Shown piece after piece: positions 1-64,000 of a stretch of DNA of 64,000 nucleotides. The notes beneath the pieces are model-generated. The model was not told the DNA's origin. It made no database searches and saw nothing but the letters and a program-made list of their open reading frames with translations. The stretch's first letter is position 1; each line of letters opens with the position of its first letter. The translations under genes were made by a program, and so were the position numbers. Source of the stretch: Pseudo-nitzschia pungens (lineage: Eukaryota; Bacillariophyta; Bacillariophyceae; Bacillariales; Bacillariaceae); assembly GCA_037355855.1 (NCBI GenBank), contig CM074768.1, positions 434,001 through 498,000 of the forward strand. Reading direction: 5' to 3'.

Positions 1-128
1 TGTTGCACTACCTCAAGTGAAACTCGTCTTTATTTCTCTGGAAAATTTCGGTTTACTCCCATCGCCAGAACTCTCCAAACTCTCGGCATCTATAAATGGT
101 ACTGTGTTCTCCACTGTAGTCTTGACCC

Positions 129-3100
129 TTATTGAAATGGGTTCTCCGTGTCCTCGTATTCAGAGAAGTCTTCCTCATTGAGAGCGGTGATTCTATCGAC
201 GTAGGAGTCGCGTAGGGATTGAAAACTCTTACCAAAGATCGTTGTTGTCCCGGAACTTCCACCATGCGAAGGTTTTAGAGAGATCTGATTTAGAGAGAAA
301 GATATATTGCTATCCGTACGCAAGGGACCGACGTCACGATCACCATGATCGCAATCCTTGCTGTTGTAAGCAGAAATTCTCAGTAGGTCTTTCATTTCTT
401 CATTTTCCAATTCAAGGCTTTCCAATTGTTTCGTGACGGAGGCGAGATTTCGTTCCAAGGTTGCGATTTCGGACATCAGTTTTGCTTGAGTTTTAGCAGT
501 TAGAATTCGTTCGCCAATGCCTTGTTGCTGCGGTTGCTCCGAGGGCCTCCCTAAACTTTTGAATAGCTTGGGAAACTCTTCACTTCCTAACATGACTTTC
601 TCTTCCATCATAAAGAAAATTACTTTTGGAATAAATATGTAGCATATGGTGCTGGTGGTAATGGCAAATATCAGGCCTGTCACAACAAACACGTGTATGT
701 ATGAATGGTCTTGGACAATATATATTATCGGACAAGCGAAAATTAACGCGAGGAGGGAAAAGGAAAGAGCTCTGACAATGTACTTGCTTTCTGCAAATTC
801 AGTGGAAAGATTTCGTGCTCTCCATACCTGGATGATAGCCATGCATACCAAAACCAGATTCACTATGATTATAATAGAAAGATAGGGCCAAGCATCTGTG
901 TAGAGACATTGCATATGCCTTGTCAGGAAGAAACAGTGTTTTGGATAAACCAAAGGAATGAAGTAAATGAAATTAGACAGAAAGTGATCCTGAAAATAAA
1001 TGTTTTCACATGGAACCCGTACGTCACACTCACATTGTCGTGTTTCGGCCAAACTCATCGGGATTCTCTTCAACTCGAATGGCTTCGATCGATCCATAAG
1101 CCGTCATCAATGATAGCATAACAATATTGACTACATACCACCAATTGTGAGCAAGTCGAAAAATCATAATATGGGACATTCAGCCCAAGTGAGAAGGAAG
1201 GTTCGAATGATGCCTCCAAAAAAGACAATCGCCGATCACGAGAAGGAACAATACTTACAACCAGAAATAAACGCCACTGGATAAATAGTGTCTCGAACCG
1301 TAAGTTTTATTCGTCTGAATTTCATGGCGCTGGTCATGATTTTGTTGATTCGATACGTCTTTGCGAAGAGAGTGGAAAAAGTGATTCCGAACCCCATAAC
1401 CAGTAGCCATGCCTCAGTAGTACATATCTTTTTGGGGCAGTCATACTTAACGAGATCCATGGTCGTAGGTATCATGGTACACGCCATCACTGCAATCCCA
1501 AAACAAATCAGTAGCAGAAAGAACTATATGGTATCGGCAATAGGAAGAGGAAACGCAAAGATGAGAATGGAGTCCTAGGATTGAATCGAGTTCCAGCAAA
1601 AATAGCTCGATGAACTCAGTCGACTTACCGGTTGAGATGCCAGTACGATCCGATGTTTGCGATGCCGAAAGGTCCATAAAGCAAATCCAGCCGTCAAAAG
1701 AAGGATGACGGCCGTCAAAAAGAATCCTAGAAATTGGATCCAAATCCCAATATAAGTGATTTCCCAGTTGACCGGAGGTAGGTCGGGAGGGGTTGTAGTG
1801 TTCCCCCCATTGTACACGTAGGCAGAAATTGCATCCCAGTCTTTATCTCCACCTGGTAGGTAATGGTGTGTCACAGTGGGTTTGAACTCCACATCATTAT
1901 TTTCATCATCGTCGTCTAAAGCGAGCCAATTCTGGATCGTCAATAGAAGTGAATGACCGTCCCGAGAACCCGTTCCACTCTCATCCTGACCTTTCAACAC
2001 AACATCGCCAGTTACGCCAGAGAAGTTTGTTTGAACAACCCGTCGGTAAAAATCTCTCCCCTCAAGAACTAACGAGCTCTCTTTATCTTTTCCCTTGCTC
2101 TCGATTGTCTCTCTGCACGCACTCAATCCAAGTAAAATTGTTGCATCGTAAGAGAATGCCGAAAAGTCGATCCCTCTGTCTCCGTTGAGAAATTCAGTGA
2201 AGCTGAAGCTTTCAGCAAGCTTCACGTCCATCACAAATTTGTGTTCCTCCCCGCCCTTTAAAAAGGTACTGTCGTTGTTTCCCACCTCTCTCCCATACAT
2301 TTCCTCTTTGAGCTCTCTGTGTTGTTCTCGAAACGTAGAATAGGTGTCCATATCTGCCCGAGGCGATCCCTGGACCGATCCGACGCCACTGTAAGCCTTG
2401 GCAAGAACAGAATCCTTTGGAAATGTTCTACCAGCCAACGAAAAAGCATCGGAAAACCACCATTGGTGCTCTCCGTTTCCGGCAACGTTTTGTTCGTACG
2501 CGATTTTCATTATGTTGTCAGTATCTATTCTGTTTACGAACAAACCCACAACAAAGCGGTATTTGGATTCTTTCAACGCATCCACGGCGTTGCGATAACC
2601 TCCATCTTCCTTCGGATCGAGATCATTTGTTCCGAGCAAGTGACTTTTCATGTAGATGGTTTCGTTATTTCCGATCATGTCTTCCGCTGCTCCCCACCCA
2701 AAGTCGATGATTGCATTTCGCATGCTTTCATGAAAGGAGCCCGAAAATGAATCGGAATCAAAAATCACAAACACGTGCCGTACGTCCAACTCGTCGTGCA
2801 AAAATCGAATGAGTGATTCGGCTACAAACTTGTCATCGCAAATTGTTCTTCCAAAGAGAGGGTAATCATTTCTGTTGTTCAACGCTATGCTGGTGGAGCG
2901 GGGAGAAATTTGCGGAAATCCCCGCATCCCCGTCATCAAAGAGGTGACTTGACTGTTTGACGACCGAATACTGCCTATGATAGCACAGGGAAAAGGCCGA
3001 TTGAAAAGGTTCACCGATGTTTCATTCTCGTCAGTATTGTAGCTCTCCTTGCCCCGCGTCAACCAGTCTGCCAACATATACGAAAGTGAAGTACTCCCTT

Positions 3101-3377
3101 CTGTTTCGGCAAAAGACGCCGAAAAGGTGATCGGGCAGGTTTCTCGCAGTCCTGACAGGGCCGGAACCAAACTGCTGTTGCCCGTGTTCAGGTGTCTGAT
3201 GGCCAGTTCGATTGCAACTGTGTGCGAAAAGGATTCGAAGCTACTGTCTTCAAATCTGAGTAAACCGACCATGTTGCAGAGTGCCGAAGAGCCGTCCTCT
3301 TGAACATGGAGAAGGTTCGGGATATGGTTCGAAGCAAGGCTATCTTGCCATCCATCGAAAGACCCGTTTTGTGTCAT
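129..3377 (-). CDS. Class C G-protein-coupled receptor (GABA-B/mGluR-like), four exons
   Basis: The gene encodes a receptor with an extracellular periplasmic-binding-like ligand domain followed by seven transmembrane helices. I reconstructed exons 3377-1629, 1523-1259, 1130-1034 and 918-129 from GTAAGT/GTGAGT donors and AG acceptors. Introns are 105, 128 and 115 bp, and the exons join in frame to 966 codons. Exon 1 holds the Venus-flytrap part and TM1. Exon 2 gives TM2 and TM3, with the class C pattern Cys...EAWLLVMGFG and the basic AKTYRI end. Exon 3 gives TM4 and the DEFGR loop. Exon 4 starts with the loop Cys (HMQC) that would pair with the TM3 Cys, then TM5-7 with RNL...FAESKYI, and ends in a cytoplasmic tail with a coiled coil (ERNLASVTKQLESLELENEEM). 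No signal peptide follows the first Met, so an upstream exon is possible. Ligand specificity cannot be read. Family assignment is firm; exon 3 is inferred from frame and splice signals. Confidence 0.88.
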
Positions 3378-3888
3378 CTTTGTATGCTAAGTTTGTGGCT
3401 CCGAGAGTTAGGTGATTACTGCGTATTGACGTATCGGGTATCGGCATTCGAATGTGCAGTTAGCTGAAGGAATGAGTTGGGGTACTTCGGTTTCAGCCGA
3501 CTACCGTATGTCCTCGTAGCTTCTATTTTCAAATACCCGATTCCATCAGGTGGCGGTAAAAAAAGCTTTCTCGTTAGAAAACTTCCCATTATGTCGTTCC
3601 TGAGGCAGTATTGCCCAATATTGCCCGGTAAGATATACAAAAAAATCTTTTTCGAATTTCGCGAGTTTTCGCTTCGATTCTTCTCGCTGATTTTTTTAAA
3701 TCATTTATTTCTCCGTTTGCTCATAGTATTATTATTTTTTACAAAATTTAGGACTAAGAAGTGTGTGGAGCATGACGACATACCGGTAAGTTACGTAACC
3801 CGTCATAAGTATTTCTTTTTGGCCGAGGGTCCATACAAATTAATACGAAGTAGTAGTAACTTACTTCGTACGTAGTACTGTACTTTTT
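3378..3888. other. Intergenic spacer upstream of the GPCR
   Basis: No convincing coding exon is visible, though a missing 5' exon of the receptor (minus strand) could lie here. An AG acceptor sits a few bases before the first ATG. The rest is AT-rich with TACCGGTAAGTTAC-like words common throughout the window's spacers. Confidence 0.5.
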
Positions 3889-4587
3889 TGCTCCGAACTG
3901 TGATACAGTACCCGTGAAAAACTATAATGAATCACGTTTACCATAATGAATCACGTCGAGTGACAGCATCTTTGCTTTTTGGAATATCTCCTTGCATACA
4001 CCACCTCTGTTCAAAGTAAAGACATCGTCTGTTAGCTAACACTCTACTCTACAATGCTCTATATTCACTTTTAAACAACATTGCTTATTCTTCCCTTAGT
4101 AAGCTCTCGAATACAGAAATTGGGCCGAAAATTATGTGTTTTCGAGTGACAGCATCGAGCCGGCATAGTTTTTCGGCTTGCGCATAGCAAAAAACAGAAC
4201 TCATTTTTTTCGTTTCGTTTCGAATTCAGTTCAACATGCTGTCACTCAGCGTGTAGAAAATGTAGATGCTGTCACTCGATCGTATGGTCCCGTGTAGAAA
4301 ATGTACCAGTGTCTACATTTACCATGATGGATCAATTTTTGGCCATTTTTTGAAAAAACCACTAACTACAGGGGGCCAAAGCTATGGATGTAAGTCACTG
4401 ATTTCAACAGGAGTTGTTGCAAACAGTCGGTTTATAGTGTTTACGAATAGGTTGTAACTTTCGTTGAGGAGGTTTCCGTTACTGGGAGGAGGTATTTGGT
4501 CAGATAGTGAGGCAACAATCTGTCACTCCGACGTGATTCATTTTAGTTTTTCACGGGTACCGAAGAAAATTTCTTCGGTTCGGAGCA
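3889..4587. mobile_element. Non-autonomous DNA transposon-like element with terminal inverted repeats
   Basis: The ends match as an inverted repeat. Both begin TGCTCCGAAC, diverge for 10-18 bases, then share TACCCGTGAAAAACTA and AATGAATCACG with one mismatch between them. The interior has no credible ORF. It contains at least four copies of a 13-bp word, GAGTGACAGCATC, in direct (3957, 4144) and inverted (about 4231, 4267) orientation, and a degenerate version near 4519. No clear target-site duplication was found. It is best read as a MITE-like element; the superfamily cannot be assigned. Confidence 0.72.
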
Positions 4588-5391
4588 ACACCTTTCTCCG
4601 CGTGTCTTAGTTTTTAGTAGTTTGTTGCTCTCGGGTCGTTCCCCTGACCTGTTGAGATGGATAGTTCGAATTCAAACTCTTGGTTCTTGCAGATGCAAGA
4701 TGGATTTTGATGCATCCGACTTTGTTCCTTCTTCACTAGTAGTACTACTACTACTACTAGTAACTCCATCAAACGAAAGGTGTGCTCGTGCCCTCCTCAC
4801 CGTGAAGAATTCCTCGGTTGGATAGTGGTACCACTGCTACTAGCACTACTATTTTCTTGGAGGGGAAAATGCTGTCGCGACACTGTCATGCTGGATGGCA
4901 ATAAGGAGTAGTAGGAGATCTGATCCCCCCATCTGGAGTTTTGATGTCAGAAGATATGCGGAAGAGGTTTCTCATTGAAGTAAGTAATTGTTGTTGAAGA
5001 ACCAGCAATCACCACCAGTTATCGTCCATTCCCAGATCGCCAGCCACGGAGATGCTATGGGAAAAAGGGGGGAATCGAAGACACGACCAGTTACTACTAC
5101 TACTAGTTAAAAGAATACCGAAACCGGCAGTGGCGTTTTTAGGTGCCATGGTGTGTTTGGAAGCAGCGTGTTTTGCGATCCAAAAAATCTCCCCCGGTTG
5201 GTTTCGTTTCGTGAATGTTCGACGCGCGCAATGCAATGCAATGCCTTTTTCGCCGCCATTCGGTTTCCGCCACGATTCATGCAGTGGTGCCGACCGAAGG
5301 AAAGAAAGACCAACCCGCCATTATTTTTCGTTCCGGTGTACTAGTAGTTACTATATTCGCAATCAGTTGGCACGGCAGGACAGTTCAGGCT
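4588..5391. other. Intergenic spacer with ACT/AGT trinucleotide runs
   Basis: Short runs of ACT/AGT triplets occur near 4735-4765 and 5092-5106. No coding exon is supported on either strand. The right part would include the 3' flank of the minus-strand ankyrin gene. Confidence 0.5.
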
Positions 5392-7801
5392 TTAACGGTT
5401 GCCCTGTTTCAGCCGGACCCAAACGATTGTTCCCACCGCGGTATGCTTGTCCTGTTCCTGTTCCTTTTTCTTGTGCTCTTGACCGTCCCCCGCGGAATGG
5501 TTCGTCGTCGGCGGCACCACCCCTCGTGCCACCTCCTCACACGCCATTGTCGTTGCCGTTGCAGTTGCAATTGTAGTTGCCGTTGTCGTTGCCGACAGGT
5601 GGACCACCTCCACCGTCCGGGAGCAGTGCCTGGAGAGCAAAAAGCCGAGTTTCTTGCACCGGTAGTCCCTCGGCCGGATCATGGGCGCTCGATCTCCCCA
5701 GGTTTTTTGGTATTCCTTGGGCAGCTGCGAGAGGGGGATCCGGGAATCCGGAAGCGTCCCCAGGAGCCGGACCAGCCGGCGCTCAAAGTCCAGCAATCGC
5801 TCGAGGGCCTCGGGCGAAAACGCGGGCGCCGGCGCTCCGTGGCGCGGAGACCGATCGACCCTCCGCCGCTTGGGGCTTTTCGGGGCGGAGCCGGCGGCGC
5901 TGGTTCCATCGCACCGTTCCTCGCTCTCGCAAACGCGTCCCGACGGGGGGTTGCGCTGCTGCTGCTGCTGCTGCTGCTTTTCTTGTCGTCGTTGTTGGTT
6001 TTCCCGTCTTTCTCGTTGTTGATTTTGTTCGTTGTGCCAGTTTTCGTGCCACAGCAGCAAGGGGGGAAGGTCTCTCTGCAGGTACTCGTGTCGCTCGAGA
6101 CTTCGGATGAGGGCGTCGGCTTCGTCCGGATCCCGCCACCACAGCGTCCACAATCGGTAGGCCCTCTGCAGGGCCGCCCACTGCTCGGACAGAGCGTCAT
6201 CATCCTCGTCGTCGTCGTCGTCATTATCCTCGTCATCATCATCAATAACAATATCATTATTATTACTATCAGTAGTAGTAGTAGTAGTAGTATCGTCGTC
6301 ATCGTCGTTGTCGTGTACGTTGTTGCTGGTAGGATTGCTATCGCCGTCGGGCTTGCCGACGCGTCTCCCGCGCGCCTTTCGCCTATCCGGATGGCAGACC
6401 CGGACCCGCGCGTGGTAGGCGGCCTTGACCTCGGCGAGTGTGGGGGGCCGGTTGGTGGTGGCCTGCCCGTGGATGTTGCTATTGCTGTTGCTGTTGCTAT
6501 CCTCTCTCTTTCCATTTCCATCTCCATCTCCATTGCCATCTCCATTGCCACCAAACAGAACGGTTCTGGCCGTTTGGAGGCACCCCGGATTCCCGTGCCG
6601 CCGCAGGTACCGCGCCGCCTCCCACTGCCGGTTGCGCTCGGCGCAGTCCGCCGCCGTGTTGTGCTGGGAGTCCCGGACGCCGTCGGTGACGTGCTTGGTG
6701 TGGAGAAGGAACCGGATGACGGGCAGGTTGCCCCCGAATCCCGCCTTGTGCAGCGGGGTCTGCCCGTGGGCGTTGGGGCGGTTCCAGGAGGAGTCTTTGG
6801 CGGAGTCTTTGCGTTTCGTGTTGCCGCTGCCGCTGGGTTCATCGTCGTCGTCGTCGTCGTCGAGCCAGTGACAGAGCGCCAGCAACCGGTCCGTGGCAGT
6901 GGCAGTGGCATTCGCATTGTCCGCGGAGGCATCCTCGGTGGCAGCCGTGGATTGCTCGTCGTGTTGGTTTTGTTGGTTTTGTCTTTGATCTCGTTTCTGA
7001 TCTCGTTTCCGTCGCTCTCGCTGTTCCTCCGCGTACACCGGCGACTTGCCGAGCCAGTGCCTGACGGAGCATCCCCACCCGTTGACAAATTCCTTGTCGG
7101 CTCCCGCGTCTCGTTCCAGAAACACGCAGGTCTCGACCCGGGCCATCCAGACCGCCAGCTGGAGGGGGGTCACCCCGCCCCCGGCCAGGGCATCGACCGA
7201 GGCGCCGCCCCCGTCGTCCGACACCAGGAACCGGCAGACCGGAGCGTGGCCGTTGCGGGCCGCCCAGTGGAGGGCCGTCCGGCCCCGGTGGGTGGTGGGA
7301 ATGTCCGCGTAGTTGGTGTCGTTGCAAGCAGCCGCAGCCGCGGACAACGATGCGGATGCCGACGAAGCCTTTTGAGACCGAACCGTTTCCAGGAGGAATC
7401 GGCAGACGGCCAGGTGACCGTTGCCGGCAGCGTAGTGAAGCGGCGTTGCGCCCTTGGAATCCCGCAGCGAAAAGAGACAAATCGGTGGATGCCGATGCCG
7501 ATGCCGATGCCGGTGTTGCTGTCGTTGTCGTTGTCGTTGGTTCTGTTCCTGGTCGCGGATTTCGTTGTCGTGTTCGTTTCTCATTGTTGTCGCTCCCCGT
7601 TTCGAGCAGGAGTCGCAGGCCCTCCAGATCTCCCTCGGTGGCGCATTCGAAAACGGCGGCTTCGATATTTTTTGTTCGCGTTCGTGGCTCCTTCGACGGG
7701 TTTCGATTCGGGGGTTCGTGGTTGCGGCGGTCCGTTGCGGTTTCACTCGTCGTGGTAGTTTCTGCGCCGTTGCAAGCGGTCATCGTAGCGTCGTCACTCA
7801 T
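5392..7801 (-). CDS. Ankyrin-repeat protein with J-like domain and LOTUS/OST-HTH-like C-terminus (apparent frameshift)
   Basis: The start at 7801 opens a frame containing the first ankyrin-like helix pair (IEAAVFECATEGDLEGLRLL). The next repeats (KGATPLHYAAGNGHLAVCRF, GRTALHWAARNGHAPVCRFL, GVTPLQLAVWMARVETCVFL, GQTPLHKAGFGGNLPVIRFL) lie in another frame that runs to 5392. The switch falls at about 7480-7600, in a low-complexity (CAACGA)n/(GGCATC)n tract with no usable splice sites. This suggests an indel or an assembly error. After the ankyrins comes a J-like segment with HPD (AEVKAAYHARVRVCHPDRRK), split from its last helix (EQWAALQRAYRLW) by a long Asp/Thr insertion. The C-terminus (IPLSQLPKEYQKTWG ... 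KKLGFLL) fits the LOTUS/OST-HTH RNA-binding fold. Poly-Gln and poly-Asp tracts are frequent. A role joining Hsp70 recruitment with RNA binding is inference. Confidence 0.8.
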
Positions 7802-8741
7802 TCAATCACTCATTCAACTCACTCACTCACTCAAAACCAATCACTTACTCGTTGCGACACGCATTACGATTATTTGCTTCGTATTCTTTTGTTGTTGTTA
7901 TTATTATTATTATTATTTGGTCGTATCCCATCCGTCCATCCCGTAATTCCGTGAAACAAGTTTAGTGGCAGTGGTGGTAGTAAAGGTGGTGGTCGTGGTC
8001 GTTGTCCTCATGAAACAATGGAGGGATACAAACCTTGACTCTTTTCCACAGTCCTCGAAACGACAACATAACGTCGATCATTGATTGCCGGTTGAGATTG
8101 TTGTGTGTCGTGCTTCACTTATGGAGAGATTGGAAAGTGTTTCATGCACGCCAACCGGTTGGTTGGTGGAAGATACGACACTAAAATAGAACTTGGATGC
8201 ACTCCTTCCTTTGCTTGTTGAAACGACTCATTGCTGAGTCAGTCATACGAGTCAAATGATGATGATTTTGTTGATTGAATCATACTTTACGTACTGTGAA
8301 GTAGTACCATAGGTATCATCCTTTCGTGGATGAAATCAATGCACGTGAATGACCAGCCCCGGTCATTCCGAAAATGGGTCTTGGTTGAAGAAGTGAATTG
8401 ATTGTGACTTTTCTCGGGGCCTGTTCCTACCTAATCTTACTGGTAAGATTACCGTACATACTCGAACGACAAACCCTCATCAACAATCTTATTACAATTA
8501 ATCACAAGTACCATCACAGTACATTTCCTTGAGCGATTGATTGATTGATTGATTCGAACCGTCCGCCGCCATCCTTCCCTCCGGATCAATGCTACCCCAT
8601 AGAATCCGCCCCATCCAACGTTCGACGGTACAAAGCGAGCAACTCGATCGAACGAACCGAGCCACCGACTCGGCGACGTCAAGGACGACGAGAACGAAAA
8701 CGACGACGAAAACGAAAAAGACAACGAAAGCGAAAGCGACA
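7802..8741. other. Divergent intergenic region between ankyrin and ShK genes
   Basis: It separates the minus-strand ankyrin gene from the plus-strand ShK gene, so both promoters should lie here. It has CACTCATT repeats near 7800-7835, a TTATTA run near 7895 and an ATTG run near 8535. Open frame precedes the chosen ATG at 8742 back to an ATG at 8589, but that extension is basic low-complexity sequence and would bury the signal peptide. Confidence 0.5.
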
Positions 8742-10887
8742 ATGAACCGCGCAACGAATGCGGTCGGAGCCCCCGGGGACTCTTCGCGCCGACGCGCCCG
8801 TCGCGAGCGAAGGACAATCGCGGCCGCGCTCCGGTGCGCGACGCTTGCGCTCGCGCTGCTTCTATCGATCTTTTCGCTTTCGTCGGCGCGGTCGATCGAT
8901 GCGGAACCGGACGCGGAGGTGAACGTTAAGAACGCCGTAACCGGAAGACCGTGCGTCGACTCGGATCCCTTGAATTGTCCCCTGTGGGCGGCGGAAGGAG
9001 CGTGCGAGACCGACCGGAACGAGATGCGCCGCAGGTGCAAAAAATCCTGCAATCGGTGCCAGTGAGTTTTTGTTGTTGAGAGTGGTTGCTTTGTGATTTG
9101 TGGATTGTGATTGGCGGGTGCCATTTTGAAGGTGCCATCGAAACGGTGTGACAGCCGGTACCGATCTTTTCGCGGAGCGTTGCAGATCACGGGTGCGGTG
9201 CGACGCGACATGGCCCGACGCGGCACGGCGTGGAATACTCGTTCCCGGTCAACTCATTCCTCGCGGTTTGCAAATTGCTCTCTCGTTCTTCTCTCTATCT
9301 CATTCGTGTGCGTGTGTGTCTCTCTCTCTCTGTGTGTGTGTGTGTTGGTTCCGTTTCAGTGTCGTTCGGGTCAGTGATCCCAGCGAGATCAATCGCTTCC
9401 TAGCGCAAAAGCAAACCGAATTGCAGCAAAAGCGCAAGCAACGCCGGCAGGAACAAGAAGCGATGAAGGTATTGAAGGGAGAAAGTGGTGGTAACCGTGC
9501 TGGTCCTGCTGCTGCTGCTGCTGCTGACGCGAAAGCGGCTTTGCCCGGGGAGGCAACGACGGCGACGAACGCGGGGAAAAAGGAAAACGACGAGAGCGCC
9601 ACCGTGGGTCTTCCCCACTCGAGCAGCACCGGTGCCGCCACTGCAACTGCAACGTCCAAACCCCATCCCAAGACATCGACAAAACCGACCGCAAGAACCA
9701 CGACGAAACCCCGGAACAACAACAGCAGCAACAACAACAACAACAACAACAACGGAAAGAAGAAGAAAGCCAAAATCGATGCCGAAACCGGATTGGAATG
9801 TGTCGACAAGGACCGATCGGGAAATTGCCCGTTTTGGGCTTCCACGGTACGTGCATCTTCAACGCAACGCAACACAACGCAATGCGATGCGATGCAATTC
9901 GATGCGATGCAATGCATTGGACGGACTTGCAGTGATGGCCGTGATCTTTTGTTCGTCTTTACTGGCCCCTCACCCTGTCATTCGCTCATTCGTGTGTGGT
10001 TCTCTTTGCTCTCCGTTCCCTTGGTGTTGTCGTTTGTGGTGGATCGAATATTGAATCGAATTGGATCGGATTGGACTGGACTGGACTGGACTGGACTGGA
10101 CTGGATGAAATTCCGCAGGGGGAATGCAACGCCAATCGAACCTGGATGCACGCCAATTGCAGACTTTCCTGCGATCGTTGCCAGTAAGTGGGTCCGAGAT
10201 CGATGCAATGATTAGTACCACGTGCTTTGTTTCAATATTGGTATTATTATTATTGACACGAATTGCATCAAACCCCCCTATGGCGGACGTCGGCGCTTTT
10301 ATCGCGTCTTGCACCTCTCACTCGGTCTCTCTTTCTGTCTCGCTCGCTCTCCACACAATTGAAAAAACAACACAAACACACACACACACACACACTCACA
10401 CGTATAATATATATATATATATATATACATATACAGCGTTGTCCGGGTCCGGAACGAGCAAGACATTTCCCGATTCCTCGCCACCAAGACCAAGGCCAAG
10501 GCCAAGGACATCGAGAAGCTGCGAAGAGCCCGGGAGGCGAGGCGGGTTCTGGAGGGCGGCAGCTTTGGCGCAAGCTCGGGGAGGGGCGAACTTGTGACTC
10601 GAGTCGACGCGAGGCAACCGGACGGAATGGGACGCAACGGAACGGAACGAGTCGGGACGAGACGCAACCGGGACGCAACCGGAATGCGGATTCGCAACCT
10701 ATGCGTGTGCATGCACGAGCGCTCTCGCACAACAGCAAGCAGAGCCGATCGCGTCTCATCACCCAGCGGTCCGAATCTCGGATCGATGGATGGATGGATT
10801 CATCCATCCATTCATTCATTCATTCGCGTTTGGTTCACCCGATGGTGTGGCAGAACCGATTGCGTACCATTCGGTCAAGTTTGGTAG
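8742..10887 (+). CDS. Secreted protein with two ShK (ShKT) domains, four exons
   Basis: Exons are 8742-9061, 9360-9846, 10119-10183 and 10437-10887, joined by GTGAGT, GTACGT and GTAAGT donors to 440 codons. After a basic N-terminus and a hydrophobic signal segment (LALALLLSIFSLSSA), the first six-Cys ShKT domain reads C-V-D ... C-P-L-W-A ... G-A-C ... C-x3-C-x2-C. A Lys/Gln-rich and poly-Ala/Asn linker leads to a second ShKT domain, split by intron 2. Both domains end at a donor placed after TGC-CA, and both following exons open with His-Val-Val-Arg-Val and an R-F-L-A helix, so the gene arose by internal duplication. ShK modules bind channels or act in oxidoreductase-associated secreted proteins; nothing here implies toxicity. 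Introns carry (GT)n, (CA)n and (TA)n runs. Sequence after about 10590 may be 3' read-through, so the C-terminus is uncertain. Confidence 0.83.
10071..10104. repeat. Pentanucleotide array (CTGGA)n in intron 2 of the ShK gene
   Basis: About six tandem copies of a 5-bp unit end just before the AG acceptor at 10118. Confidence 0.85.
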
Positions 10888-11878
10888 CGCGCTTCGGACG
10901 GCTTTGACAGAAGAGGATGCCGATCGGGCGCATGGATTGGGATGGATCGTCCGACCAAAGCATTGGATTGCATTGGATTGATTCGGATCGGAACAGGGAA
11001 GCCTTCCCTGGCGGCGGATCCTTCGGTGACGGCTTGTTCGTCCCTCGCTCCAACGACAAGCAATGAAAGAATGAATCCATTGCACCGGCAGGAGGAATCT
11101 CCTCGTCCTCGTTGTCCCAAGGCAGACCCCACTCGGACCACTGCCAAGGATAAGCAACGCACAAGGTACCAGGACTCATAGTTGTTAGATTCTAGTGATG
11201 CTCTGTGCAAATGCAAGGGCAGATGACAGAGAAGATAATAATCATCATCGTTTTTGTCAAACGAGACCATAATATATAATATGGTCGCTATTTTGGTTGT
11301 AAAGAACTAAGTCTTTCAACAGCGAGAGTAGGAAAGTGCACGAGTATACGTACTGTATGTACTATGTATACTATGTACCTACCATTGGTCATAATGTATC
11401 ATTACTAACTTTAAGCGAATCAATCATAAGAACCTTAGGCATGAGGCATAAATAAAAAATACAGTAGATTCACTCTGTGAAAACGACGAATGGAAAACTT
11501 TTGGATACATCATGCACGTCCGGACTTGTAATTAATCTTACCGTACGAGTAAACCTTACCGTAAGATCTTACGACAACCACAACGAGTAAGGTTACAAGT
11601 AAGGTTACACCCAGGCATCATCCGTGTCGGTCGGCGATGGGGCAGAGACAAACGGATCATGATGCATTGACTCCTCGTTCTCTTTCCGCTTCTCTAATAG
11701 CGAAGATTGTGTCCAGCTTTGTTCTTCGTCTTCTTGAGCTACATCTAAGGAATTAGATAGATAATCTTGCTGTGAAGACCAAGCACCTTTGTCTCGAGTA
11801 TCATCTATTCCATTCGATTGATCGTACCTTTTCAAGAAAAAAACAGCTACGAAACTACAAAACTTCGATCCAGTAACA
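10888..11878. other. Intergenic spacer
   Basis: No coding exon is supported. It holds the presumed 3' flank of the ShK gene and an AT-rich stretch with GTACGTACTGTATG-like words near 11345-11390. Words such as CTTACCGTACGAGTAAACC and GTAAGGTTAC occur at 11535-11610. Confidence 0.5.
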
Positions 11879-12202
11879 ATGACCCACCGACAATCCTTCT
11901 CACGCCGCTGTTGCCTTCGCCGCGGACTCCTGGTGGTTGCCCTGGTGTTGATGATGATCCTGACCCTCGTGCCGGCAGTCCTGGGACAAAACGGCGGCCG
12001 CCAGCGGGGAGCGGGCGTAAAATCGGCGGCGGAAAAGATGCGCTGGAGGAAAAAGTCGGCGTCGGAAAAGATGCTCTGGATGAAAAAGTCGGCATCGGAA
12101 AAGATGCGCTGGCGAAAGTCGGTGCAGTCAAAGACAAGGTCGGAAAAACAACGATGGCGCATGGAGAGAAGGATGATGAGGGGGCAGATGGAGGAGCTGT
12201 AA
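11879..12202 (+). CDS. Small signal-peptide protein with 36-bp tandem repeats; reading frame ambiguous
   Basis: The ATG at 11879 (context AACA-ATG-A) opens a clear secretory signal peptide, with a basic start followed by LLVVALVLMMILTLVPAVLG. Three tandem copies of a roughly 36-bp unit follow at 12018-12120. In the signal-peptide frame the repeats give basic KSASEKMLWMK-type units ending at 12202. In the frame one base back they give amphipathic GKDALEEKVGV-type units, LEA-like, running to 12276. Differences between copies are milder in that second frame (synonymous, Glu/Asp, Val/Ile), which suggests it is the selected one. A frameshift between signal peptide and repeats, or a misplaced base, is therefore possible. 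No family is recognised. Confidence 0.5.
   Translation: MTHRQSFSRRCCLRRGLLVVALVLMMILTLVPAVLGQNGGRQRGAGVKSAAEKMRWRKKSASEKMLWMKKSASEKMRWRKSVQSKTRSEKQRWRMERRMMRGQMEEL
12018..12120. repeat. Three tandem copies of a ~36-bp coding repeat
   Basis: Units beginning TCGGCGKCGGAAAAGATG follow one another. The third is shortened by three bases. All three forward frames matter here because two stay open through the array. Confidence 0.85.
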
Positions 12203-12276
12203 TGCAACGCACAAACAAGCATTGTTTTCATTGTTGGAACCCATTGCTTGGAACGCAACAGCAGTGGGCGTCATGA

Positions 12277-13366
12277 ATGGGTTGAGCATCCTTGGTCATC
12301 GCCAATCCGAAACAATCCGTGCTAGCCCTCTCGTGCGCATGATCCCAGGGCGAGAAACGCCTTTCATGCCTTTAGTTTTTGTTTTTGTGACTTACAAATC
12401 AAAGAGTGTTTCCTTCTTAATTGATAAACAAAAAAGTAAGATGAACAATAATAGTAAAAGTTCGTTATCCGTTTCAGAAAATGTGAACAGTGACCGATTC
12501 CGGAATGTTCCGAATAGGTGATGCCTTCGTCAAGAACTGTGTAGAATCAGTCGATGGTAAACGGATCGCCCGTGACGGAGACAGGACGACAAAACCGTCG
12601 CTGCGGAGCTGGTCGTTGCTCGTGAATTGTGTCAGAGCTCGCAAGTGCTGCCACATTATCCACAGCAGCATTCAGTCCAACACACAGGGAAGGGAGATGA
12701 CAAACAACTCATTGTCCATCGAGTCGCGATTGGACTTGCAAAAGGCTATTCGATAGCAGCAGCAATTCTACCATCAAGACGACAAGGAAATGTTTCCTTC
12801 TTGTACTACAGGTTCTCGATCGCGGTGAATGAAATATTCCAACCATCCTCATCAACCGCATTTGTCAAAACTATCCGGAAGAACCCACCCCATAATACCA
12901 ATATTGACATGAACCGTGCTCCGTGATGATGGGTGTCCTTGCGTTGGCGGTGCAACTACCCACAGAAACATTGTCTAGTGGAGAATCCACTCCGAATGAA
13001 ACCTAGACACAATACATTACATCACAGGAATGCCATTCCAGTAGCTGCCGAGAGAATCTCGGGTCCTCTCTCATCCCTGAAGGGATCCCGATCCAATGGA
13101 ATCGAATCGAATCGAATCGAATCCCTTCCTTCCAACTCGGCAAGAGGTCTTGGATTGCCTTACATTCTATGCAGACTTCCTCCTGGTGGACACATTGCAT
13201 GCAAGATTAGCCTCTGATGATAACAAAATTGATAGTTATACTGCTGTGATACAAAGCAATTGTAGCAATAACAATGATCTAGTGATGCAATATCATTAAA
13301 GTACTAGCAGTGATCTGCACCCCGAATCGTGGTTTCGAAAATCCATCGTGGATCTTCGTGTCCCCG
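12277..13366. other. Intergenic spacer
   Basis: Only short unconvincing ORFs are present. A pentanucleotide (AATCG)n run lies at 13100-13122. The right end would include the 3' flank of the minus-strand kinase. Confidence 0.5.
13100..13122. repeat. Pentanucleotide array (AATCG)n
   Basis: About four and a half tandem 5-bp copies lie between the amphipathic-repeat locus and the kinase. Confidence 0.8.
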
Positions 13367-15274
13367 CTAGGATTCGGCGCGGCTCCCCCGACTCCGCGGG
13401 GAGGAACGAACACGGTTGATGCTTCGCCTGCGGACAGTGCGCGCGAAAGAATCGTCCCGTTTTTCTTCCTCTTGGTCTGCCTCGGTAGGATCAGAATGAT
13501 GATGATGATCCAGCTCGAGGCAGGCCTCCCGGAGGCAATCGCGGAGCTCGGCCATGGTTGGCCGGAGGCAAATCATGCGGTTCCACGTCGCCTCGATCCC
13601 CGCCGAGACGACCCCCGACCACGGCATCCACCGGGCGGAGGAACTCGCAAAGGAAGAAGAGGACCACTGCGATGGCAGTGCCGACGGCAGTGACGATGAT
13701 GAATGCGATGACAACTGCGAGAGCGACGCCGAAAACCGAGAGCTCCCGAAGGGATCCCCCGGATCGCACAGGCCCCTCGAGCCCCTCCAGACGGTCTCCT
13801 TCATGTCGGACATCCCGCAGCCCTCGAAGGGTTTGTGCAGGGCGAGGATTTCCCAGGCCACCACCCCAAAGGAATAGACGTCGCACTTTGTGTTGTAGGG
13901 ACGCTTACGGCCGACCTCGGGGGCCATGTACCGGGGAGATCCACAGAATCCCGTCATGCGAAAGACCGCGGTCGGGTCGCCGGTAAAGGGGAGCTCCCTT
14001 GCGAATCCAAAGTCAAAGAGGGTGAGGTTTCCCAGGCCGTTGAAGCCAATATTGCTGGGCTTGATGTCCCGGTGGATGATCCCGTGCCGGTGCAGGTGGG
14101 CCAGGGCGCTCGCCAGATCCCGGCAGGCTACGAGGCGCTCCCTCCGGTGGTGATGCCCGTCGAGGTGGCGGTCCTCGTTCGATTTCGATTTCGATTTCGA
14201 TGTTGATCTCGCTTTGGCGTTCTGCTGCTTCCAAACCTCCAGCTTGGTGTCCAGCGTTCCGTAGAGCCGGTCCAGGACCAAAAAGTAGTCCTCGTGAAAG
14301 GGAGAAGCGGTGGCGGCCACGCCGTGCAGCCGGACGATGTGGGGATGGTGCGGGAGAGAGGCGAGGACCCGTGTCTCGGTGGCAATGTCCACCATGCTCT
14401 GCACCAGGGTAGAGCTCTTGCCATGCACAATCTTGTGCCGGAGTCCCTTGAGGACGTACTTGCCCTCGCCGTCTCCGCCGTCTCGAAAGCTGCTGGCCAG
14501 GAGCGTCCTCGCCACGGGGTTGAGGTTCCGGTTGCTGTCGAGCGGGGAGTTTTCCTTGTCACTGATGCAGGTGCTGGTGGTTGTGCTGCTGTAGTTGCTG
14601 CTGCTTGAAGAAGAGCTGCTTGTGGTGCTGCAGCTGTCGCTGGCGAGCGAGTCTTCGGTTGGTTCTTGTCGGTCTCGCGTGCTGCGTCGATACCGGGAGT
14701 AGTGTCTGTTCTTGTTCTTGCGAAGCGAGATTCCCTTCACTTCACAAACGAACCCAAAGGCACCCTTGCCGAGTTTCTTTCCGGAATGAATCTCGTCCGG
14801 AAAGAACCTGGGAAGCGTTTCGTACCGGGACATTGAGGAGCGGTTGTGAATGTGAACGGGGTGGTAGCTCGAGTCATCATTGCCTTCGCTATCTGTATCG
14901 GTATCATCGCTTTTGTCGTTAAAATGTTCAGGTAGAGATCGCGGCGCTCGCTTCCTTCTGTATTCCGATTCCGCGCGGAGCCGGATTCGTTCGAGATCCC
15001 GCGACTTCATCTCCTGGCTTTTGTTGGAGTCAGTTTCTGGAAAGGATGCTGATTCGTCTTCGTCTTCGTCTTCTTGTTGTTGTTGATGACGTTGCTGTCG
15101 TTGTTGCCTTCGTTGTTTGCGGTGGGACAGGGAAGGAGAAACGGTGTGGTCGTCTTCTTTGTCTAGCTTTAGGCGACGGTCGCTGATGCTACTGCTGCCG
15201 CTGCTGCCGCCGCGCCGAAAAGGAATGGTAACCGGCGGAAAAGGTTGTGGGAGAAACGAGACAATTTCGGCCAT
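13367..15274 (-). CDS. Serine/threonine protein kinase
   Basis: The ATG at 15274 gives 635 residues; the frame upstream has no ATG. An N-terminal basic/Gln-rich, acidic region of about 150 residues precedes the kinase domain. The Gly loop (KKLGKGAFGFV) is at about 166-176. A Ser/Thr-rich insertion of roughly 90 residues separates it from the ATP-binding lysine (YVLKGL, about K276). The catalytic loop is HRDIKPSN (401-408), the metal site is DFG (421-423) and the activation segment ends in APE (451-453). RPTMAEL near the C-terminus is the subdomain XI Arg. A Ser-rich insertion lies between the APE lobe and RPT. All catalytic residues are present, so it should be active. Subfamily is not clear; it resembles the TKL/NEK-type kinases expanded in stramenopiles. 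No intron is needed. Confidence 0.9.
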   Translation of the reverse strand: MAEIVSFLPQPFPPVTIPFRRGGSSGSSSISDRRLKLDKEDDHTVSPSLSHRKQRRQQRQQRHQQQQEDEDEDESASFPETDSNKSQEMKSRDLERIRLRAESEYRRKRAPRSLPEHFNDKSDDTDTDSEGNDDSSYHPVHIHNRSSMSRYETLPRFFPDEIHSGKKLGKGAFGFVCEVKGISLRKNKNRHYSRYRRSTRDRQEPTEDSLASDSCSTTSSSSSSSSNYSSTTTSTCISDKENSPLDSNRNLNPVARTLLASSFRDGGDGEGKYVLKGLRHKIVHGKSSTLVQSMVDIATETRVLASLPHHPHIVRLHGVAATASPFHEDYFLVLDRLYGTLDTKLEVWKQQNAKARSTSKSKSKSNEDRHLDGHHHRRERLVACRDLASALAHLHRHGIIHRDIKPSNIGFNGLGNLTLFDFGFARELPFTGDPTAVFRMTGFCGSPRYMAPEVGRKRPYNTKCDVYSFGVVAWEILALHKPFEGCGMSDMKETVWRGSRGLCDPGDPFGSSRFSASLSQLSSHSSSSLPSALPSQWSSSSFASSSARWMPWSGVVSAGIEATWNRMICLRPTMAELRDCLREACLELDHHHHSDPTEADQEEEKRDDSFARTVRRRSINRVRSSPRSRGSRAES

Positions 15275-18064
15275 GGTGGTTCTGTAGCAGTATTGTTTGG
15301 GTGGTTCTTGTTCTTTAAAATTATACAAAGTATCATTGATGGACAACGCATATCTGTGATGGATTTGTTTGAATGAATCGCACACGCTACCAATGCGAGA
15401 GAAAGTCTTCCTTCGTTCGATAGTGCATCAGGAGGACTTCGGTATATGTAGCTAGCGAGCGAATGATAAATATTGCTTCGTAAATGCATTTTTTGTATTC
15501 CAGTGACAGATTCAACTTGTTACCGGTACTAACGCTTAAGAAGCGGTAATTACCGGTACTGGAACTTGGACAAAAGGGAACCGTGGTCGTAAATTCAATG
15601 GACAATGGATTCCGAGAAAAGACCTGTCAACTTTGCGGGACATCAAAAACAAGGTTCCATAATAGTGCGATTTTTCTTTATATACCGTATCCCCAAACGG
15701 AAAATGTCAACAAGGTCATGATTATATCTTATAGAAGACATTGAAGGGAAAAATACTGTACCCAACTCTTGACGAGAATCATTATCCCCTGGGGAATAAT
15801 TCAACAAGTTTATCAGAATTGAACGCAATACTGTGCTAAAAATCATTCCACCAACATACCGTAGAGTTTCTTAAGATTGCAAACACCAAATCTGTTGGTC
15901 GTTATTGATAAAATTTATATCTTTCTTAATGCAACAAGGATATAAGAACATCAGACCCGCATAAAAAAGTATCGCCACAACGAAGAAGAATTGAATGAGA
16001 TGCAAAATCCGAATAGTCATAGAGAGAAAGAAAATGGATCGTGTGTCGAGACACTGATTAATATATTCTCTCGTAGGCAGATGATACACTCTTCCAAAAA
16101 CAATGCCAGCAGCAGTCACAATGATTCAGAACCTGCTTGGGTAGAAACAGTGGGAAGGTGATTTCCGTTATCTGCCACGGATTGATGATTCACGAATACC
16201 GTACGGTACTTCTTTCAAACGGGTAAGCCTTAATTAGTAATTACGTACGGTACTACTACGTAAGTAATCTTACCGGTGATTGCTTCTTGCCAACTATTTC
16301 CACAACTAAGGTTACTAGTGGGGTAACCTTGCCTTACTACATACTACGAAGTACATACAAGTCGAATGAAAGCTTTCTACGGGTGACCATGACCCATTCA
16401 ACTGGCCACGACCGCTCGGATCCCCACCAAGAGAAAGATTACTTCTCACGGACAAGAAGTAGAACAAGAAGTTCAATGCGTAAGCCTTACCTTATGTGGG
16501 TGCCAACGAGTTTGTTCTCGTAGATTGCAGTACGGTAGCTCATTGAAGAACGTCACCTACTAGTAGTACTACTAGTGCTTGGATTACTAAGTACTTCCTA
16601 CTCAGGAGAGAACCTTACATTGCTACTAACTTCCGGCTTGCCATGTCATACTACTAATACTAGTAGTAAGGTTACTACTCGTAAATTACTAGTACTATCT
16701 CTGTTCCACTTTCACAGAAAGGATCCTCCTCCACAACCATTTGGTTGGCATTTGTAGAGAAAGCGCATCAAGAAACAAAAAGGTGAAAATCTGTTGCACT
16801 TCTTGCTACCGATACGACAGCCGGTACTACTAATAATGCTGGGTCATAGCAGGCACTCACCACCACCACCAGCACTCCTCCTTTTCTCTCCCTTGTGTAA
16901 GCAAAGAAATCAAGAAGTGCTGAATGATTTCAAGTTGTACCAAATAATTATAAAAATAAGAGATGATTGTTTTGCAATCATAACTCCTGTTCTTTGTTCT
17001 TGTTTGTCTTCACTTTGGCTTCCGAAAGCAACAGATATTATTCAACCGTGTGCTTGATTGTTGTTAAAATTCGTAGCTGTAGTCGTACCTATTAGCGGTA
17101 GCTAAAGAACATACTAGTCTACAGATGGCGAATACAAGCATTGGCAGCTTCGCGCCATCGAATTGGAGACACCAAACCGAACCGAACCGAACCAAACCAA
17201 ACCAAATCGAACAGCGGATGTGAGGGCGAGAGCGCTGGACAGCAATCGCGCGCAAAGCCATCAATCTCTTTTTCGGATATGCACTACAATTTTACGGTAA
17301 TTACAAGTACTAAAACGGCATTTTGTACAGTAATCTTATGTAATCCAACAAGTGCTTTCGTGATTGACAGCCCCTGTTGTCGGCGCCTGCTGCAACCTTA
17401 ACGTACCGGTAAGAGTAATCTTCCTCGTCCACATGCTTTTTTATTTTGAAGGAGTGAGGTTACCAGTAAACTTATTGCACATCGCACCAATCAACCGATT
17501 TCGATTATTTCATTATTGATTCTCAACGATCTTGGAATTTGCCGCACGGTAAATCCATCGAGATCCTTTCCGACAGAGCGAAAGCGGCACCCTGATTGTC
17601 GTTCCTACTTTCTTGCGGACGATTTTGTTTGGTTCGACAGACGCTAATACCCTGAGGTTCGGAAGAGTTGTTGCAGAAGCTACATCCCGTGCCTCAAACT
17701 CCAACCGAGGACAGATCATAGATAACCCAAGAATGCATTCCTGCCCCCGGACTCGCAACCCCGATTGTCCCACCCGACGATCACAACAGCAGCAGCAGAG
17801 ACGACCAACCACAGCAAAGAAGAAGACGACGACGACGACGATCCGGAAAGGGCAATCCAACGCAAGACGAAGACTCCCGAGGAAAGGATCGTTCTTGCTC
17901 TTGCTGCGCAACGGTCTGCCGTGTCGGAGAGGGTTCTTATTTCTGTTCCCAGAAAACGCAACCAAAGACTGTTCGTCGGCATCGACCGAGAGGCAGAAAC
18001 TCCCTCCTCGATCGTTCCTTGCTTCGGACGATTCGGAGGACCGCTATTGGTGCACACGATACTG
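15275..18064. other. Long intergenic spacer
   Basis: No gene is recognised in about 2.8 kb. It holds many GTAAGGTTAC / TACCGGTA words, TAC/TAG triplet runs at 16556-16580 and 16645-16690, and a (GAACC)n-like run near 17176-17200. Open frame continues upstream of the exonuclease start from about 17765 without an ATG, so an upstream exon or an earlier start cannot be excluded. Confidence 0.5.
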
Positions 18065-18452
18065 ATGCTGATGCTCCCGTGGATGCCGTCCTTTCTCCGG
18101 AGGCGGGGGTTCTGGGTTCCGGTGGTCCGTGCCCTGGCTCCGGTCCGCAATGCACGCGCGATGCGATTGATCCGACACGATCACCGAGTCGCGAAGGACA
18201 GTCCCCACCGATTCTTTGTTTCCTCGTCGCCGTCGTCTTCTTCCGCGGCCTGGGCGGTGGTCCCCGAGCTGGACGACTCGTTCCCGGACGACTACGATCC
18301 GGATGGAGCTTTTTTCGATGCATCATTATCGTCATCATCCTTTGAGATGGAACTTCCCCCACCCGACGAGGACATGGTCAACCCCTTTGCCTTTCCGATG
18401 CCGACCTTTTCGTACACCGAAGATGGAAACACCCTGGAAGACAACAGCCGAA

Positions 18453-18483
<31 letters not shown>

Positions 18484-20731
18484 AAACGATGTACGGGACA
18501 ACAACCCCGTCAGCCCGGCAGCCTTTGGGGTTCCGAGCTTTTCCGTAGAAGCACCGGCGCCGTACCCGTCCACCCACCACGATTCCTCCCCAAAGGATTC
18601 CGATGCGTCACCCCGAGGAGTTGGCAGCGGCGACGACGTGACGACTCCCGACTCGCCGGTTCTTGCCTCGTCGGAGCCGGAACGCAAGGAATCGAAAGCT
18701 CCCAGCACGAGTTCGAGCACGAGCACGAGTACCGCAAACGGGAACGCGTTGGAACCGGAGGAGTCTGTGCCTCCGCCGGTCTCCGCCGACTCGGTCTCTG
18801 GTTCCGGAGAGGACCGGATTGGTTCCGCCAAAGCTTCCGCCGATGAGGCAGACACCAGCACCAGCAGCACCACCAGTATCGTGTCGGAGGAACCCTTTGT
18901 CCCCTTGGCTTCCGTCGCGGACGACACCGGTAGGACGCGGGACGAACCACCCCCGGCGCCACCGGTCGCTCCCCTCCGATTGACTGCCCGAGCATCCGAT
19001 TCCGGTTCGGATTCGGGTTCCAAACCGCTCGTTCCATCGATCGAGTCCAACGGATTCGACGACCTGGTCGACTCGCTGAAGGCGCGGCTCGCCAACGCGG
19101 AACGGGAAATCCGGGTCGTGGTCGGGGAAGAGGGCCACCACGAAACCCCCGGGAAAACCGTCAACCTCAACAGCCCCAAGCAGGTCTCGCAGCTCTTGTT
19201 CGGACGGCCCGACATGTCCACCAACAAGGAGACGCTCGAGGGAATGGCGGGGTCCAACATCCTCGCCAAGCTGGTCCTGGAATACCGCGACGCCAAACGG
19301 AAGCTCAACAAGGCGCTCAGGGACCGGGACATTCGGGAGGAACGACAACAGCTCCAGCAAAAGCAGCAACAGCAACAGCAAGACTCGTCGTCGTCGTCGA
19401 GTTCGTCGGTCCGCCCCCGGACGACCACTGCGACAACCAGCAAGGATCCCGTCCTGCTCTTCGACACGAGCTCCTTCATTTTCCGGGCCTACTACAGCTC
19501 GCCACCCATCCACCGGGGGCGGGACGGAATGCCCGTGGGGGCCGTCATGGGCTTTTGCAGCATGATGAACAAGCTGTTGCTGACCTCCATGCTCAAGGGA
19601 GAGACACCCCGGCTCATTCACTGCCTCGACGCTCCGGGGTCCTCCTTTCGGAACGACCTCTATCCCGACTACAAGGCCCACCGGCCGCCCTGCCCGCTGG
19701 ATCTGGTCCCGCAGTTCGAGCTCATCAACAAGGCCGCCAGGGCCTACGGGATGATCCAGATCCAGGCCGACGGCTTCGAGGCGGACGACGTGATTGCGAC
19801 CCTGGCCACCGTGGGGAGCCAGACCGAGGGACTGGACGTGAGGATCCTGAGCGGGGACAAGGACCTGATGCAGCTCATCACCGAGGACGAAGAGCTTCGC
19901 AACGAAAACGACAACAACAACGACAACAACAACGAGACCCGCAGCAATGGATCCGTGCACATGATGGATCCCATGACCAGCAAGATCTGGACCCACGAGG
20001 CGGTCCTGACCAAGTGGGGAGTCAGGGCCTCCCAGCTGGGGGACGTCCTGGCACTGGCCGGCGACAAGGCCGACAACGTCCCGGGGGTTCCCGGCATCGG
20101 ACCCAAGATTGCCGCTTCGCTGCTGGAGGAATTCGAGACCCTGGAGGCCCTCCTGGAGCAGACCGACAAGATACCCCAGCCCAAGCGCCGGGAGAAACTC
20201 GAGCAGCACGCCGAGTCGGCCCGAATCTCCCGGGAGTTGGTGGAACTCAAGCGGGACCTGGACTGGTCCCAGCTGGAGGCCTTTTACCCGGCGGGGAGCG
20301 ACGACGACTGGGACGACGGCGCGGGGGGATCCCGGGCGGTGGGCGTGTCGCTGCGGGAAACGACCCGCGTGGGGGACCTGCGGATGGAGCCGATCAATGC
20401 GGACCGGATCCTTGCCTTTTACGACGAAATGGGATTCTACACGCTCAAGCAGCGGTTGCTGGACCGGCTGGCGGCGGGAGGTGGCAACAGCAATGGAGGC
20501 GGCAATAGAGGCAGCAGTACAACGAACAGCAGCGCGGACGCAAAGCCCAACCAGCAGAGCAGTCCGGCCAAACCAAAGCAGGGAGGCGCGTCCCCGCGAG
20601 CTTCGCCTACAGCATCCTCGGCATCGGCATCGAAAGACAAACCGAAAAAGAAAGCATCCAAACGCAATTTTTGGGAAAAGAAGACGAGATCCATACCCAA
20701 ACCAGACGAATACAAGGACGTTCCCTTTTGA
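18065..20731 (+). CDS. PolA-type 5'-3' exonuclease (FEN superfamily), probably organelle-targeted
   Basis: The ATG at 18065 gives 888 residues. The first roughly 60 residues are hydrophobic and Arg-rich with no acidic residue before about residue 40, like a mitochondrial or plastid leader. A long Ser/Pro/acidic low-complexity region follows. The nuclease domain starts near residue 460 (LLFDTSSFIFRAYYS). It shows the acidic metal-binding residues of the family in DAPGSSFR, GFEADDVIATLA and ILSGDKDLMQL, and the helix-3-turn-helix DNA-binding segment GDKADNVPGVPGIGPK. A poly-Asn insertion lies between these motifs. There is no polymerase or 3'-5' exonuclease domain, so it is a stand-alone flap/5' nuclease like bacterial ExoIX or the N-terminal part of PolI. 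It would act on RNA primers or flaps in organellar DNA; the location is inference. The C-terminus is Lys-rich. Confidence 0.9.
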
Positions 20732-21608
20732 AGAAACAAGAGAAATTCCAAGTGGAGTGGACGAATGAACCGATCGCTTTCAACAAATGATTGCAACTCA
20801 ACTCAAAGTGCAACACACAAGACGCAAGATGCAATGCAATATGCGGTGTTTCGAAGTTACCCGCCAGACTCGTACATCGTTTTTTGATTTTGATGAATGA
20901 ATGAATTTATGGTGAAAAAATCACCGTTTTTGGAATGTGGGAATTTGGGGGCTTGCTGATTTTCCGTCAATGCGGTCCCCTGAATCGTCCTGCCTAATGC
21001 ACTTTGCTACACGCTGGAGTCGCAACATAAATACGAGTACCGGTAGCTGGTTTCAAGTTGCTGAATATTATCGATACAGCTATTGCCGTTGCTAATAGTA
21101 TTCTAAAGATAACGTGGAGTAATTTTATTAAAATTTCATCGCGTTACTGAAGATCTGTCACCTACCGGTACATTATAATATTATCATTCGGTATTAGTTT
21201 TTGATACATTTTTATCAACGAATAGTAACGTACGCCTCTCCGTGAGATCGAAACAGCTAAATCCGTCACGCTACCCAACGCTCACCAATATTCTGTGAAT
21301 CCGATTCTTTCCAAGACAAAGTGTTCAAAGTCCTCTGGCCTACCGGTACTTTGACCATTCATCATCATCTTCAGTTCAACTCGATGTCTTCTTTCTGTCG
21401 TGAGAAATCAAATTCCTACATTTAATCATTACTTGTACGCTTGTTTCATATTCGTAACAGGTTCAGCTGTTCTTAATTGTAAAGGATATTATTTGTTTAA
21501 CACTCAAAAATTGTAAAATTGAATCAAGCATTCGTCAGCCCGGTGATTGTAGCGCACACCCCTTGTGGCAAAACTCGCGAGCGCTATCGATGCGAGGTGG
21601 CACTCTCC
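20732..21608. other. Convergent intergenic region
   Basis: It separates the 3' ends of the plus-strand exonuclease and the minus-strand gene at 21609-22640. It is AT-rich, with TACCGGTA words at about 21045, 21170 and 21350. No gene is seen. Confidence 0.5.
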
Positions 21609-22640
21609 TCACTCCTCGCCATCGAACAAATCCGCGGCGTAGATGTCCTCCGCGACGAGGGCATCAATCCGGGCGGTTTCTAGTGCGTGCTCCACGGCTG
21701 GCCGCACCGCCTTCCGGTAGGCATTGGAAATGGCCACATCGGGATCCTCCAGGGGGACCACGTTGCTGCAACCACATTCCCCCTGTAGCTCCCTTTGTAC
21801 ACGCTGCACAGTTTGCTCCTCCCTGACGGCGCTTCGAGAAGTGTTCTTGTTGATGCGCCTTCGGGCCTTGCCCCTGGGGAATTCCTGTTCGAGGCCCCGC
21901 ATGCAAAAAAGATCGCTGTCGTCAAAGTAGTCCCAGTAGTATGGTTCTACCTGACCGTCGGGGCATGAGTCAATGCTATCGACGGTACTGCTGTCTATGG
22001 TGTTGCATTCGTTGCTGTATATGGTACTGCATTCGTCCCGTCGGTCGTCCACGTCGACGCCCTGCTCCACAAGGCACCGAATCTGTTGTCTGAGCTCCCT
22101 GTGGATTACTGCCAGATCGGTTTCGGAATAGTACTTGGCTTCGATCTCTTGCAGAGGTGTGTTCTCCAGCAAAGGGATTTTTCGGATCTTGACCCTGCGG
22201 TTAAAGGTCACAGTTCGGGGGGATTCCTCGATCTTCGTAGGTGCTTCGGAAAGGATAGAAGCGGAACCAGAAGTGTTGCTCGAACTTTCGTCGCGGTTAT
22301 CGCATACATTCCTTGAGCTCCTTTGGGCCCGATTTTTCCGTGTTTTCCGGATAGCCCGTTGGGAACCAGATCGTTTTTGTTCCTTGTCGATCTCTACTAG
22401 TGTTTCTGGATTAGTCGTGTTTTCTCGGGGAGGAGACGATGGCGACTTTTTCGCGGAGATCTTGGGTGATTTCTTTAGCGGAGAAACAGAAAAAGAAGGT
22501 GGACTCGGTGTTCGATCCTTTCGTTTCTCAGCGTGAAGACTTCGAGGACACAGCACATGTAGAGATGACGGTTCATCAAAGTCATTGTCCGACGATGTCA
22601 GTGGCAATGGTATGTTCAAGTCTTGTACGGAAGGCATCAT
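21609..22640 (-). CDS. Diatom-type hypothetical protein with VxFxxxV and RGLE motifs
   Basis: A 343-residue single-exon ORF starts at paired Met codons (22640, 22637). The first 150 residues are Ser/Lys/Arg-rich and disordered, with repeated SPPxxS-type motifs. A core follows at about residues 150-260: TVTFNRRVKIRKIPL, an acidic Tyr-containing stretch (IEAKYYSETDLAVIHRELR), then CMRGLEQEF. I recognise this arrangement (V-x-F ... V-R-x-I, a Tyr/acidic helix, then RGLE) from many uncharacterised diatom proteins, but no function is known to me. The tail is an Ala-rich helix (VRPAVEHALETARIDALVAEDIYAADLF). Confidence 0.75.
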   Translation of the reverse strand: MMPSVQDLNIPLPLTSSDNDFDEPSSLHVLCPRSLHAEKRKDRTPSPPSFSVSPLKKSPKISAKKSPSSPPRENTTNPETLVEIDKEQKRSGSQRAIRKTRKNRAQRSSRNVCDNRDESSSNTSGSASILSEAPTKIEESPRTVTFNRRVKIRKIPLLENTPLQEIEAKYYSETDLAVIHRELRQQIRCLVEQGVDVDDRRDECSTIYSNECNTIDSSTVDSIDSCPDGQVEPYYWDYFDDSDLFCMRGLEQEFPRGKARRRINKNTSRSAVREEQTVQRVQRELQGECGCSNVVPLEDPDVAISNAYRKAVRPAVEHALETARIDALVAEDIYAADLFDGEE

Positions 22641-23331
22641 GATGGCAGGTATGGATTTGTGCGATTATATCCGTTTGAATTGTATTCTTTGGCACTTTCA
22701 GGATTTTATGTTATCAGTGACATATATCACTGAACTGTTGTCCTCTTCAGAATCTCAGCAAGGTGCTTGGCGCAAAGATTTTGGACAAGCCATCTAGCTC
22801 GTGCGGTATTGTACAGTTTTTCAGGTGTCCTGTGCACTATGAGCGTTATTTTGGAAATGAGATGAGAAGAGGATAGGATAGGACCCCAAGAACGAAGCTA
22901 CGTGTTTGTTCATGGTTTTCAGAAATGCAGGTATCATGATACTTTTGAAAGTTTTTAAGGCATAGTTATTATAACGAAATAGCCAATGGTAGTGAGACGC
23001 TCAAGAGACATTACGATCACAGGCACTTCTCGTGTGTGTTAAAAGACATTTCAATTTCATTTTCAATTAACCAAAATAGGTCGTGGAAGAAGGGTTCTAT
23101 CTATACCATTCTTTGGAGATGTCTATAAGGACCGAAGTCCCCCTACATATCGAACCCGCTTGTAGTATAGATATTTTTGGGTCTTGGGACTCGTGATATT
23201 GATCTTGTTTGCTTTAGTTCTACGGTGACGAGTCGATCTTGGAAGCCTTGTCTCTTGCTATAAATCAATCTTGCGAAGTATTATTATGCCAGATACTGCC
23301 GATTCAGGATTCAGTCTCCAGAGAGCAGAGA
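22641..23331. other. Intergenic spacer
   Basis: No gene is seen. It is AT-rich sequence between the 5' end of the minus-strand gene at 22640 and a tandem duplication. Confidence 0.5.
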
Positions 23332-23503
23332 ATTGTTTTTGTTGACATGCGTGATGTCATCTCAAAAAATGTTTATTGTATGAATGAATTCAACATCACT
23401 TAATCATTTGTCGTATCAATTGTTTTTGTTGACATGCGTGATGTCATCGCAAAAACTGTTTATTGTATGAATGAATTCAACATCACTTAATCATTTGTCG
23501 CAT
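23332..23503. repeat. Tandem duplication of an 86-bp unit
   Basis: Two adjacent copies, 23332-23417 and 23418-23503, start AATTGTTTTTGTTGACATGC and differ at only a few positions. Neither copy is coding. The near identity points to a recent local duplication. Confidence 0.9.
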
Positions 23504-24023
23504 CAATCTTTTAAGTAAGTAACGCTCAGCAATCTGGATGCTTCTTCCTGACTCAGAATCAAATTTAAGGATTTCCTGCAGCTGGCACGTGACCTACTTT
23601 ACACAATTGCGTAGTACATTAAATAATAGGAAGAATTTGAAATATGTCTTGGTTCTTGTTTATGGAACTCCTCCGCTCGTATAGAACAAACAGATTTCAT
23701 TTGGAGAACAAGCAACAAAACGATGATGCTGACTCACTCTGCGTTATGTGATTTAAAATGTAGATTGAACCTTAGACGCATTCATATGTCATTCGATCCT
23801 AATTACCTTCTGGTAAAAAAAAAGGCGAAAGAGTCTGATACCGGTAAGAGAGACAAACCAATGATGGGAAACCCTGAAACCATCATCATATTTTTCCTCT
23901 CTCCTTCATCAGTAATTACAATATTATCATGATGCAAGAATTTGAACCGGGATAGTAAACTGATATCGTCATGTAATTGATTGAATAGTAAGGTGAATCC
24001 CCACGTAGTAGTAGCGGTAGTAG
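23504..24023. other. Intergenic spacer
   Basis: No coding exon or RNA gene is recognised. Confidence 0.45.
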
Positions 24024-24124
24024 TACTACGGAATTCCTACTATCAGCTGTCCCCCGGTTTCCGTAGAAATTACTAGTAGTTGAGGATGTAGAACCGGGGG
24101 ACAGCTGATAGGAATTCCGTAGTA
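24024..24124. mobile_element. Short hairpin (MITE-like) element, copy 1
   Basis: A near-perfect inverted repeat of about 31-34 bp begins TACTACGGAATTCC. Its arms contain ATCAGCTGTCCCCCGG and flank a loop of about 36 bp. The left arm has a three-base insertion. A second copy with the loop in opposite orientation lies at 61721-61815, so this is a dispersed element rather than a local palindrome. Confidence 0.88.
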
Positions 24125-24179
24125 ATCGGAATAGTAGCAGACTATTCTAGTAGTAGTCTCTCATCCTTGGAAAAAATTG

Positions 24180-24300
24180 CATTTGCTTTCTACTAGTACT
24201 ACTAGTAGTAGTACTACTACTAGTTGTAGCTACTACTAGTAGTAGTACTAGTAGTAGTACTACTAGTTGTAGCTACTACTACGAGTAGTTCCGCATGTGA
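24180..24300. repeat. TAC/TAG trinucleotide palindromic cluster
   Basis: Runs of TAC and TAG triplets alternate so that they are self-complementary. A TTGTAGCTACTACTA motif occurs twice about 50 bp apart. Similar clusters recur up to about 27945. Confidence 0.85.
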
Positions 24301-25264
24301 GGAAGAATCGCCTCCTGTTGTATTACTACTAGTAGTAATAGTAACAGTTGGACGAATAGAAGTATCATGCTGGTACAAATGATGTTTTAAACTAGGCTAA
24401 TGATAGCGGCAATGTATCACAATACTTACAATACTAGTAAAGGGTCTTAGGCATCATACACAGTATTGTTGTTGCAATGGAAAAAATAGTAATTATGAAT
24501 TTTCATACCGATGGGGAGGGTAATAATTTTACTTAATCATTGAAAACTAGGATGTAATAGTACTAGAATGTTCACACCATCAGATAATTGCATGGGAACT
24601 ATTTATTCTCTACTCAGCTCTTCTTCTGCACCACCCTCACTTTGAAGACTAGCCAGAAAGACTTAGTACCACCAGAGCTACTAGCTAAAAGGAAAGGGGA
24701 GGAAGGGAAGGGAAGGGAAGGAGTCAGCAACTACTAACTCCTGGTATGAGCAAAGTTAGGGGAAATCAGGGTAAACAAACTTGCTCTCATTCTACTAAAA
24801 CCAATCACACAGAGACAAAATTGAAAAAGTTGGAAGTTGAGCAAACAACCACCAATTTAAAGAACAAGAAGGTGAACTGTGTGAAAATCATTTACAAGAA
24901 GTCAGACCGATGGTACCCTTCTACCTAGTACCCGTAGTCCATAAACATAATCAGTGATAATTTCAAGGGTGCTTTATTAAATACTATGTACAAAGTAGTA
25001 ATGGTTATAGCTTATGTTCAAATGGAAATGAAAATGGCAAAGCGATAGTGAAAGAAAATGATGTATGATGATTCGAAGACTCTCAAAAACTTTTAAATTG
25101 AAGGTATGTTCGGGTGGGAGAAAAGATTGGGGGACTCGTGATTGAAGCTGTTTATCAACACGTTTGATTGCCATCGTTGAAAATCGGGAAGAAAACTGTA
25201 AACTTGATGGAACGGCGCAATGAAAGACATTCCTTGCTTAGGAAAAAAAAGGATCAGAACGGGA
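24301..25264. other. Intergenic spacer
   Basis: AT-rich, with a (GGAAG)n-like purine run near 24690-24722. The right end would include the 3' flank of the minus-strand gene at 25265. No gene is recognised. Confidence 0.45.
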
Positions 25265-25945
25265 TCAAAACATGAGAGGTTCCGCACTATCCTCGTTTGT
25301 GAGAAGAGCAACACCAAGGGCCTCCGCGATGATGCTCTGATGAGGACGGTGGACGTGGGACTCGTTGTCGGCGTCGTATCGGTAGGGCTTCGGACGGCAC
25401 GGTTTCCGAATGGGATACGGCAGGCCAAGATGCAGAGGATTCATCTTACTCGTTCCAAACAAACGATGTGATTCGTCGTCTATGCTCTTGAACGGTAGCT
25501 TGGAAAGATCAGGCAAAAATCTAAGCTGTGCACTCGTGATACCTGGGCGGTCGCGTATCTTCGCTACCCGCACCGAAGAGGACACGGCCTCGATTGCAAC
25601 AGGATCTTCGTCACTGGTGCTATCATCGGCATCTTCTGACTCTTCTTCTTCGCCGATGGATAGGGAAAGATTATCGGAAGAGAGCTGCCGATACGGGCGT
25701 AGAATAGGACTATCTAACAACCCGTTTTCCGTCACGGAGCTTCGTCTCATGCACGGGCGTTCGCCACAGGAGCTCGACCGAGAGCGGCATTGGGGGACGC
25801 AAGAATCCTCCGAATCGCTGACAACAGCAGCGCTTTCATCGGAGAGTCGAAAATTTGACATCCTGCATTGCGTCATAGCTTTTGCCATTCGCTTGGAAGT
25901 ATTCTCCATGGTTGGACTATAGATCCATGCATCAGTGCTCTCCAT
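25265..25945 (-). CDS. Hypothetical Ser-rich/acidic protein
   Basis: The ATG at 25945 gives 226 residues in one exon; the frame upstream has no ATG. The protein is Ser-, Arg- and Asp/Glu-rich with an acidic stretch (IGEEEESEDADDSTSDEDP) near the middle. It then has a more ordered C-terminal part with Pro/Tyr motifs (GLPYPIRKPCRPKPYRYDAD). Six Cys are scattered. There is no signal peptide, membrane segment or domain I recognise. Balanced composition, unlike the low-complexity antisense frames, supports a real gene. Function is unknown. Confidence 0.62.
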   Translation of the reverse strand: MESTDAWIYSPTMENTSKRMAKAMTQCRMSNFRLSDESAAVVSDSEDSCVPQCRSRSSSCGERPCMRRSSVTENGLLDSPILRPYRQLSSDNLSLSIGEEEESEDADDSTSDEDPVAIEAVSSSVRVAKIRDRPGITSAQLRFLPDLSKLPFKSIDDESHRLFGTSKMNPLHLGLPYPIRKPCRPKPYRYDADNESHVHRPHQSIIAEALGVALLTNEDSAEPLMF

Positions 25946-26550
25946 CGTGAACTGAGTGTTAACATTCAAAAGTTCGTTATGAAAATGTTATGATTGGAAC
26001 CAACCAACAAAAAAAATAATGCACCTTTGCCCTTGTTATTTGTTTTCTTCCGATTTGGTACCGAGATGGAAGTTTTTGTAGAATGGGACCAACCACGGAA
26101 TAGAAACATGAAGGTAGCGTAACAAGTGCGTTTTGAAACTGCATTTTCAGGAGACTTGAGCAATTGATGTTAAAAGTCAATGCGAAATCGAAATTGTCCG
26201 TGAAAAATTTGTACGGTTTCACACTTAGTTGAAAGCTCTCTGGGTAAGATTCGATTGGTTAAAATGGCATGAAGCATTACGGGCAATATTCGAATCATCA
26301 CCAACTTCCGATGAATATTGGGATGGGAACGAGAAAGGGCAATATTCTTTCACCTACGTTTGACAGCGTCACGCAAGTTCGCATTGCTAGAAGAAGTCGT
26401 GTTTGAAGCGAATCAAAAGTACTCTTTTGTTGGCGCGTCGGGACCACAGTGCTATAAGTAACGATAACAGGTGTTTGCAATTTTCAGTTCATTTTCTGAT
26501 CTTGGAATCTATTCTCTTATTTGGGCTGTGGTCGACTGTACCGAATTTTG
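25946..26550. other. Intergenic spacer
   Basis: No gene is recognised upstream of the minus-strand gene. AT-rich sequence. Confidence 0.45.
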
Positions 26551-26735
26551 ATTGGACCGGTTCGGGAAATCGATACCGCAACATGGGTTTCTACGTGAAA
26601 CTTGGTAGACTGAGATACCAGTTCTCGTTTGACGTTGATTGGACTGGTTCGGGAAATCAATGAGAAGCTAGTTGACAGTGGATTTTACGTGAATCTTCGG
26701 AGGATGGGATACGAGTTCTCGTTTGAGGTTCTGGT
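26551..26735. repeat. Degenerate tandem repeat of ~90 bp
   Basis: Two units start GATTGGACYGGTTCGGGAAA and end GTTCTCGTTTGASGTT. The middle portions have diverged, so this is older than the duplication at 23332. Confidence 0.75.
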
Positions 26736-29223
26736 TTGAGATGTACCGGTACCAGCAGATGGTCTTGACGTCCACCAGTTGGATGACATCACCAGCATGA
26801 TCAGCATGGGATCCCGATACCCTTAGTTTCTTGTTTCCTGTCTTTCTACTACGAAGTGAAAAGAATAGAAGTAAGATCTTACTTCGCGGTGGTTTTAGAC
26901 TTGTCCCGAAGTAGTTCTATCACCTTCTTTGGCAGTAGTAGTAGCTGGTAACAGTAGTGGTAGGTTAGTTCTTGCTGCCGGTAACCTTACGGATACTAGT
27001 AGTACTACCTTTAGTAGTAAGGTACTACCGGTATCATTCGTGAATCATACTACTAGTACCGTACCTCTTTAGAGGAGAAGAGTGCGACTCACTACACACT
27101 GCGTATTTCAAAAAAGTGTGAACACTGTTACCGGTACCGAGTAATCGGTACCGGTACTGTTGGTGGTAGTATTTATTTCCAAAAAAGTGTAACACTGTTA
27201 CCGGTACCGGTAACTTACTGTTGGTGGCAGTATTTCGTGTTATTTATGATCATCATCAACAACAGCAAGTTACTAGTACCGTATGGTTTGATGATTGTCC
27301 ACCAAGGAGAAAATGCATTCTGCTACTACTACTACTAGTAGTTAGTACTAGTAGTACTAGGGAAGAAAGATAAGGAAGTTCCAAGAATTTCAATCAAAAT
27401 CATTGCAGCAAAGAAGCAATTGTTGCTATTTGAAATCCATTTGCATGGTCTCTGAAACAAGTTGAATTTTGTGTTCTTTCTGCTGTGGCCATCACTACTA
27501 GTACTAGTACTACTACTACTACTACTTGTCTGAGCAGCTACTCCAATGCAACCATGGGTGTGAATGAAACAAGAATGATGCTGTCTCCTGTGAAAATGTT
27601 TTGCAATCATGAACAAAGATAGAGATGAGGAAGACTCCCAAATGCAGCACTTGGAGCTAGTAGTAGTAGTAGCTAGTATTGATCAGGAAATTGTGACTCC
27701 TTTTCAATAGTAGCCAGCAATGGCATCCCAAGTTGTTACTAGTAGTTTCTATTACTACTACTAGTACTAGTAGTAGCACTACTATGGACTGAACTTTAGC
27801 TTGAAATGCAAGCTTTGTAGCTTTGACATGGGTAGTGTGTCTGTGCTGTCAATATCCCTGAGGGAAATTGGATGAGCTTTGGTTGTGGGTATGGTGGTTG
27901 TGCAGCTGGTAAGCCAGTACTGCTACTACTAGTAGTAGTAGTACCATAGCTAGTAGGTCATGAGTGATCCTTGCTTTTTATTCATGATGACAGCCATCAC
28001 TGAAAATTCTTCACACCACCAGCAATGTTGCTGCTCACCACGGTGGAACACAGATCAGTTAATTCCTGTGCCATTAATGAGCAAATGGGCCTGCCCTCTC
28101 TCTCGGAGATCTCCACAGTTCCTGGTGCTGGTGGTTCATTCTTTTTGAGATGATTGGTAGCTCCTATCACTACTACTATTATTGCTCCTGCCCTTCGGCG
28201 AGGAATCTCCCGGACTACCCGGTGCTTGTGCCTCTGTGATAGAGGTGTCTGTATTGGTTTGCCCTCCAAGAAGGGGAGACCTCTGGTGGCACTCGGCACT
28301 CGTTCATTTTGAGATTGATGGCTAGTAACCTTATTGCTCCTGCCCTCGGGGGAATCCTCACTGGGACCTCCCGTGTTTCAGTACTTGTGAGATTGCTCAT
28401 TGGTTGCACACCGAACGAATAAAAAGAACCTTCTCTCAAAGGGCATATTACCTTTTGATGCCGAACATCTGGTATCGAACAAGAGAACCCAGGAAACTCG
28501 AGTACCGTACGTAGAGCCTACGAAGTGTATTCTCTCAAACTTTGAATAATCGTAGCGTACAACCAACGGGGTGGCTGTATCGTAACCTTACGTATGATAC
28601 CACTGAATCGGGTAAACCTTCCTACAGGAACCAGTACCAGTTCCAGTACTGGTATTACGGTAAGGTTACCAATAAGTTATCATGATGTGAGATTGCTGAT
28701 CGGAAAACTTCGCATTATTTACATACCTTGCCTACCTATCCACATACCTATCATTCTCGGATGCGGGGTGCGTGCTTCGTGACGTTTTTTCTCTTTCGAA
28801 GAAAAAGGGAAAGCTGCACCCCCCAAACAAAGATCAATCATCCCATCTCAAAAAAAGAAAGTCGTCACAAAACGAAACAAAAAATCAACCGACGATTGAC
28901 GTTCGACGGTTAGCGATCTTCCCCTCAACGAAATACAATGATAATGAAGCAAAATACCGTACAGTACGTGCGTGACACCCAGGATCCTGCCATTGCCGTG
29001 CACTCTCCATATACCACATTCATAACCCTGAATTGCATCGCTGCTACAGCTTTTCCGGTGTTACTTGTACCGGATTGATTGATTCATTCGTTCGAGATCA
29101 CGTGCACGGAATTCGTTCGATCGATCTATTGATTGCGCGAATACGGCAGAACGGATTTCATTTCATTCCGTTCCAATCGAATCCAATCCAATCCGTCCAG
29201 GGAAAGATTCGAAATACTACGCA
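26736..29223. other. Repeat-rich gene-poor spacer
   Basis: About 2.5 kb without a recognisable gene. TAC/TAG triplet clusters occur near 26936-27060, 27320-27360, 27496-27530, 27658-27685, 27735-27785 and 27920-27945. A short phrase, TTATTGCTCCTGCCCT, recurs near 28180 and 28330. The right end would include the promoter of the nitroreductase locus, with an (AATCC)n-like run near 29177-29205. Confidence 0.5.
27112..27232. repeat. Tandem repeat rich in ACCGGTACC
   Basis: Two units share AAAAAAGTGT, AACACTGTTACCGGTACCG and TACTGTTGGTGGYAGTATTT. The second unit lacks about 15 bases of the first. Confidence 0.82.
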
Positions 29224-30314
29224 ATGATGGGAACAACAAGATCATCATCGTCGTCATCATCGTCCTCATCGAGGACGAGGAAACGATTGTCGTCTCGGAA
29301 ATTTCTAGTGGCGGCGACACTCCTGGTGCTCGGATGGAGTTCGTCCCCGCCTCGTTCCGCAACGATCGTCGACGGGTTTGCGATTAGCTCCTCCCGCGCT
29401 GCCGCAAGACACCAACCGCTGCACCCGGAAGAGTTGTCTCGACTCCCACGCGGACGCCGTCAGAGGGCGCAGCAGCGGTTCGCGTCCGTCCCGCCACCAT
29501 CTTCCGATGACAACGCCACGCAAACCACCAGAGCCGATGCCGATGTCGATGCTGCGGCCGCGACGATCCCCCGCATTGCCTCCGTGGACGACGCCATCGC
29601 GAACCGCTACGCCTGCACCCGGTACCAGCGCCACGACGGAAACTACGATGGGAGCCGGACTCCCTCCACGAGCGATCCCCGAACCGTCGCGCTGGCCCGG
29701 GAGGCCCTGGAGCTGGCCCGCCGGGCCCCGACCGGATTCAACGTCCAGCCGTACAAGCTGCTGCTGGTGGAATCCCCCGAGGCCAAGAAGGCGCTCGGCA
29801 AAGTTCTGCATCGGTCCGCAACAAGGACCGGGTCCTGGACTCGGATTGTTCCGTCGTCTTCTTGGCGGACCGGGAGGCGATGCGATCCTGGACCGACTAC
29901 CGTTCCATGCTGCTGGACGAAGCCTCCAACCCTTCCTCGGCGAAGCGCAACGCGGCCAAGTCGGCGCTCGGGATGGCTCAAGCTCCGGGCGCTGGTGGCG
30001 CTCTTTTCGTCGGGCTTTCCCCTGCCCAAGATCGTGGCCGGGACCGGTGTCGTTTGGCCTGCGCCTCTCCATGCGGGTCGTGTCGTGGATCACCCGGTCG
30101 AGACTGGTGGTCCCGACCCTGAGCAGCCCCGAGTGCTGGTCCCAGAAGAACACGATGCTGGTGGCCATGGCGTACATGCTGGGCTGCTCGGCGCGGGGAC
30201 TCGACACGACGCCGATGGAGGGGTACCTGTCGTGGGGGATCCGCCAATCCCTGGGGATCCCGCGGCGGTACACGATTCCGCTCGTGGTCTCGACGGGCAG
30301 GGACTTTGCGAACC

Positions 30315-30345
<31 letters not shown>

Positions 30346-30476
30346 CGGGGCTTCGGATTCCGGAGCATTCGAATCCGAATCCGACGACGCCGGGATGGCC
30401 CACGGGAAACACCGAGGAGACGGCGACCCCGCGGTATCCCATCGACACGGTCTTGTACGAAAACGGATTTCCGTGA
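29224..30476 (+). pseudogene. Nitroreductase-family gene broken by multiple frameshifts
   Basis: Homology to FMN-dependent nitroreductases is spread over all three frames. The start at 29224 gives a Ser-rich start, a hydrophobic segment (FLVAATLLVLGWSSS) and a Phe-led site (DGFAISSS) like a plastid bipartite leader. ANRYACTRY and LELARRAPTGFNVQPYKLLL follow. The frame then changes near 29818 (to VLDSDCSVVFLADREAM), near 29970 (back to LKLRALVALFSSGFPLPKI) and near 30045 (to LRLSMRVVSW ... GLDTTPMEGYLSWGIRQSLG). It changes again near 30400 to end TPRYPIDTVLYENGFP with a stop at 30474-30476. Each change needs one or two bases, near G/C runs, with no plausible intron. It is either a recent pseudogene or a locus with base-call errors; a poly-Asn tract lies near 30318. 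Confidence 0.82.
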
Positions 30477-31650
30477 GGGAGCGAGCGAGCGAGCGCGTCG
30501 TCGTCGGTGGCGACAACCAAGGAAAGGTGTCGGAGAACGCGTCTGCAATGTCGTGAGTGTGAACATAGTGTCGGAATGAAATAATAACAACGATAATGAC
30601 AGTAATTATGATGGGTTTTTGTTTCGATTCCTACCGAGGGAGTCCAATGTGCATGGATCCTTGTTTTGTCTCCGTTGCTCGCAATGAAGGGCAGAAGAAA
30701 GGGTGCTTTTTCCAACCACTATCACGCGAGTCGGATGGGATGTTGTGTGTTCGTTGGATGTTCGTTGCCCCCACCGGTGGAAAAAAACTCGCATCGGTCC
30801 TCTCGCAGCAGCAGAGAGGGCCGGCGAGAACCATTTGTTTTTGGTTTCGGTTCCACCCTTCGCCGTCGGAGATTCCTTCGCGCGTCGCGAGTGTCGATCG
30901 ATGCGCCGGAGTCCGTCGTCGGTCAACGGCGGGGTCCCGATCCGCTACGAAGCACGCGTGTGACGACTAATACGCTATCGATCACAATTATCTCCGTCGA
31001 ATTGTGCGAGCAGAGCAAAAGGCCGCAAACCGAGAGGAGATCACGAGTGCCGACGGCCCGCATCTCTCCCAACGCGTCCGATCGTGCCTCGTGGCATGCA
31101 CAAGGCGTGGCGAGAAACGTCACGGAGCACGGGTCCAACCGGCGTGCATACTCCAAACGCTTGTTCCCTGTGCTTTGGGATTCGATGGGATGGAATGGAA
31201 CGGGATGGAATGGAATACAATCCACGAATTCGATGCGTGTTTGTTTCGGTTTTTTTTTTGGTTTTCTTTAGTTTAAGTAGTGTATTGAGAATCATCTATC
31301 TAGGTCGCACGTACCCTACCATGCAAAACGGTAACACCGTGTTCCTCGAGCGCAAACAATTCAAATCGCATCACATCACATCACATCACATCACATCAAA
31401 TAACTCTACGTCACGTCACGTCACGTCACATCAACAACCCTACGTATCACCACCGACAGCAACGGGAGAGCCGACAATATAAATAGATCGACGAGGAGTT
31501 CCGAACCTTTCATAGTGTTCGGTTCCGTTGGTTTCCGGTCGTGCAGTGGTAGCAGAGAGGTAGTTTTCCTTCGTTGGATTGCAGTTGCTTGTTCGATTGT
31601 TCGCTTGCTGTCTTGATGGATTCGATTGGATTCGATTCGATTTAACTGGT
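30477..31650. other. Intergenic spacer with pentanucleotide arrays
   Basis: No gene is supported. Open frames across 30600-31270 have biased, unconserved-looking composition. (ATGGA)n lies at 31185-31216, (CATCA)n at 31368-31398 and (CGTCA)n at 31409-31431. Confidence 0.5.
31368..31431. repeat. Two adjacent pentanucleotide arrays, (CATCA)n then (CGTCA)n
   Basis: The units differ by one base and are separated by about 10 bp, suggesting one array changed its unit. Confidence 0.85.
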
Positions 31651-32798
31651 TTACTCTTCCTTGGCGGCCTCTTCTTCCTTGGTGGAGAGTCCCGCGAGAG
31701 CCTCTGCCGCATCGTCGGCCTCCTTGGAGGGAGCTGCGTCTTCTCCGTCCAGGATTTTTTGCATCTCGGCCTGCTTTTCCTCAAAGACCTTCTTGAAGTT
31801 GTTGGCAATATCGGAATCGGCGAATCGAATGGCAAAGACGGTCTCCACCAGTTCTCCCCCGGCAAAGTCAAAGGCGGACCAGACCCACGATCGGTCCGAT
31901 CCGGCGTTGGGCTCCAGGGTGATGCGGGGATCGAGGGCGTGGTTGACAATGACCTTCATGGTCTTTTCCTGTCGCATCAGGACGCGCATGCGCTGGTGCT
32001 CCTTGTGCTGGAGGATGCGGATGTCTCCGATCCCGCGCTCCTTCCACGACTTTTTGCCCGAGCCGACGTCCAGCATGGTCTCGCCGTAGAGGAAGAGCTT
32101 TCCTCGCTGCGTGTAAACGACATTCTCTTCTTCTTCTCCCGAGACAACCTCGACCTCCTCCAGTTCGACCTGTGGTTCGATTCGATTGGATTCGATTGGA
32201 TTGGGTTCGTTTGGATTGGATTGAATTGGATTCGTTTCGTGTTGATTGTGTTGGAGATAAAAATGTCAATTTCAGTGATATTTATTTGTTGTTGTTGTTG
32301 TGTCGGTTTCCATGTTTCATTTGATATTCGTTCGGCACGACAAAATCGGGAACAGAACGATATTCATGGCATTTATTTGTTTCCCAAACAGTTCAGGAAT
32401 ATTCAATAATCCAATCGATTTTGAAGGGAAACGACACAACGAGATGCGGCACGGTGCGAAGAGTAACGAAGCGAAACGAGACATCCGAGCGAAAGCAAAC
32501 CAATCAGAAATCCATCCGATTCAATCGATGCAATATCCGAGTGCAAATCGCGAAAGAAACCGAAGATAACGACAAGAGTAGCAATGCAAACGTATTGGTG
32601 AGCGTTGTTGATAAAAAACTACGCCACATCGCATCGCATCGCATTGCGTCAAACAGTGGCATCGGACACACGAATGGGAAACAGAACGGAACGGGAATCG
32701 GAACGGGAACGTACCACGGGGGCGAACTCGGCGGTGCTCTCTTCCTGGGCCTGTTCCTCTCCGGCGGGGGGTGTGGTCTTGTTTTTTTCTTCCGACAT
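31651..32798 (-). CDS. RANBP1: Ran-binding protein 1 (RanBD1 domain)
   Basis: Two exons, 32798-32715 and 32169-31651, join in phase 0 across a 545-bp intron (GTACGT donor, CACAG acceptor) to give 200 residues. Exon 1 gives an acidic start ending EFAPV. Exon 2 opens VELEEVEVVSGEEEE, the usual entry to a RanBD1 domain. It continues with GKLFLYGETMLDVGSGKKSW, WKERGIGDIRILQHKEHQRM, RVLMRQEKTMKVIVNHAL and WVWSAFDFAGGELVETVFAIRF, then FKKVFEEKQAEM and an Ala/Glu-rich tail. RanBP1 binds Ran-GTP and helps RanGAP release export complexes in the cytoplasm. The length is normal for the family. The intron contains GATTG/GATTC pentamer runs just upstream of the acceptor. Confidence 0.95.
32173..32236. repeat. 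GATTG/GATTC pentanucleotide run in the RanBP1 intron
   Basis: Irregular tandem 5-bp units (ATTGG, ATTCG) begin three bases before the intron's 3' splice site on the coding strand. Confidence 0.82.
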
Positions 32799-33707
32799 GG
32801 TAGCAGTGTAGATCAAATAGTAATGGTCCGCTAAACTGGGATAGATGGTTGGGCAGGGAGGTTGTGGAACAAATAGCGGTTGTGGTTCGGAGCACAAGTA
32901 CTTACGCTGTAAGGTTTACCGTAACCTTAGGGCATCGACGCCTACAATCGATTGGTGTGTACGTACCAGTAGAAAAGTCTACAGACACCCACCCCACTCA
33001 CTCACTCGAACTACCGTAAGGTTAATTTACCGTACGGTATGCACGACGGGAGAGCTTGCTTGCCCGACGAAAAAAAGATGTTGCTTGGTGTTCAGCGGTC
33101 GCAAACTCACCCAAAAAAAACTCGCGGCGGACCAATGGCAGCCATCGGAACGATTGGCAAGGGAACGGGAAAAAGGAAGGGAATCGAAGGATACGGATAC
33201 CGATAAAGGACAGACGCATACATAAGTGGAAGGAGTATCACGCGCGCGCCGGGCGTCCTCGAAGTTTGAAAATCGGTATGCGGGATGTCGATGTCGATCC
33301 GTGACTGAACGAGATTCATTCGGATTGATTGAGATTGGATTGGTTGAGATTGAGATTTTGAGATTTTGAAAATTCCATCCCATCCCATCTCAAAAGCCGA
33401 AGGATGATCCGCATCAAAAAAGAAGGCATGATTTTTGTTGATTCGATTGATTCTTCGCTTCGGATCTTCTGATTGGATTCTCGAAGCACTACGTGTACTG
33501 GTACGTAATAACCTTCATCGTACTTTATTGTACGAAACGGTTGCATAACTACTCTTACTGCATACCGGTAAGTTACTCGAAATTGGCAGAAAGGAGATTA
33601 CAGTCAACGGAATCACATAAAGCACAAAGCACATCGCACATAAATCGGTCACATACCGTACCTACTCCAAACAATTGTCCAGGCAAAGACCACACACCGC
33701 TCGCAAC
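32799..33707. other. Divergent promoter region between RanBP1 and the CX9C gene
   Basis: Both flanking genes start outward from here, on opposite strands. It contains several GTAAGGTTWACCGTA words (about 32909-32930, 33013-33038, 33555-33575) and a GATTGAGATTG run at 33325-33370. No exon is recognised. Confidence 0.5.
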
Positions 33708-34572
33708 ATGTCGGAATCCGCAACAGCAACAGCAACCGTAGCAGCATCGGCACCGGCATCCGCACCCGACTCCCCCGGCGGCAGCAACGAGAAGAACGAT
33801 TGTTCGTCGCTCGTGCGGAAGCGCGAGAACTGCTACCGCAAGCACGAGCTCGGCGACGCCGCGGCCATCACCGCGAACCAGCACGCCTCCGACAGGTTCC
33901 AGAAGTGCTGGGCGACCACGCTCCGGGCCAAGCGGTGCCTGGCCTTTTCGCACTGCGCCCGGGAAGCCCTCGACTACTACCGGACCCCGTCGGATGCGTT
34001 CGTGGAGGGGGTGAACGGTCCCTCCGACAAGGGCTACTGCGCCGCCTACGACGAGGCCTTTTGTGCGTAACACACGGTAATCAACGTTGTTGTGCATGGG
34101 ATGGAATGCAATGCAATGCAATGCAATGGAATCGTGGAGTGATTGCGGATGGATGCGGTGGGTGATAGCTCGGGCAACCCGCTCTCACTTCTCACTTTTG
34201 TTTTGCGCGTTGTACCATCACCCGTGTTTTTTTCTCTGTTTCGTTGCCAATCGCACCATTGTTGTCGCGGTGTGATTGTCGTTCTTGTCGTTGAATTGGA
34301 ATCATCTTGCAATGACATTTCGTGACATTGCACGACACGACACGACACGACACGACATTACACGCCACTCGGTGGCAGGCTTTGGGAACCCCCGGATCAT
34401 GAAGATCGACCTCGAGTCGGCGCGGCACCAGAAGCAGCAGAAATACCGCCAGGAATCCTTCGAGCACCACGAGCGGTGGAAGCGACGCGTCGTGAACAGC
34501 AAGCCGAAGCAGGCCCGGTGCGAGCAATTCCGAAACAAGCTCCACCAATGCCTCCGCGAGCACGGGGTGTGA
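33708..34572 (+). CDS. Multi-CX9C (CHCH-type) protein, probably mitochondrial intermembrane space
   Basis: Exons 33708-34062 and 34379-34572, joined across a 316-bp intron, give 182 residues. The donor GTGCGT splits a Cys codon that is restored at the acceptor, which supports this splice over the nearby GTAAC. After an Ala/Ser/Thr-rich start come CSSLVRKRENC and CWATTLRAKRC (both C-x9-C), a C-x7-C pair (GYCAAYDEAFC) and, near the end, CEQFRNKLHQC (C-x9-C). Twin CX9C proteins are oxidised by Mia40 in the intermembrane space. Several belong to respiratory complex I or IV assembly; an NDUFA8-like identity is possible but not shown. The intron contains (AATGC)n and (CGACA)n arrays. Confidence 0.82.
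34331..34357. repeat. Pentanucleotide array (CACGA)n in the CX9C-gene intron
   Basis: About five tandem copies lie some 20 bp upstream of the 3' splice site. A shorter (AATGC)n array lies at 34106-34128 near the 5' end of the same intron. Confidence 0.85.
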
Positions 34573-36197
34573 CGCGAGACGCGACGCGAGTCGCGAAAAA
34601 GAGCGAAACCAAACGAAACCCCAAGGGGTTCGGCCTCGATGAGAGGGACAACGGGAATGCTGCCATCCGCTGGCAACGCATCATTTTTCTTTCGTCGCAT
34701 CGTGCAATAGGTCTGCCAACCGATGACAGGAAGCACGTGATGGGATCGGATCGGATCGGATCGGATCGGATCGAAAACAAACCAAGGCAATAGGGTGGTC
34801 CGTTGTGGATCGGAACTCGATCGGCTGTAACCGCCCTCGTGCCAGGTGTGGTTTGATGATGTGATGCGTGGGCACGGCTCCTTCCGGTCGGCAGTGCGGC
34901 AACACCGCGCTTTTTTTTTTCTCAATTCTCGATCAATCCGTGATTGCGTTCCGCGGCACTCGGAGAGCTTGCCATCGACCGACCGCCGAGCAACGAACGG
35001 AACCGCCGCGCAACCCCGAATACCCTAGAATGCCACGAACGGCCCGCTATGCTAGTACAGTTTTCGAATGTTTTTTGGAAGCCGACTTTTTTCGGCTCGG
35101 AGAGTAGTGCGTGTGCTTGACCATCCGAAGCGTTTGCGTGTGTGGGTGTGAGTGTGTGTTTTTTCGAATCGCCGTGGCGGGGTGTAGCGGAAACCCCATT
35201 GTTGGGTGCGTGCACATACTTGTGCGTACCGGAGTTGTGAGGCGACCGGTTTGCCCAAAACAGCGAATAATATATTTCCGATTCGTCGTTGCACTCGAGC
35301 GGGGCGGCGATGGGCTCTGCCAAAGTCGAACGATACACCTCTCTTGTGCAGCGTGTACGGTTGGTTTGACAAATAATGTCAATGGATTGTGAGCAATCGT
35401 TTCTGTACGGTGAAGGGATTCTTCCTTAGTACGGTAGTGAATACGTTCCTCGCGTCGACTACAATTTCCAACCGCTCGACGCCTCGTACGGTAGTTTTGG
35501 ACACAACTAATCGACATTATTTGCGGTGCGGTAGGTAGTATAGTATCTGGAGAGTGTAGTGTTTCAATTTACAGTAGGTAATGATACAACTCCTTGCGGA
35601 GCAGGTTTGGGTGGGGGCGGACACGACCACGGTATTTATCGCATATGTCATCGGCCATTGCCCGCCCGCTCGCCAATCGATTGCTTTGGATTCATTGCTC
35701 GTCCCAAACCATCCGCAACCGATTGAATCAATGAATGAATCAATGAATAAATCTCGAAAGAATAATCCTGAAAAACAATGGCAAAAGAACAATACAGTAT
35801 GTACAGGGCGGATGCCGTCGCAACACCCGTTTCGTGCGCCGCGATGCCATCGCCGTTTCGACAGATAGTCGCACTCACTCCGATCTCGCGACGGCTCCGA
35901 GGAGAACATCCGCAGAAATATTCCGACCCGATAACGCATCATCATCGGTCGGAACGGAACGAGGGATTTATGCCTCCGGTCGCATTCTCGATTCCCACCG
36001 ACAGCGACCACCGCTCTCGCCGCGAGGAACACGCGGACCACTCGTTGTCGGTCCTCCCAAATTCCAAACACGGTCCGGTTTTGCATCGCCCGACAGAGAG
36101 ACCCGCGGCATTGCATTGCATCGCATCGCTGTCCGGCCCCCGAACGGATGGGTTCCTTCCTTCGTTCGTTCGTAGATCGCTCGCTCGTTTCGTTTCG
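34573..36197. other. Intergenic spacer, convergent
   Basis: It lies between the 3' ends of the CX9C gene and the minus-strand plastid-type gene. A (CGGAT)n array is at 34744-34773. Open frames here are short and read through simple repeats. No gene is recognised. Confidence 0.5.
34744..34773. repeat. Pentanucleotide array (GATCG)n
   Basis: About six tandem copies lie some 170 bp after the stop codon of the CX9C gene. Confidence 0.85.
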
Positions 36198-36860
36198 TTA
36201 CTCGACCACCCGTTGGATCGTGTGGATTTCCGCGTCCTCCCAGTAGGGAACCTGGTCGTTCTCGGCGGGGTTCCAGTTCTCGATGTATCCCTCCAGGAAA
36301 AAAAAGCCGCTGAGGTAGGCCACAAGCATTCCCGTCGCGCCAAAGATCGCCAGCGCCACCAGGGGGCGTCCCGTGAGCAGGGAATTGGTCGACGCCTCGA
36401 CGTGGTCAAAGCTGGCCTTGAGGGAGGACGGGGAAAACGGGGACCCCTCGGGAGAAGCCTTCGCGTTCGCGCCCCGTTCACAGGTGGAAGACGCCGACGT
36501 CACCGACGACGCAGACGACGAAAAGGCCGACCCGCCCAGGTCGTCGGTGCGCAGGCTCTTGGAGTAGGCCTCGTTTCGTTTCCGGTAAAACTCGGCGTCG
36601 CGCTCGTACTCGCTGGCGCTGGCGTGCTGGGCCTTCCCGATGGCGGCCTCGATGGAGAGGTCGCTGATGCTGCCGTCCGCCGCGGCCGGCTCGTCCCCTC
36701 CAAAGTAGCGGTCCGCTCCCGTTCCGACCGCGAGCTTCCTGGGAGCAAAGGCTCGCGTTAACGACGACAAAGACGACGGCTTGGGCAGGATGTATCCGTG
36801 GGAAACGGCAATGCAGAGCGCGAGCAATAGGCCCGAGCTTCGGAGCGTGGAGGAATGCAT
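36198..36860 (-). CDS. Probable plastid-targeted single-pass membrane protein
   Basis: A single exon of 220 residues starts at 36860. The N-terminus is a signal peptide (LRSSGLLLALCIAVSHG). A Ser/Leu/Arg stretch follows with AFAP (TRAFAPRKL), resembling the ASAFAP-type motif of diatom bipartite plastid leaders, although it sits further from the predicted cleavage than usual. The middle is soluble, with a helix (EYERDAEFYRKRNEAY) and a Ser-rich patch. Near residue 170 is one transmembrane helix (LVALAIFGATGMLVAYLSGFFF), then a short tail (WNPAENDQVPYWEDAEIH). The topology would suit a thylakoid-anchored accessory protein, but I do not recognise a family. Location is inference. Confidence 0.72.
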   Translation of the reverse strand: MHSSTLRSSGLLLALCIAVSHGYILPKPSSLSSLTRAFAPRKLAVGTGADRYFGGDEPAAADGSISDLSIEAAIGKAQHASASEYERDAEFYRKRNEAYSKSLRTDDLGGSAFSSSASSVTSASSTCERGANAKASPEGSPFSPSSLKASFDHVEASTNSLLTGRPLVALAIFGATGMLVAYLSGFFFLEGYIENWNPAENDQVPYWEDAEIHTIQRVVE

Positions 36861-39222
36861 GGTAAGTTGTGGGAATTCTGTAGTTGGACGGTTGGATGAA
36901 TTGATGGTTGGATGGTTGGATTCGGTTTCGATGTTGCGAAAGGTGAGTCGGGAGGGGCGATGGGTTCCTTCCGTTGGGAGAAGATGGGAATCAGTGGACC
37001 GATGGATGGCACGAGACGGGGGAATCGAATCGTCGATGGGCAGCTTTGTTGTTCAACAACAACAACAAGAAGAAGACAGCAAGGTTCGTTGCCGTTAGAA
37101 GATACCTATTATTTCGATAGATACCTTTCTCGGTCCTTCCAAGAAAATAATGGACATCGGAAACAGAATAACTTACCCACCGCTTCGAATTCGTGCAAGC
37201 GAGGCTTGGCTTACCGCACGCAATCTTACCGTTTGGAACAACGAGAGGACGCGAATGGAGGAATTTGATGTTCGGTACAGCACTTGTACGAAGTTCTACC
37301 ACTGTGCAAGTGGAATAGAAGAGGAGAATGCTTTCCTTTGCTTTTCGTTCGTTGCACCTTTTTCTTTTTCGTTCGTTCGCACGGAAACCACACAAGAAAC
37401 AACCGCAGGACACGGGCTACGCTGTAAAGAAACCAAATGACGCAGTAATCTTGTGCGATAGACCGTGACACAAACTGTCCCGAACTCCGACAAAAGAAGA
37501 ACGATGAACGATTACGTGGCATCCGAACTTGGGATGTTTCCTGTTTGGGCTTTCAGGCGTGTTGGATTTTACGTTCGCACGGTAGGGTATCTTACTCGTA
37601 CAAGCATTTACGTAATAACCGTATTGAGTATGAGAACTGTTTGATGCTTGACAGCTTTTGATGGCTTCTTCTTAGCGTTTTGTGTGCGTTGTACACAAAC
37701 TGTGTACCAGGAGCAAAGTGCGATCGCTTGGACGGCAGTTCTCAAAATTAACCGTCAGGTATTTTTTTTTCAGAGAGAGATGGACGGCCTTGCAACCTTA
37801 CCTTACAGCAGCCCAGGGATGTGTCAGCTCGCAAGCGCGTGCGTACGAATGGGCTTGTTATGGCGCGCCAGGCATTGGAACGAACGGGAGCATGTCATCC
37901 TGTCATCCTTCACCACGGTAATTAATCCCAATGCTACTTTGTACGTAAGTTACTGTACAGAATGAGATGCGAGAGTAATTTCGTAAAAATCTGAGCAACT
38001 TTCTATCACACTAAGTTACGGTTACTACCGTACTACCGTAAACTGTATTAATTTTAATGTGTAAGAAGGGGACAGGATATGAAAAAATACAAGTAAGGTT
38101 ACCGGTAATGGAATGCGGTGGATTTAAAAGTTTAGAACAAACTACTATTGATTCTTGAATGACATTCGGAAACAAACGCCACACCCATTTGCATTGGTGA
38201 AAGTAATTTGATTGATATGCCAGATTTTGTCTATGTGTTTCTTTCTTCCTCTTTGACAGGCTGGTAGTAGTCTAGTGGTCCAAGCTTGTCCTCCTCCCCC
38301 TCTCGCCGGTTACTAATCATCTGTAGATTGGATGGTACTAGTATACTATGAGGATACAGCAACATAATAGATTTTGCTGTTTTCTGTACAGTATGTGATT
38401 AGTTCTGGTAGTGGAATGGTCTTCATTCTTGCTATTACATTGCATGTTGCTTGATGGGGAAGAGAATTCAAAAATGATAGATTGCTCTTCTGTGCCTTGC
38501 ACAAGATCATTGTGGTGTACCCTAGTACCAAAATTAATTCTGCCTATTTTCTTGGGTGTCTTTCTGGAGTTTATATATACCAGTGCTTTACAAAAAAACA
38601 ACTATTCTACATGACCTAGAATTAATAATACACTCCCCCCAAGAAATAATTGAAGATATCATATGAGATTTTGGTGAATATAATACTATTGTAATATATT
38701 ATCAAAGAAACAAATGAGATCGCATTCATGAACACAAAACTAGTTTGCAACATTGATGATGCCATCCAAATATTGGAAGGTTTAGAATTTTGTTTCTGCA
38801 AGTCGTCAGCAGAGAGTACAATGAACAATCCCTGCACATATGTAATAGTACAACACAACAAGGACTATGGATCAAGAAGTCTTGGATGTCAAAAGTTCTA
38901 TCCCACTAATTGTAGTACTGAGCAGTTGCTGGATATAATACCTATCAACTCAAAGGGAGAATGTTGGTGCTGATGACCAAATATAGTTGCATACCATTTT
39001 CTGGTAGACCAAGGAACTAGTACCAATTATACTATATCATGTACAGGCATCAGACATTCCCCCATTTCCCTCTACTAGTGGTGTTGCTATGACTTGTTAT
39101 TGATCATTACATCTGTGGAATGAAAGAACACAGTAAGGTTACTGAGGACAATTAAAGGCAAACATGATTTTTACTGCGCTTGCCTTGGTATAAATGTTGT
39201 TACTAATGGGTTGCAATCAGCC
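36861..39222. other. Long intergenic spacer
   Basis: About 2.4 kb with no gene recognised. The left end would hold the promoter of the minus-strand plastid-type gene. AT content rises to the right (38000-39200). Short open frames such as the one near 38728-38973 lack any family resemblance. Confidence 0.5.
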
Positions 39223-39296
39223 GCAGGAATGGTCTAGTTGGTTATGACGCGCCCTTCACACGGGTGAGGTCGGGAGTTCGATTCTCCCTTCTTGTA
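39223..39296 (+). tRNA. trnV-CAC: tRNA-Val (anticodon CAC)
   Basis: The 74-nt sequence folds as a cloverleaf. The acceptor stem GCAGGAA pairs with TTCTTGT (two G-U). The D stem is GTC/GAC. The anticodon stem is CGCCC/GGGTG with loop TTCACAC (anticodon CAC), and the T stem is GGGAG/CTCCC with loop TTCGATT. The discriminator is A and CCA is not encoded, as expected for a nuclear gene. A TTTTT run just after 39296 could end Pol III transcription. Confidence 0.93.
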
Positions 39297-40122
39297 TTTT
39301 TGCTTTCAACCCATCGAAACAATTTCTTTTTCCCCTTCCATCCTACGTAGATACAGTTGACAACTCCTTTGGATTTGTGCTGAGGTACTTGTACTTTCTA
39401 CTTATTTGGTAAACGTTCATACTATCACGCGGAAACAGAGAGATGTCTGTATTCTATCAACTTTCTGGAAAGGCATTAGAGAATAGTCTATTACGAATGT
39501 TGGGTATGCGGCTTTGGTTTCGCGTCCTTCCCTTTCATTTTTTTGGTCCCGGGCAATCTTCCTCTCGCAGCCAGGTTTTGCTAGCCTGCCTTCGAAAAAT
39601 TGGGGCGATTGAAAACATAATGAACGAATGAATGAATCCATCCATCCATCCGACGGTTTCGAAATTGCAAAACTCGAAACCACCTCCCACCGATCTCCCA
39701 CCGACCCGAACCAACGGAGGGATTTCTGCGCCCGACGAGTGCGCCGGCATCGTTGTCTCGCATTCCGTGCCGTCCGGCACGCACCTCGCGATTTGTCAAC
39801 ACCGGATCGGAGTCGAGCTCCGAACGAATCAATCCGTCCATGCATCCATCCGTCCGTCCATTGGCGTTCCGCGGCTCCCTTGCGATCTTGCTGCGCGCGC
39901 GCGTGTACCGAGACATCCATCCATCCATCCGCTATTGCGCGTCCGTGGTGTCGATCGTCACCGCCGGTGGGCGTCCGTTCCGTTCGCCTCGAAGCGGTCC
40001 AATCCACGAGCGAGCGACGCAACACCCCTTTCCCCTCGCGGTATTGCATCGGCTCGGCTCGTCTCGTCTCGTCTGATTTCATTTCATTTCATCTGATTTC
40101 ATGCATTTCATTTCATTTCATT
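39297..40122. other. Intergenic spacer
   Basis: It holds ATCC and ATTTC simple repeats (ATCCATCCATCC near 39639 and 39917; ATTTC at 40075-40130). Open frames on both strands read through these repeats and are not credible genes. Confidence 0.5.
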
Positions 40123-40130
40123 TCATTTCT
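40075..40130. repeat. Pentanucleotide array (ATTTC)n at the 3' end of the minus-strand gene
   Basis: About nine copies in two blocks overlap the stop codon of the gene at 40123-41769 and form its presumed 3' UTR. Confidence 0.85.
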
Positions 40131-41769
40131 GCCCCCCTCTCTTTGTATCGACGACTCGACTCGATTCGATCGCTGTTCTCTTCTCTTCTCGTTGCTTCCG
40201 AACCGAGAGACACCACGCCGCAAACCGAACCAGGAATTCCGTTCCCAGCGACGAATTCGATGCGGACGACGATGCCGGAGACGGCAACGACAACGACGAC
40301 TCGCCCCGCAAGCCCTCGCTTTCGTAGGATTCCAGCAGCAGGCCGAGGCATGCTTCGATCCCCTCGTCGACGGCGCGGTTCGTCCCCGCTGTGTTTGTGT
40401 TTGTATTGGTCGCTGTCGCCGCCAGTCCGATCGGTACGAGATCGTGCGCCACGATCCATTCCGCCAGGGCATCCGCAAACGGGGCCCTGCCGACGTCGTC
40501 GTCGTCGTTGTTGTTGTTGTTGCTGTTGCTGTTGGCACACCCGGACAACGAGACCCCACCCGTTTCCGCCACCACCCTGGGGGGCGGGAACCTTCCGTGG
40601 CCCCGGCGGACCCAGCCGTGGGTCGGCGGGAGTTTTTGCTCCCGGGATTGATGTTGCGATTGGGATTGCGATTGGTTTGGATTCGGATTCGGCGCGTAGT
40701 AGTAGTCGATGTCGCAGTCCGTGTTGGGCTGTTCCTCGTCGAGCTCCGTCAGGAACCAGAGAGCGTTGTTCCGATTGGTGGTCGGTCCGTAGGTCATGTC
40801 GCAGCGGCACAGGCTAACGGTGGTGGTTCGGGAGGACGAGGATCGAGCGGTCCGCTTTTCGTACGCGGGGGACGACGGCGACGACGAATAGTACCGGTAG
40901 CGGGGACGAGCGGCCCGAGGGGACGATTCGCCATCGCCATCGCCATCGCCATCGCCATCGCCATCGCCGGGCGATACCAGGCACTCGTCCGACAGCACGT
41001 ACCGTCCGTTAACGGCCCGCGATCCCGCTCCGATGACCAGATAGGAATAGGGAGGAGGGGTGAGGTGTTCCCTCGTCTCCTTCACCATCGCGGCGAGGTG
41101 CTTCCAGCCGAGGTCGCGACACTGCTGCCGATGCTTTTCTTGTCGTTGTCGTTGTCGTTGGGGTTGCTGTTGTTGCTGCTCCCGTGGTTGCGTTGCCGGT
41201 TTCCCCGCCGGCGCGGAGATCCAGTCCCGCAAATGGCCCCTCCACCAGTCGTAAAAGGCGAGCGCGGCGCTCGGAATCCCGTTGACGACGGACGGGATCC
41301 TGTACACCGGGAGGAGGCCGTCCAGCACGATGCGGTCCATGTCTTCCGGCGACAGCGATGGCGACAGCGACAGCGACGGTGCGGTCGTTCTTCCCGAGAC
41401 GAGACGATCGAATGTCTCCCGGACGGTTTCCGCCAAACGGACGATCCGGGTGGCCTTGGCCAGGTCCGCGTCCGCGTTGGAGTTTGAGTCGTTGCTGGTT
41501 CCACTGCCGCTGCCGCTGCCACCCGGTTTGGAGGATTCCAGGCGCGCGAGGACCGCGAGATTCTCGCACAATTCGTCCAGCAGCAAGCGCAGGTTGACAT
41601 CGACATCCGTTTCGTCCTCTTCTTCCTCCGCCCGAGGATCGGCGATCGGGATGAACGACGGTGCCGCTGCAGCGTCATCGTCAGCGTCATCGTTCTCAAT
41701 AGCGTCGGCAACAACGGCAATCGACGATGCCCCGCGCGATGGCATCGGACGGAGCGCCTCTTGGGCCAT
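40123..41769 (-). CDS. Uncharacterised protein with GAG-x-VNGxY type repeat segment
   Basis: The ATG at 41769 gives 548 residues; earlier in-frame codons include no ATG. The N-terminal half is acidic and helical (LRLLLDELCENLAVLARLE; ATRIVRLAETVRETFDRLV), with Ser/Gly tracts. The C-terminal half contains YLVIGAGSRAVNGRYVL and, about 80 residues on, NALWFLTELDEEQPNTDCDIDYYYA ... HGWVRRGHGRFPPPRV. That GAG-x-x-x-VNG-x-Y ... W ... YY ... W ... P-x-P spacing is a module I know from many stramenopile and ciliate proteins of unknown function. The tail has a further helix (PFADALAEWIVAHDLVPIGL). Poly-Gln and GDGDGD tracts are frequent. The Mutator-like element begins about 360 bp upstream of its start. 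Confidence 0.68.
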   Translation of the reverse strand: MAQEALRPMPSRGASSIAVVADAIENDDADDDAAAAPSFIPIADPRAEEEEDETDVDVNLRLLLDELCENLAVLARLESSKPGGSGSGSGTSNDSNSNADADLAKATRIVRLAETVRETFDRLVSGRTTAPSLSLSPSLSPEDMDRIVLDGLLPVYRIPSVVNGIPSAALAFYDWWRGHLRDWISAPAGKPATQPREQQQQQPQRQRQRQEKHRQQCRDLGWKHLAAMVKETREHLTPPPYSYLVIGAGSRAVNGRYVLSDECLVSPGDGDGDGDGDGDGESSPRAARPRYRYYSSSPSSPAYEKRTARSSSSRTTTVSLCRCDMTYGPTTNRNNALWFLTELDEEQPNTDCDIDYYYAPNPNPNQSQSQSQHQSREQKLPPTHGWVRRGHGRFPPPRVVAETGGVSLSGCANSNSNNNNNDDDDVGRAPFADALAEWIVAHDLVPIGLAATATNTNTNTAGTNRAVDEGIEACLGLLLESYESEGLRGESSLSLPSPASSSASNSSLGTEFLVRFAAWCLSVRKQREEKRTAIESSRVVDTKRGGQK

Positions 41770-42116
41770 CGGATCGTCGTGTGTTTTGGGAGCGGTCGGT
41801 CTTTGGCGCAACGCTGCCGAAGAAATGAGTCGAGGATGCCGCAAATGAGTGAGTCGAATTCGAAGGTTCCCTCCGAGGAAGGCGCGGACGAACGGAGCGA
41901 ACCGATGCGGGAATTCGAGCGATGCAGCGGCAGCAGCAGCAACAGCAGTGTCTGTCTGTGCTCGTATTCGTATTCGTATTCGTACTCGTACCCGTGTGTT
42001 TCTGGAGGAACTCCTCTCCAATCCGAACGATCCTTTATCGACAAGGAGGATAACCAGTTACCGTACTTGTACCGTGCAAAGCTAAAGATGATGTTGCGAA
42101 TTGTGAACTAAAAGCC
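41770..42116. other. Probable promoter/5' UTR cut off by the transposon insertion
   Basis: About 350 bp separate the gene start at 41769 from the transposon. It includes a (TATTCG)n run near 41970-41997. Any regulatory sequence further upstream now lies beyond 54925. Confidence 0.45.
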
Positions 42117-42127
42117 GAATTCGAATA
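42117..42127. repeat. Target-site duplication, left copy
   Basis: GAATTCGAATA immediately precedes the element and is repeated exactly at 54915-54925. An 11-bp duplication is within the range produced by Mutator-like transposases. Confidence 0.95.
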
Positions 42128-42185
42128 GGACCTATAACAGTAAATAGTACTAATGGATTTGATTTTTACTTTAGTTCGGTACAAA
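42128..42185 (+). repeat. Left terminal inverted repeat of the MULE
   Basis: It is 58 bp long and identical to the reverse complement of 54857-54914. Weaker similarity (GCGATC, GACA, TACGATACTA) continues some 55 bp further in on both sides, so the functional end may be longer. Confidence 0.95.
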
Positions 42186-42595
42186 TCTGGACGGTTAAAT
42201 TTCGTGTACTAGCGATCAGACAAATACGATACTATGCAGCTTCCGTTTATCCATTTTCCGCCTCAACCGTGATTACGTGTACTTTATATCCGACACTGCA
42301 TGGGTTGTTTGTATTCATTTTTTACTTTCCAACAGTCTGTGGGCTTATATTTCCCCGTGTGGTATGTGTTTCCTAATTAAAAAGTTTCATGTATCGCCGA
42401 ATTGTATTAAATTTTTGCACACGTTAACTTTTATTTTCTTCCGTTATCTCCTCTTTTTCATGCTTCCCATTACTTATATTTTTCCGACGTATGTCATTGT
42501 CTATGCCATTGTGACATATTTAACACGTATTTTTTTCCGCTCGTTTCTTCACAATCCATCTATCTCGCAACTGTACACGACACACTTATCCCGCA
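42186..42595. promoter_or_regulatory. Subterminal region and presumed transposase promoter
   Basis: AT- and pyrimidine-rich leader between the TIR and the first ATG. No defined promoter element is recognised; the assignment is from position only. Confidence 0.4.
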
Positions 42596-45500
42596 ATGAC
42601 AACTATCAACCATGACGACGGTACCAACAACCCCGCACAAGACGATGGTAGCGGTACGGCTGGCAGTAAAAAAGCTAATACAGATGGCACTGTTTCTATT
42701 CGAAGCTGGCATCCAATGACACTTGAAGAGTATCGTCGAGCCCCGCCTCCCTTCTCCTCTACAACCTCTCATTTGGCAGAGGATTTGGCCTGTTATGGTT
42801 ATAACAGATGGGGTCTTTACATCGTTACAACCGGAAAAACAACTTATCGCAGAGACAGATTCACAAGACGTTTCAAGTGCAAATGTTGCGGTATTGAGAT
42901 CGTTGTTTCTTGTAAACATCCCGATAAAGAAGTTGACCCCTTGATGAATGGAAAAAATGCCAGTACAACTAAATGGTATCTTGTACCTATGGAAAGTGTT
43001 GATGAGTTGACCAAACTCCACGAACATGCTCTCAAAATTCTACCTATTATCGAGCGGCAGAATATTCTCGTTCATTTCCCGCCATTTCAGAAATATATCC
43101 GAGATAACGTTGCTATATATCCGGACAGCAAGCACTTGAAAACCTCCGTCATGTTCAAATGGCTTGCAGGGTCGCAGTTCAGGACTGTTAATCCAACGCC
43201 GGGAGTATTGTTGAGGCGGGCAAAATTGTCTGTGTACAAATATATACAAGAACTTTTACCCGGTCAGCATTTTACAACTTTATTCCACTGGATGCAAGCA
43301 TTAGCTGATGTCAATAAGGACATCACAGTTATGTTACAGTCCGACGATAAAGGTCGTTTCTATCGTTGCTTCACAGCGACACCAATGGCCAATCGACAAT
43401 ATTTTGGAACCCATACGACACCCGTTTTCGTTGGCGACTGTTTCCACTACAAGGAGAAAAACTATGATGGGGTTTGCTTCGTGTTGGTTACCAAAACCAT
43501 ATTCGGCGATACCCTGCCTCTTGCATGGGCAATAATCCCCCGGGAAAATAAATCACAGCTAGCTTGGGTGGTTCAGTGTTGTATAAAGCATGGTCTTGAG
43601 CTCGACAAACATGCTTTCGTCACCGACCAGGGACCACTCATACATACATTTGATGCATTCTTCAAACAGTTCCAAGTATCATTCCGGGTTACGTTATGCT
43701 TGCAACATCTCATACGATCCATTCGTGTTAAACACAAGACACTTTTCACGAACTATCGTCACGGGAAAAGCGACAATGCAAACAAACATAATGCTTGGGT
43801 GTTGCAGAGTCATCAGACATTGACTCGTCATATAATTGGTGCTTCCGATTCTATCTCCAGTGACTCATTTTTCGGTCACTTAATCGCACTTTTTTCCGAT
43901 ATACTGGACCTGAACGTGGGTAAAAGTAAGAAAGAGTGTGCCAGCTTGATTCTCTATATTATCCGGTATGACCCGAAACTCTGGACCGTATTGGGAAATT
44001 CGGAAAATTATAAGGAGGATCTTTTTATCTGCAATATGAAGACCTTCGCGGAACAATTCTATTTTTTGCAATATATTTATGATTTATTCGATGAAAGCGA
44101 CAATGTCACCCAAGCGTTGGTCAACACCGGCGTTTGTGAAGCAGCGACGTACGCATCTAATTTTCGGTATGTCAAGAGAGCCCCAATGCGGCGCCACGAG
44201 CGCACACCGAGAATGGGATTCAAGAGAACGAATTTAGCCGAGAGTGTCGCTGGGAAACTGCTTGCCAATGATGTACGAAATAAACTTCCCCATTCGACAA
44301 ACGTAGCCTTCGTCAATATGTATAATGAAGCTATCACAAAATTTTTGGCGAAACTCAACAACGACAATGGTTCATCTGTCCTATCATCTATCGGCCAACA
44401 AATTAATGTATTCAACAGCCAGGAAGGGAGCAATCACGATTTTACGTTACATGGAGTACCCAGTTTTGTGACAAATCATAATGGAAAAGATGGTATCAGA
44501 ATTACAATTCGCCGTGACGTCGATGAATGCACGCATCTGTTTGTGATGAAATGGAATCATCGGACAAGTTACCAAATGAGAAACGCTTTTTTATCCATGT
44601 GTGAAGAAGACATCTTGTGTGCACGTGATACACTGCGTCTTTCAACCACATGTCAGCTACATGTTGAATTTACACAGATGAGAAAGTCCATCTGCCCATG
44701 TTTTGAGATCGGACTTTCTGTTGCAAAGCGGCATCCCTGTTGGCCATTACCACAAACCATTCCTGTCACTGGAACAATCGAGTCGTTGGTTTACCACTCT
44801 TCTAGTCTGTCATCCTGCTCACGTAGTCTCTTCAAAAGGTCGAATTTGGATTACGATTTTGCCGATCCTTTTTCTTCTTCGACGAATTGTTTGGAAATTT
44901 ACGAACCCACAACAGTTGATACGAGGAATTTACATGCTCAACACCAGCTGAGTCCGCCTCCAAAGTATTCGAAGTCAACAAAATCCAAGGGAAAGCGTAT
45001 TACCTCTAACGGAGAATTAACCGCGTCTCCGTTTCGACCTGGTTATCGTCGAAAGAGTAAGAGGGAAGGTGGAGTTTTGTCTCCTCTAGCGAAAATCAAC
45101 CGACCATTCACTATTTCCAGGCAACGAAAACTTGACAAAACTCATAGACAATATCAACGTATCCAAAACGGAGTTCTAGAGGTCGACGGAATAGATCGGA
45201 TGAACCTGATCAGTGATGGCAAACAGAAAACCAAACACAATGTTGATAATTGTTCCGAGCCGAAGAATTTCGTGCCGTTATCGGAAATCATTCCAGGTGA
45301 ATATATCTTATACAGAATTAGCGATTTGGCGAGGCGGGAACCTTATACCCCCGACGAAGAAAACATTCCTGTAGATATGCCGCCAATAGAGCTGTGTGAC
45401 GACGATGATAACAGTATTTATTCTCCGAGCCGGAAAAAAATCCTTGGGCACGGTGTGAACCAAGACCAAATTGAAATTCTGAATGCGACTGTTGACTTCG

Positions 45501-45814
45501 GGGATGATGGAGAAATCTTCTTCCCGCAACAGGAGAGAAATCTCTCGTTTTCTTTGGGAGAAATAGTGGACAAATACATCGGAACACTTATTGATGGGGA
45601 TTTGTCAGATTATGTCTACTCGCTTGGATTATCTAGTGAAGATAATGGAGTTGGATGCCCATCGCCTGATACACCAAATAATGATCGCAGTTTGGGTCAA
45701 TATTTGGGTGTAAATCTTGGGGAGGAAAGCAAACATTTAACGAGAACCGATACTGGGCCACGCTGGAATTCACAAATGACGATTATAAAACACTGCTCGG
45801 GAACAACTGGTTGA
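42596..45814 (+). CDS. Mutator-like (MULE) transposase
   Basis: 1072 residues. An N-terminal zinc-knuckle-like part has C95-x-C97-C98, a KWYLV segment and H142-E-H144, similar to the WRKY/GCM1- or FLYWCH-type DNA-binding domains of MULE transposases. The RNase H-like catalytic core follows. D281 lies in VGDCFHYKEKNYDG, then LPLAWAIIPRENKSQLAW. D344 lies in AFVTDQGPLIHTFDAFF, and the C2H signature is C368-x2-H371 (CLQHLIRSI). The glutamate of the triad cannot be placed with certainty. The C-terminal third is hydrophilic, without the SWIM motif found in many MULE transposases. The ORF ends inside the start of the Ulp1 frame, which lies one base back. Ulp1-type residues (YKTLLGNNWLND) occur before the next ORF's ATG, so the two may make one protein by frameshifting, or one protein may have been broken. 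Confidence 0.93.
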   Translation: MTTINHDDGTNNPAQDDGSGTAGSKKANTDGTVSIRSWHPMTLEEYRRAPPPFSSTTSHLAEDLACYGYNRWGLYIVTTGKTTYRRDRFTRRFKCKCCGIEIVVSCKHPDKEVDPLMNGKNASTTKWYLVPMESVDELTKLHEHALKILPIIERQNILVHFPPFQKYIRDNVAIYPDSKHLKTSVMFKWLAGSQFRTVNPTPGVLLRRAKLSVYKYIQELLPGQHFTTLFHWMQALADVNKDITVMLQSDDKGRFYRCFTATPMANRQYFGTHTTPVFVGDCFHYKEKNYDGVCFVLVTKTIFGDTLPLAWAIIPRENKSQLAWVVQCCIKHGLELDKHAFVTDQGPLIHTFDAFFKQFQVSFRVTLCLQHLIRSIRVKHKTLFTNYRHGKSDNANKHNAWVLQSHQTLTRHIIGASDSISSDSFFGHLIALFSDILDLNVGKSKKECASLILYIIRYDPKLWTVLGNSENYKEDLFICNMKTFAEQFYFLQYIYDLFDESDNVTQALVNTGVCEAATYASNFRYVKRAPMRRHERTPRMGFKRTNLAESVAGKLLANDVRNKLPHSTNVAFVNMYNEAITKFLAKLNNDNGSSVLSSIGQQINVFNSQEGSNHDFTLHGVPSFVTNHNGKDGIRITIRRDVDECTHLFVMKWNHRTSYQMRNAFLSMCEEDILCARDTLRLSTTCQLHVEFTQMRKSICPCFEIGLSVAKRHPCWPLPQTIPVTGTIESLVYHSSSLSSCSRSLFKRSNLDYDFADPFSSSTNCLEIYEPTTVDTRNLHAQHQLSPPPKYSKSTKSKGKRITSNGELTASPFRPGYRRKSKREGGVLSPLAKINRPFTISRQRKLDKTHRQYQRIQNGVLEVDGIDRMNLISDGKQKTKHNVDNCSEPKNFVPLSEIIPGEYILYRISDLARREPYTPDEENIPVDMPPIELCDDDDNSIYSPSRKKILGHGVNQDQIEILNATVDFGDDGEIFFPQQERNLSFSLGEIVDKYIGTLIDGDLSDYVYSLGLSSEDNGVGCPSPDTPNNDRSLGQYLGVNLGEESKHLTRTDTGPRWNSQMTIIKHCSGTTG

Positions 45815-48021
45815 ATGATGTGGTGGTTGGTTTCTTTTGTCTTCTTATTTCCATTGGTGCACCAAAAGAAGTACACGTGTTCCTGCCGCAATTTTTCACT
45901 CAATTGCAAATACACCATGACATGAAATCACGACAAATGTTTGACGAAAAAAAAGCGCTAAAAGTCGATTTTATATACGACGATATAAGCCAGAAGAGAA
46001 TATTTGTAATTCCAGAGTGCGATAATTCTCATTGGAAACTCTTCTTTGGTTATGTAGAGAAAGACAAGACTCTGTCACTGATAGTAATTGACTCTCAAAA
46101 AGAATCCGGGGAACCCCCCAACTGTCAAGAACTGGAAATGTTGCGGTCGTATTTCACCGAACAGTATCCAGGAATAAAATACCGTGATAACGATCATCCA
46201 CACGAGGCTATAAATGAGATATTCAGTTCAGTTAGCAAACAGACCGACAGCCACAGTTGTGGAATATATATGTGCTACAATGCCCGCTGGATTGTTAAGC
46301 AAGCAGCTAATATAATACGGGTAGTAGATAACTACGAAAAACCGAAACCATCTACACACCCAAAACCGAAACCATCTACATATTTGTCGGAGGATGAACT
46401 TTCGTCGTCTGAGGGAGAATCAATGTCGGAGGCAGAATCGTTGTCGATAAATTATTTTGATTTTATGGATCAAGAAGACTTGGTCAGTGATTTTCGTGTT
46501 AACTTCACGAAATTTGCACAACTACTAAAAAAGGAACTACGTGGATACGACATAGGACATGACATCGGACACAAAAAATCGAAAAAGAGAATATTTGAGA
46601 GAAAACAAACAGTAGAACAAGAGGGAGAAAGCAAAGACACACCGAAATCCGGATGGCCGATTATGGAACAAAGGAAACGCGTTCGATCAGAAGAAGATAA
46701 CTCCGGGGGATTGACTACGGAACAAAAGAAACGGGTTCGATCAGAAGATGATAATTCAGATGGATCGAAAACGACTATGGAAGAAAATCAACCGAATCGT
46801 GAATTGTTGGAAGTGTCTATGATTCAGACACCGATAAAACAGACACAACAAGAAGAATCCGAAGACTCAAAGGATATAAAGGATATATCACCGGAAGAAT
46901 CTGGATCCGATGAAGATAATTCCGGGGGATTGACTACGGAACAAAAGAAACGGGTTCGATCAGAAGATGATAATTCAGATGGATCGAAAACGACTATGGA
47001 AGAAAATCAACCGAATCGTGAATTGTTGGAAGTGTCTATGATTCAGACACCGATAAAACAGACACAACAAGAAGAATCCGAAGACTCAAAGGATATAAAG
47101 GATATATCACCGGAAGAATCTGGATCCGATGAAGATAATTCCGGGGGATTGACTACGGAACAAAAGAAACGGGTTCGATCAGAAGATGATAATTCAGATG
47201 GATCGAAAACGACTATGGAAGAAAATCAACCGAATCGTGAATTGTTGGAAGTGTCTATGATTCAGACACCGATAAAACAGACACAACAAGAAGAATCCGA
47301 AGACTCAAAGGATATAAAGGATATATCACCGGAAGAATCTGGATCCGATGAAGATAATTCCGAGGGATTGACTACGGAAAAAAAGAAACACGTTGGATCA
47401 GATGAAGATAATTCCGAGGGATCGAGAACGACTACGGAAGAAAAAGAACCGAATGCTGAATTGTTGGAAGTGTCGATGATTCAGACACCGATAACACAGA
47501 CACAACAAGAAGAATCCGAAGACTCAAAGGATATAAAGGATATATCACCGGAAGAAACTGTTCGATCACAACCAAAGAAATTACAAACCATACTTAAACC
47601 GGAAGATTCCGTCAAATCAGTCCCATCAGAATCAGATGATTCACTGGATGAATTACCGATTCAATTTCCACGAAAAAACAAAAGAAATGTTCGATCACAA
47701 CTAAAGAAATTGCAAACCATTCTTAAACCGGAAGATTGCGTCAAATCAGTCCCATCAGAATCAGATGATTCACTGGATGAATTACCGATTCAATTTCCAC
47801 GAAAAAACAAAAGAAATCCAATACGGAACAGACGTATTAAGAAAGAATTGCCTCTTCAGAGAAAGAATCCTATGATATGCCCAAAAAACCAAAGTGGAAA
47901 AATACGAATGATTGATAGTCGGAATGAACCTGATTCGGTAGGGAAACAAGTAAAAGACGAACCACGTAGGTCGAAAAGAACAAAGAAAACGAAAACTGAT
48001 GTAATTTACGATTACAATTAG
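45811..48021 (+). CDS. Ulp1/SENP-like C48 cysteine protease with acidic tandem-repeat tail
   Basis: From the ATG at 45811 the ORF is 736 residues, overlapping the transposase stop by 4 bp in the -1 frame. The frame is open back to about 45682 and includes NNWLND, the usual entry of the C48 fold. The catalytic set is intact: H74 (DNSHWKLFFGY), D94 (LIVIDSQ), Q144 and C150 (KQTDSHSCGIYMC). After about residue 190 the protein is acidic and disordered, with three near-perfect 73-residue repeats plus a degenerate fourth, then two 43-residue repeats and a basic KRTKKTK end. C48 enzymes remove SUMO or related modifiers. For a transposon it could desumoylate transposase or silencing factors; that role is inference. 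Confidence 0.92.
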   Translation: MNDVVVGFFCLLISIGAPKEVHVFLPQFFTQLQIHHDMKSRQMFDEKKALKVDFIYDDISQKRIFVIPECDNSHWKLFFGYVEKDKTLSLIVIDSQKESGEPPNCQELEMLRSYFTEQYPGIKYRDNDHPHEAINEIFSSVSKQTDSHSCGIYMCYNARWIVKQAANIIRVVDNYEKPKPSTHPKPKPSTYLSEDELSSSEGESMSEAESLSINYFDFMDQEDLVSDFRVNFTKFAQLLKKELRGYDIGHDIGHKKSKKRIFERKQTVEQEGESKDTPKSGWPIMEQRKRVRSEEDNSGGLTTEQKKRVRSEDDNSDGSKTTMEENQPNRELLEVSMIQTPIKQTQQEESEDSKDIKDISPEESGSDEDNSGGLTTEQKKRVRSEDDNSDGSKTTMEENQPNRELLEVSMIQTPIKQTQQEESEDSKDIKDISPEESGSDEDNSGGLTTEQKKRVRSEDDNSDGSKTTMEENQPNRELLEVSMIQTPIKQTQQEESEDSKDIKDISPEESGSDEDNSEGLTTEKKKHVGSDEDNSEGSRTTTEEKEPNAELLEVSMIQTPITQTQQEESEDSKDIKDISPEETVRSQPKKLQTILKPEDSVKSVPSESDDSLDELPIQFPRKNKRNVRSQLKKLQTILKPEDCVKSVPSESDDSLDELPIQFPRKNKRNPIRNRRIKKELPLQRKNPMICPKNQSGKIRMIDSRNEPDSVGKQVKDEPRRSKRTKKTKTDVIYDYN
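46702..47577. repeat. 219-bp (73-codon) tandem repeats in the Ulp1 gene
   Basis: Copies start at 46702, 46921 and 47140 and are almost identical. A fourth from 47359 has diverged. The unit encodes Asp/Ser/Glu-rich sequence with SMIQTPIKQTQQEE and DSKDIKDISPEE. A 129-bp repeat (from 47560 and 47689) follows. Confidence 0.95.
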
Positions 48022-48091
48022 TAAGGATAAATTTCAATAATCTAATAGTAGTTTAATAAGATATCCGTCGGTATTTTATATTACTTCCTTA

Positions 48092-48610
48092 TTACTTCCT
48101 CTTTTTACTCCTCTTCTCTTCCCAGAATATTTTCCATTTGAGCGAACTTTCAAGTACGACCGGATCCTTCCTCGACTTCTCCGTTGCAGTGGCTATGTCG
48201 CGGTCTCGTACTCTCAATATTTCCGAAAATGAGGCAGGGTCCATATACGGACGTGGCTTTAACGAGTCATTCCGATCAACCTTTATCGTTCTCCGAATAT
48301 GAGATTTAACCACAGAATTTCTTTTACGCACATGTGACTTAACAGTAGTTGTAGTTAGTCGTGACGGATTTTCTTTGTTTGAAGAGACACCGGAACAATC
48401 TTTTCGTTGGAATATATCCTTCCATTTTTGTACAATCTCAGCTCTCTGTTCGATTATCATCTGTTGACGTATAGCTTCGTTCCATGATTCGTTTTCGTAA
48501 TTTCTATTACTGGAAAAACGTTTTTCCTTCTCGTTAGTTTCCATCTTATTTGTTTCGTGTTGGTTACTTGATGATTGAACCAAGGTTGGCATTGGCGTCA
48601 TCGGCGTCAT
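48092..48610 (-). CDS. Element-encoded basic hypothetical protein
   Basis: A 172-residue ORF starting at 48610, convergent with the Ulp1 gene. It is rich in Lys/Arg/Glu/Asn, with helices (NEAIRQQMIIEQRAEIVQKW), a Ser/Thr-Arg segment (VKSHVRKRNSVVKSHIRRT) and a strongly basic C-terminus (WEEKRSKKRK). No Cys/His cluster or known domain is seen. The composition suggests a nuclear nucleic-acid-binding or coiled-coil accessory protein, but this is a guess. An upstream ATG-rich start (MTPMTPMP) offers two other starts. Confidence 0.62.
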   Translation of the reverse strand: MTPMTPMPTLVQSSSNQHETNKMETNEKEKRFSSNRNYENESWNEAIRQQMIIEQRAEIVQKWKDIFQRKDCSGVSSNKENPSRLTTTTVKSHVRKRNSVVKSHIRRTIKVDRNDSLKPRPYMDPASFSEILRVRDRDIATATEKSRKDPVVLESSLKWKIFWEEKRSKKRK

Positions 48611-48679
48611 TGGCCCTGGGCTTCGGGATTATTACTGATCGAGGACAGATTTATGATAATAAAGGTAAATAATAAAAAC

Positions 48680-49200
48680 ATTCCAAATATTCGGGTTAGA
48701 TCATTAATTGAAATCAGATTCGAATCAAAAATTACTTTGGATCAGACTTTTTCTTCATTCGTGAATCACAATTTAACATACGATCAGACTATTCGTTAAA
48801 AATACAAGACAAAAAGTACTTGAGAACGGACATCCACTCGACTAATTCCTTCTTAATCGTGACTCAGAAATTACACAGGATCAGATTTTTGTTTATTTAT
48901 GAATCTAAAATTACTCGGGATCGAACACTCACACCGTTCACAAACAACCATATTACTTGGGATCGGACATTCACTCCATTCACGAACAATTATTACGTGA
49001 ATCTAAATATTACATGGGATCGGACTATTACTTGCTCGTGACTTAGAAATAACACAGGATCAGACTTTCGATTAGACCAAGCAACGTAAAAGTACTCGGG
49101 ATCGAACACTCACTAGATTCACAAACAACCATATTACTTGGGATCGGACATTCACTCCATTCACGAACAAACATCATTACTTGGCATTGTACATTCAATG
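48680..49200. repeat. Degenerate minisatellite with GGATCRGAC core
   Basis: About ten irregular copies of an AT-rich unit contain the core TTGGGATCGGACATTCACTC or close variants (GGATCAGACT, GGGATCGAACACTCAC), spaced about 30-70 bp apart. It lies in the gene-free middle of the transposon between two minus-strand genes. It may be a binding array or the promoter of the 48092-48610 gene. Confidence 0.8.
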
Positions 49201-49318
49201 AACTAACTACAGAAAAACTTAATCCGGGATAATTTTTTTTATTTAATTACGAAAAAATAATTGGATCAATTAGGAACAGAATCTTACCACCAGCTTCCGT
49301 TGGATAGGCAAACAAGAA

Positions 49319-50368
49319 TCAAATATGAATCGTTTTCCGTTTACGGTCAACCGGTCTCTCGTCAAATTCACTGTTTAGTCCCTTAAGTACACATAATGGT
49401 GGTTTTGGTTGCCCACACTCGTCTCCGAATACCAGTATTGCATAATTGGCGAGGTTGCACGCAAACTCTTTCTGCTTCTCTATTGCCCCTATGCTTTCTG
49501 ACGACGCTACAGAAAAAATTTTTTTTCCGTTCAACTCCCAGACACAGTAATCCTGGTTACAATGCCAACATTCCTTACGCACCTTGGGTAAAATGGAACG
49601 AAAATTTTTTTGTAACCCGATAATACTTTTGTCAATCTTTTCCTGACTTGTCGGAAAGAAATTTGTCAACCCAACTTCAGCTGAAATCCTTAACAACTGG
49701 TCCCGAATACGAGGCCAAAATGGGGATATTCTAGAATAGGTTGTAAGAAATTGGACGTCGACATCGAACATACGAGTAGGTCGATGTGTCGCAGTTGGCA
49801 CAACTTTTGCCAACCTCTTGTAACCGAGTTGAATGGCCGCAAAATCGTAAAAAAGGGAAAACCCACACTGCCCTGCTGTAATCTTTTTAGGAAAAATATC
49901 TCTATCGATCCGTCCGTAATGCTCCGGGCTTGTAAAAGAATTGATATTATTCACGTTCCAGACATAATCGCGATAAACAACCAACGAACCGACAGACAAA
50001 CGTCTTTCTGTCACTACGTCAGTTTTCCCAATAGAATACGTTGGCATGAATTTGTCCGACAAGATGATGGGTAGAGCTGTCAACAGATCATGTTGAGATA
50101 TAAAAAGTCGACAAACTGTTACTTTCTCAACAACCCGGTGAAACGCACTGTCATCCTCCGCGTAAATATACCACATTTTATGTTCCACGTCTGATGACTG
50201 GTTGTCTGGTAACAATCCGATAGTATCTGTTTCGGAATCGGGGAATTCTGTGAAATATCGAACAATCTGGACACCATTCTCGTCATCTCGATTATGATTC
50301 ATATGACAACTATCATCGTCGGAGTTATCAAGACAAAAGAAGTCAAAATTTGCTGCAGGAAACTTCAT
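49319..50368 (-). CDS. Element-encoded protein with ECWHCNQDYCVWE motif
   Basis: The ATG at 50368 gives 349 residues; the frame upstream has no ATG. The protein mixes hydrophobic and polar segments and ends basic (DRKRKTIHI). Near residue 265-310 is ECWHCNQDYCVWELNGKKI, followed by a helix and NYAILVFGDECGQPKPPLCVLKGL. The C-x2-C-x3-D-x-C-V-W core with a later Gly/Pro/Cys-Val segment recurs, as I recall, in uncharacterised diatom proteins, possibly because such elements are dispersed there. I know of no assigned function. The short upstream interval to the divergent 50953 gene suggests a shared promoter. Confidence 0.72.
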   Translation of the reverse strand: MKFPAANFDFFCLDNSDDDSCHMNHNRDDENGVQIVRYFTEFPDSETDTIGLLPDNQSSDVEHKMWYIYAEDDSAFHRVVEKVTVCRLFISQHDLLTALPIILSDKFMPTYSIGKTDVVTERRLSVGSLVVYRDYVWNVNNINSFTSPEHYGRIDRDIFPKKITAGQCGFSLFYDFAAIQLGYKRLAKVVPTATHRPTRMFDVDVQFLTTYSRISPFWPRIRDQLLRISAEVGLTNFFPTSQEKIDKSIIGLQKNFRSILPKVRKECWHCNQDYCVWELNGKKIFSVASSESIGAIEKQKEFACNLANYAILVFGDECGQPKPPLCVLKGLNSEFDERPVDRKRKTIHI

Positions 50369-50952
50369 TTTGAAGAATAAACTAAATTGTTGCACCAGAC
50401 AAATGAAAACACTGATGTACCGATTTTTATGATTTTTCACCGATTATCGTGCTACGGAAGTATTTATTCAAGTACACACTGCGCAGATAATTCATTGGAG
50501 TGCGTATATACCTATCCACGTGTTGGTCGGTGAAATCGATACAAGATTATTCGTGGATGCAAGAAACGATTGGTTCCCATTTCGAACACATAGGAAATGG
50601 TATATCCAAAATAAAACCGTTGGGATAGCTGGTCACGCGAATACCATGGCGCGCTTTTATGTAATACCGTTAGGATGGGTGGTCGCGCGAACAACATGGC
50701 GCGCTTTTGTTTACACGAACTCATTTCAAACCAAACCAAACCTGCAAAAATTTTCGGGTTTTAATAAAACCGATAGAACACTCCACAGTGGGCAAAGAGC
50801 AATCTGCCATCCCTTGCAATACAACAAGTAACAAAGTGTTCGAGAAACAACAACTAAAACAACGACGTCTATAATCACATAAAACCGAAAAAAAAGAAAT
50901 ACGGAGGAACCACATTTCGTAAAGAATAAAAACTCATTGCTCCAGTCCTAGC
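50369..50952. promoter_or_regulatory. Divergent promoter region inside the MULE with a ~45-bp duplication
   Basis: It separates divergent genes at 50368 (minus) and 50953 (plus). Two imperfect copies of GGTCRCGCGAAYAMCATGGCGCGCTTTT lie near 50630-50665 and 50676-50710, each preceded by an ACCGTTRGGAT-like word. Function as regulatory sites is inferred from position. Confidence 0.5.
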
Positions 50953-53391
50953 ATGTCCGATTCAACCGAGATTACATCTTCGGAAGAAGACAAAGAAGAG
51001 ATCGACGACACCAAAATAGAAGACCGAAGACTCAAAAGAAGAGTGGGAGCTGGCGTGAAACGAAAGCAGACCGATACTCAAATCAGAAGAACATCATCAC
51101 GTAGGAGATTGCGACCACAAAGACTTGGACAAAAGATCAGGCGAGAAGATAGCGATTCTGACTATAAAGACCAATCCAATAGCGAAGACGACGAAGAGAG
51201 TAGCAAGGACCAGGAGGCAACATTGACGGATTCAGAGGCAAATGTAGACCAAGCAGATCTCGTTATACCAGCGAAAGATATCAAACCTTCACGAAAAAAA
51301 TGTTCAGAAATCAGGAAGAAAATTTGTAATTTTTGTACAAATTGTTCCGGACAAAGAAATCAATGCGAACCATGCCCGAAGGATGAGAGATGCAAAACTT
51401 GCAACGGAAAAATGTGCTCATCGTGTTGTGAAGGATGGGTATCCGGACATTTAGAACAGCGAAATTGTTTTTTTGTTCTAGGGATTGGCGACGATGGCGG
51501 TCATTCGGAAATCAAAAACCGAGTTGCAGATTCGTGTAATCGTTGCAAGGAAAAAAAAATAAAATGTGAATTGTGCGACACGGTAAATTGCAAATGTAAA
51601 GGACGCATGTGTAAGAATTGCTGCACTACCTTCGAAAGGGGAACAACAGTTCAATGTGTTTTCTCGCTGAATATGAAAAGAGGACCGAAAGGGAAGAAAG
51701 ATGATCCGAAATCGAAAGATGACGAAGATCAAGATCCTTTGCTGAATATGAAAAGAGGATCGAAAGTGAAGAAAGATGATCCGAAATCGAAAGATGACGA
51801 AGATCAAGATCCTTTAAATCTACTACCCACAGATGATCATTGTCAACTCAACCAATTGCAGGAGAAAAGGAGAAAAATGACACGAATGTTGGAAAAATTA
51901 AAGCGAAGACAACAAGAGTATAATATGTTTAATAAGGAAGTAATGGAAATGGAACAACAATTCGAAGAAATTTTAAGTCCAACCCCAAAGATACTTAACA
52001 ACCTTGCAACTAAAACGCAACAAAGATCGCTGGGTAGCTCATCGAAAAGGAAGCGTGTCGGACAAAACAATTCAAGTGAAGCAACCAAAAGTATGGCTAA
52101 CGAGTTGATGGAAACGCCACCACCGAAATCGGTCAATAAAGACGAGAGTATAGGGGGCGAGCATTCCCACAGACAAAAACACTCAAGTCAAAGAAACAAT
52201 AATCCGGGTAACAACTTGATGAAAAAGTCGCCACCAACCTCGGCGAATAACAAGGACAGTAAGAGAGACATGGGTACCGATCGACAAAACGACTCAAGTC
52301 AAAGAAACAATAATCCGGGTAACAACTTGATGAAAAAGTCGCCACCAACCTCGGCGAATAACAAGGAAAGTAAGAGAGACATGGGTACCAATCGACAAAA
52401 CGACTCAAGTCAAAGAAACAATAATCCGGGTAACAACTTGATGAAAAAGTCGCCACCAACCTCGGCGAATAACAAGGAAAGTAAGAGAGACATGGGTACC
52501 AATCGACAAAACGACTCAAGTCAAAGAAACAATAATCCGGGTAACAACTTGATGAAAAGGTCGTCGCCACCAAACTCGGCGAATAACACGGACAGTAAGA
52601 GAGACATGGGTACCAATCGACAAAACGACTCAAGTCAAAGAAACAATAATCCGGGTAACAACTTGATGAAAAGGTCGTCGCCACCAAACTCGGCGAATCG
52701 TGACGCAGGGATTGGGGGCAGGAATACCAACAGAGAAAACGACATAATTCAAGGAACCAACGGATCATATCAAAGAAACAATATCCCGGGTACCGACTCC
52801 ACAAAGAACCAGCCACCAAAATCGGCGAATAGTGACGCAAGTACTGGGGCCAGGAATACCAACGGAGAAAACGACATAATTCAAGGAACCAACGGATCAA
52901 GTAACGGAAACAATATTCTGCGTACCGACTACACAAATTACCCGCGAGCAAAATCGGCGAATCGGGACGAGAGTAATAGGGACGAGCGTACCGACAGACA
53001 AAAAAAACATGGTGAACAAGGCAGAATCTCCGATTCAGGTAGCGAGGTGATTACAAAATCCAACCATAGCAAGACAGGCAACCCTACCAACGAAGAAATT
53101 CCATATTCCAATGAGAGTAGAGGTGGCAAGAAAACAGAAAACTATGACAGTTTAGAGGACGATGTGAATGAAAAGCGTACCAACAAAGAAAAGAACGACA
53201 ATGAAGCAGCTTCGGGTAAAGCCAGATCTGGAATCACTTTTGATACGGTCGGAAAAACAACTATCACCGTCCAATCGCAGACACCAAATGGCAAGTTTAA
53301 AAAGAAGGTAGATTTGGAAATTGAGATTCCAGATGAATTCGAAACATGGGAATACACCATCAAGTTCCAAAAAGATAAAGAACATGGGTGA
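50953..53391 (+). CDS. Element-encoded Cys-rich protein with tandem 37-residue repeats
   Basis: 812 residues in one exon. The start is acidic/basic and nuclear-like (KRRVGAGVKRKQ; SSRRRLRPQRL). A Cys-rich block at about residues 118-235 has at least 20 Cys in closely spaced pairs (ICNFCTNCSGQRNQCEPC; CKTCNGKMCSSCC; DSCNRCKEKKIKCELC; CKCKGRMCKNCC). It suggests several zinc clusters, one resembling the Cys spacing of fungal Zn2Cys6 domains. A duplicated NMKRGxKxKKDDPKSKDDED segment and a coiled coil (LEKLKRRQQEYNMFNKEVME) follow, then five tandem 37-38-residue Asn/Ser/Pro-rich repeats. The C-terminus looks folded (GITFDTVGKTTITVQSQTPN ... IEIPDEFETWEYTIKF). Probably a nuclear DNA-binding accessory factor; this is inference. 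Confidence 0.78.
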   Translation: MSDSTEITSSEEDKEEIDDTKIEDRRLKRRVGAGVKRKQTDTQIRRTSSRRRLRPQRLGQKIRREDSDSDYKDQSNSEDDEESSKDQEATLTDSEANVDQADLVIPAKDIKPSRKKCSEIRKKICNFCTNCSGQRNQCEPCPKDERCKTCNGKMCSSCCEGWVSGHLEQRNCFFVLGIGDDGGHSEIKNRVADSCNRCKEKKIKCELCDTVNCKCKGRMCKNCCTTFERGTTVQCVFSLNMKRGPKGKKDDPKSKDDEDQDPLLNMKRGSKVKKDDPKSKDDEDQDPLNLLPTDDHCQLNQLQEKRRKMTRMLEKLKRRQQEYNMFNKEVMEMEQQFEEILSPTPKILNNLATKTQQRSLGSSSKRKRVGQNNSSEATKSMANELMETPPPKSVNKDESIGGEHSHRQKHSSQRNNNPGNNLMKKSPPTSANNKDSKRDMGTDRQNDSSQRNNNPGNNLMKKSPPTSANNKESKRDMGTNRQNDSSQRNNNPGNNLMKKSPPTSANNKESKRDMGTNRQNDSSQRNNNPGNNLMKRSSPPNSANNTDSKRDMGTNRQNDSSQRNNNPGNNLMKRSSPPNSANRDAGIGGRNTNRENDIIQGTNGSYQRNNIPGTDSTKNQPPKSANSDASTGARNTNGENDIIQGTNGSSNGNNILRTDYTNYPRAKSANRDESNRDERTDRQKKHGEQGRISDSGSEVITKSNHSKTGNPTNEEIPYSNESRGGKKTENYDSLEDDVNEKRTNKEKNDNEAASGKARSGITFDTVGKTTITVQSQTPNGKFKKKVDLEIEIPDEFETWEYTIKFQKDKEHG
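52184..52741. repeat. 111-bp (37-codon) tandem repeats in the Cys-rich gene
   Basis: Copies begin at 52184, 52295, 52406, 52517 and 52631. The fourth is 114 bp, with one extra codon. They encode SSQRNNNPGNNLMKKSPPTS followed by an Asn/Lys/Asp segment and are near identical, so the array is young. A second repeat type (ITNRENDIIQGTNGS-like) follows to about 52920. Confidence 0.93.
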
Positions 53392-53620
53392 ACTGTCTTA
53401 CCTAAAGTCGACCGAAAAAGAAAAGAAAAAAAATAACCGGAACATTATCGCAGACAAACAGACCGGCAAAACTACAAGAAGCCCCCGAAAACCGGTAATT
53501 GAGGATCAAGTTGAAAGAAGAAATTTGAACACGCGGGTGATCGATGCAACCAAAGCATTACACAAAAATGGAAAAATCGCCGAAGAAAAAAAAAAATCAA
53601 AGTGCAAGTATTGGTATTAA
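53384..53620 (+). CDS. Possible small basic ORF overlapping the Cys-rich gene's stop
   Basis: The ATG at 53384 overlaps the stop of the preceding gene (ATGGGTGA) and opens 78 residues rich in Lys/Arg/Glu/Asn, ending KSKCKYWY. It could be a termination-reinitiation ORF, the old C-terminus of the preceding protein after a frameshift, or chance. No domain is seen. Confidence 0.35.
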   Translation: MGELSYLKSTEKEKKKNNRNIIADKQTGKTTRSPRKPVIEDQVERRNLNTRVIDATKALHKNGKIAEEKKKSKCKYWY

Positions 53621-53657
53621 AAATAGTGAAACGAAATAAAATAGTGATAAAAATATA

Positions 53658-54540
53658 TTAAACTGAAAAAGAGGAATCATCATTGTGCGACCTCGGTGGT
53701 GGTGAGGGTGGTACAACATGACATTTTGTTGTCGACGTATCATGGGGAGGAGGAACACGATGATCTCCCCGGTAAAATTTGACTTTTGGAGTGGATCGAG
53801 AAGAAGTAGGAGGAGACAGCTTCGTAGACGACGAAACGGTAGACCGTTGATGTCGTCCTCGGTGTCCATTAAACAGTAGAACCGACGACATATTTCGATA
53901 CTTGCCCACCCAACCGGAAAAAATTGGAGACCAATGAGAGGCACAAAAAGGACAATTGACAGACCCGAGAAGAGATGTGTGAAAATGGTGAAATGAAGAG
54001 TAACACTTGTTACATAGGAACATCGGAGAATTGATAGTTGATTTTTCACAGTAAACACATGGTTTTCGAAGAAGAGAATTGCACATAGTAGACGTTTCAG
54101 TGTCAAGTAATCGTAGAGATTGATGTTTTTCGAGGCGACTCATGATTGTGAATGACGAAAGAGAGTATTCACCAGGGGAGAGTGAAAAGCCGACGTCGAT
54201 GAGCAAAAATAACACATGTTTACAGGTGGGAACAGGAGAAACTCCGGATTGAAAATCCGGACAAGAACAGATAATGGAAGACGTTGATATCACGACACTG
54301 TAGACGTTGCCGGTAGATCCCAAAACTTGAATGACAGAAGACGATGAGTTCACCCGATACGGTAAAATGTAAAAAATCTGTGTCTTAGCCAGCCACAACC
54401 GTCTCGACTGGACAAATATAGTGACTGGTAGGTGCGGTGGAAGATAAACAAAAAGAGATGTTTGAGATATCAAGGGAAATAAGGACAGCAAAAACAGAGT
54501 TGAACTTACCCCGTGACGGAGAATTGACCGAGGACATCAT
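53658..54540 (-). CDS. SWIM zinc-finger plus RING protein (ZSWIM2/MEX-like putative E3 ligase)
   Basis: Two exons, 54540-54510 and 54424-53658, spliced across an 85-bp intron (GTAAGT / CCAG), give 265 residues. After RRLWLAKTQIFYILPYR comes VLGSTGNVYSVVI and the SWIM finger C63-x-C65 ... C78-x-H80 (CSCPDF ... CKHVLFLLIDVGF). The RING-like domain follows: C133-x2-C136, C148-x2-C151, H156-H159 region, C168-x2-C171 (CPFC). A Ser/Pro/His-rich tail ends the protein. This SWIM-then-RING order and the LGSTGNVY phrase match the ZSWIM2/MEX type of ubiquitin ligase. In MULEs a SWIM motif is often part of the transposase; here it is separate and fused to RING. It may modify the transposase or host silencing factors (inference). 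Confidence 0.88.
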
Positions 54541-54856
54541 GGCATTGACATCATAGCGTTGTAATAATCTTATCGAAATTAATGGGCTAAGAGGGTAAGA
54601 GGGTAGCATTTTTTATGCAAAAGATGCAAACACAAAGAGGCAGACGCTGGAAAAATAAATAAAAACAATATGGTAATTAGGATAAAGACATAAATATTCG
54701 TGCCGGTTATTGAATACGACACCACAGTTAACATAAAGTTAAGCAATATTTTATGGCAGTTAACAGGACATAAGCAATGCCCAATGGAAAGTAATTCTGC
54801 TGACGAGTAGTATCGTAAATGTCCGATCGCAGGTATGCGTTCTATATTCGCCGAAT
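54541..54856. other. Right subterminal region of the MULE
   Basis: Noncoding, between the SWIM-RING start and the right TIR. It probably contains the promoter of that gene. No sequence element is recognised beyond the weak TIR extension. Confidence 0.45.
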
Positions 54857-54914
54857 TTTGTACCGAACTAAAGTAAAAATCAAATCCATTAGTACTATTT
54901 ACTGTTATAGGTCC
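54857..54914 (-). repeat. Right terminal inverted repeat of the MULE
   Basis: Exact reverse complement of 42128-42185, ending ...TTACTGTTATAGGTCC. Confidence 0.95.
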
Positions 54915-54925
54915 GAATTCGAATA
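54915..54925. repeat. Target-site duplication, right copy
   Basis: GAATTCGAATA, identical to 42117-42127. Removing the element and one copy would restore the pre-insertion locus. Confidence 0.95.
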
Positions 54926-55273
54926 CGGTACAAGTAGACGCATCACATCAGGATTTTTTAACCTATCGTAAATCACCTGCCGGTTTACGAATCGAATTTA
55001 CGAATCGAATCATCCGGGAAGAACATTGGATTTCGCCGACCGGTATACGGTAAGGTTAAACCTTACTTACCGTAATTAGTAATTAAGGCTTCCCCTCAGG
55101 GAAGCACGGTTGTAAAAATTGATTTTTTTAACAGGACTTGACACAAAGTGCGGTATGCGCGATTTTTGTTTCCAGTTCCGGAGGGCCCAGCATCACTTGA
55201 TTCTAAGGATTGAAGTACACACTGGATGACAATAATGCCAAGTCTTGTAAACCTTACTTCGTATACGATTGTA

Positions 55274-55384
55274 GATCCATCCTTAGTTGATGACAAGGTT
55301 GACACACTCCTGGACGAATATGAAGACATGATATGTAAAAGATGGTGCTGAATCTATCCTTAGTTGATGATAAGGTTGACACAC
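55274..55384. repeat. Direct repeat of ~34 bp, 77 bp apart
   Basis: Two copies of TCCTTAGTTGATGAYAAGGT followed by TGACACAC, with two or three mismatches, are separated by non-repetitive sequence. Confidence 0.8.
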
Positions 55385-55636
55385 ACTGTACCGGTACAGC
55401 TCAGTAGCTCGTCAGCTCCCAATCTTTTATTGATTCCTTTACACAGGACGACGACGATGACGACGACGAAAACGATCGCTCCGATCGGTTGATCGAGGCG
55501 TTCGGGTAAGGTTATGCCAGGAACGCACTTGAGCTTTGCGGGAGGGAGGGAGGGACTATCCCGAGTGTTGTCGTTGTCGGTGGTTGCCGCGTGTTATCGC
55601 GACGCCGGCAGCGCGGTGACGGCAGAGGGGTCGTTG

Positions 55637-55680
55637 CTCGTCTCGTCTCGTCTCGTCTCGTCTCGTCTCTTCTCGTCTCG
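55637..55680. repeat. Pentanucleotide array (CTCGT)n
   Basis: About eight tandem 5-bp copies, one interrupted, lie within 35 bp of the 3' end of the minus-strand gene at 55714. Confidence 0.88.
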
Positions 55681-55713
55681 AATGAATGAATGAATCAACC
55701 TTTGCTTTGATTC

Positions 55714-57018
55714 TCACAACAAGAGCAGAAGGCTTCCGGCAACCCAGCACCCCGCGCACCACCACAAAAGGTTTCTCGCGGAGAAGACCGTGGCGGCCAC
55801 CGCCAACCCCGGACGAGAACGACCGTTCGAGACCGGGAGCGAGAGCGAGATGCCCGAGGTCTGGAGGGAACGACGACGAAACCTTTTTCCCTCGTTTCGC
55901 GTTCGCGTTCGCAGCTCGCGCCGCTCGATGATTCCGAACTTGGCCCGGGTTTCGTCGTCCGCGAGCGAGAGCCAGTCGAATTTGATCTGGCCGGAGCCGT
56001 AGATGTAACCCGGCACCAGGTAAAACTCCGTTTGCAACATGGTGCTGAACACGCAGAAGTCTTCTCGGATGCACTCGTACTCCGTCAGTCCGTCTGGGGA
56101 GGCGACCCCGTCCTTCACCGAGTATTGCTTGGTGGTCACCAACTCGCTTCCGATGTAGCGCTCGCGGATCCAAAGAAATTCTTCGATGCCTTTCAGATAC
56201 AGACCTGTCGGTTTTTGCAACAACGCAAACGCAAACGCAAACGCGAACGCGCGCTCGCTCGTGAGGAAGAGAGAGGGTTGGTGACGACGACCACCTCACA
56301 GCGGAACAACAACCGCCTTGTGTTTGTGTTTTCGCGCTTGCTTACCTTCTTCGATAGCTATGGGGTTGAGTAAGGCACAGACGCAGATAATTTCCCCGGG
56401 TTTGAAACCTCCCTCTGGTACCTCGGTCCTTTCGTACGTGATCGGATCACACAAATATCCATCGGCGTCGAATCCTTCCCTCTCCGTCAGATTGCCTCGG
56501 TCCGGCGTTACCGCACTCTCTTTCGGTGCAACAGAGAAACCCATTAGCGCATTTGCTCTCAAGTTGAAATCTATGATAAGAATGGTTTCCAGTTCGTTGA
56601 TCAAAATCGCTCCACCGTCGCTTTCCGGTCCGGTCCAAAGCATGAAGTGGAGGCAGAACGTCATGTTGGCGGTAAAATCTACAAAGTCATAGCGAGTGAC
56701 GTTTGGATTCTTGCTCAGGATTCTCGGATCGATCCGGAAAGCGTGTTCGCCTCGATGGTTCAATGATTCGGAAAGGATGCCCTCGGTGAGACGGGGATAT
56801 TCGCAACTCTCGGTAAATATTTCGGCTCTGATGTTATCGCGGGTAATCGATTCGCTAACGCCATAGTCCATTACGATGGTATTGTTCTCGCTGATGAGGG
56901 AGACGTGTGGCAGTTCTATCTTCCAGTGTTCGTAGAGACCGGAACCAGCCGCTGCTGTTCGGATGGATATAGCAAATCCGATGGATAGTAAAACGACAAA
57001 AGAAAAGAATTGCTTCAT
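55714..57018 (-). CDS. Secreted or surface-anchored protein of unknown function, two exons
   Basis: Exons 57018-56346 and 56204-55714, joined across a 141-bp intron (GTAAGC / GACAG), give 387 residues. The signal peptide is MKQFFSFVVLLSIGFAISI. The ectodomain has N-glycosylation sites (NNT, NVT, NMT) and an FCLHFMLW ... INELETILIIDFNL pattern. I associate that pattern with a family of diatom surface proteins having paired Cys and a short tandem fold (recollection, not tested). Exon 2 gives WIRERYIGSELVTTKQYSV and IREDFCVFSTMLQTEFYLVPGYIYG. The last part becomes basic (RRELRTRTRNEGKRFRRR) and ends with a hydrophobic stretch (LLWWCAGCWVAGSLLLLL), consistent with a C-terminal anchor. The basic stretch could instead mark a missed third exon, so the C-terminus is less certain. 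Confidence 0.75.
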
Positions 57019-58610
57019 GGTTGTTGCGCAAGAGCCAAGTCTATTATTATTTGTGATTTGAAACATCGAAAGTTAGAGCATGGAAGATTTCATCGGATAT
57101 GCTTTTCAGTACAGTGCAGCAGGCAATGAAAAATTCCACTAACCGAGATACAACTACCGGTAACCTTACTTGAAGAGACCCGTAAATCTCTTTTGATATT
57201 ATTTGATTATTATTATGTGAGATGGGAATCGGAAAAGGTGAATAGACAAACCTCTGAAACAGATACCGGTAGGATTGAAGGCCTTCTCATTTTTCATATT
57301 CGCTCCGATCGTTTTTTCAATTATTTAACGATAATACACAAAGTAATGACTTTGCAATGATTGCAAAGTGTTCTTGTTGATCAGTTAAAAATAAAGCGAA
57401 AATATAAATACCCACTTTTCAGTTGAATACAATTAGTGAAGTTGATATACGTTAACAACGATTGTACCGTAGGCTTGTTCTTTTAAATTTACAAGAGTTC
57501 TAGACAGAAAAAATATAGTACGTATTACTGCATGACGAAGATTTAAGACTACGTACCGGTACTCATCCTCGTTAATTACGAAGTAAGCCTTACCTTACGG
57601 TATCTAGACAAAGAATACGATTGGTGAAGACAAAAATTGGATTTTTATCTCATTGTTTGACGTACACGTATCATACTTAATATTCTAGATTGCCAAGAAC
57701 AATGAACATAATGTAAGCATGGCAATGCAGAAAAAGACACATCCGATTCCTCTAGGCCCAAATAGTAGTATTCAAAATTCTCGATTCTAAATTTCATGCC
57801 GTAATTAGGAAACTCAACGTAACCTTACCATGCATGCCTTACCGGTAGTCCTACTGTACCAGTAAATCTTACTTCTACGAACGTGTTCAATCAAACGCTG
57901 CAATTTACAAGTAGATTTTTTGAGACATACCGTATCCATTGCTTTCATTCCTTCCTTTCCCCCGGTTTGGCGAACCTCTGTGTCAGAGAAAGAATGTGCA
58001 GAGGAAGAATATTTCAATCACTAGTTCGTCATACTCAGGACTGACGGATGCGATGCTCAAAATGCCATGCCCTCCCATCCTGGATGACGAACGATGAGGG
58101 ACGCTGACGAATGGACGAAGAACGACCGACGAAGAGTTGGTTATATAAGTACGATACAAAAAATGAAGGGGTGGTGACTCCAAGAATTTAGCTGCAAAAC
58201 CGCTAGCCATGGGTGTACCAGTTGTACCTATAGTAACTTACGAGTTGTGTGTGTTGGCGAGCAAGCACCTCCCGTCAACCGCAAACCCAACGTGAGTTTA
58301 GTATTATTGCCTCATAGGAAGAGCAACACAACGGAACGGTATTATTCTTGTTGCACGAAAGACACAACATCAACAGCGAAACATATCGCAGCTCCGTCGG
58401 GCCTAGTCTAGTGAAGACCAACATTGAACATTGGAATCGCATCTCCCTTATCCTTCGGATTTAGTAGCAGCACCAATTGTGACTAAACGTACAGCAGTGT
58501 TGTTAACGTACAGCAGTGTTGTTCCCATTCCACTTCTTTTGCCTCCGACTCTACACAATCCACGAATCATCATCTTCCAAGAACGGAGACTTTGGACACC
58601 ATTGCATAAC
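57019..58610. other. Divergent intergenic region
   Basis: It separates the minus-strand surface protein (57018) from plus-strand PEX22 (58611), so both promoters should lie here. It is AT-rich, with GTAAGGTTAC / TACCGGTA words at about 57157-57175, 57555-57600 and 57820-57875. No exon is recognised, although an open frame extends upstream of the PEX22 ATG to 58431. Confidence 0.5.
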
Positions 58611-59105
58611 ATGGACGCAGCCAGCATGGACTCGGGCCCAGAAGAGGAGACCGTCTTTAGTGTTTCCACCCTCCTGTTTGCCCTCGTCACCCTCGCTGTC
58701 TACGTGCTCTTTTTGAAGCCGACGACGGCTCCCGCGAATGCCAACAACAACAACAACTCAAACAATGCGAACGCAAACACCCACCGGCAGGGATCCCAGT
58801 CCCAGCAAAACCGCCACCAGCGGGTCCTCGCCGCGCGCCGGCAGCAACAACAGCAACAACGAACCCCGCAACCCGCCGTGGCACGTTCCCGCCGGGTTCC
58901 GCTCTCCGAGAATGCCCTCGAAATCCTGAATCGGTGCCGATCGCTTCCGCCGCACGTGGCGTCCGATTCAAATTCGAATTCGAATGCGAATGCTTCGATT
59001 TCCAATTCCGCTCCGGGTGGCTTTACGATGCTGTCGGAAAACGGCCTTGTTTCGCACTCGCTCACCCGAGCGGCCAGCGCCAACGCGAGCACGAGTAACG
59101 CTGGT

Positions 59106-59136
<31 letters not shown>

Positions 59137-59840
59137 TGCCAAACAAAGCTTCCGCCCAGCGCAAGGAGCGCGCCAAGATTCTCTGTCGGCTCTGCTCCGC
59201 GGCGTCCGAATCGGACGATGCCGCTTCGAATGGAGCCAGGGGGAAAGCGACGACAACGACAACGACAGGGAGCACGAATACGAGCACGAGTTCGAGTTCC
59301 GCTGCCGGCCTCCCGCAGTGGTCGGTTCCGGCCAAGGGATCGGTGCTGGTGCTGGGAGTCTCCGAAGCCGGGCACCTGCGGCCGGGACCCCAGCGATCGG
59401 CCATTGTCCGCACCATCCAGGGCCTGGCGACGCACTATTCCATTCTGGTCATTGTGTCGGTGGAAGATCCGAGCAGCAGTAACAGCAACAGCGCCACCTC
59501 CACCGGCGACTATGCGGAAACCCAGACCCTCCACGAGCGCGCGGTCCGGACGCTGCGGGGTGGTAGCGAGGATCCGGACATTTCCGAAGGGGTCCTGCCC
59601 TCACACCGGGTCCTGTTGTCGGGACCCTCCGCTCTGGGACGGGTGGCTCTGGTGCGGCAGGTCTCGTCCAACGTTGGTCTGACGGTGGACTTTGATCCCG
59701 AGGTCAAGACGCAGCTGCAGCGCTTTGGATACGAGGTGGCACTGGTCAACGACTGGGAAGCCCTTCTTCCACCCCCGGAAGAAGCAGCATCAGCACCAGA
59801 ATCAGCACCAGCAGCACCAGCAACATCTTCGTCGTCATAG
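58611..59840 (+). CDS. PEX22: Peroxisome biogenesis factor 22 (PEX22-like)
   Basis: The ATG at 58611 gives 409 residues. An earlier in-frame ATG at 58431 would add 60 residues that place the membrane helix away from the N-terminus. Residues about 15-36 form one transmembrane helix (VFSVSTLLFALVTLAVYVLFL), as in PEX22. An Asn/Gln/Ser-rich linker follows. The soluble domain has SVLVLGVSEAGHLRP, then HRVLLSGPSALGRVALVRQ ... DFDPEVKTQLQRFGYEV. That is the most conserved part of plant and stramenopile PEX22, which I recognise from the HRVLFCET/GRVPFVRQL ... LTQLARF pattern. PEX22 anchors the ubiquitin-conjugating enzyme PEX4 to the peroxisome so that PEX5 can be recycled. Low-complexity expansions make it longer than the yeast protein. 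Confidence 0.87.
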
Positions 59841-60672
59841 CACCGCAGCAAAACAGAACACGAGACAAGCACACAAAAGTGCAGAGCTTTGCATGACGAG
59901 CATTCGTTGCGAGCTATTATCGATTTGTGGACCGCTGCTCGCTGTTTTTTTCATGCCATGCCATGCCATGCCATGCGATGCCATGATCCGGCAGTGATGA
60001 CCAAGTGTACGTCTCGGCCGCAAAACAATGTTTTATTCAAATAATAATAATACTGTCGACAATCCAATCCAATATAACCCAATCCAATATAATCCAATCC
60101 AATTCGCAGTTTGGAGGTGATTCGAACAGGGAATGTATGTTCCGGAATCCACGCATGCTGTAGAAAGAAAGAAACAAACAACAACGCACAAACTTGCTAG
60201 CCGAGTCGAGTGGATCCGAATCCATTTCCGTCCGAAACCGCCTTGCAGCAGTGCGCAGACGAATGAAAGGAATCCGCAGTTTTCTTACCATTATTTTATT
60301 GGAATTGGTTTGCTTTAGTTTGGAAAATGTTTACGTGTACACGGAAGTCACAATGAGTTTTTGGAATTCATTGTTTTCGAGGCACGGCAATCACTCTGCG
60401 TTTGTGTTTGTGTTTGCGTTTGCATTATTACTTGTATAAATACCAGTACGTGTACTACACAGACGCTATAGTCATTTTTTGTGTTTTGACTCGGGTTGAA
60501 GGTACAAGTAAGGTTACTGTATTGCTCTCGAAACTATATCGATCGATCGGTTTGTGCTCCGTCCGCAGAGTGAATGAATCCATCCATCCATCGCACTGGA
60601 CGGACAGACAAAAGGATGGATGGATGGATGAATGAACGGAGGAATGGATAGCAGCTCCCCTTGGGAGCAGAC
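59841..60672. other. Convergent intergenic region
   Basis: Lies between the 3' ends of PEX22 and the PLC-X gene. It holds (CCATG)n at 59952-59986, (AATCC)n at 60058-60106 and ATCC/GGAT runs at 60580-60630. No gene. Confidence 0.55.
59952..59986. repeat. Pentanucleotide array (CATGC)n
   Basis: About six tandem copies lie 110 bp after the PEX22 stop codon. A second, irregular (AATCC)n array follows at 60058-60106. Confidence 0.85.
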
Positions 60673-62785
60673 TCATTCGTCCTGCTCTTCCAGGAACCCG
60701 AATCGAAAGTCTCCCCCGTCGTCTCCCCGTTTCTCCCCCCGGTCTCGCTCGGACACCCGCTCCCACGTCAGGATCGAACCGCCGTAGCCGGGGTCGAATC
60801 TTCCGCTGTTGCTGCTGTTGCTGTCCCCGTCAATGGTCGGCATCACCACCTCTCTGTGTTCCCGGGCCATGCCGTGGTTGTGCTCGTTCAGCAACACTAC
60901 CGAGCTCGCGTCCAGAGACGGCAGCACGAGGGAAAAGAGCCCGTTCGTCCCGTTCCATTGGGCACGGTACAGCAGCGTCAATGTCAGTGACAGGGGCAGT
61001 GACAGTGGCACCGTCGCTGTGAGTCTCGTTCCCGATGAATCCTCCATGGTCATTACGGGCGTGCTTTTGTCACCGCCGCCGCCGCCATCGCCGTCCCCTT
61101 TCTCGTTTCGCTCCAGCAGATCGGGTCCGACGTGCAGGAACAAGCACGACTTTCGCAAGACTCTCGATCGGACCTGGTCAGTGACGCGGACGGTAAAACG
61201 ATTGTCCCCACTTTCGGGTTTGCTCGATAGGGTCGCCAGCAGGATTTCCAGGGATTCGACCCCGTTGAGACCCACCAGCATCCCCACAATGGCCGGAGCC
61301 AGATCGACGAAGTCCAGCGAGACAATGTTCCAGGGCTCGCGTTCCGGGCTCGTCGCTCGATCCACCCAGAACTCGTGCAGGAGGGGCATGGCCGTGGCGC
61401 CAACGGTTCGTCCCTTTCGTGGTCGTGGCCGGTACAATCCGTTGTTGGCAAGGTGGACGGGCTGGAGGGAGGACCTGCCCAGGAGGAGCCTCGTGACGTC
61501 TCGCGGACCACTGATTCCCGGGGTCAGAACGAATTGGTTGTTGAGGAGCGGCCAATGCTTTCTGCGGGGATCTCGAACCTCGTCGAGATTTCCTCGTAGC
61601 AGTTGTTCCGGGTCCCGGGTGTCGCTGGGATTGGCCACCGGCGAGAGATCACACAAAAAAAAACAACGAGAGAATGAATCGAATCGAATCACGTGAGAAC
61701 CCAAAGCCCGTGAAAGCTTCTACTACAAGGTTCCTATCAGCTGTCCCCCGGTTCTACATCCCCAACTACTCGTTTCTACGGAAGCCGGGGGACAGCTGAT
61801 AGGAATTCCGTAGTATTCCATTTCGCAGAACGATTCCAGACCCAATCCGTCTTGTCTGCCTCACAATTCAATGCGGATCGCTTGGATCTGCCCCGGAACA
61901 GGCAGGTAGGCACACGCTTACAACTACTCACTGCCACTTGTCCCGAAGGAATCGCTTGACCGGGAAACAATGGTAGCGCTCCACGACATGCGATTCGCCG
62001 AGGACCTCGCCATCGATTTCGAGCCCCTCGTAGAACCGGTCCTGGAGGAGGACGCAGACCCTCTGGTCGGTGGCGACCAGATCCCCCAGGGCCGTCTCCC
62101 GCAGGTCCCTCCTCGCTTCGGAGACCGACGACGATCCCTTGCCGAACAGCAGGTCTCCCAAGACGGAATAAATGGCATCGAGGACCATTTTCTTTACGGC
62201 GTTTCCGAAGGGACGCCCGTGCTCCGGAGTCACCATGAGAATCAAACATTCTCCCCGAAAATCGTCGCAAAACGCGCGAATCTCCGCCAGGACCGGCCAA
62301 AACAATCCTCCCGCAAGGCATCCGTGGTATATGCGGACTTTGTCGTTGACGTGGTCTCTGCCGGCCTTGGGATCCGACGCAACGCGCAGGTCCAGAAAGC
62401 GAATCCCCCGCATGAGCTGCTCGCCGACCGAGGTTGTCTGGGTGATTCCGACGGCGGCGAACAAGCTGCTCGATGGAATGGTACAGGTTGCCGCATCGTG
62501 GGAACCCGGAAGGACGAGGTTTCCCAGTGTCGGGGCAGCACGCTTTGTGGTGGAAGAATCAGTATCAGTATCAGTATCAGTATCAGTATCAGTAGAAGCA
62601 GCGAATGCATATCGTGCCGCGAGTGCCTCCATCCAGTTGGCGTAGGGAAAGGCTGTCAGAGACGAACGGTCGTGAAGCGCTGGCAGGTCAAGGATGGCGG
62701 GGACTCTGGGGATGCCAAAGCAACCACTGGCCACCTGGCAACAGTTCACGGCTAGCGATGCATTTGGGCACGTTCGAGTAGTCAT
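60673..62785 (-). CDS. PI-PLC X-domain-containing protein, two exons
   Basis: Exons 62785-61932 and 61624-60673, joined across a 307-bp intron (GTGAGT / CCCAG), give 601 residues. The split codon restores KWHDTRDPEQLL across the junction. The X-domain shows both catalytic His: H96 in LVLPGSHDAAT and H154 in RIYHGC, with QLMRGIRFLDLRV between them. LAEIRAFCDDFRGECLILMVTPEHG, the later YHCFPVKRFLRDKW and LLNNQFVLTP also match PLCXD proteins. There is no PH, EF-hand, Y or C2 domain, so it is not a classical eukaryotic PLC. A (GATACT)n tract encodes Thr-Asp repeats near residue 65-76. The start has no clear signal peptide. The intron contains the 95-bp hairpin element at 61721-61815. Confidence 0.88.
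61721..61815. mobile_element. Short hairpin (MITE-like) element, copy 2, in an intron
   Basis: Arms of about 31 bp with CCTATCAGCTGTCCCCCGG pair across a loop of about 33 bp whose reverse complement matches the loop of the copy at 24024-24124. It lies wholly within the PLC-X intron, away from both splice sites. Confidence 0.9.
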
Positions 62786-63516
62786 CGAGCCTCGAAGGAC
62801 GTCCCGGAGAGGAGCTGAAGTTCTGTATACTCGTTGCAAATGGCAGATGGTAGATCCGATGGAGACGATGCCTTGCTTTATTGCTATTCGCTGTTTGTTT
62901 GGAATGACAACGCTCGATCGGGATCGCTATGAAGAATATCTTTTATCATCGATTGCTTGCAATGTGAAATAGAATGGTTCATTAGATGGATCCATGTTCA
63001 CGGTGGACACGGTCCAGTTCAGTTTGACGCGAGACTCCTGTGCGAGACACGATCATGATTTTTGTGGAACACGGGAGGCATGATATTATTATTGTCATTC
63101 ACTTGTGGAAGGAGGGAAGAAAGTCACGGAGGAATTACTTCTACTGTACTTTTGAGGATGTGAAAGGATTCGATCGTTCGGGACTTCACAATAAGCCCAA
63201 ACCGTCACATAACCGCGTCACATAACGGCGTCACATAACCGCGTCACATAACCGCATAGTATCCTCTCAAAAAAGAACGGGTGTCAAACCCCAATTGAAC
63301 GAATTCTATGAACAACATCTTTTTCGTTGATTGAACTCCACCAAACAAGAAGCACACAGATACGTACTAGGGGACTGAAGAATACCTGTATGACTACCTA
63401 CCGGTACGACTCTTGCAATACAAGCTTTTATCTCAGAGTAAGCGGTGGTATCTGCAGTGGTCCTACTCTCAAAAAAGTAGTTGTAACGGTATGCAAAATA
63501 AAAAGAATAGCAGGTG
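62786..63516. other. Intergenic spacer
   Basis: Upstream flank of the PLC-X gene and region 3' of the tRNA-Tyr gene. A 13-bp tandem repeat (GCGTCACATAACC, about four copies) lies at 63200-63256. No coding gene is seen. Confidence 0.5.
63200..63256. repeat. 13-bp tandem repeat (GCGTCACATAACC)n
   Basis: Four copies, the second with one substitution (CGGC for CCGC) at the junction. Confidence 0.88.
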
Positions 63517-63602
63517 TCTCGCAAACCGGAATCGAACCAGTGACCGATGGATATCTTTAGACTTTCTACAGTCCACCGCTCTGCCAACTGAGCTATTGCG
63601 AG
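63517..63602 (-). tRNA. trnY-GUA: tRNA-Tyr (anticodon GTA) with 13-nt intron
   Basis: Acceptor CTCGCAA/TTGCGAG, D arm GCTC/GAGC with AGTTGG, and anticodon stem GTGGA/TCCAT (one G-U). The loop reads C-T-G-T-A-G, then a 13-nt intron (AAAGTCTAAAGAT), then A. The T stem ACTGG/CCGGT has loop TTCGATT; discriminator A. The intron is at the canonical 37/38 position used by nuclear tRNA-Tyr genes. Total 86 nt; CCA is not encoded. Confidence 0.94.
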
Positions 63603-63900
63603 ATGTCCTTGCTGCTAACATCGTCAGAAAATGACGTCTAAGAAAATCGGCACATAGAGTTAATTCACCTGATAGGACAAAGTAGAGATTAAGTTTACCG
63701 GTAACTTACCGTGTGTCACCTTGGTGCTGATTATCGGACGATTTTAATAGGATCGAACTACGTACAATTCCTTCACTTTCCATCCCATGTTCTTATAACA
63801 ATTACCATGGAGTTTTATTCGCCCAATTAACATGGCTGGCGTGTACGAAGAAGTGTCATTTTGTCGTCGTTTTTTCCATCATCGGGATTATTCCCCTCGG
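63603..63900. other. Short intergenic spacer
   Basis: Lies between the tRNA-Tyr 5' end and the stop of the gene at the right edge. No feature is recognised. Confidence 0.4.
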
Positions 63901-64000
63901 TCATTCCTCGACCAAGTTCTTGGTTCGCTGCTCATAGTTTTCGGGCGGGGCATTGTCCATCGATGCAGCAAGCAGTTCCCTCCGATCTTCTGCGGACGGT
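63901..64000 (-). CDS. 3' end of a gene running off the right edge (partial)
   Basis: Reading in from the edge on the minus strand, one frame is open for about 32 codons to a TGA at 63901-63903. It gives PSAEDRRELLAASMDNAPPE and then NYEQRTKNLVEE. The hydrophilic helical composition looks like a real C-terminus. No family can be named from so little sequence. Confidence 0.5.
   Translation of the reverse strand, partial: PSAEDRRELLAASMDNAPPENYEQRTKNLVEE

Follow-up and report, generated by a model that had tools for sequence, protein, structure and literature searches.

The 64,000-nucleotide stretch of Pseudo-nitzschia pungens DNA analysed here (the window) carries a derivative, shortened by an internal deletion, of a Mutator-like (MULE) transposon family of this diatom that is of autonomous type, has five genes and measures 15.6-15.7 kb. 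In complete copies, one predicted protein of 2,752 aa combines a MULE transposase with a C-terminal Ulp1/C48 protease and has a Cys-rich region between the two. We assign a probability of about 0.6 to a joint reading in which the window element is such a deleted derivative, an element protein would bind the motif GATCRGAC, and the transposase-tethered protease would strip SUMO or a related modifier.

Element ends and insertion

The window element is a real transposon bounded by terminal inverted repeats (TIRs), with a target-site duplication (TSD) on either side.

42117..42127, unstranded: left TSD GAATTCGAATA, matching the right copy
42128..42185, plus strand: left TIR, 58 bp, perfect (58/58 against the right TIR)
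54857..54914, minus strand: right TIR, 58 bp, perfect (58/58 against the left TIR)
54915..54925, unstranded: right TSD GAATTCGAATA, matching the left copy

The perfect 58-bp TIRs and the exact 11-bp duplication reported in an earlier sequence-only reading were both confirmed. Past the left TIR, weaker inverted-repeat similarity runs on to 42234, so that the perfect TIRs lie within an inverted repeat of 107 bp in all (84%). Genome-wide, exact 10-11-bp TSDs flank 14 of the 15 TIR pairs read, which excludes a chance origin of the ends; the exception, for which no TSD was found, is the pair C3:4746272-4748229. This length falls within the 8-11 bp given for MULEs in the available text of PMC6446971. 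The window copy appears to be a recent insertion, and it has been damaged internally.

An internal deletion divides a fused gene

Alignment to two sibling copies, C10 and C12 (15.6 and 15.7 kb), showed that the window copy lacks 3,271 bp present in both. With the siblings as reference, the missing segment had stood between two ATTTA repeats. Transposase and Ulp1 form a single open frame of 2,776 codons in the siblings, giving one 2,752-aa protein, and a fused single frame of 2,770-2,806 codons was also detected in five of the seven sister-type copies. Because of the deletion, the giant protein is truncated beyond residue 1051, and its Ulp1 half no longer shares the reading frame in which the protein begins.

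42596..45814, plus strand: 5' part of the giant transposase-Ulp1 gene (ORF of 1072 aa, comprising native residues 1-1051 and an out-of-frame tail)
45735..45739, unstranded: deletion junction with 5-bp ATTTA microhomology, 3,271 bp absent relative to C10 and C12
45740..48021, plus strand: 3' remnant of the giant gene, in a different frame from the gene's start, with the Ulp1/C48 domain and a C-terminal tail

The element had been described as intact, with transposase and Ulp1 as separate genes; it is a deletion derivative, and these two are halves of one gene. The six open frames on which that description was based do exist, among 19 mechanically called ORFs of at least 90 aa, but they do not amount to six genes. 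The true gene set is five: the giant transposase-Ulp1 gene, genes 3, 4 and 5, and the spliced SWIM/zinc-finger gene 6.

It is very unlikely that misassembly produced the 3,271-bp loss at a locus that is in truth full length. The first 3.6 kb is nearly identical in the three copies (two mismatches in 3,612 between the window and each sibling) and such near-identity can mislead assemblers, but the junction carries the 5-bp microhomology, and on either side of it the sequence continues as far as the element's termini, where the TSD copies match. An element that is intact and has six separate genes, with Ulp1 and a SWIM-RING ubiquitin ligase each encoded on its own, would suit the six ORFs, perfect TIRs and TSD, yet it is scarcely credible, as the fused frame in sibling and sister copies together with the 3,271-bp loss rules out both 'intact' and 'six genes', and no RING profile scored above its cut-off.

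The giant transposase-Ulp1 protein

Residues D281, D344, E549 and C368/H371, which we take to be the catalytic D-D-E and CxxH of MULE transposases, are invariant in all four aligned transposases, in agreement with the D/D and C2H motifs recognized earlier. All four match PF10551 (MULE transposase) weakly, with a best E of 0.0015; the window copy scores 16.9 bits, below the curated cut-off of 27.6, which points to a transposase of divergent MULE type. The Ulp1/C48 catalytic domain lies at about 45760-46287, and the C-terminal tail is repeat-rich and charged. This domain reaches 27.3 bits with PF02902 (cut-off 20.7) and aligns to yeast Ulp1 (1euv; E 3.5e-8) with the H, D, Q and C residues reported from the sequence all aligned. 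Its best solved-structure relatives are SUMO proteases. The earlier view of a large MULE carrying an Ulp1-type protease and Cys-rich factors is thus far supported.

In a third family, which shows 37-38% aa identity, the open frames span 1,168, 1,759 and 1,991 codons and the middle region is alignable; Ulp1 in one frame with the transposase was not seen in this family, and one TGA was found. A second Ulp1-like (pseudo-protease) domain in mid-protein appeared plausible by eye and was rejected after profile comparison of five against four sequences (Prob 0.1, E 0.62).

Accessory genes

48092..48610, minus strand: gene 3, 172 aa, no known family
49319..50440, minus strand: gene 4, ORF of 373 aa from GTG, no known family
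50612..50711, unstranded: a pair of 50-bp direct repeats (82%) that contain GGCGCGC, within the intergenic region of the divergent genes 4 and 5
50953..53391, plus strand: gene 5, 812 aa, two Cys-rich clusters and variable tandem peptide repeats
53658..54424, minus strand: gene 6 exon 2, spliced product of 265 aa
54510..54540, minus strand: gene 6 exon 1, intron at 54425-54509 (GTAAGT...CAG)

Gene 4 has a conserved Met at residue 25 and perhaps starts at 50368; it matched no Pfam family, and no PDB entry better than E 0.12. GGCGCGC was not found in the corresponding gene 4/gene 5 intergenic region of the sister copy C3. The second Cys-rich cluster of gene 5 starts with CNRCKEKKIKC, and the C-terminal segment resembles that of the sister protein.

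The SWIM gene is predicted to splice cleanly, as had been claimed, through removal of an 85-nt intron. Its product contains a SWIM motif (CxC...CxH), whose residues are identical in the sister protein, and a second, zinc-finger-like C4H2C2 motif. The match to PF04434 (SWIM) is weak (16.6 bits, cut-off 19.6; one of two members matched). The proposal of a RING protein and ubiquitin ligase was not supported. RING profiles remained below cut-off (zf-C3HC4_3 at E 4.8 for the window piece and 1.2 for the sister piece), as did zf-rbx1 (E 0.097, sister) and PHD (E 0.04), and no RING occurs among the three PDB matches of gene 6.

Copies across the genome and selection

We detected ten copies in two subfamilies. 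Genes 4, 5 and 6 are kept, whole or in part, in 10/10, and the Ulp1 part and gene 3 in 9/10; the copy at C7:3735165 is the only one without the Ulp1 half and gene 3. The gene set travels together, with at least part of every gene in nine of the ten copies across both subfamilies. The sequence-only reading had named a lack of further copies, or copies without the accessory genes, as evidence against itself; this check does not refute it, as there are ten copies, 9/10 with all genes at least partly present. Purifying selection is frame-specific in all genes (dN/dS 0.18-0.37, against 0.98-1.69 in shifted frames); for gene 6 exon 2, the true frame gives 0.27 and the shifted frames 1.69 and 1.51. 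Twelve short elements share the ends of the large element and consist of ends only, with no genes; they are relatives of one another, and their ends are not independent samples.

A motif shared by the ends and an internal array

42214..42221, plus strand: GATCAGAC, the inner TIR motif, at 87 bp inside the left end
48729..49199, unstranded: degenerate ~42-bp tandem array, six exact GATCRGAC and eight with GATCRRAC, single orientation
54821..54828, minus strand: GATCGGAC, the inner TIR motif, at 87 bp inside the right end

In 27 of the 30 ends of TIR pairs genome-wide, GATCRGAC is positioned exactly 87 bp from the terminus. ACTWGCGATCRGAC has 40 matches in the genome, 33 of them at identified element ends, against none for a reversed control. 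The array stands between genes 3 and 4, in the same place in the sister subfamily. Exact GATCRGAC occurs six times in each of three fam1 copies and 9-12 times in five sister copies, in which exact units are mostly 41 bp apart and vary in number between copies. Such arrays were present in eight of the nine copies examined, and in the ninth (the sister-type copy at C2:5159-5195 kb) the core is altered to GATCGGT(C/A). No GATCRGAC was found in the third family, for which three transposase loci were examined. The window holds 13 instances, four outside the element and one in coding sequence. The motif at the ends and in the array had gone unmentioned in the first reading.

Relatives and closest known systems

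Residues 1-2430 of the giant protein had no relative among 3943 candidates (proteins 0.55-1.75 times its length). Sequence and profile searches with the transposase retrieved only two matches at E <= 0.001: P0002 (46% over 27% of the query), which is the gene model Psemu1/9560, of Pseudo-nitzschia multiseries to judge by its label, and the ENA protein P0001 (36% over 71%). They comprise 596 and 766 aa, respectively, and were compared as proteins. Viral contigs contained no match for the transposase or gene 4. The analysis also supported a diatom as the host, and the literature matches listed, as far as their text was available, hold no description of this gene set in diatoms.

Animal Mutator and Ginger1 transposons are described with a C-terminal Ulp1 on the transposase, sometimes plus PHD; a figure in the same source aligns the Ulp1 and PHD domains of Ginger1 and Mutator transposases, and its text names Ulp1 Mutators of hydra, lancelet and plants (PMC2836005, available portion). 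The diatom transposase is like these, by description, in its C-terminal Ulp1. It differs from them, again by description, in that the diatom protein reaches 2,752 aa and includes a long Cys-rich middle region, while its element adds four genes and an internal array of the TIR motif.

According to the accessible parts of their descriptions, KI-MULEs are non-TIR elements with Ulp1 in reverse to mudrA (PMC2528002), and Ulp1 resides on a VANC gene in KIU-carrying VANDALs (PMC13317346). The diatom element is a multi-gene MULE with a Ulp1 domain, as are the KI-MULEs and KIU-carrying VANDALs of Arabidopsis; it shares with these elements and their VANC system one-orientation, noncoding tandem arrays of a short motif that diverge between subfamilies, as well as an accessory protein in which tandem peptide repeats vary (PMC13317346, PMC5735166 and PMC10398659, each in excerpt). 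In contrast to KI-MULEs, it has perfect TIRs and a Ulp1 fused to the transposase. The array appears to resemble the VANC-target arrays of Arabidopsis VANDALs, with VANC compared by description only, but its motif differs from their YAGTATTAY.

MULE-Diatoms (group 37 of PMC6446971, in the portion available) also have stramenopile hosts, a MULE transposase and a listed SWIM finger. The table there gives them a single ORF and TIRs of 123-124 bp, with the entry 'No TSD and not indicated'; by description they are thereby set apart from the present family with its five genes, SWIM on its own gene, perfect 58-bp TIRs and 10-11-bp TSDs.

Ulp1 domains recur across unrelated DNA transposons, and the role of Ulp1 in plant KIU elements is given as unknown in the available text of PMC13317346. 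Here, protease and transposase are physically joined in one protein; the protease is under selection in divergent subfamilies and stands beside four conserved accessory genes and a motif shared by TIR and array. Complete, decayed and short relatives occur together in one small diatom genome. With defined proteins and DNA sites in one genome, the role of SUMO proteases for transposons therefore becomes testable.

Proposed mechanism and alternatives

In the joint reading, GATCRGAC at 87 bp inside the ends and in the array would be recognized by an element-encoded DNA-binding protein. Being fused to the transposase, the protease would be delivered wherever the transposase sits, and there it could take SUMO or a related modifier off proteins by which the element or its repair would otherwise be inhibited or silenced. 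This gene set-up may help the element escape host control, and the anti-silencing idea seems to gain weight from the motif common to TIR and array. The window copy presumably no longer makes the giant protein; because both ends are kept, it should stay movable in trans, like the short ~1-kb elements.

An alternative that falls only a little short of even odds is that nothing more than transposase binding or promoter function of an ordinary kind lies behind GATCRGAC and its array: the motif would belong to a bipartite TIR needed for transposition and the internal array would regulate only gene 3 or gene 4, with no anti-silencing. The gene-less short elements keep the motif at position 87, as a transposition site would; the left motif lies ~375 bp before the giant gene and the right one ~280 bp before gene 6, with the array just upstream of gene 3; and long Mutator TIRs carry transposase-binding sites and promoters (PMC3310237, in part). 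Nevertheless, the exact tandem copies in sister arrays, in their number, regular spacing and variability, exceed the needs of a simple promoter, and they are similar to VANC targets, which are tandem repeats in noncoding regions (PMC5735166, as excerpted). Ordinary sites of this kind would be compatible with the transposase-Ulp1 fusion.

We consider it unlikely that the fused Ulp1 is instead a processing protease and the 2,752-aa product a polyprotein that releases transposase, Cys-rich middle region and protease by self-cleavage. Gly-Gly is the site after which Ulp1 enzymes cleave, and where the transposase part ends, the sequence KREGGV(L/D)SPL is conserved across the three aligned families (not in P0001); the giant size and the low-conservation stretches that separate the domains also speak for this reading. 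This sequence could equally be a nuclear-localization signal, however, and the closest solved relatives of the domain argue for a SUMO protease.

Returning to the joint reading, a speculative and rather unlikely extension is that diatom MULEs evolved sequence-specific anti-silencing independently of plant VANDALs. A GATCRGAC-binding element protein, for which the product of gene 5 or the giant protein's Cys-rich middle region would be the best candidate, would then recruit the tethered SUMO protease and so lift SUMO-dependent silencing from the whole element and from its short relatives.

Nested insertions in other TIR pairs

Two larger TIR pairs were considered as Pack-MULE captures of host genes and rejected. 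The 12.1-kb pair on C3 is a short element with a nested non-LTR-like retroelement and the 6.9-kb pair on C2 a short element with a nested gag-pol retroelement, these class names being judged by eye from translated frames.

Structure of the window copy

The TIRs of the window copy (42128-54914 in G000:C11:434001-498000; assembly 66.9 Mb, 28 contigs) are identical at 58/58 positions and lie within a 107-bp inverted repeat at 84%. As the sequence-only reading had it, an exact 11-bp duplication, GAATTCGAATA, flanks the element. GC is 0.41 inside the copy versus 0.50 in the remainder of the window. The same reading took the element as intact, with separate transposase and Ulp1 genes, and neither description holds. 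Aligned with the C12 and C10 copies of the same subfamily, the window copy stays in register up to 45739 and then jumps by 3,271 bp, with ATTTA at both break points. In C10 and C12 a single open frame of 2,776 codons covers this region, giving 2,752 aa from its first ATG and spanning transposase, Ulp1 and a repeat-rich tail, and five of seven copies of the sister-type subfamily keep the same single frame (2,770-2,806 codons). Since the full frame occurs in all of these, the missing part is ancestral and the loss took place in the window copy. Judged from the alignments, the window copy is a deletion product, in which the halves of one giant gene are no longer in one frame, and its movement should depend on other copies.

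Over its first 3,612 bp, the window copy has two mismatches to each sibling, on which basis this multi-gene MULE family looks recently active. Towards the 3' end, the long alignments show a divergence of ~0.6-1.9%, to which tandem repeats contribute; this patchy pattern relative to C10/C12 could be due to recombination among the copies or to gene conversion.

The family in the genome

A genome search with the 85-base left end gave at least 40 scored places from 53 candidates, 30 of which paired into fifteen elements; five of the ten unpaired places are sister-type left ends. Exact 10-11-bp TSDs accompany 14 of the 15 TIR pairs, the sole pair without one being C3:4746272-4748229. Three elements are full-size (window, 12.8 kb; C12, 15.6 kb; C10, 15.7 kb), and the remaining twelve form a short family of ~1 kb, of which only the ends align with the C10 copy (left 94-168 bp, right 68-94 bp; E <= 1e-5). 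The middle of one short element, C10:1827797-1829564, holds other sequence, and nested retroelements enlarge two: a non-LTR-like one with 2019- and 1057-codon frames at G000:C3:5862029-5874109 (stretches L013 and L014), and a gag-pol one with a 1545-codon frame at G000:C2:6205005-6211898 (L015).

A conserved gene set

Gene order and strand, alike in the window copy and the one sister copy compared (C3), with dN/dS for the window's subfamily compared with the sister (values rough, as dS reaches 2.87 in gene 5 and 0.88-1.58 elsewhere)
Giant (fused transposase-Ulp1 gene), strand +, dN/dS 0.18 (5') and 0.37 (3')
Gene 3, strand -, dN/dS 0.21
Gene 4, strand -, dN/dS 0.22
Gene 5, strand +, dN/dS 0.27
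Gene 6, strand -, dN/dS 0.28

For the first subfamily the comparison used the giant gene of C10 with genes 3-6 of the window, and for the sister the C6 giant (a short middle stretch left out) with the C3 accessory genes. The same aligned blocks read in two shifted frames gave dN/dS of 0.98-1.69. Among ten copies with a transposase match of at least 78% (three of the window's subfamily, seven sister-type), nine have gene 3 and the Ulp1 part within 30 kb downstream of the transposase, and all ten have genes 4, 5 and 6 there, whole or partial. C7:3735165, the exception, has lost both gene 3 and the Ulp1 half and retains a partial gene 4. Gene 4 is split across 6 kb in the C2:5062 copy and holds a TGA in the C12 copy; the C2:5182 copy is spread along a much longer stretch. 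Two regions, C1:7046-7096 kb and C12:1915-1918 kb, hold decayed pieces that lack transposase. By dN/dS of 0.18-0.37 in frame, the giant and genes 3-6 are maintained genes and not chance passengers.

An inner end motif and a tandem array

Of the 30 ends in the fifteen pairs, 27 carry GATCRGAC at a distance of exactly 87 bp from the end, one has it at 92, and two lack it there. The motif stands at the same 87-bp distance in the sister C3 left end, which was taken from the 85-base search, and the sequence is shared by four further sister left ends. Left and right ends differ in the stretch that separates the motif from the outer 58 bp, which gives the TIR a bipartite look. Across the genome, ACTWGCGATCRGAC has 40 matches versus 0 for the reversed pattern: 33 at ends listed by the left-end search, three that are mates of listed ends by position or lie ahead of a sister transposase, and four unplaced.

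The whole window holds 13 GATCRGAC versus 5.4 expected (0/100 shuffles reach 13), four of them outside the element and one in coding sequence; the C10 giant coding sequence also holds one. Between genes 3 and 4 the motif forms a tandem array in one orientation, with six exact occurrences in 711 bp in the window (5,000 first-order resamples: mean 0.06, maximum 2) and 12 in 578 bp in the C3 sister copy (mean 0.04, maximum 2). The arrays of five sister copies have 9, 10, 11, 12 and 12, mostly 41 bp apart; in a sister-type copy at C2:5163.8-5164.2 kb, GATCGG occurs nine times and GATCRGAC is absent.

Predicted proteins

All four transposase members match PF10551 weakly (best E 0.0015), and D281, D344, E549 and C368/H371 are invariant in the alignment. 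The Ulp1 part scores above the PF02902 cut-off and is matched by yeast Ulp1 (E 3.5e-8), to which all four catalytic residues align. The Cys-rich middle region of the giant gave no family above cut-off in the profile search; profile comparison did not support a second Ulp1 there. Nor did that search find a family for genes 3 and 4, or one above cut-off for gene 5, which has two Cys clusters and variable tandem peptides. Gene 6 (intron 54425-54509, predicted product 265 aa) conserves a SWIM motif whose profile score is below cut-off. Its second finger is C4H2C2, and because the nearest models (PHD, ZZ, SNAPC3 and RING) all fall below cut-off, the ubiquitin-ligase function proposed earlier is unsupported. 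The segment KREGGV(L/D)SPL, which closes the transposase part (residues about 822-831; window 42596-45814), is conserved in the three aligned transposase families and could be a signal for nuclear localisation or else a site of Gly-Gly cleavage.

A third family

A third family, at 37-38% aa identity, has frames of 1,168, 1,759 and 1,991 codons, with a weak Ulp1 match (E 1.2e-4, one TGA) near one copy. A gene 6 relative (31%) lies ~6 kb downstream of its C8 copy and another at C2:2245632, where no transposase is listed. On the frames found, a one-frame transposase-Ulp1 fusion is established only for the window's subfamily and the sister type. The third-family left ends start alike (stretches L041, 885-1045, L039 and L040) and, by eye, carry about four subterminal ACGCAAATAGGGTAA-like repeats; in L062, other tandem repeats lie close to this family's Ulp1 part.

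Possible mechanism and known systems

The fusion, the conservation of the genes, the common inner end motif, the array and the short relatives with the same ends are established at the sequence level. An element protein would bind the ends and the array, the protease would ride along with the transposase and act on SUMO or a relative, and the outcome would be that silencing, or an inhibition of transposition, is lifted. The comparison for this mechanism is the VANC system of VANDALs (PMC10398659), and KIU genes join VANC with Ulp1 (PMC13317346); by analogy, the element may work like a VANC/KIU-type system, which is not to say that it is one. Ginger1 transposases carry Ulp1 at the C-terminus, and the same paper aligns Ulp1/PHD domains of Mutator transposases (PMC2836005); plant elements are known in which Ulp1 follows the transposase ORF, in forward or reverse orientation (PMC2528002). 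For diatoms, PMC6446971 lists a MULE group with a single ORF, and PMC8329260 reports that MULEs have expanded in Nitzschia inconspicua. In the available text of the papers listed by the literature searches, which excluded subscription papers and Repbase reports, neither the array nor the gene set is described for diatoms; to the extent of these searches, the MULE family is new in its combination.

Silicon transporters

Eleven stretches of the genome match the silicon-transporter family above the curated cut-off (best E 4e-232), which indicates that the host is a diatom; one of 14 control genomes gave a match, and none did so above the cut-off. At G000:C3:7803825-7808126, a single frame of 1696 codons holds four such matches next to one another and may encode a fused tandem silicon transporter.
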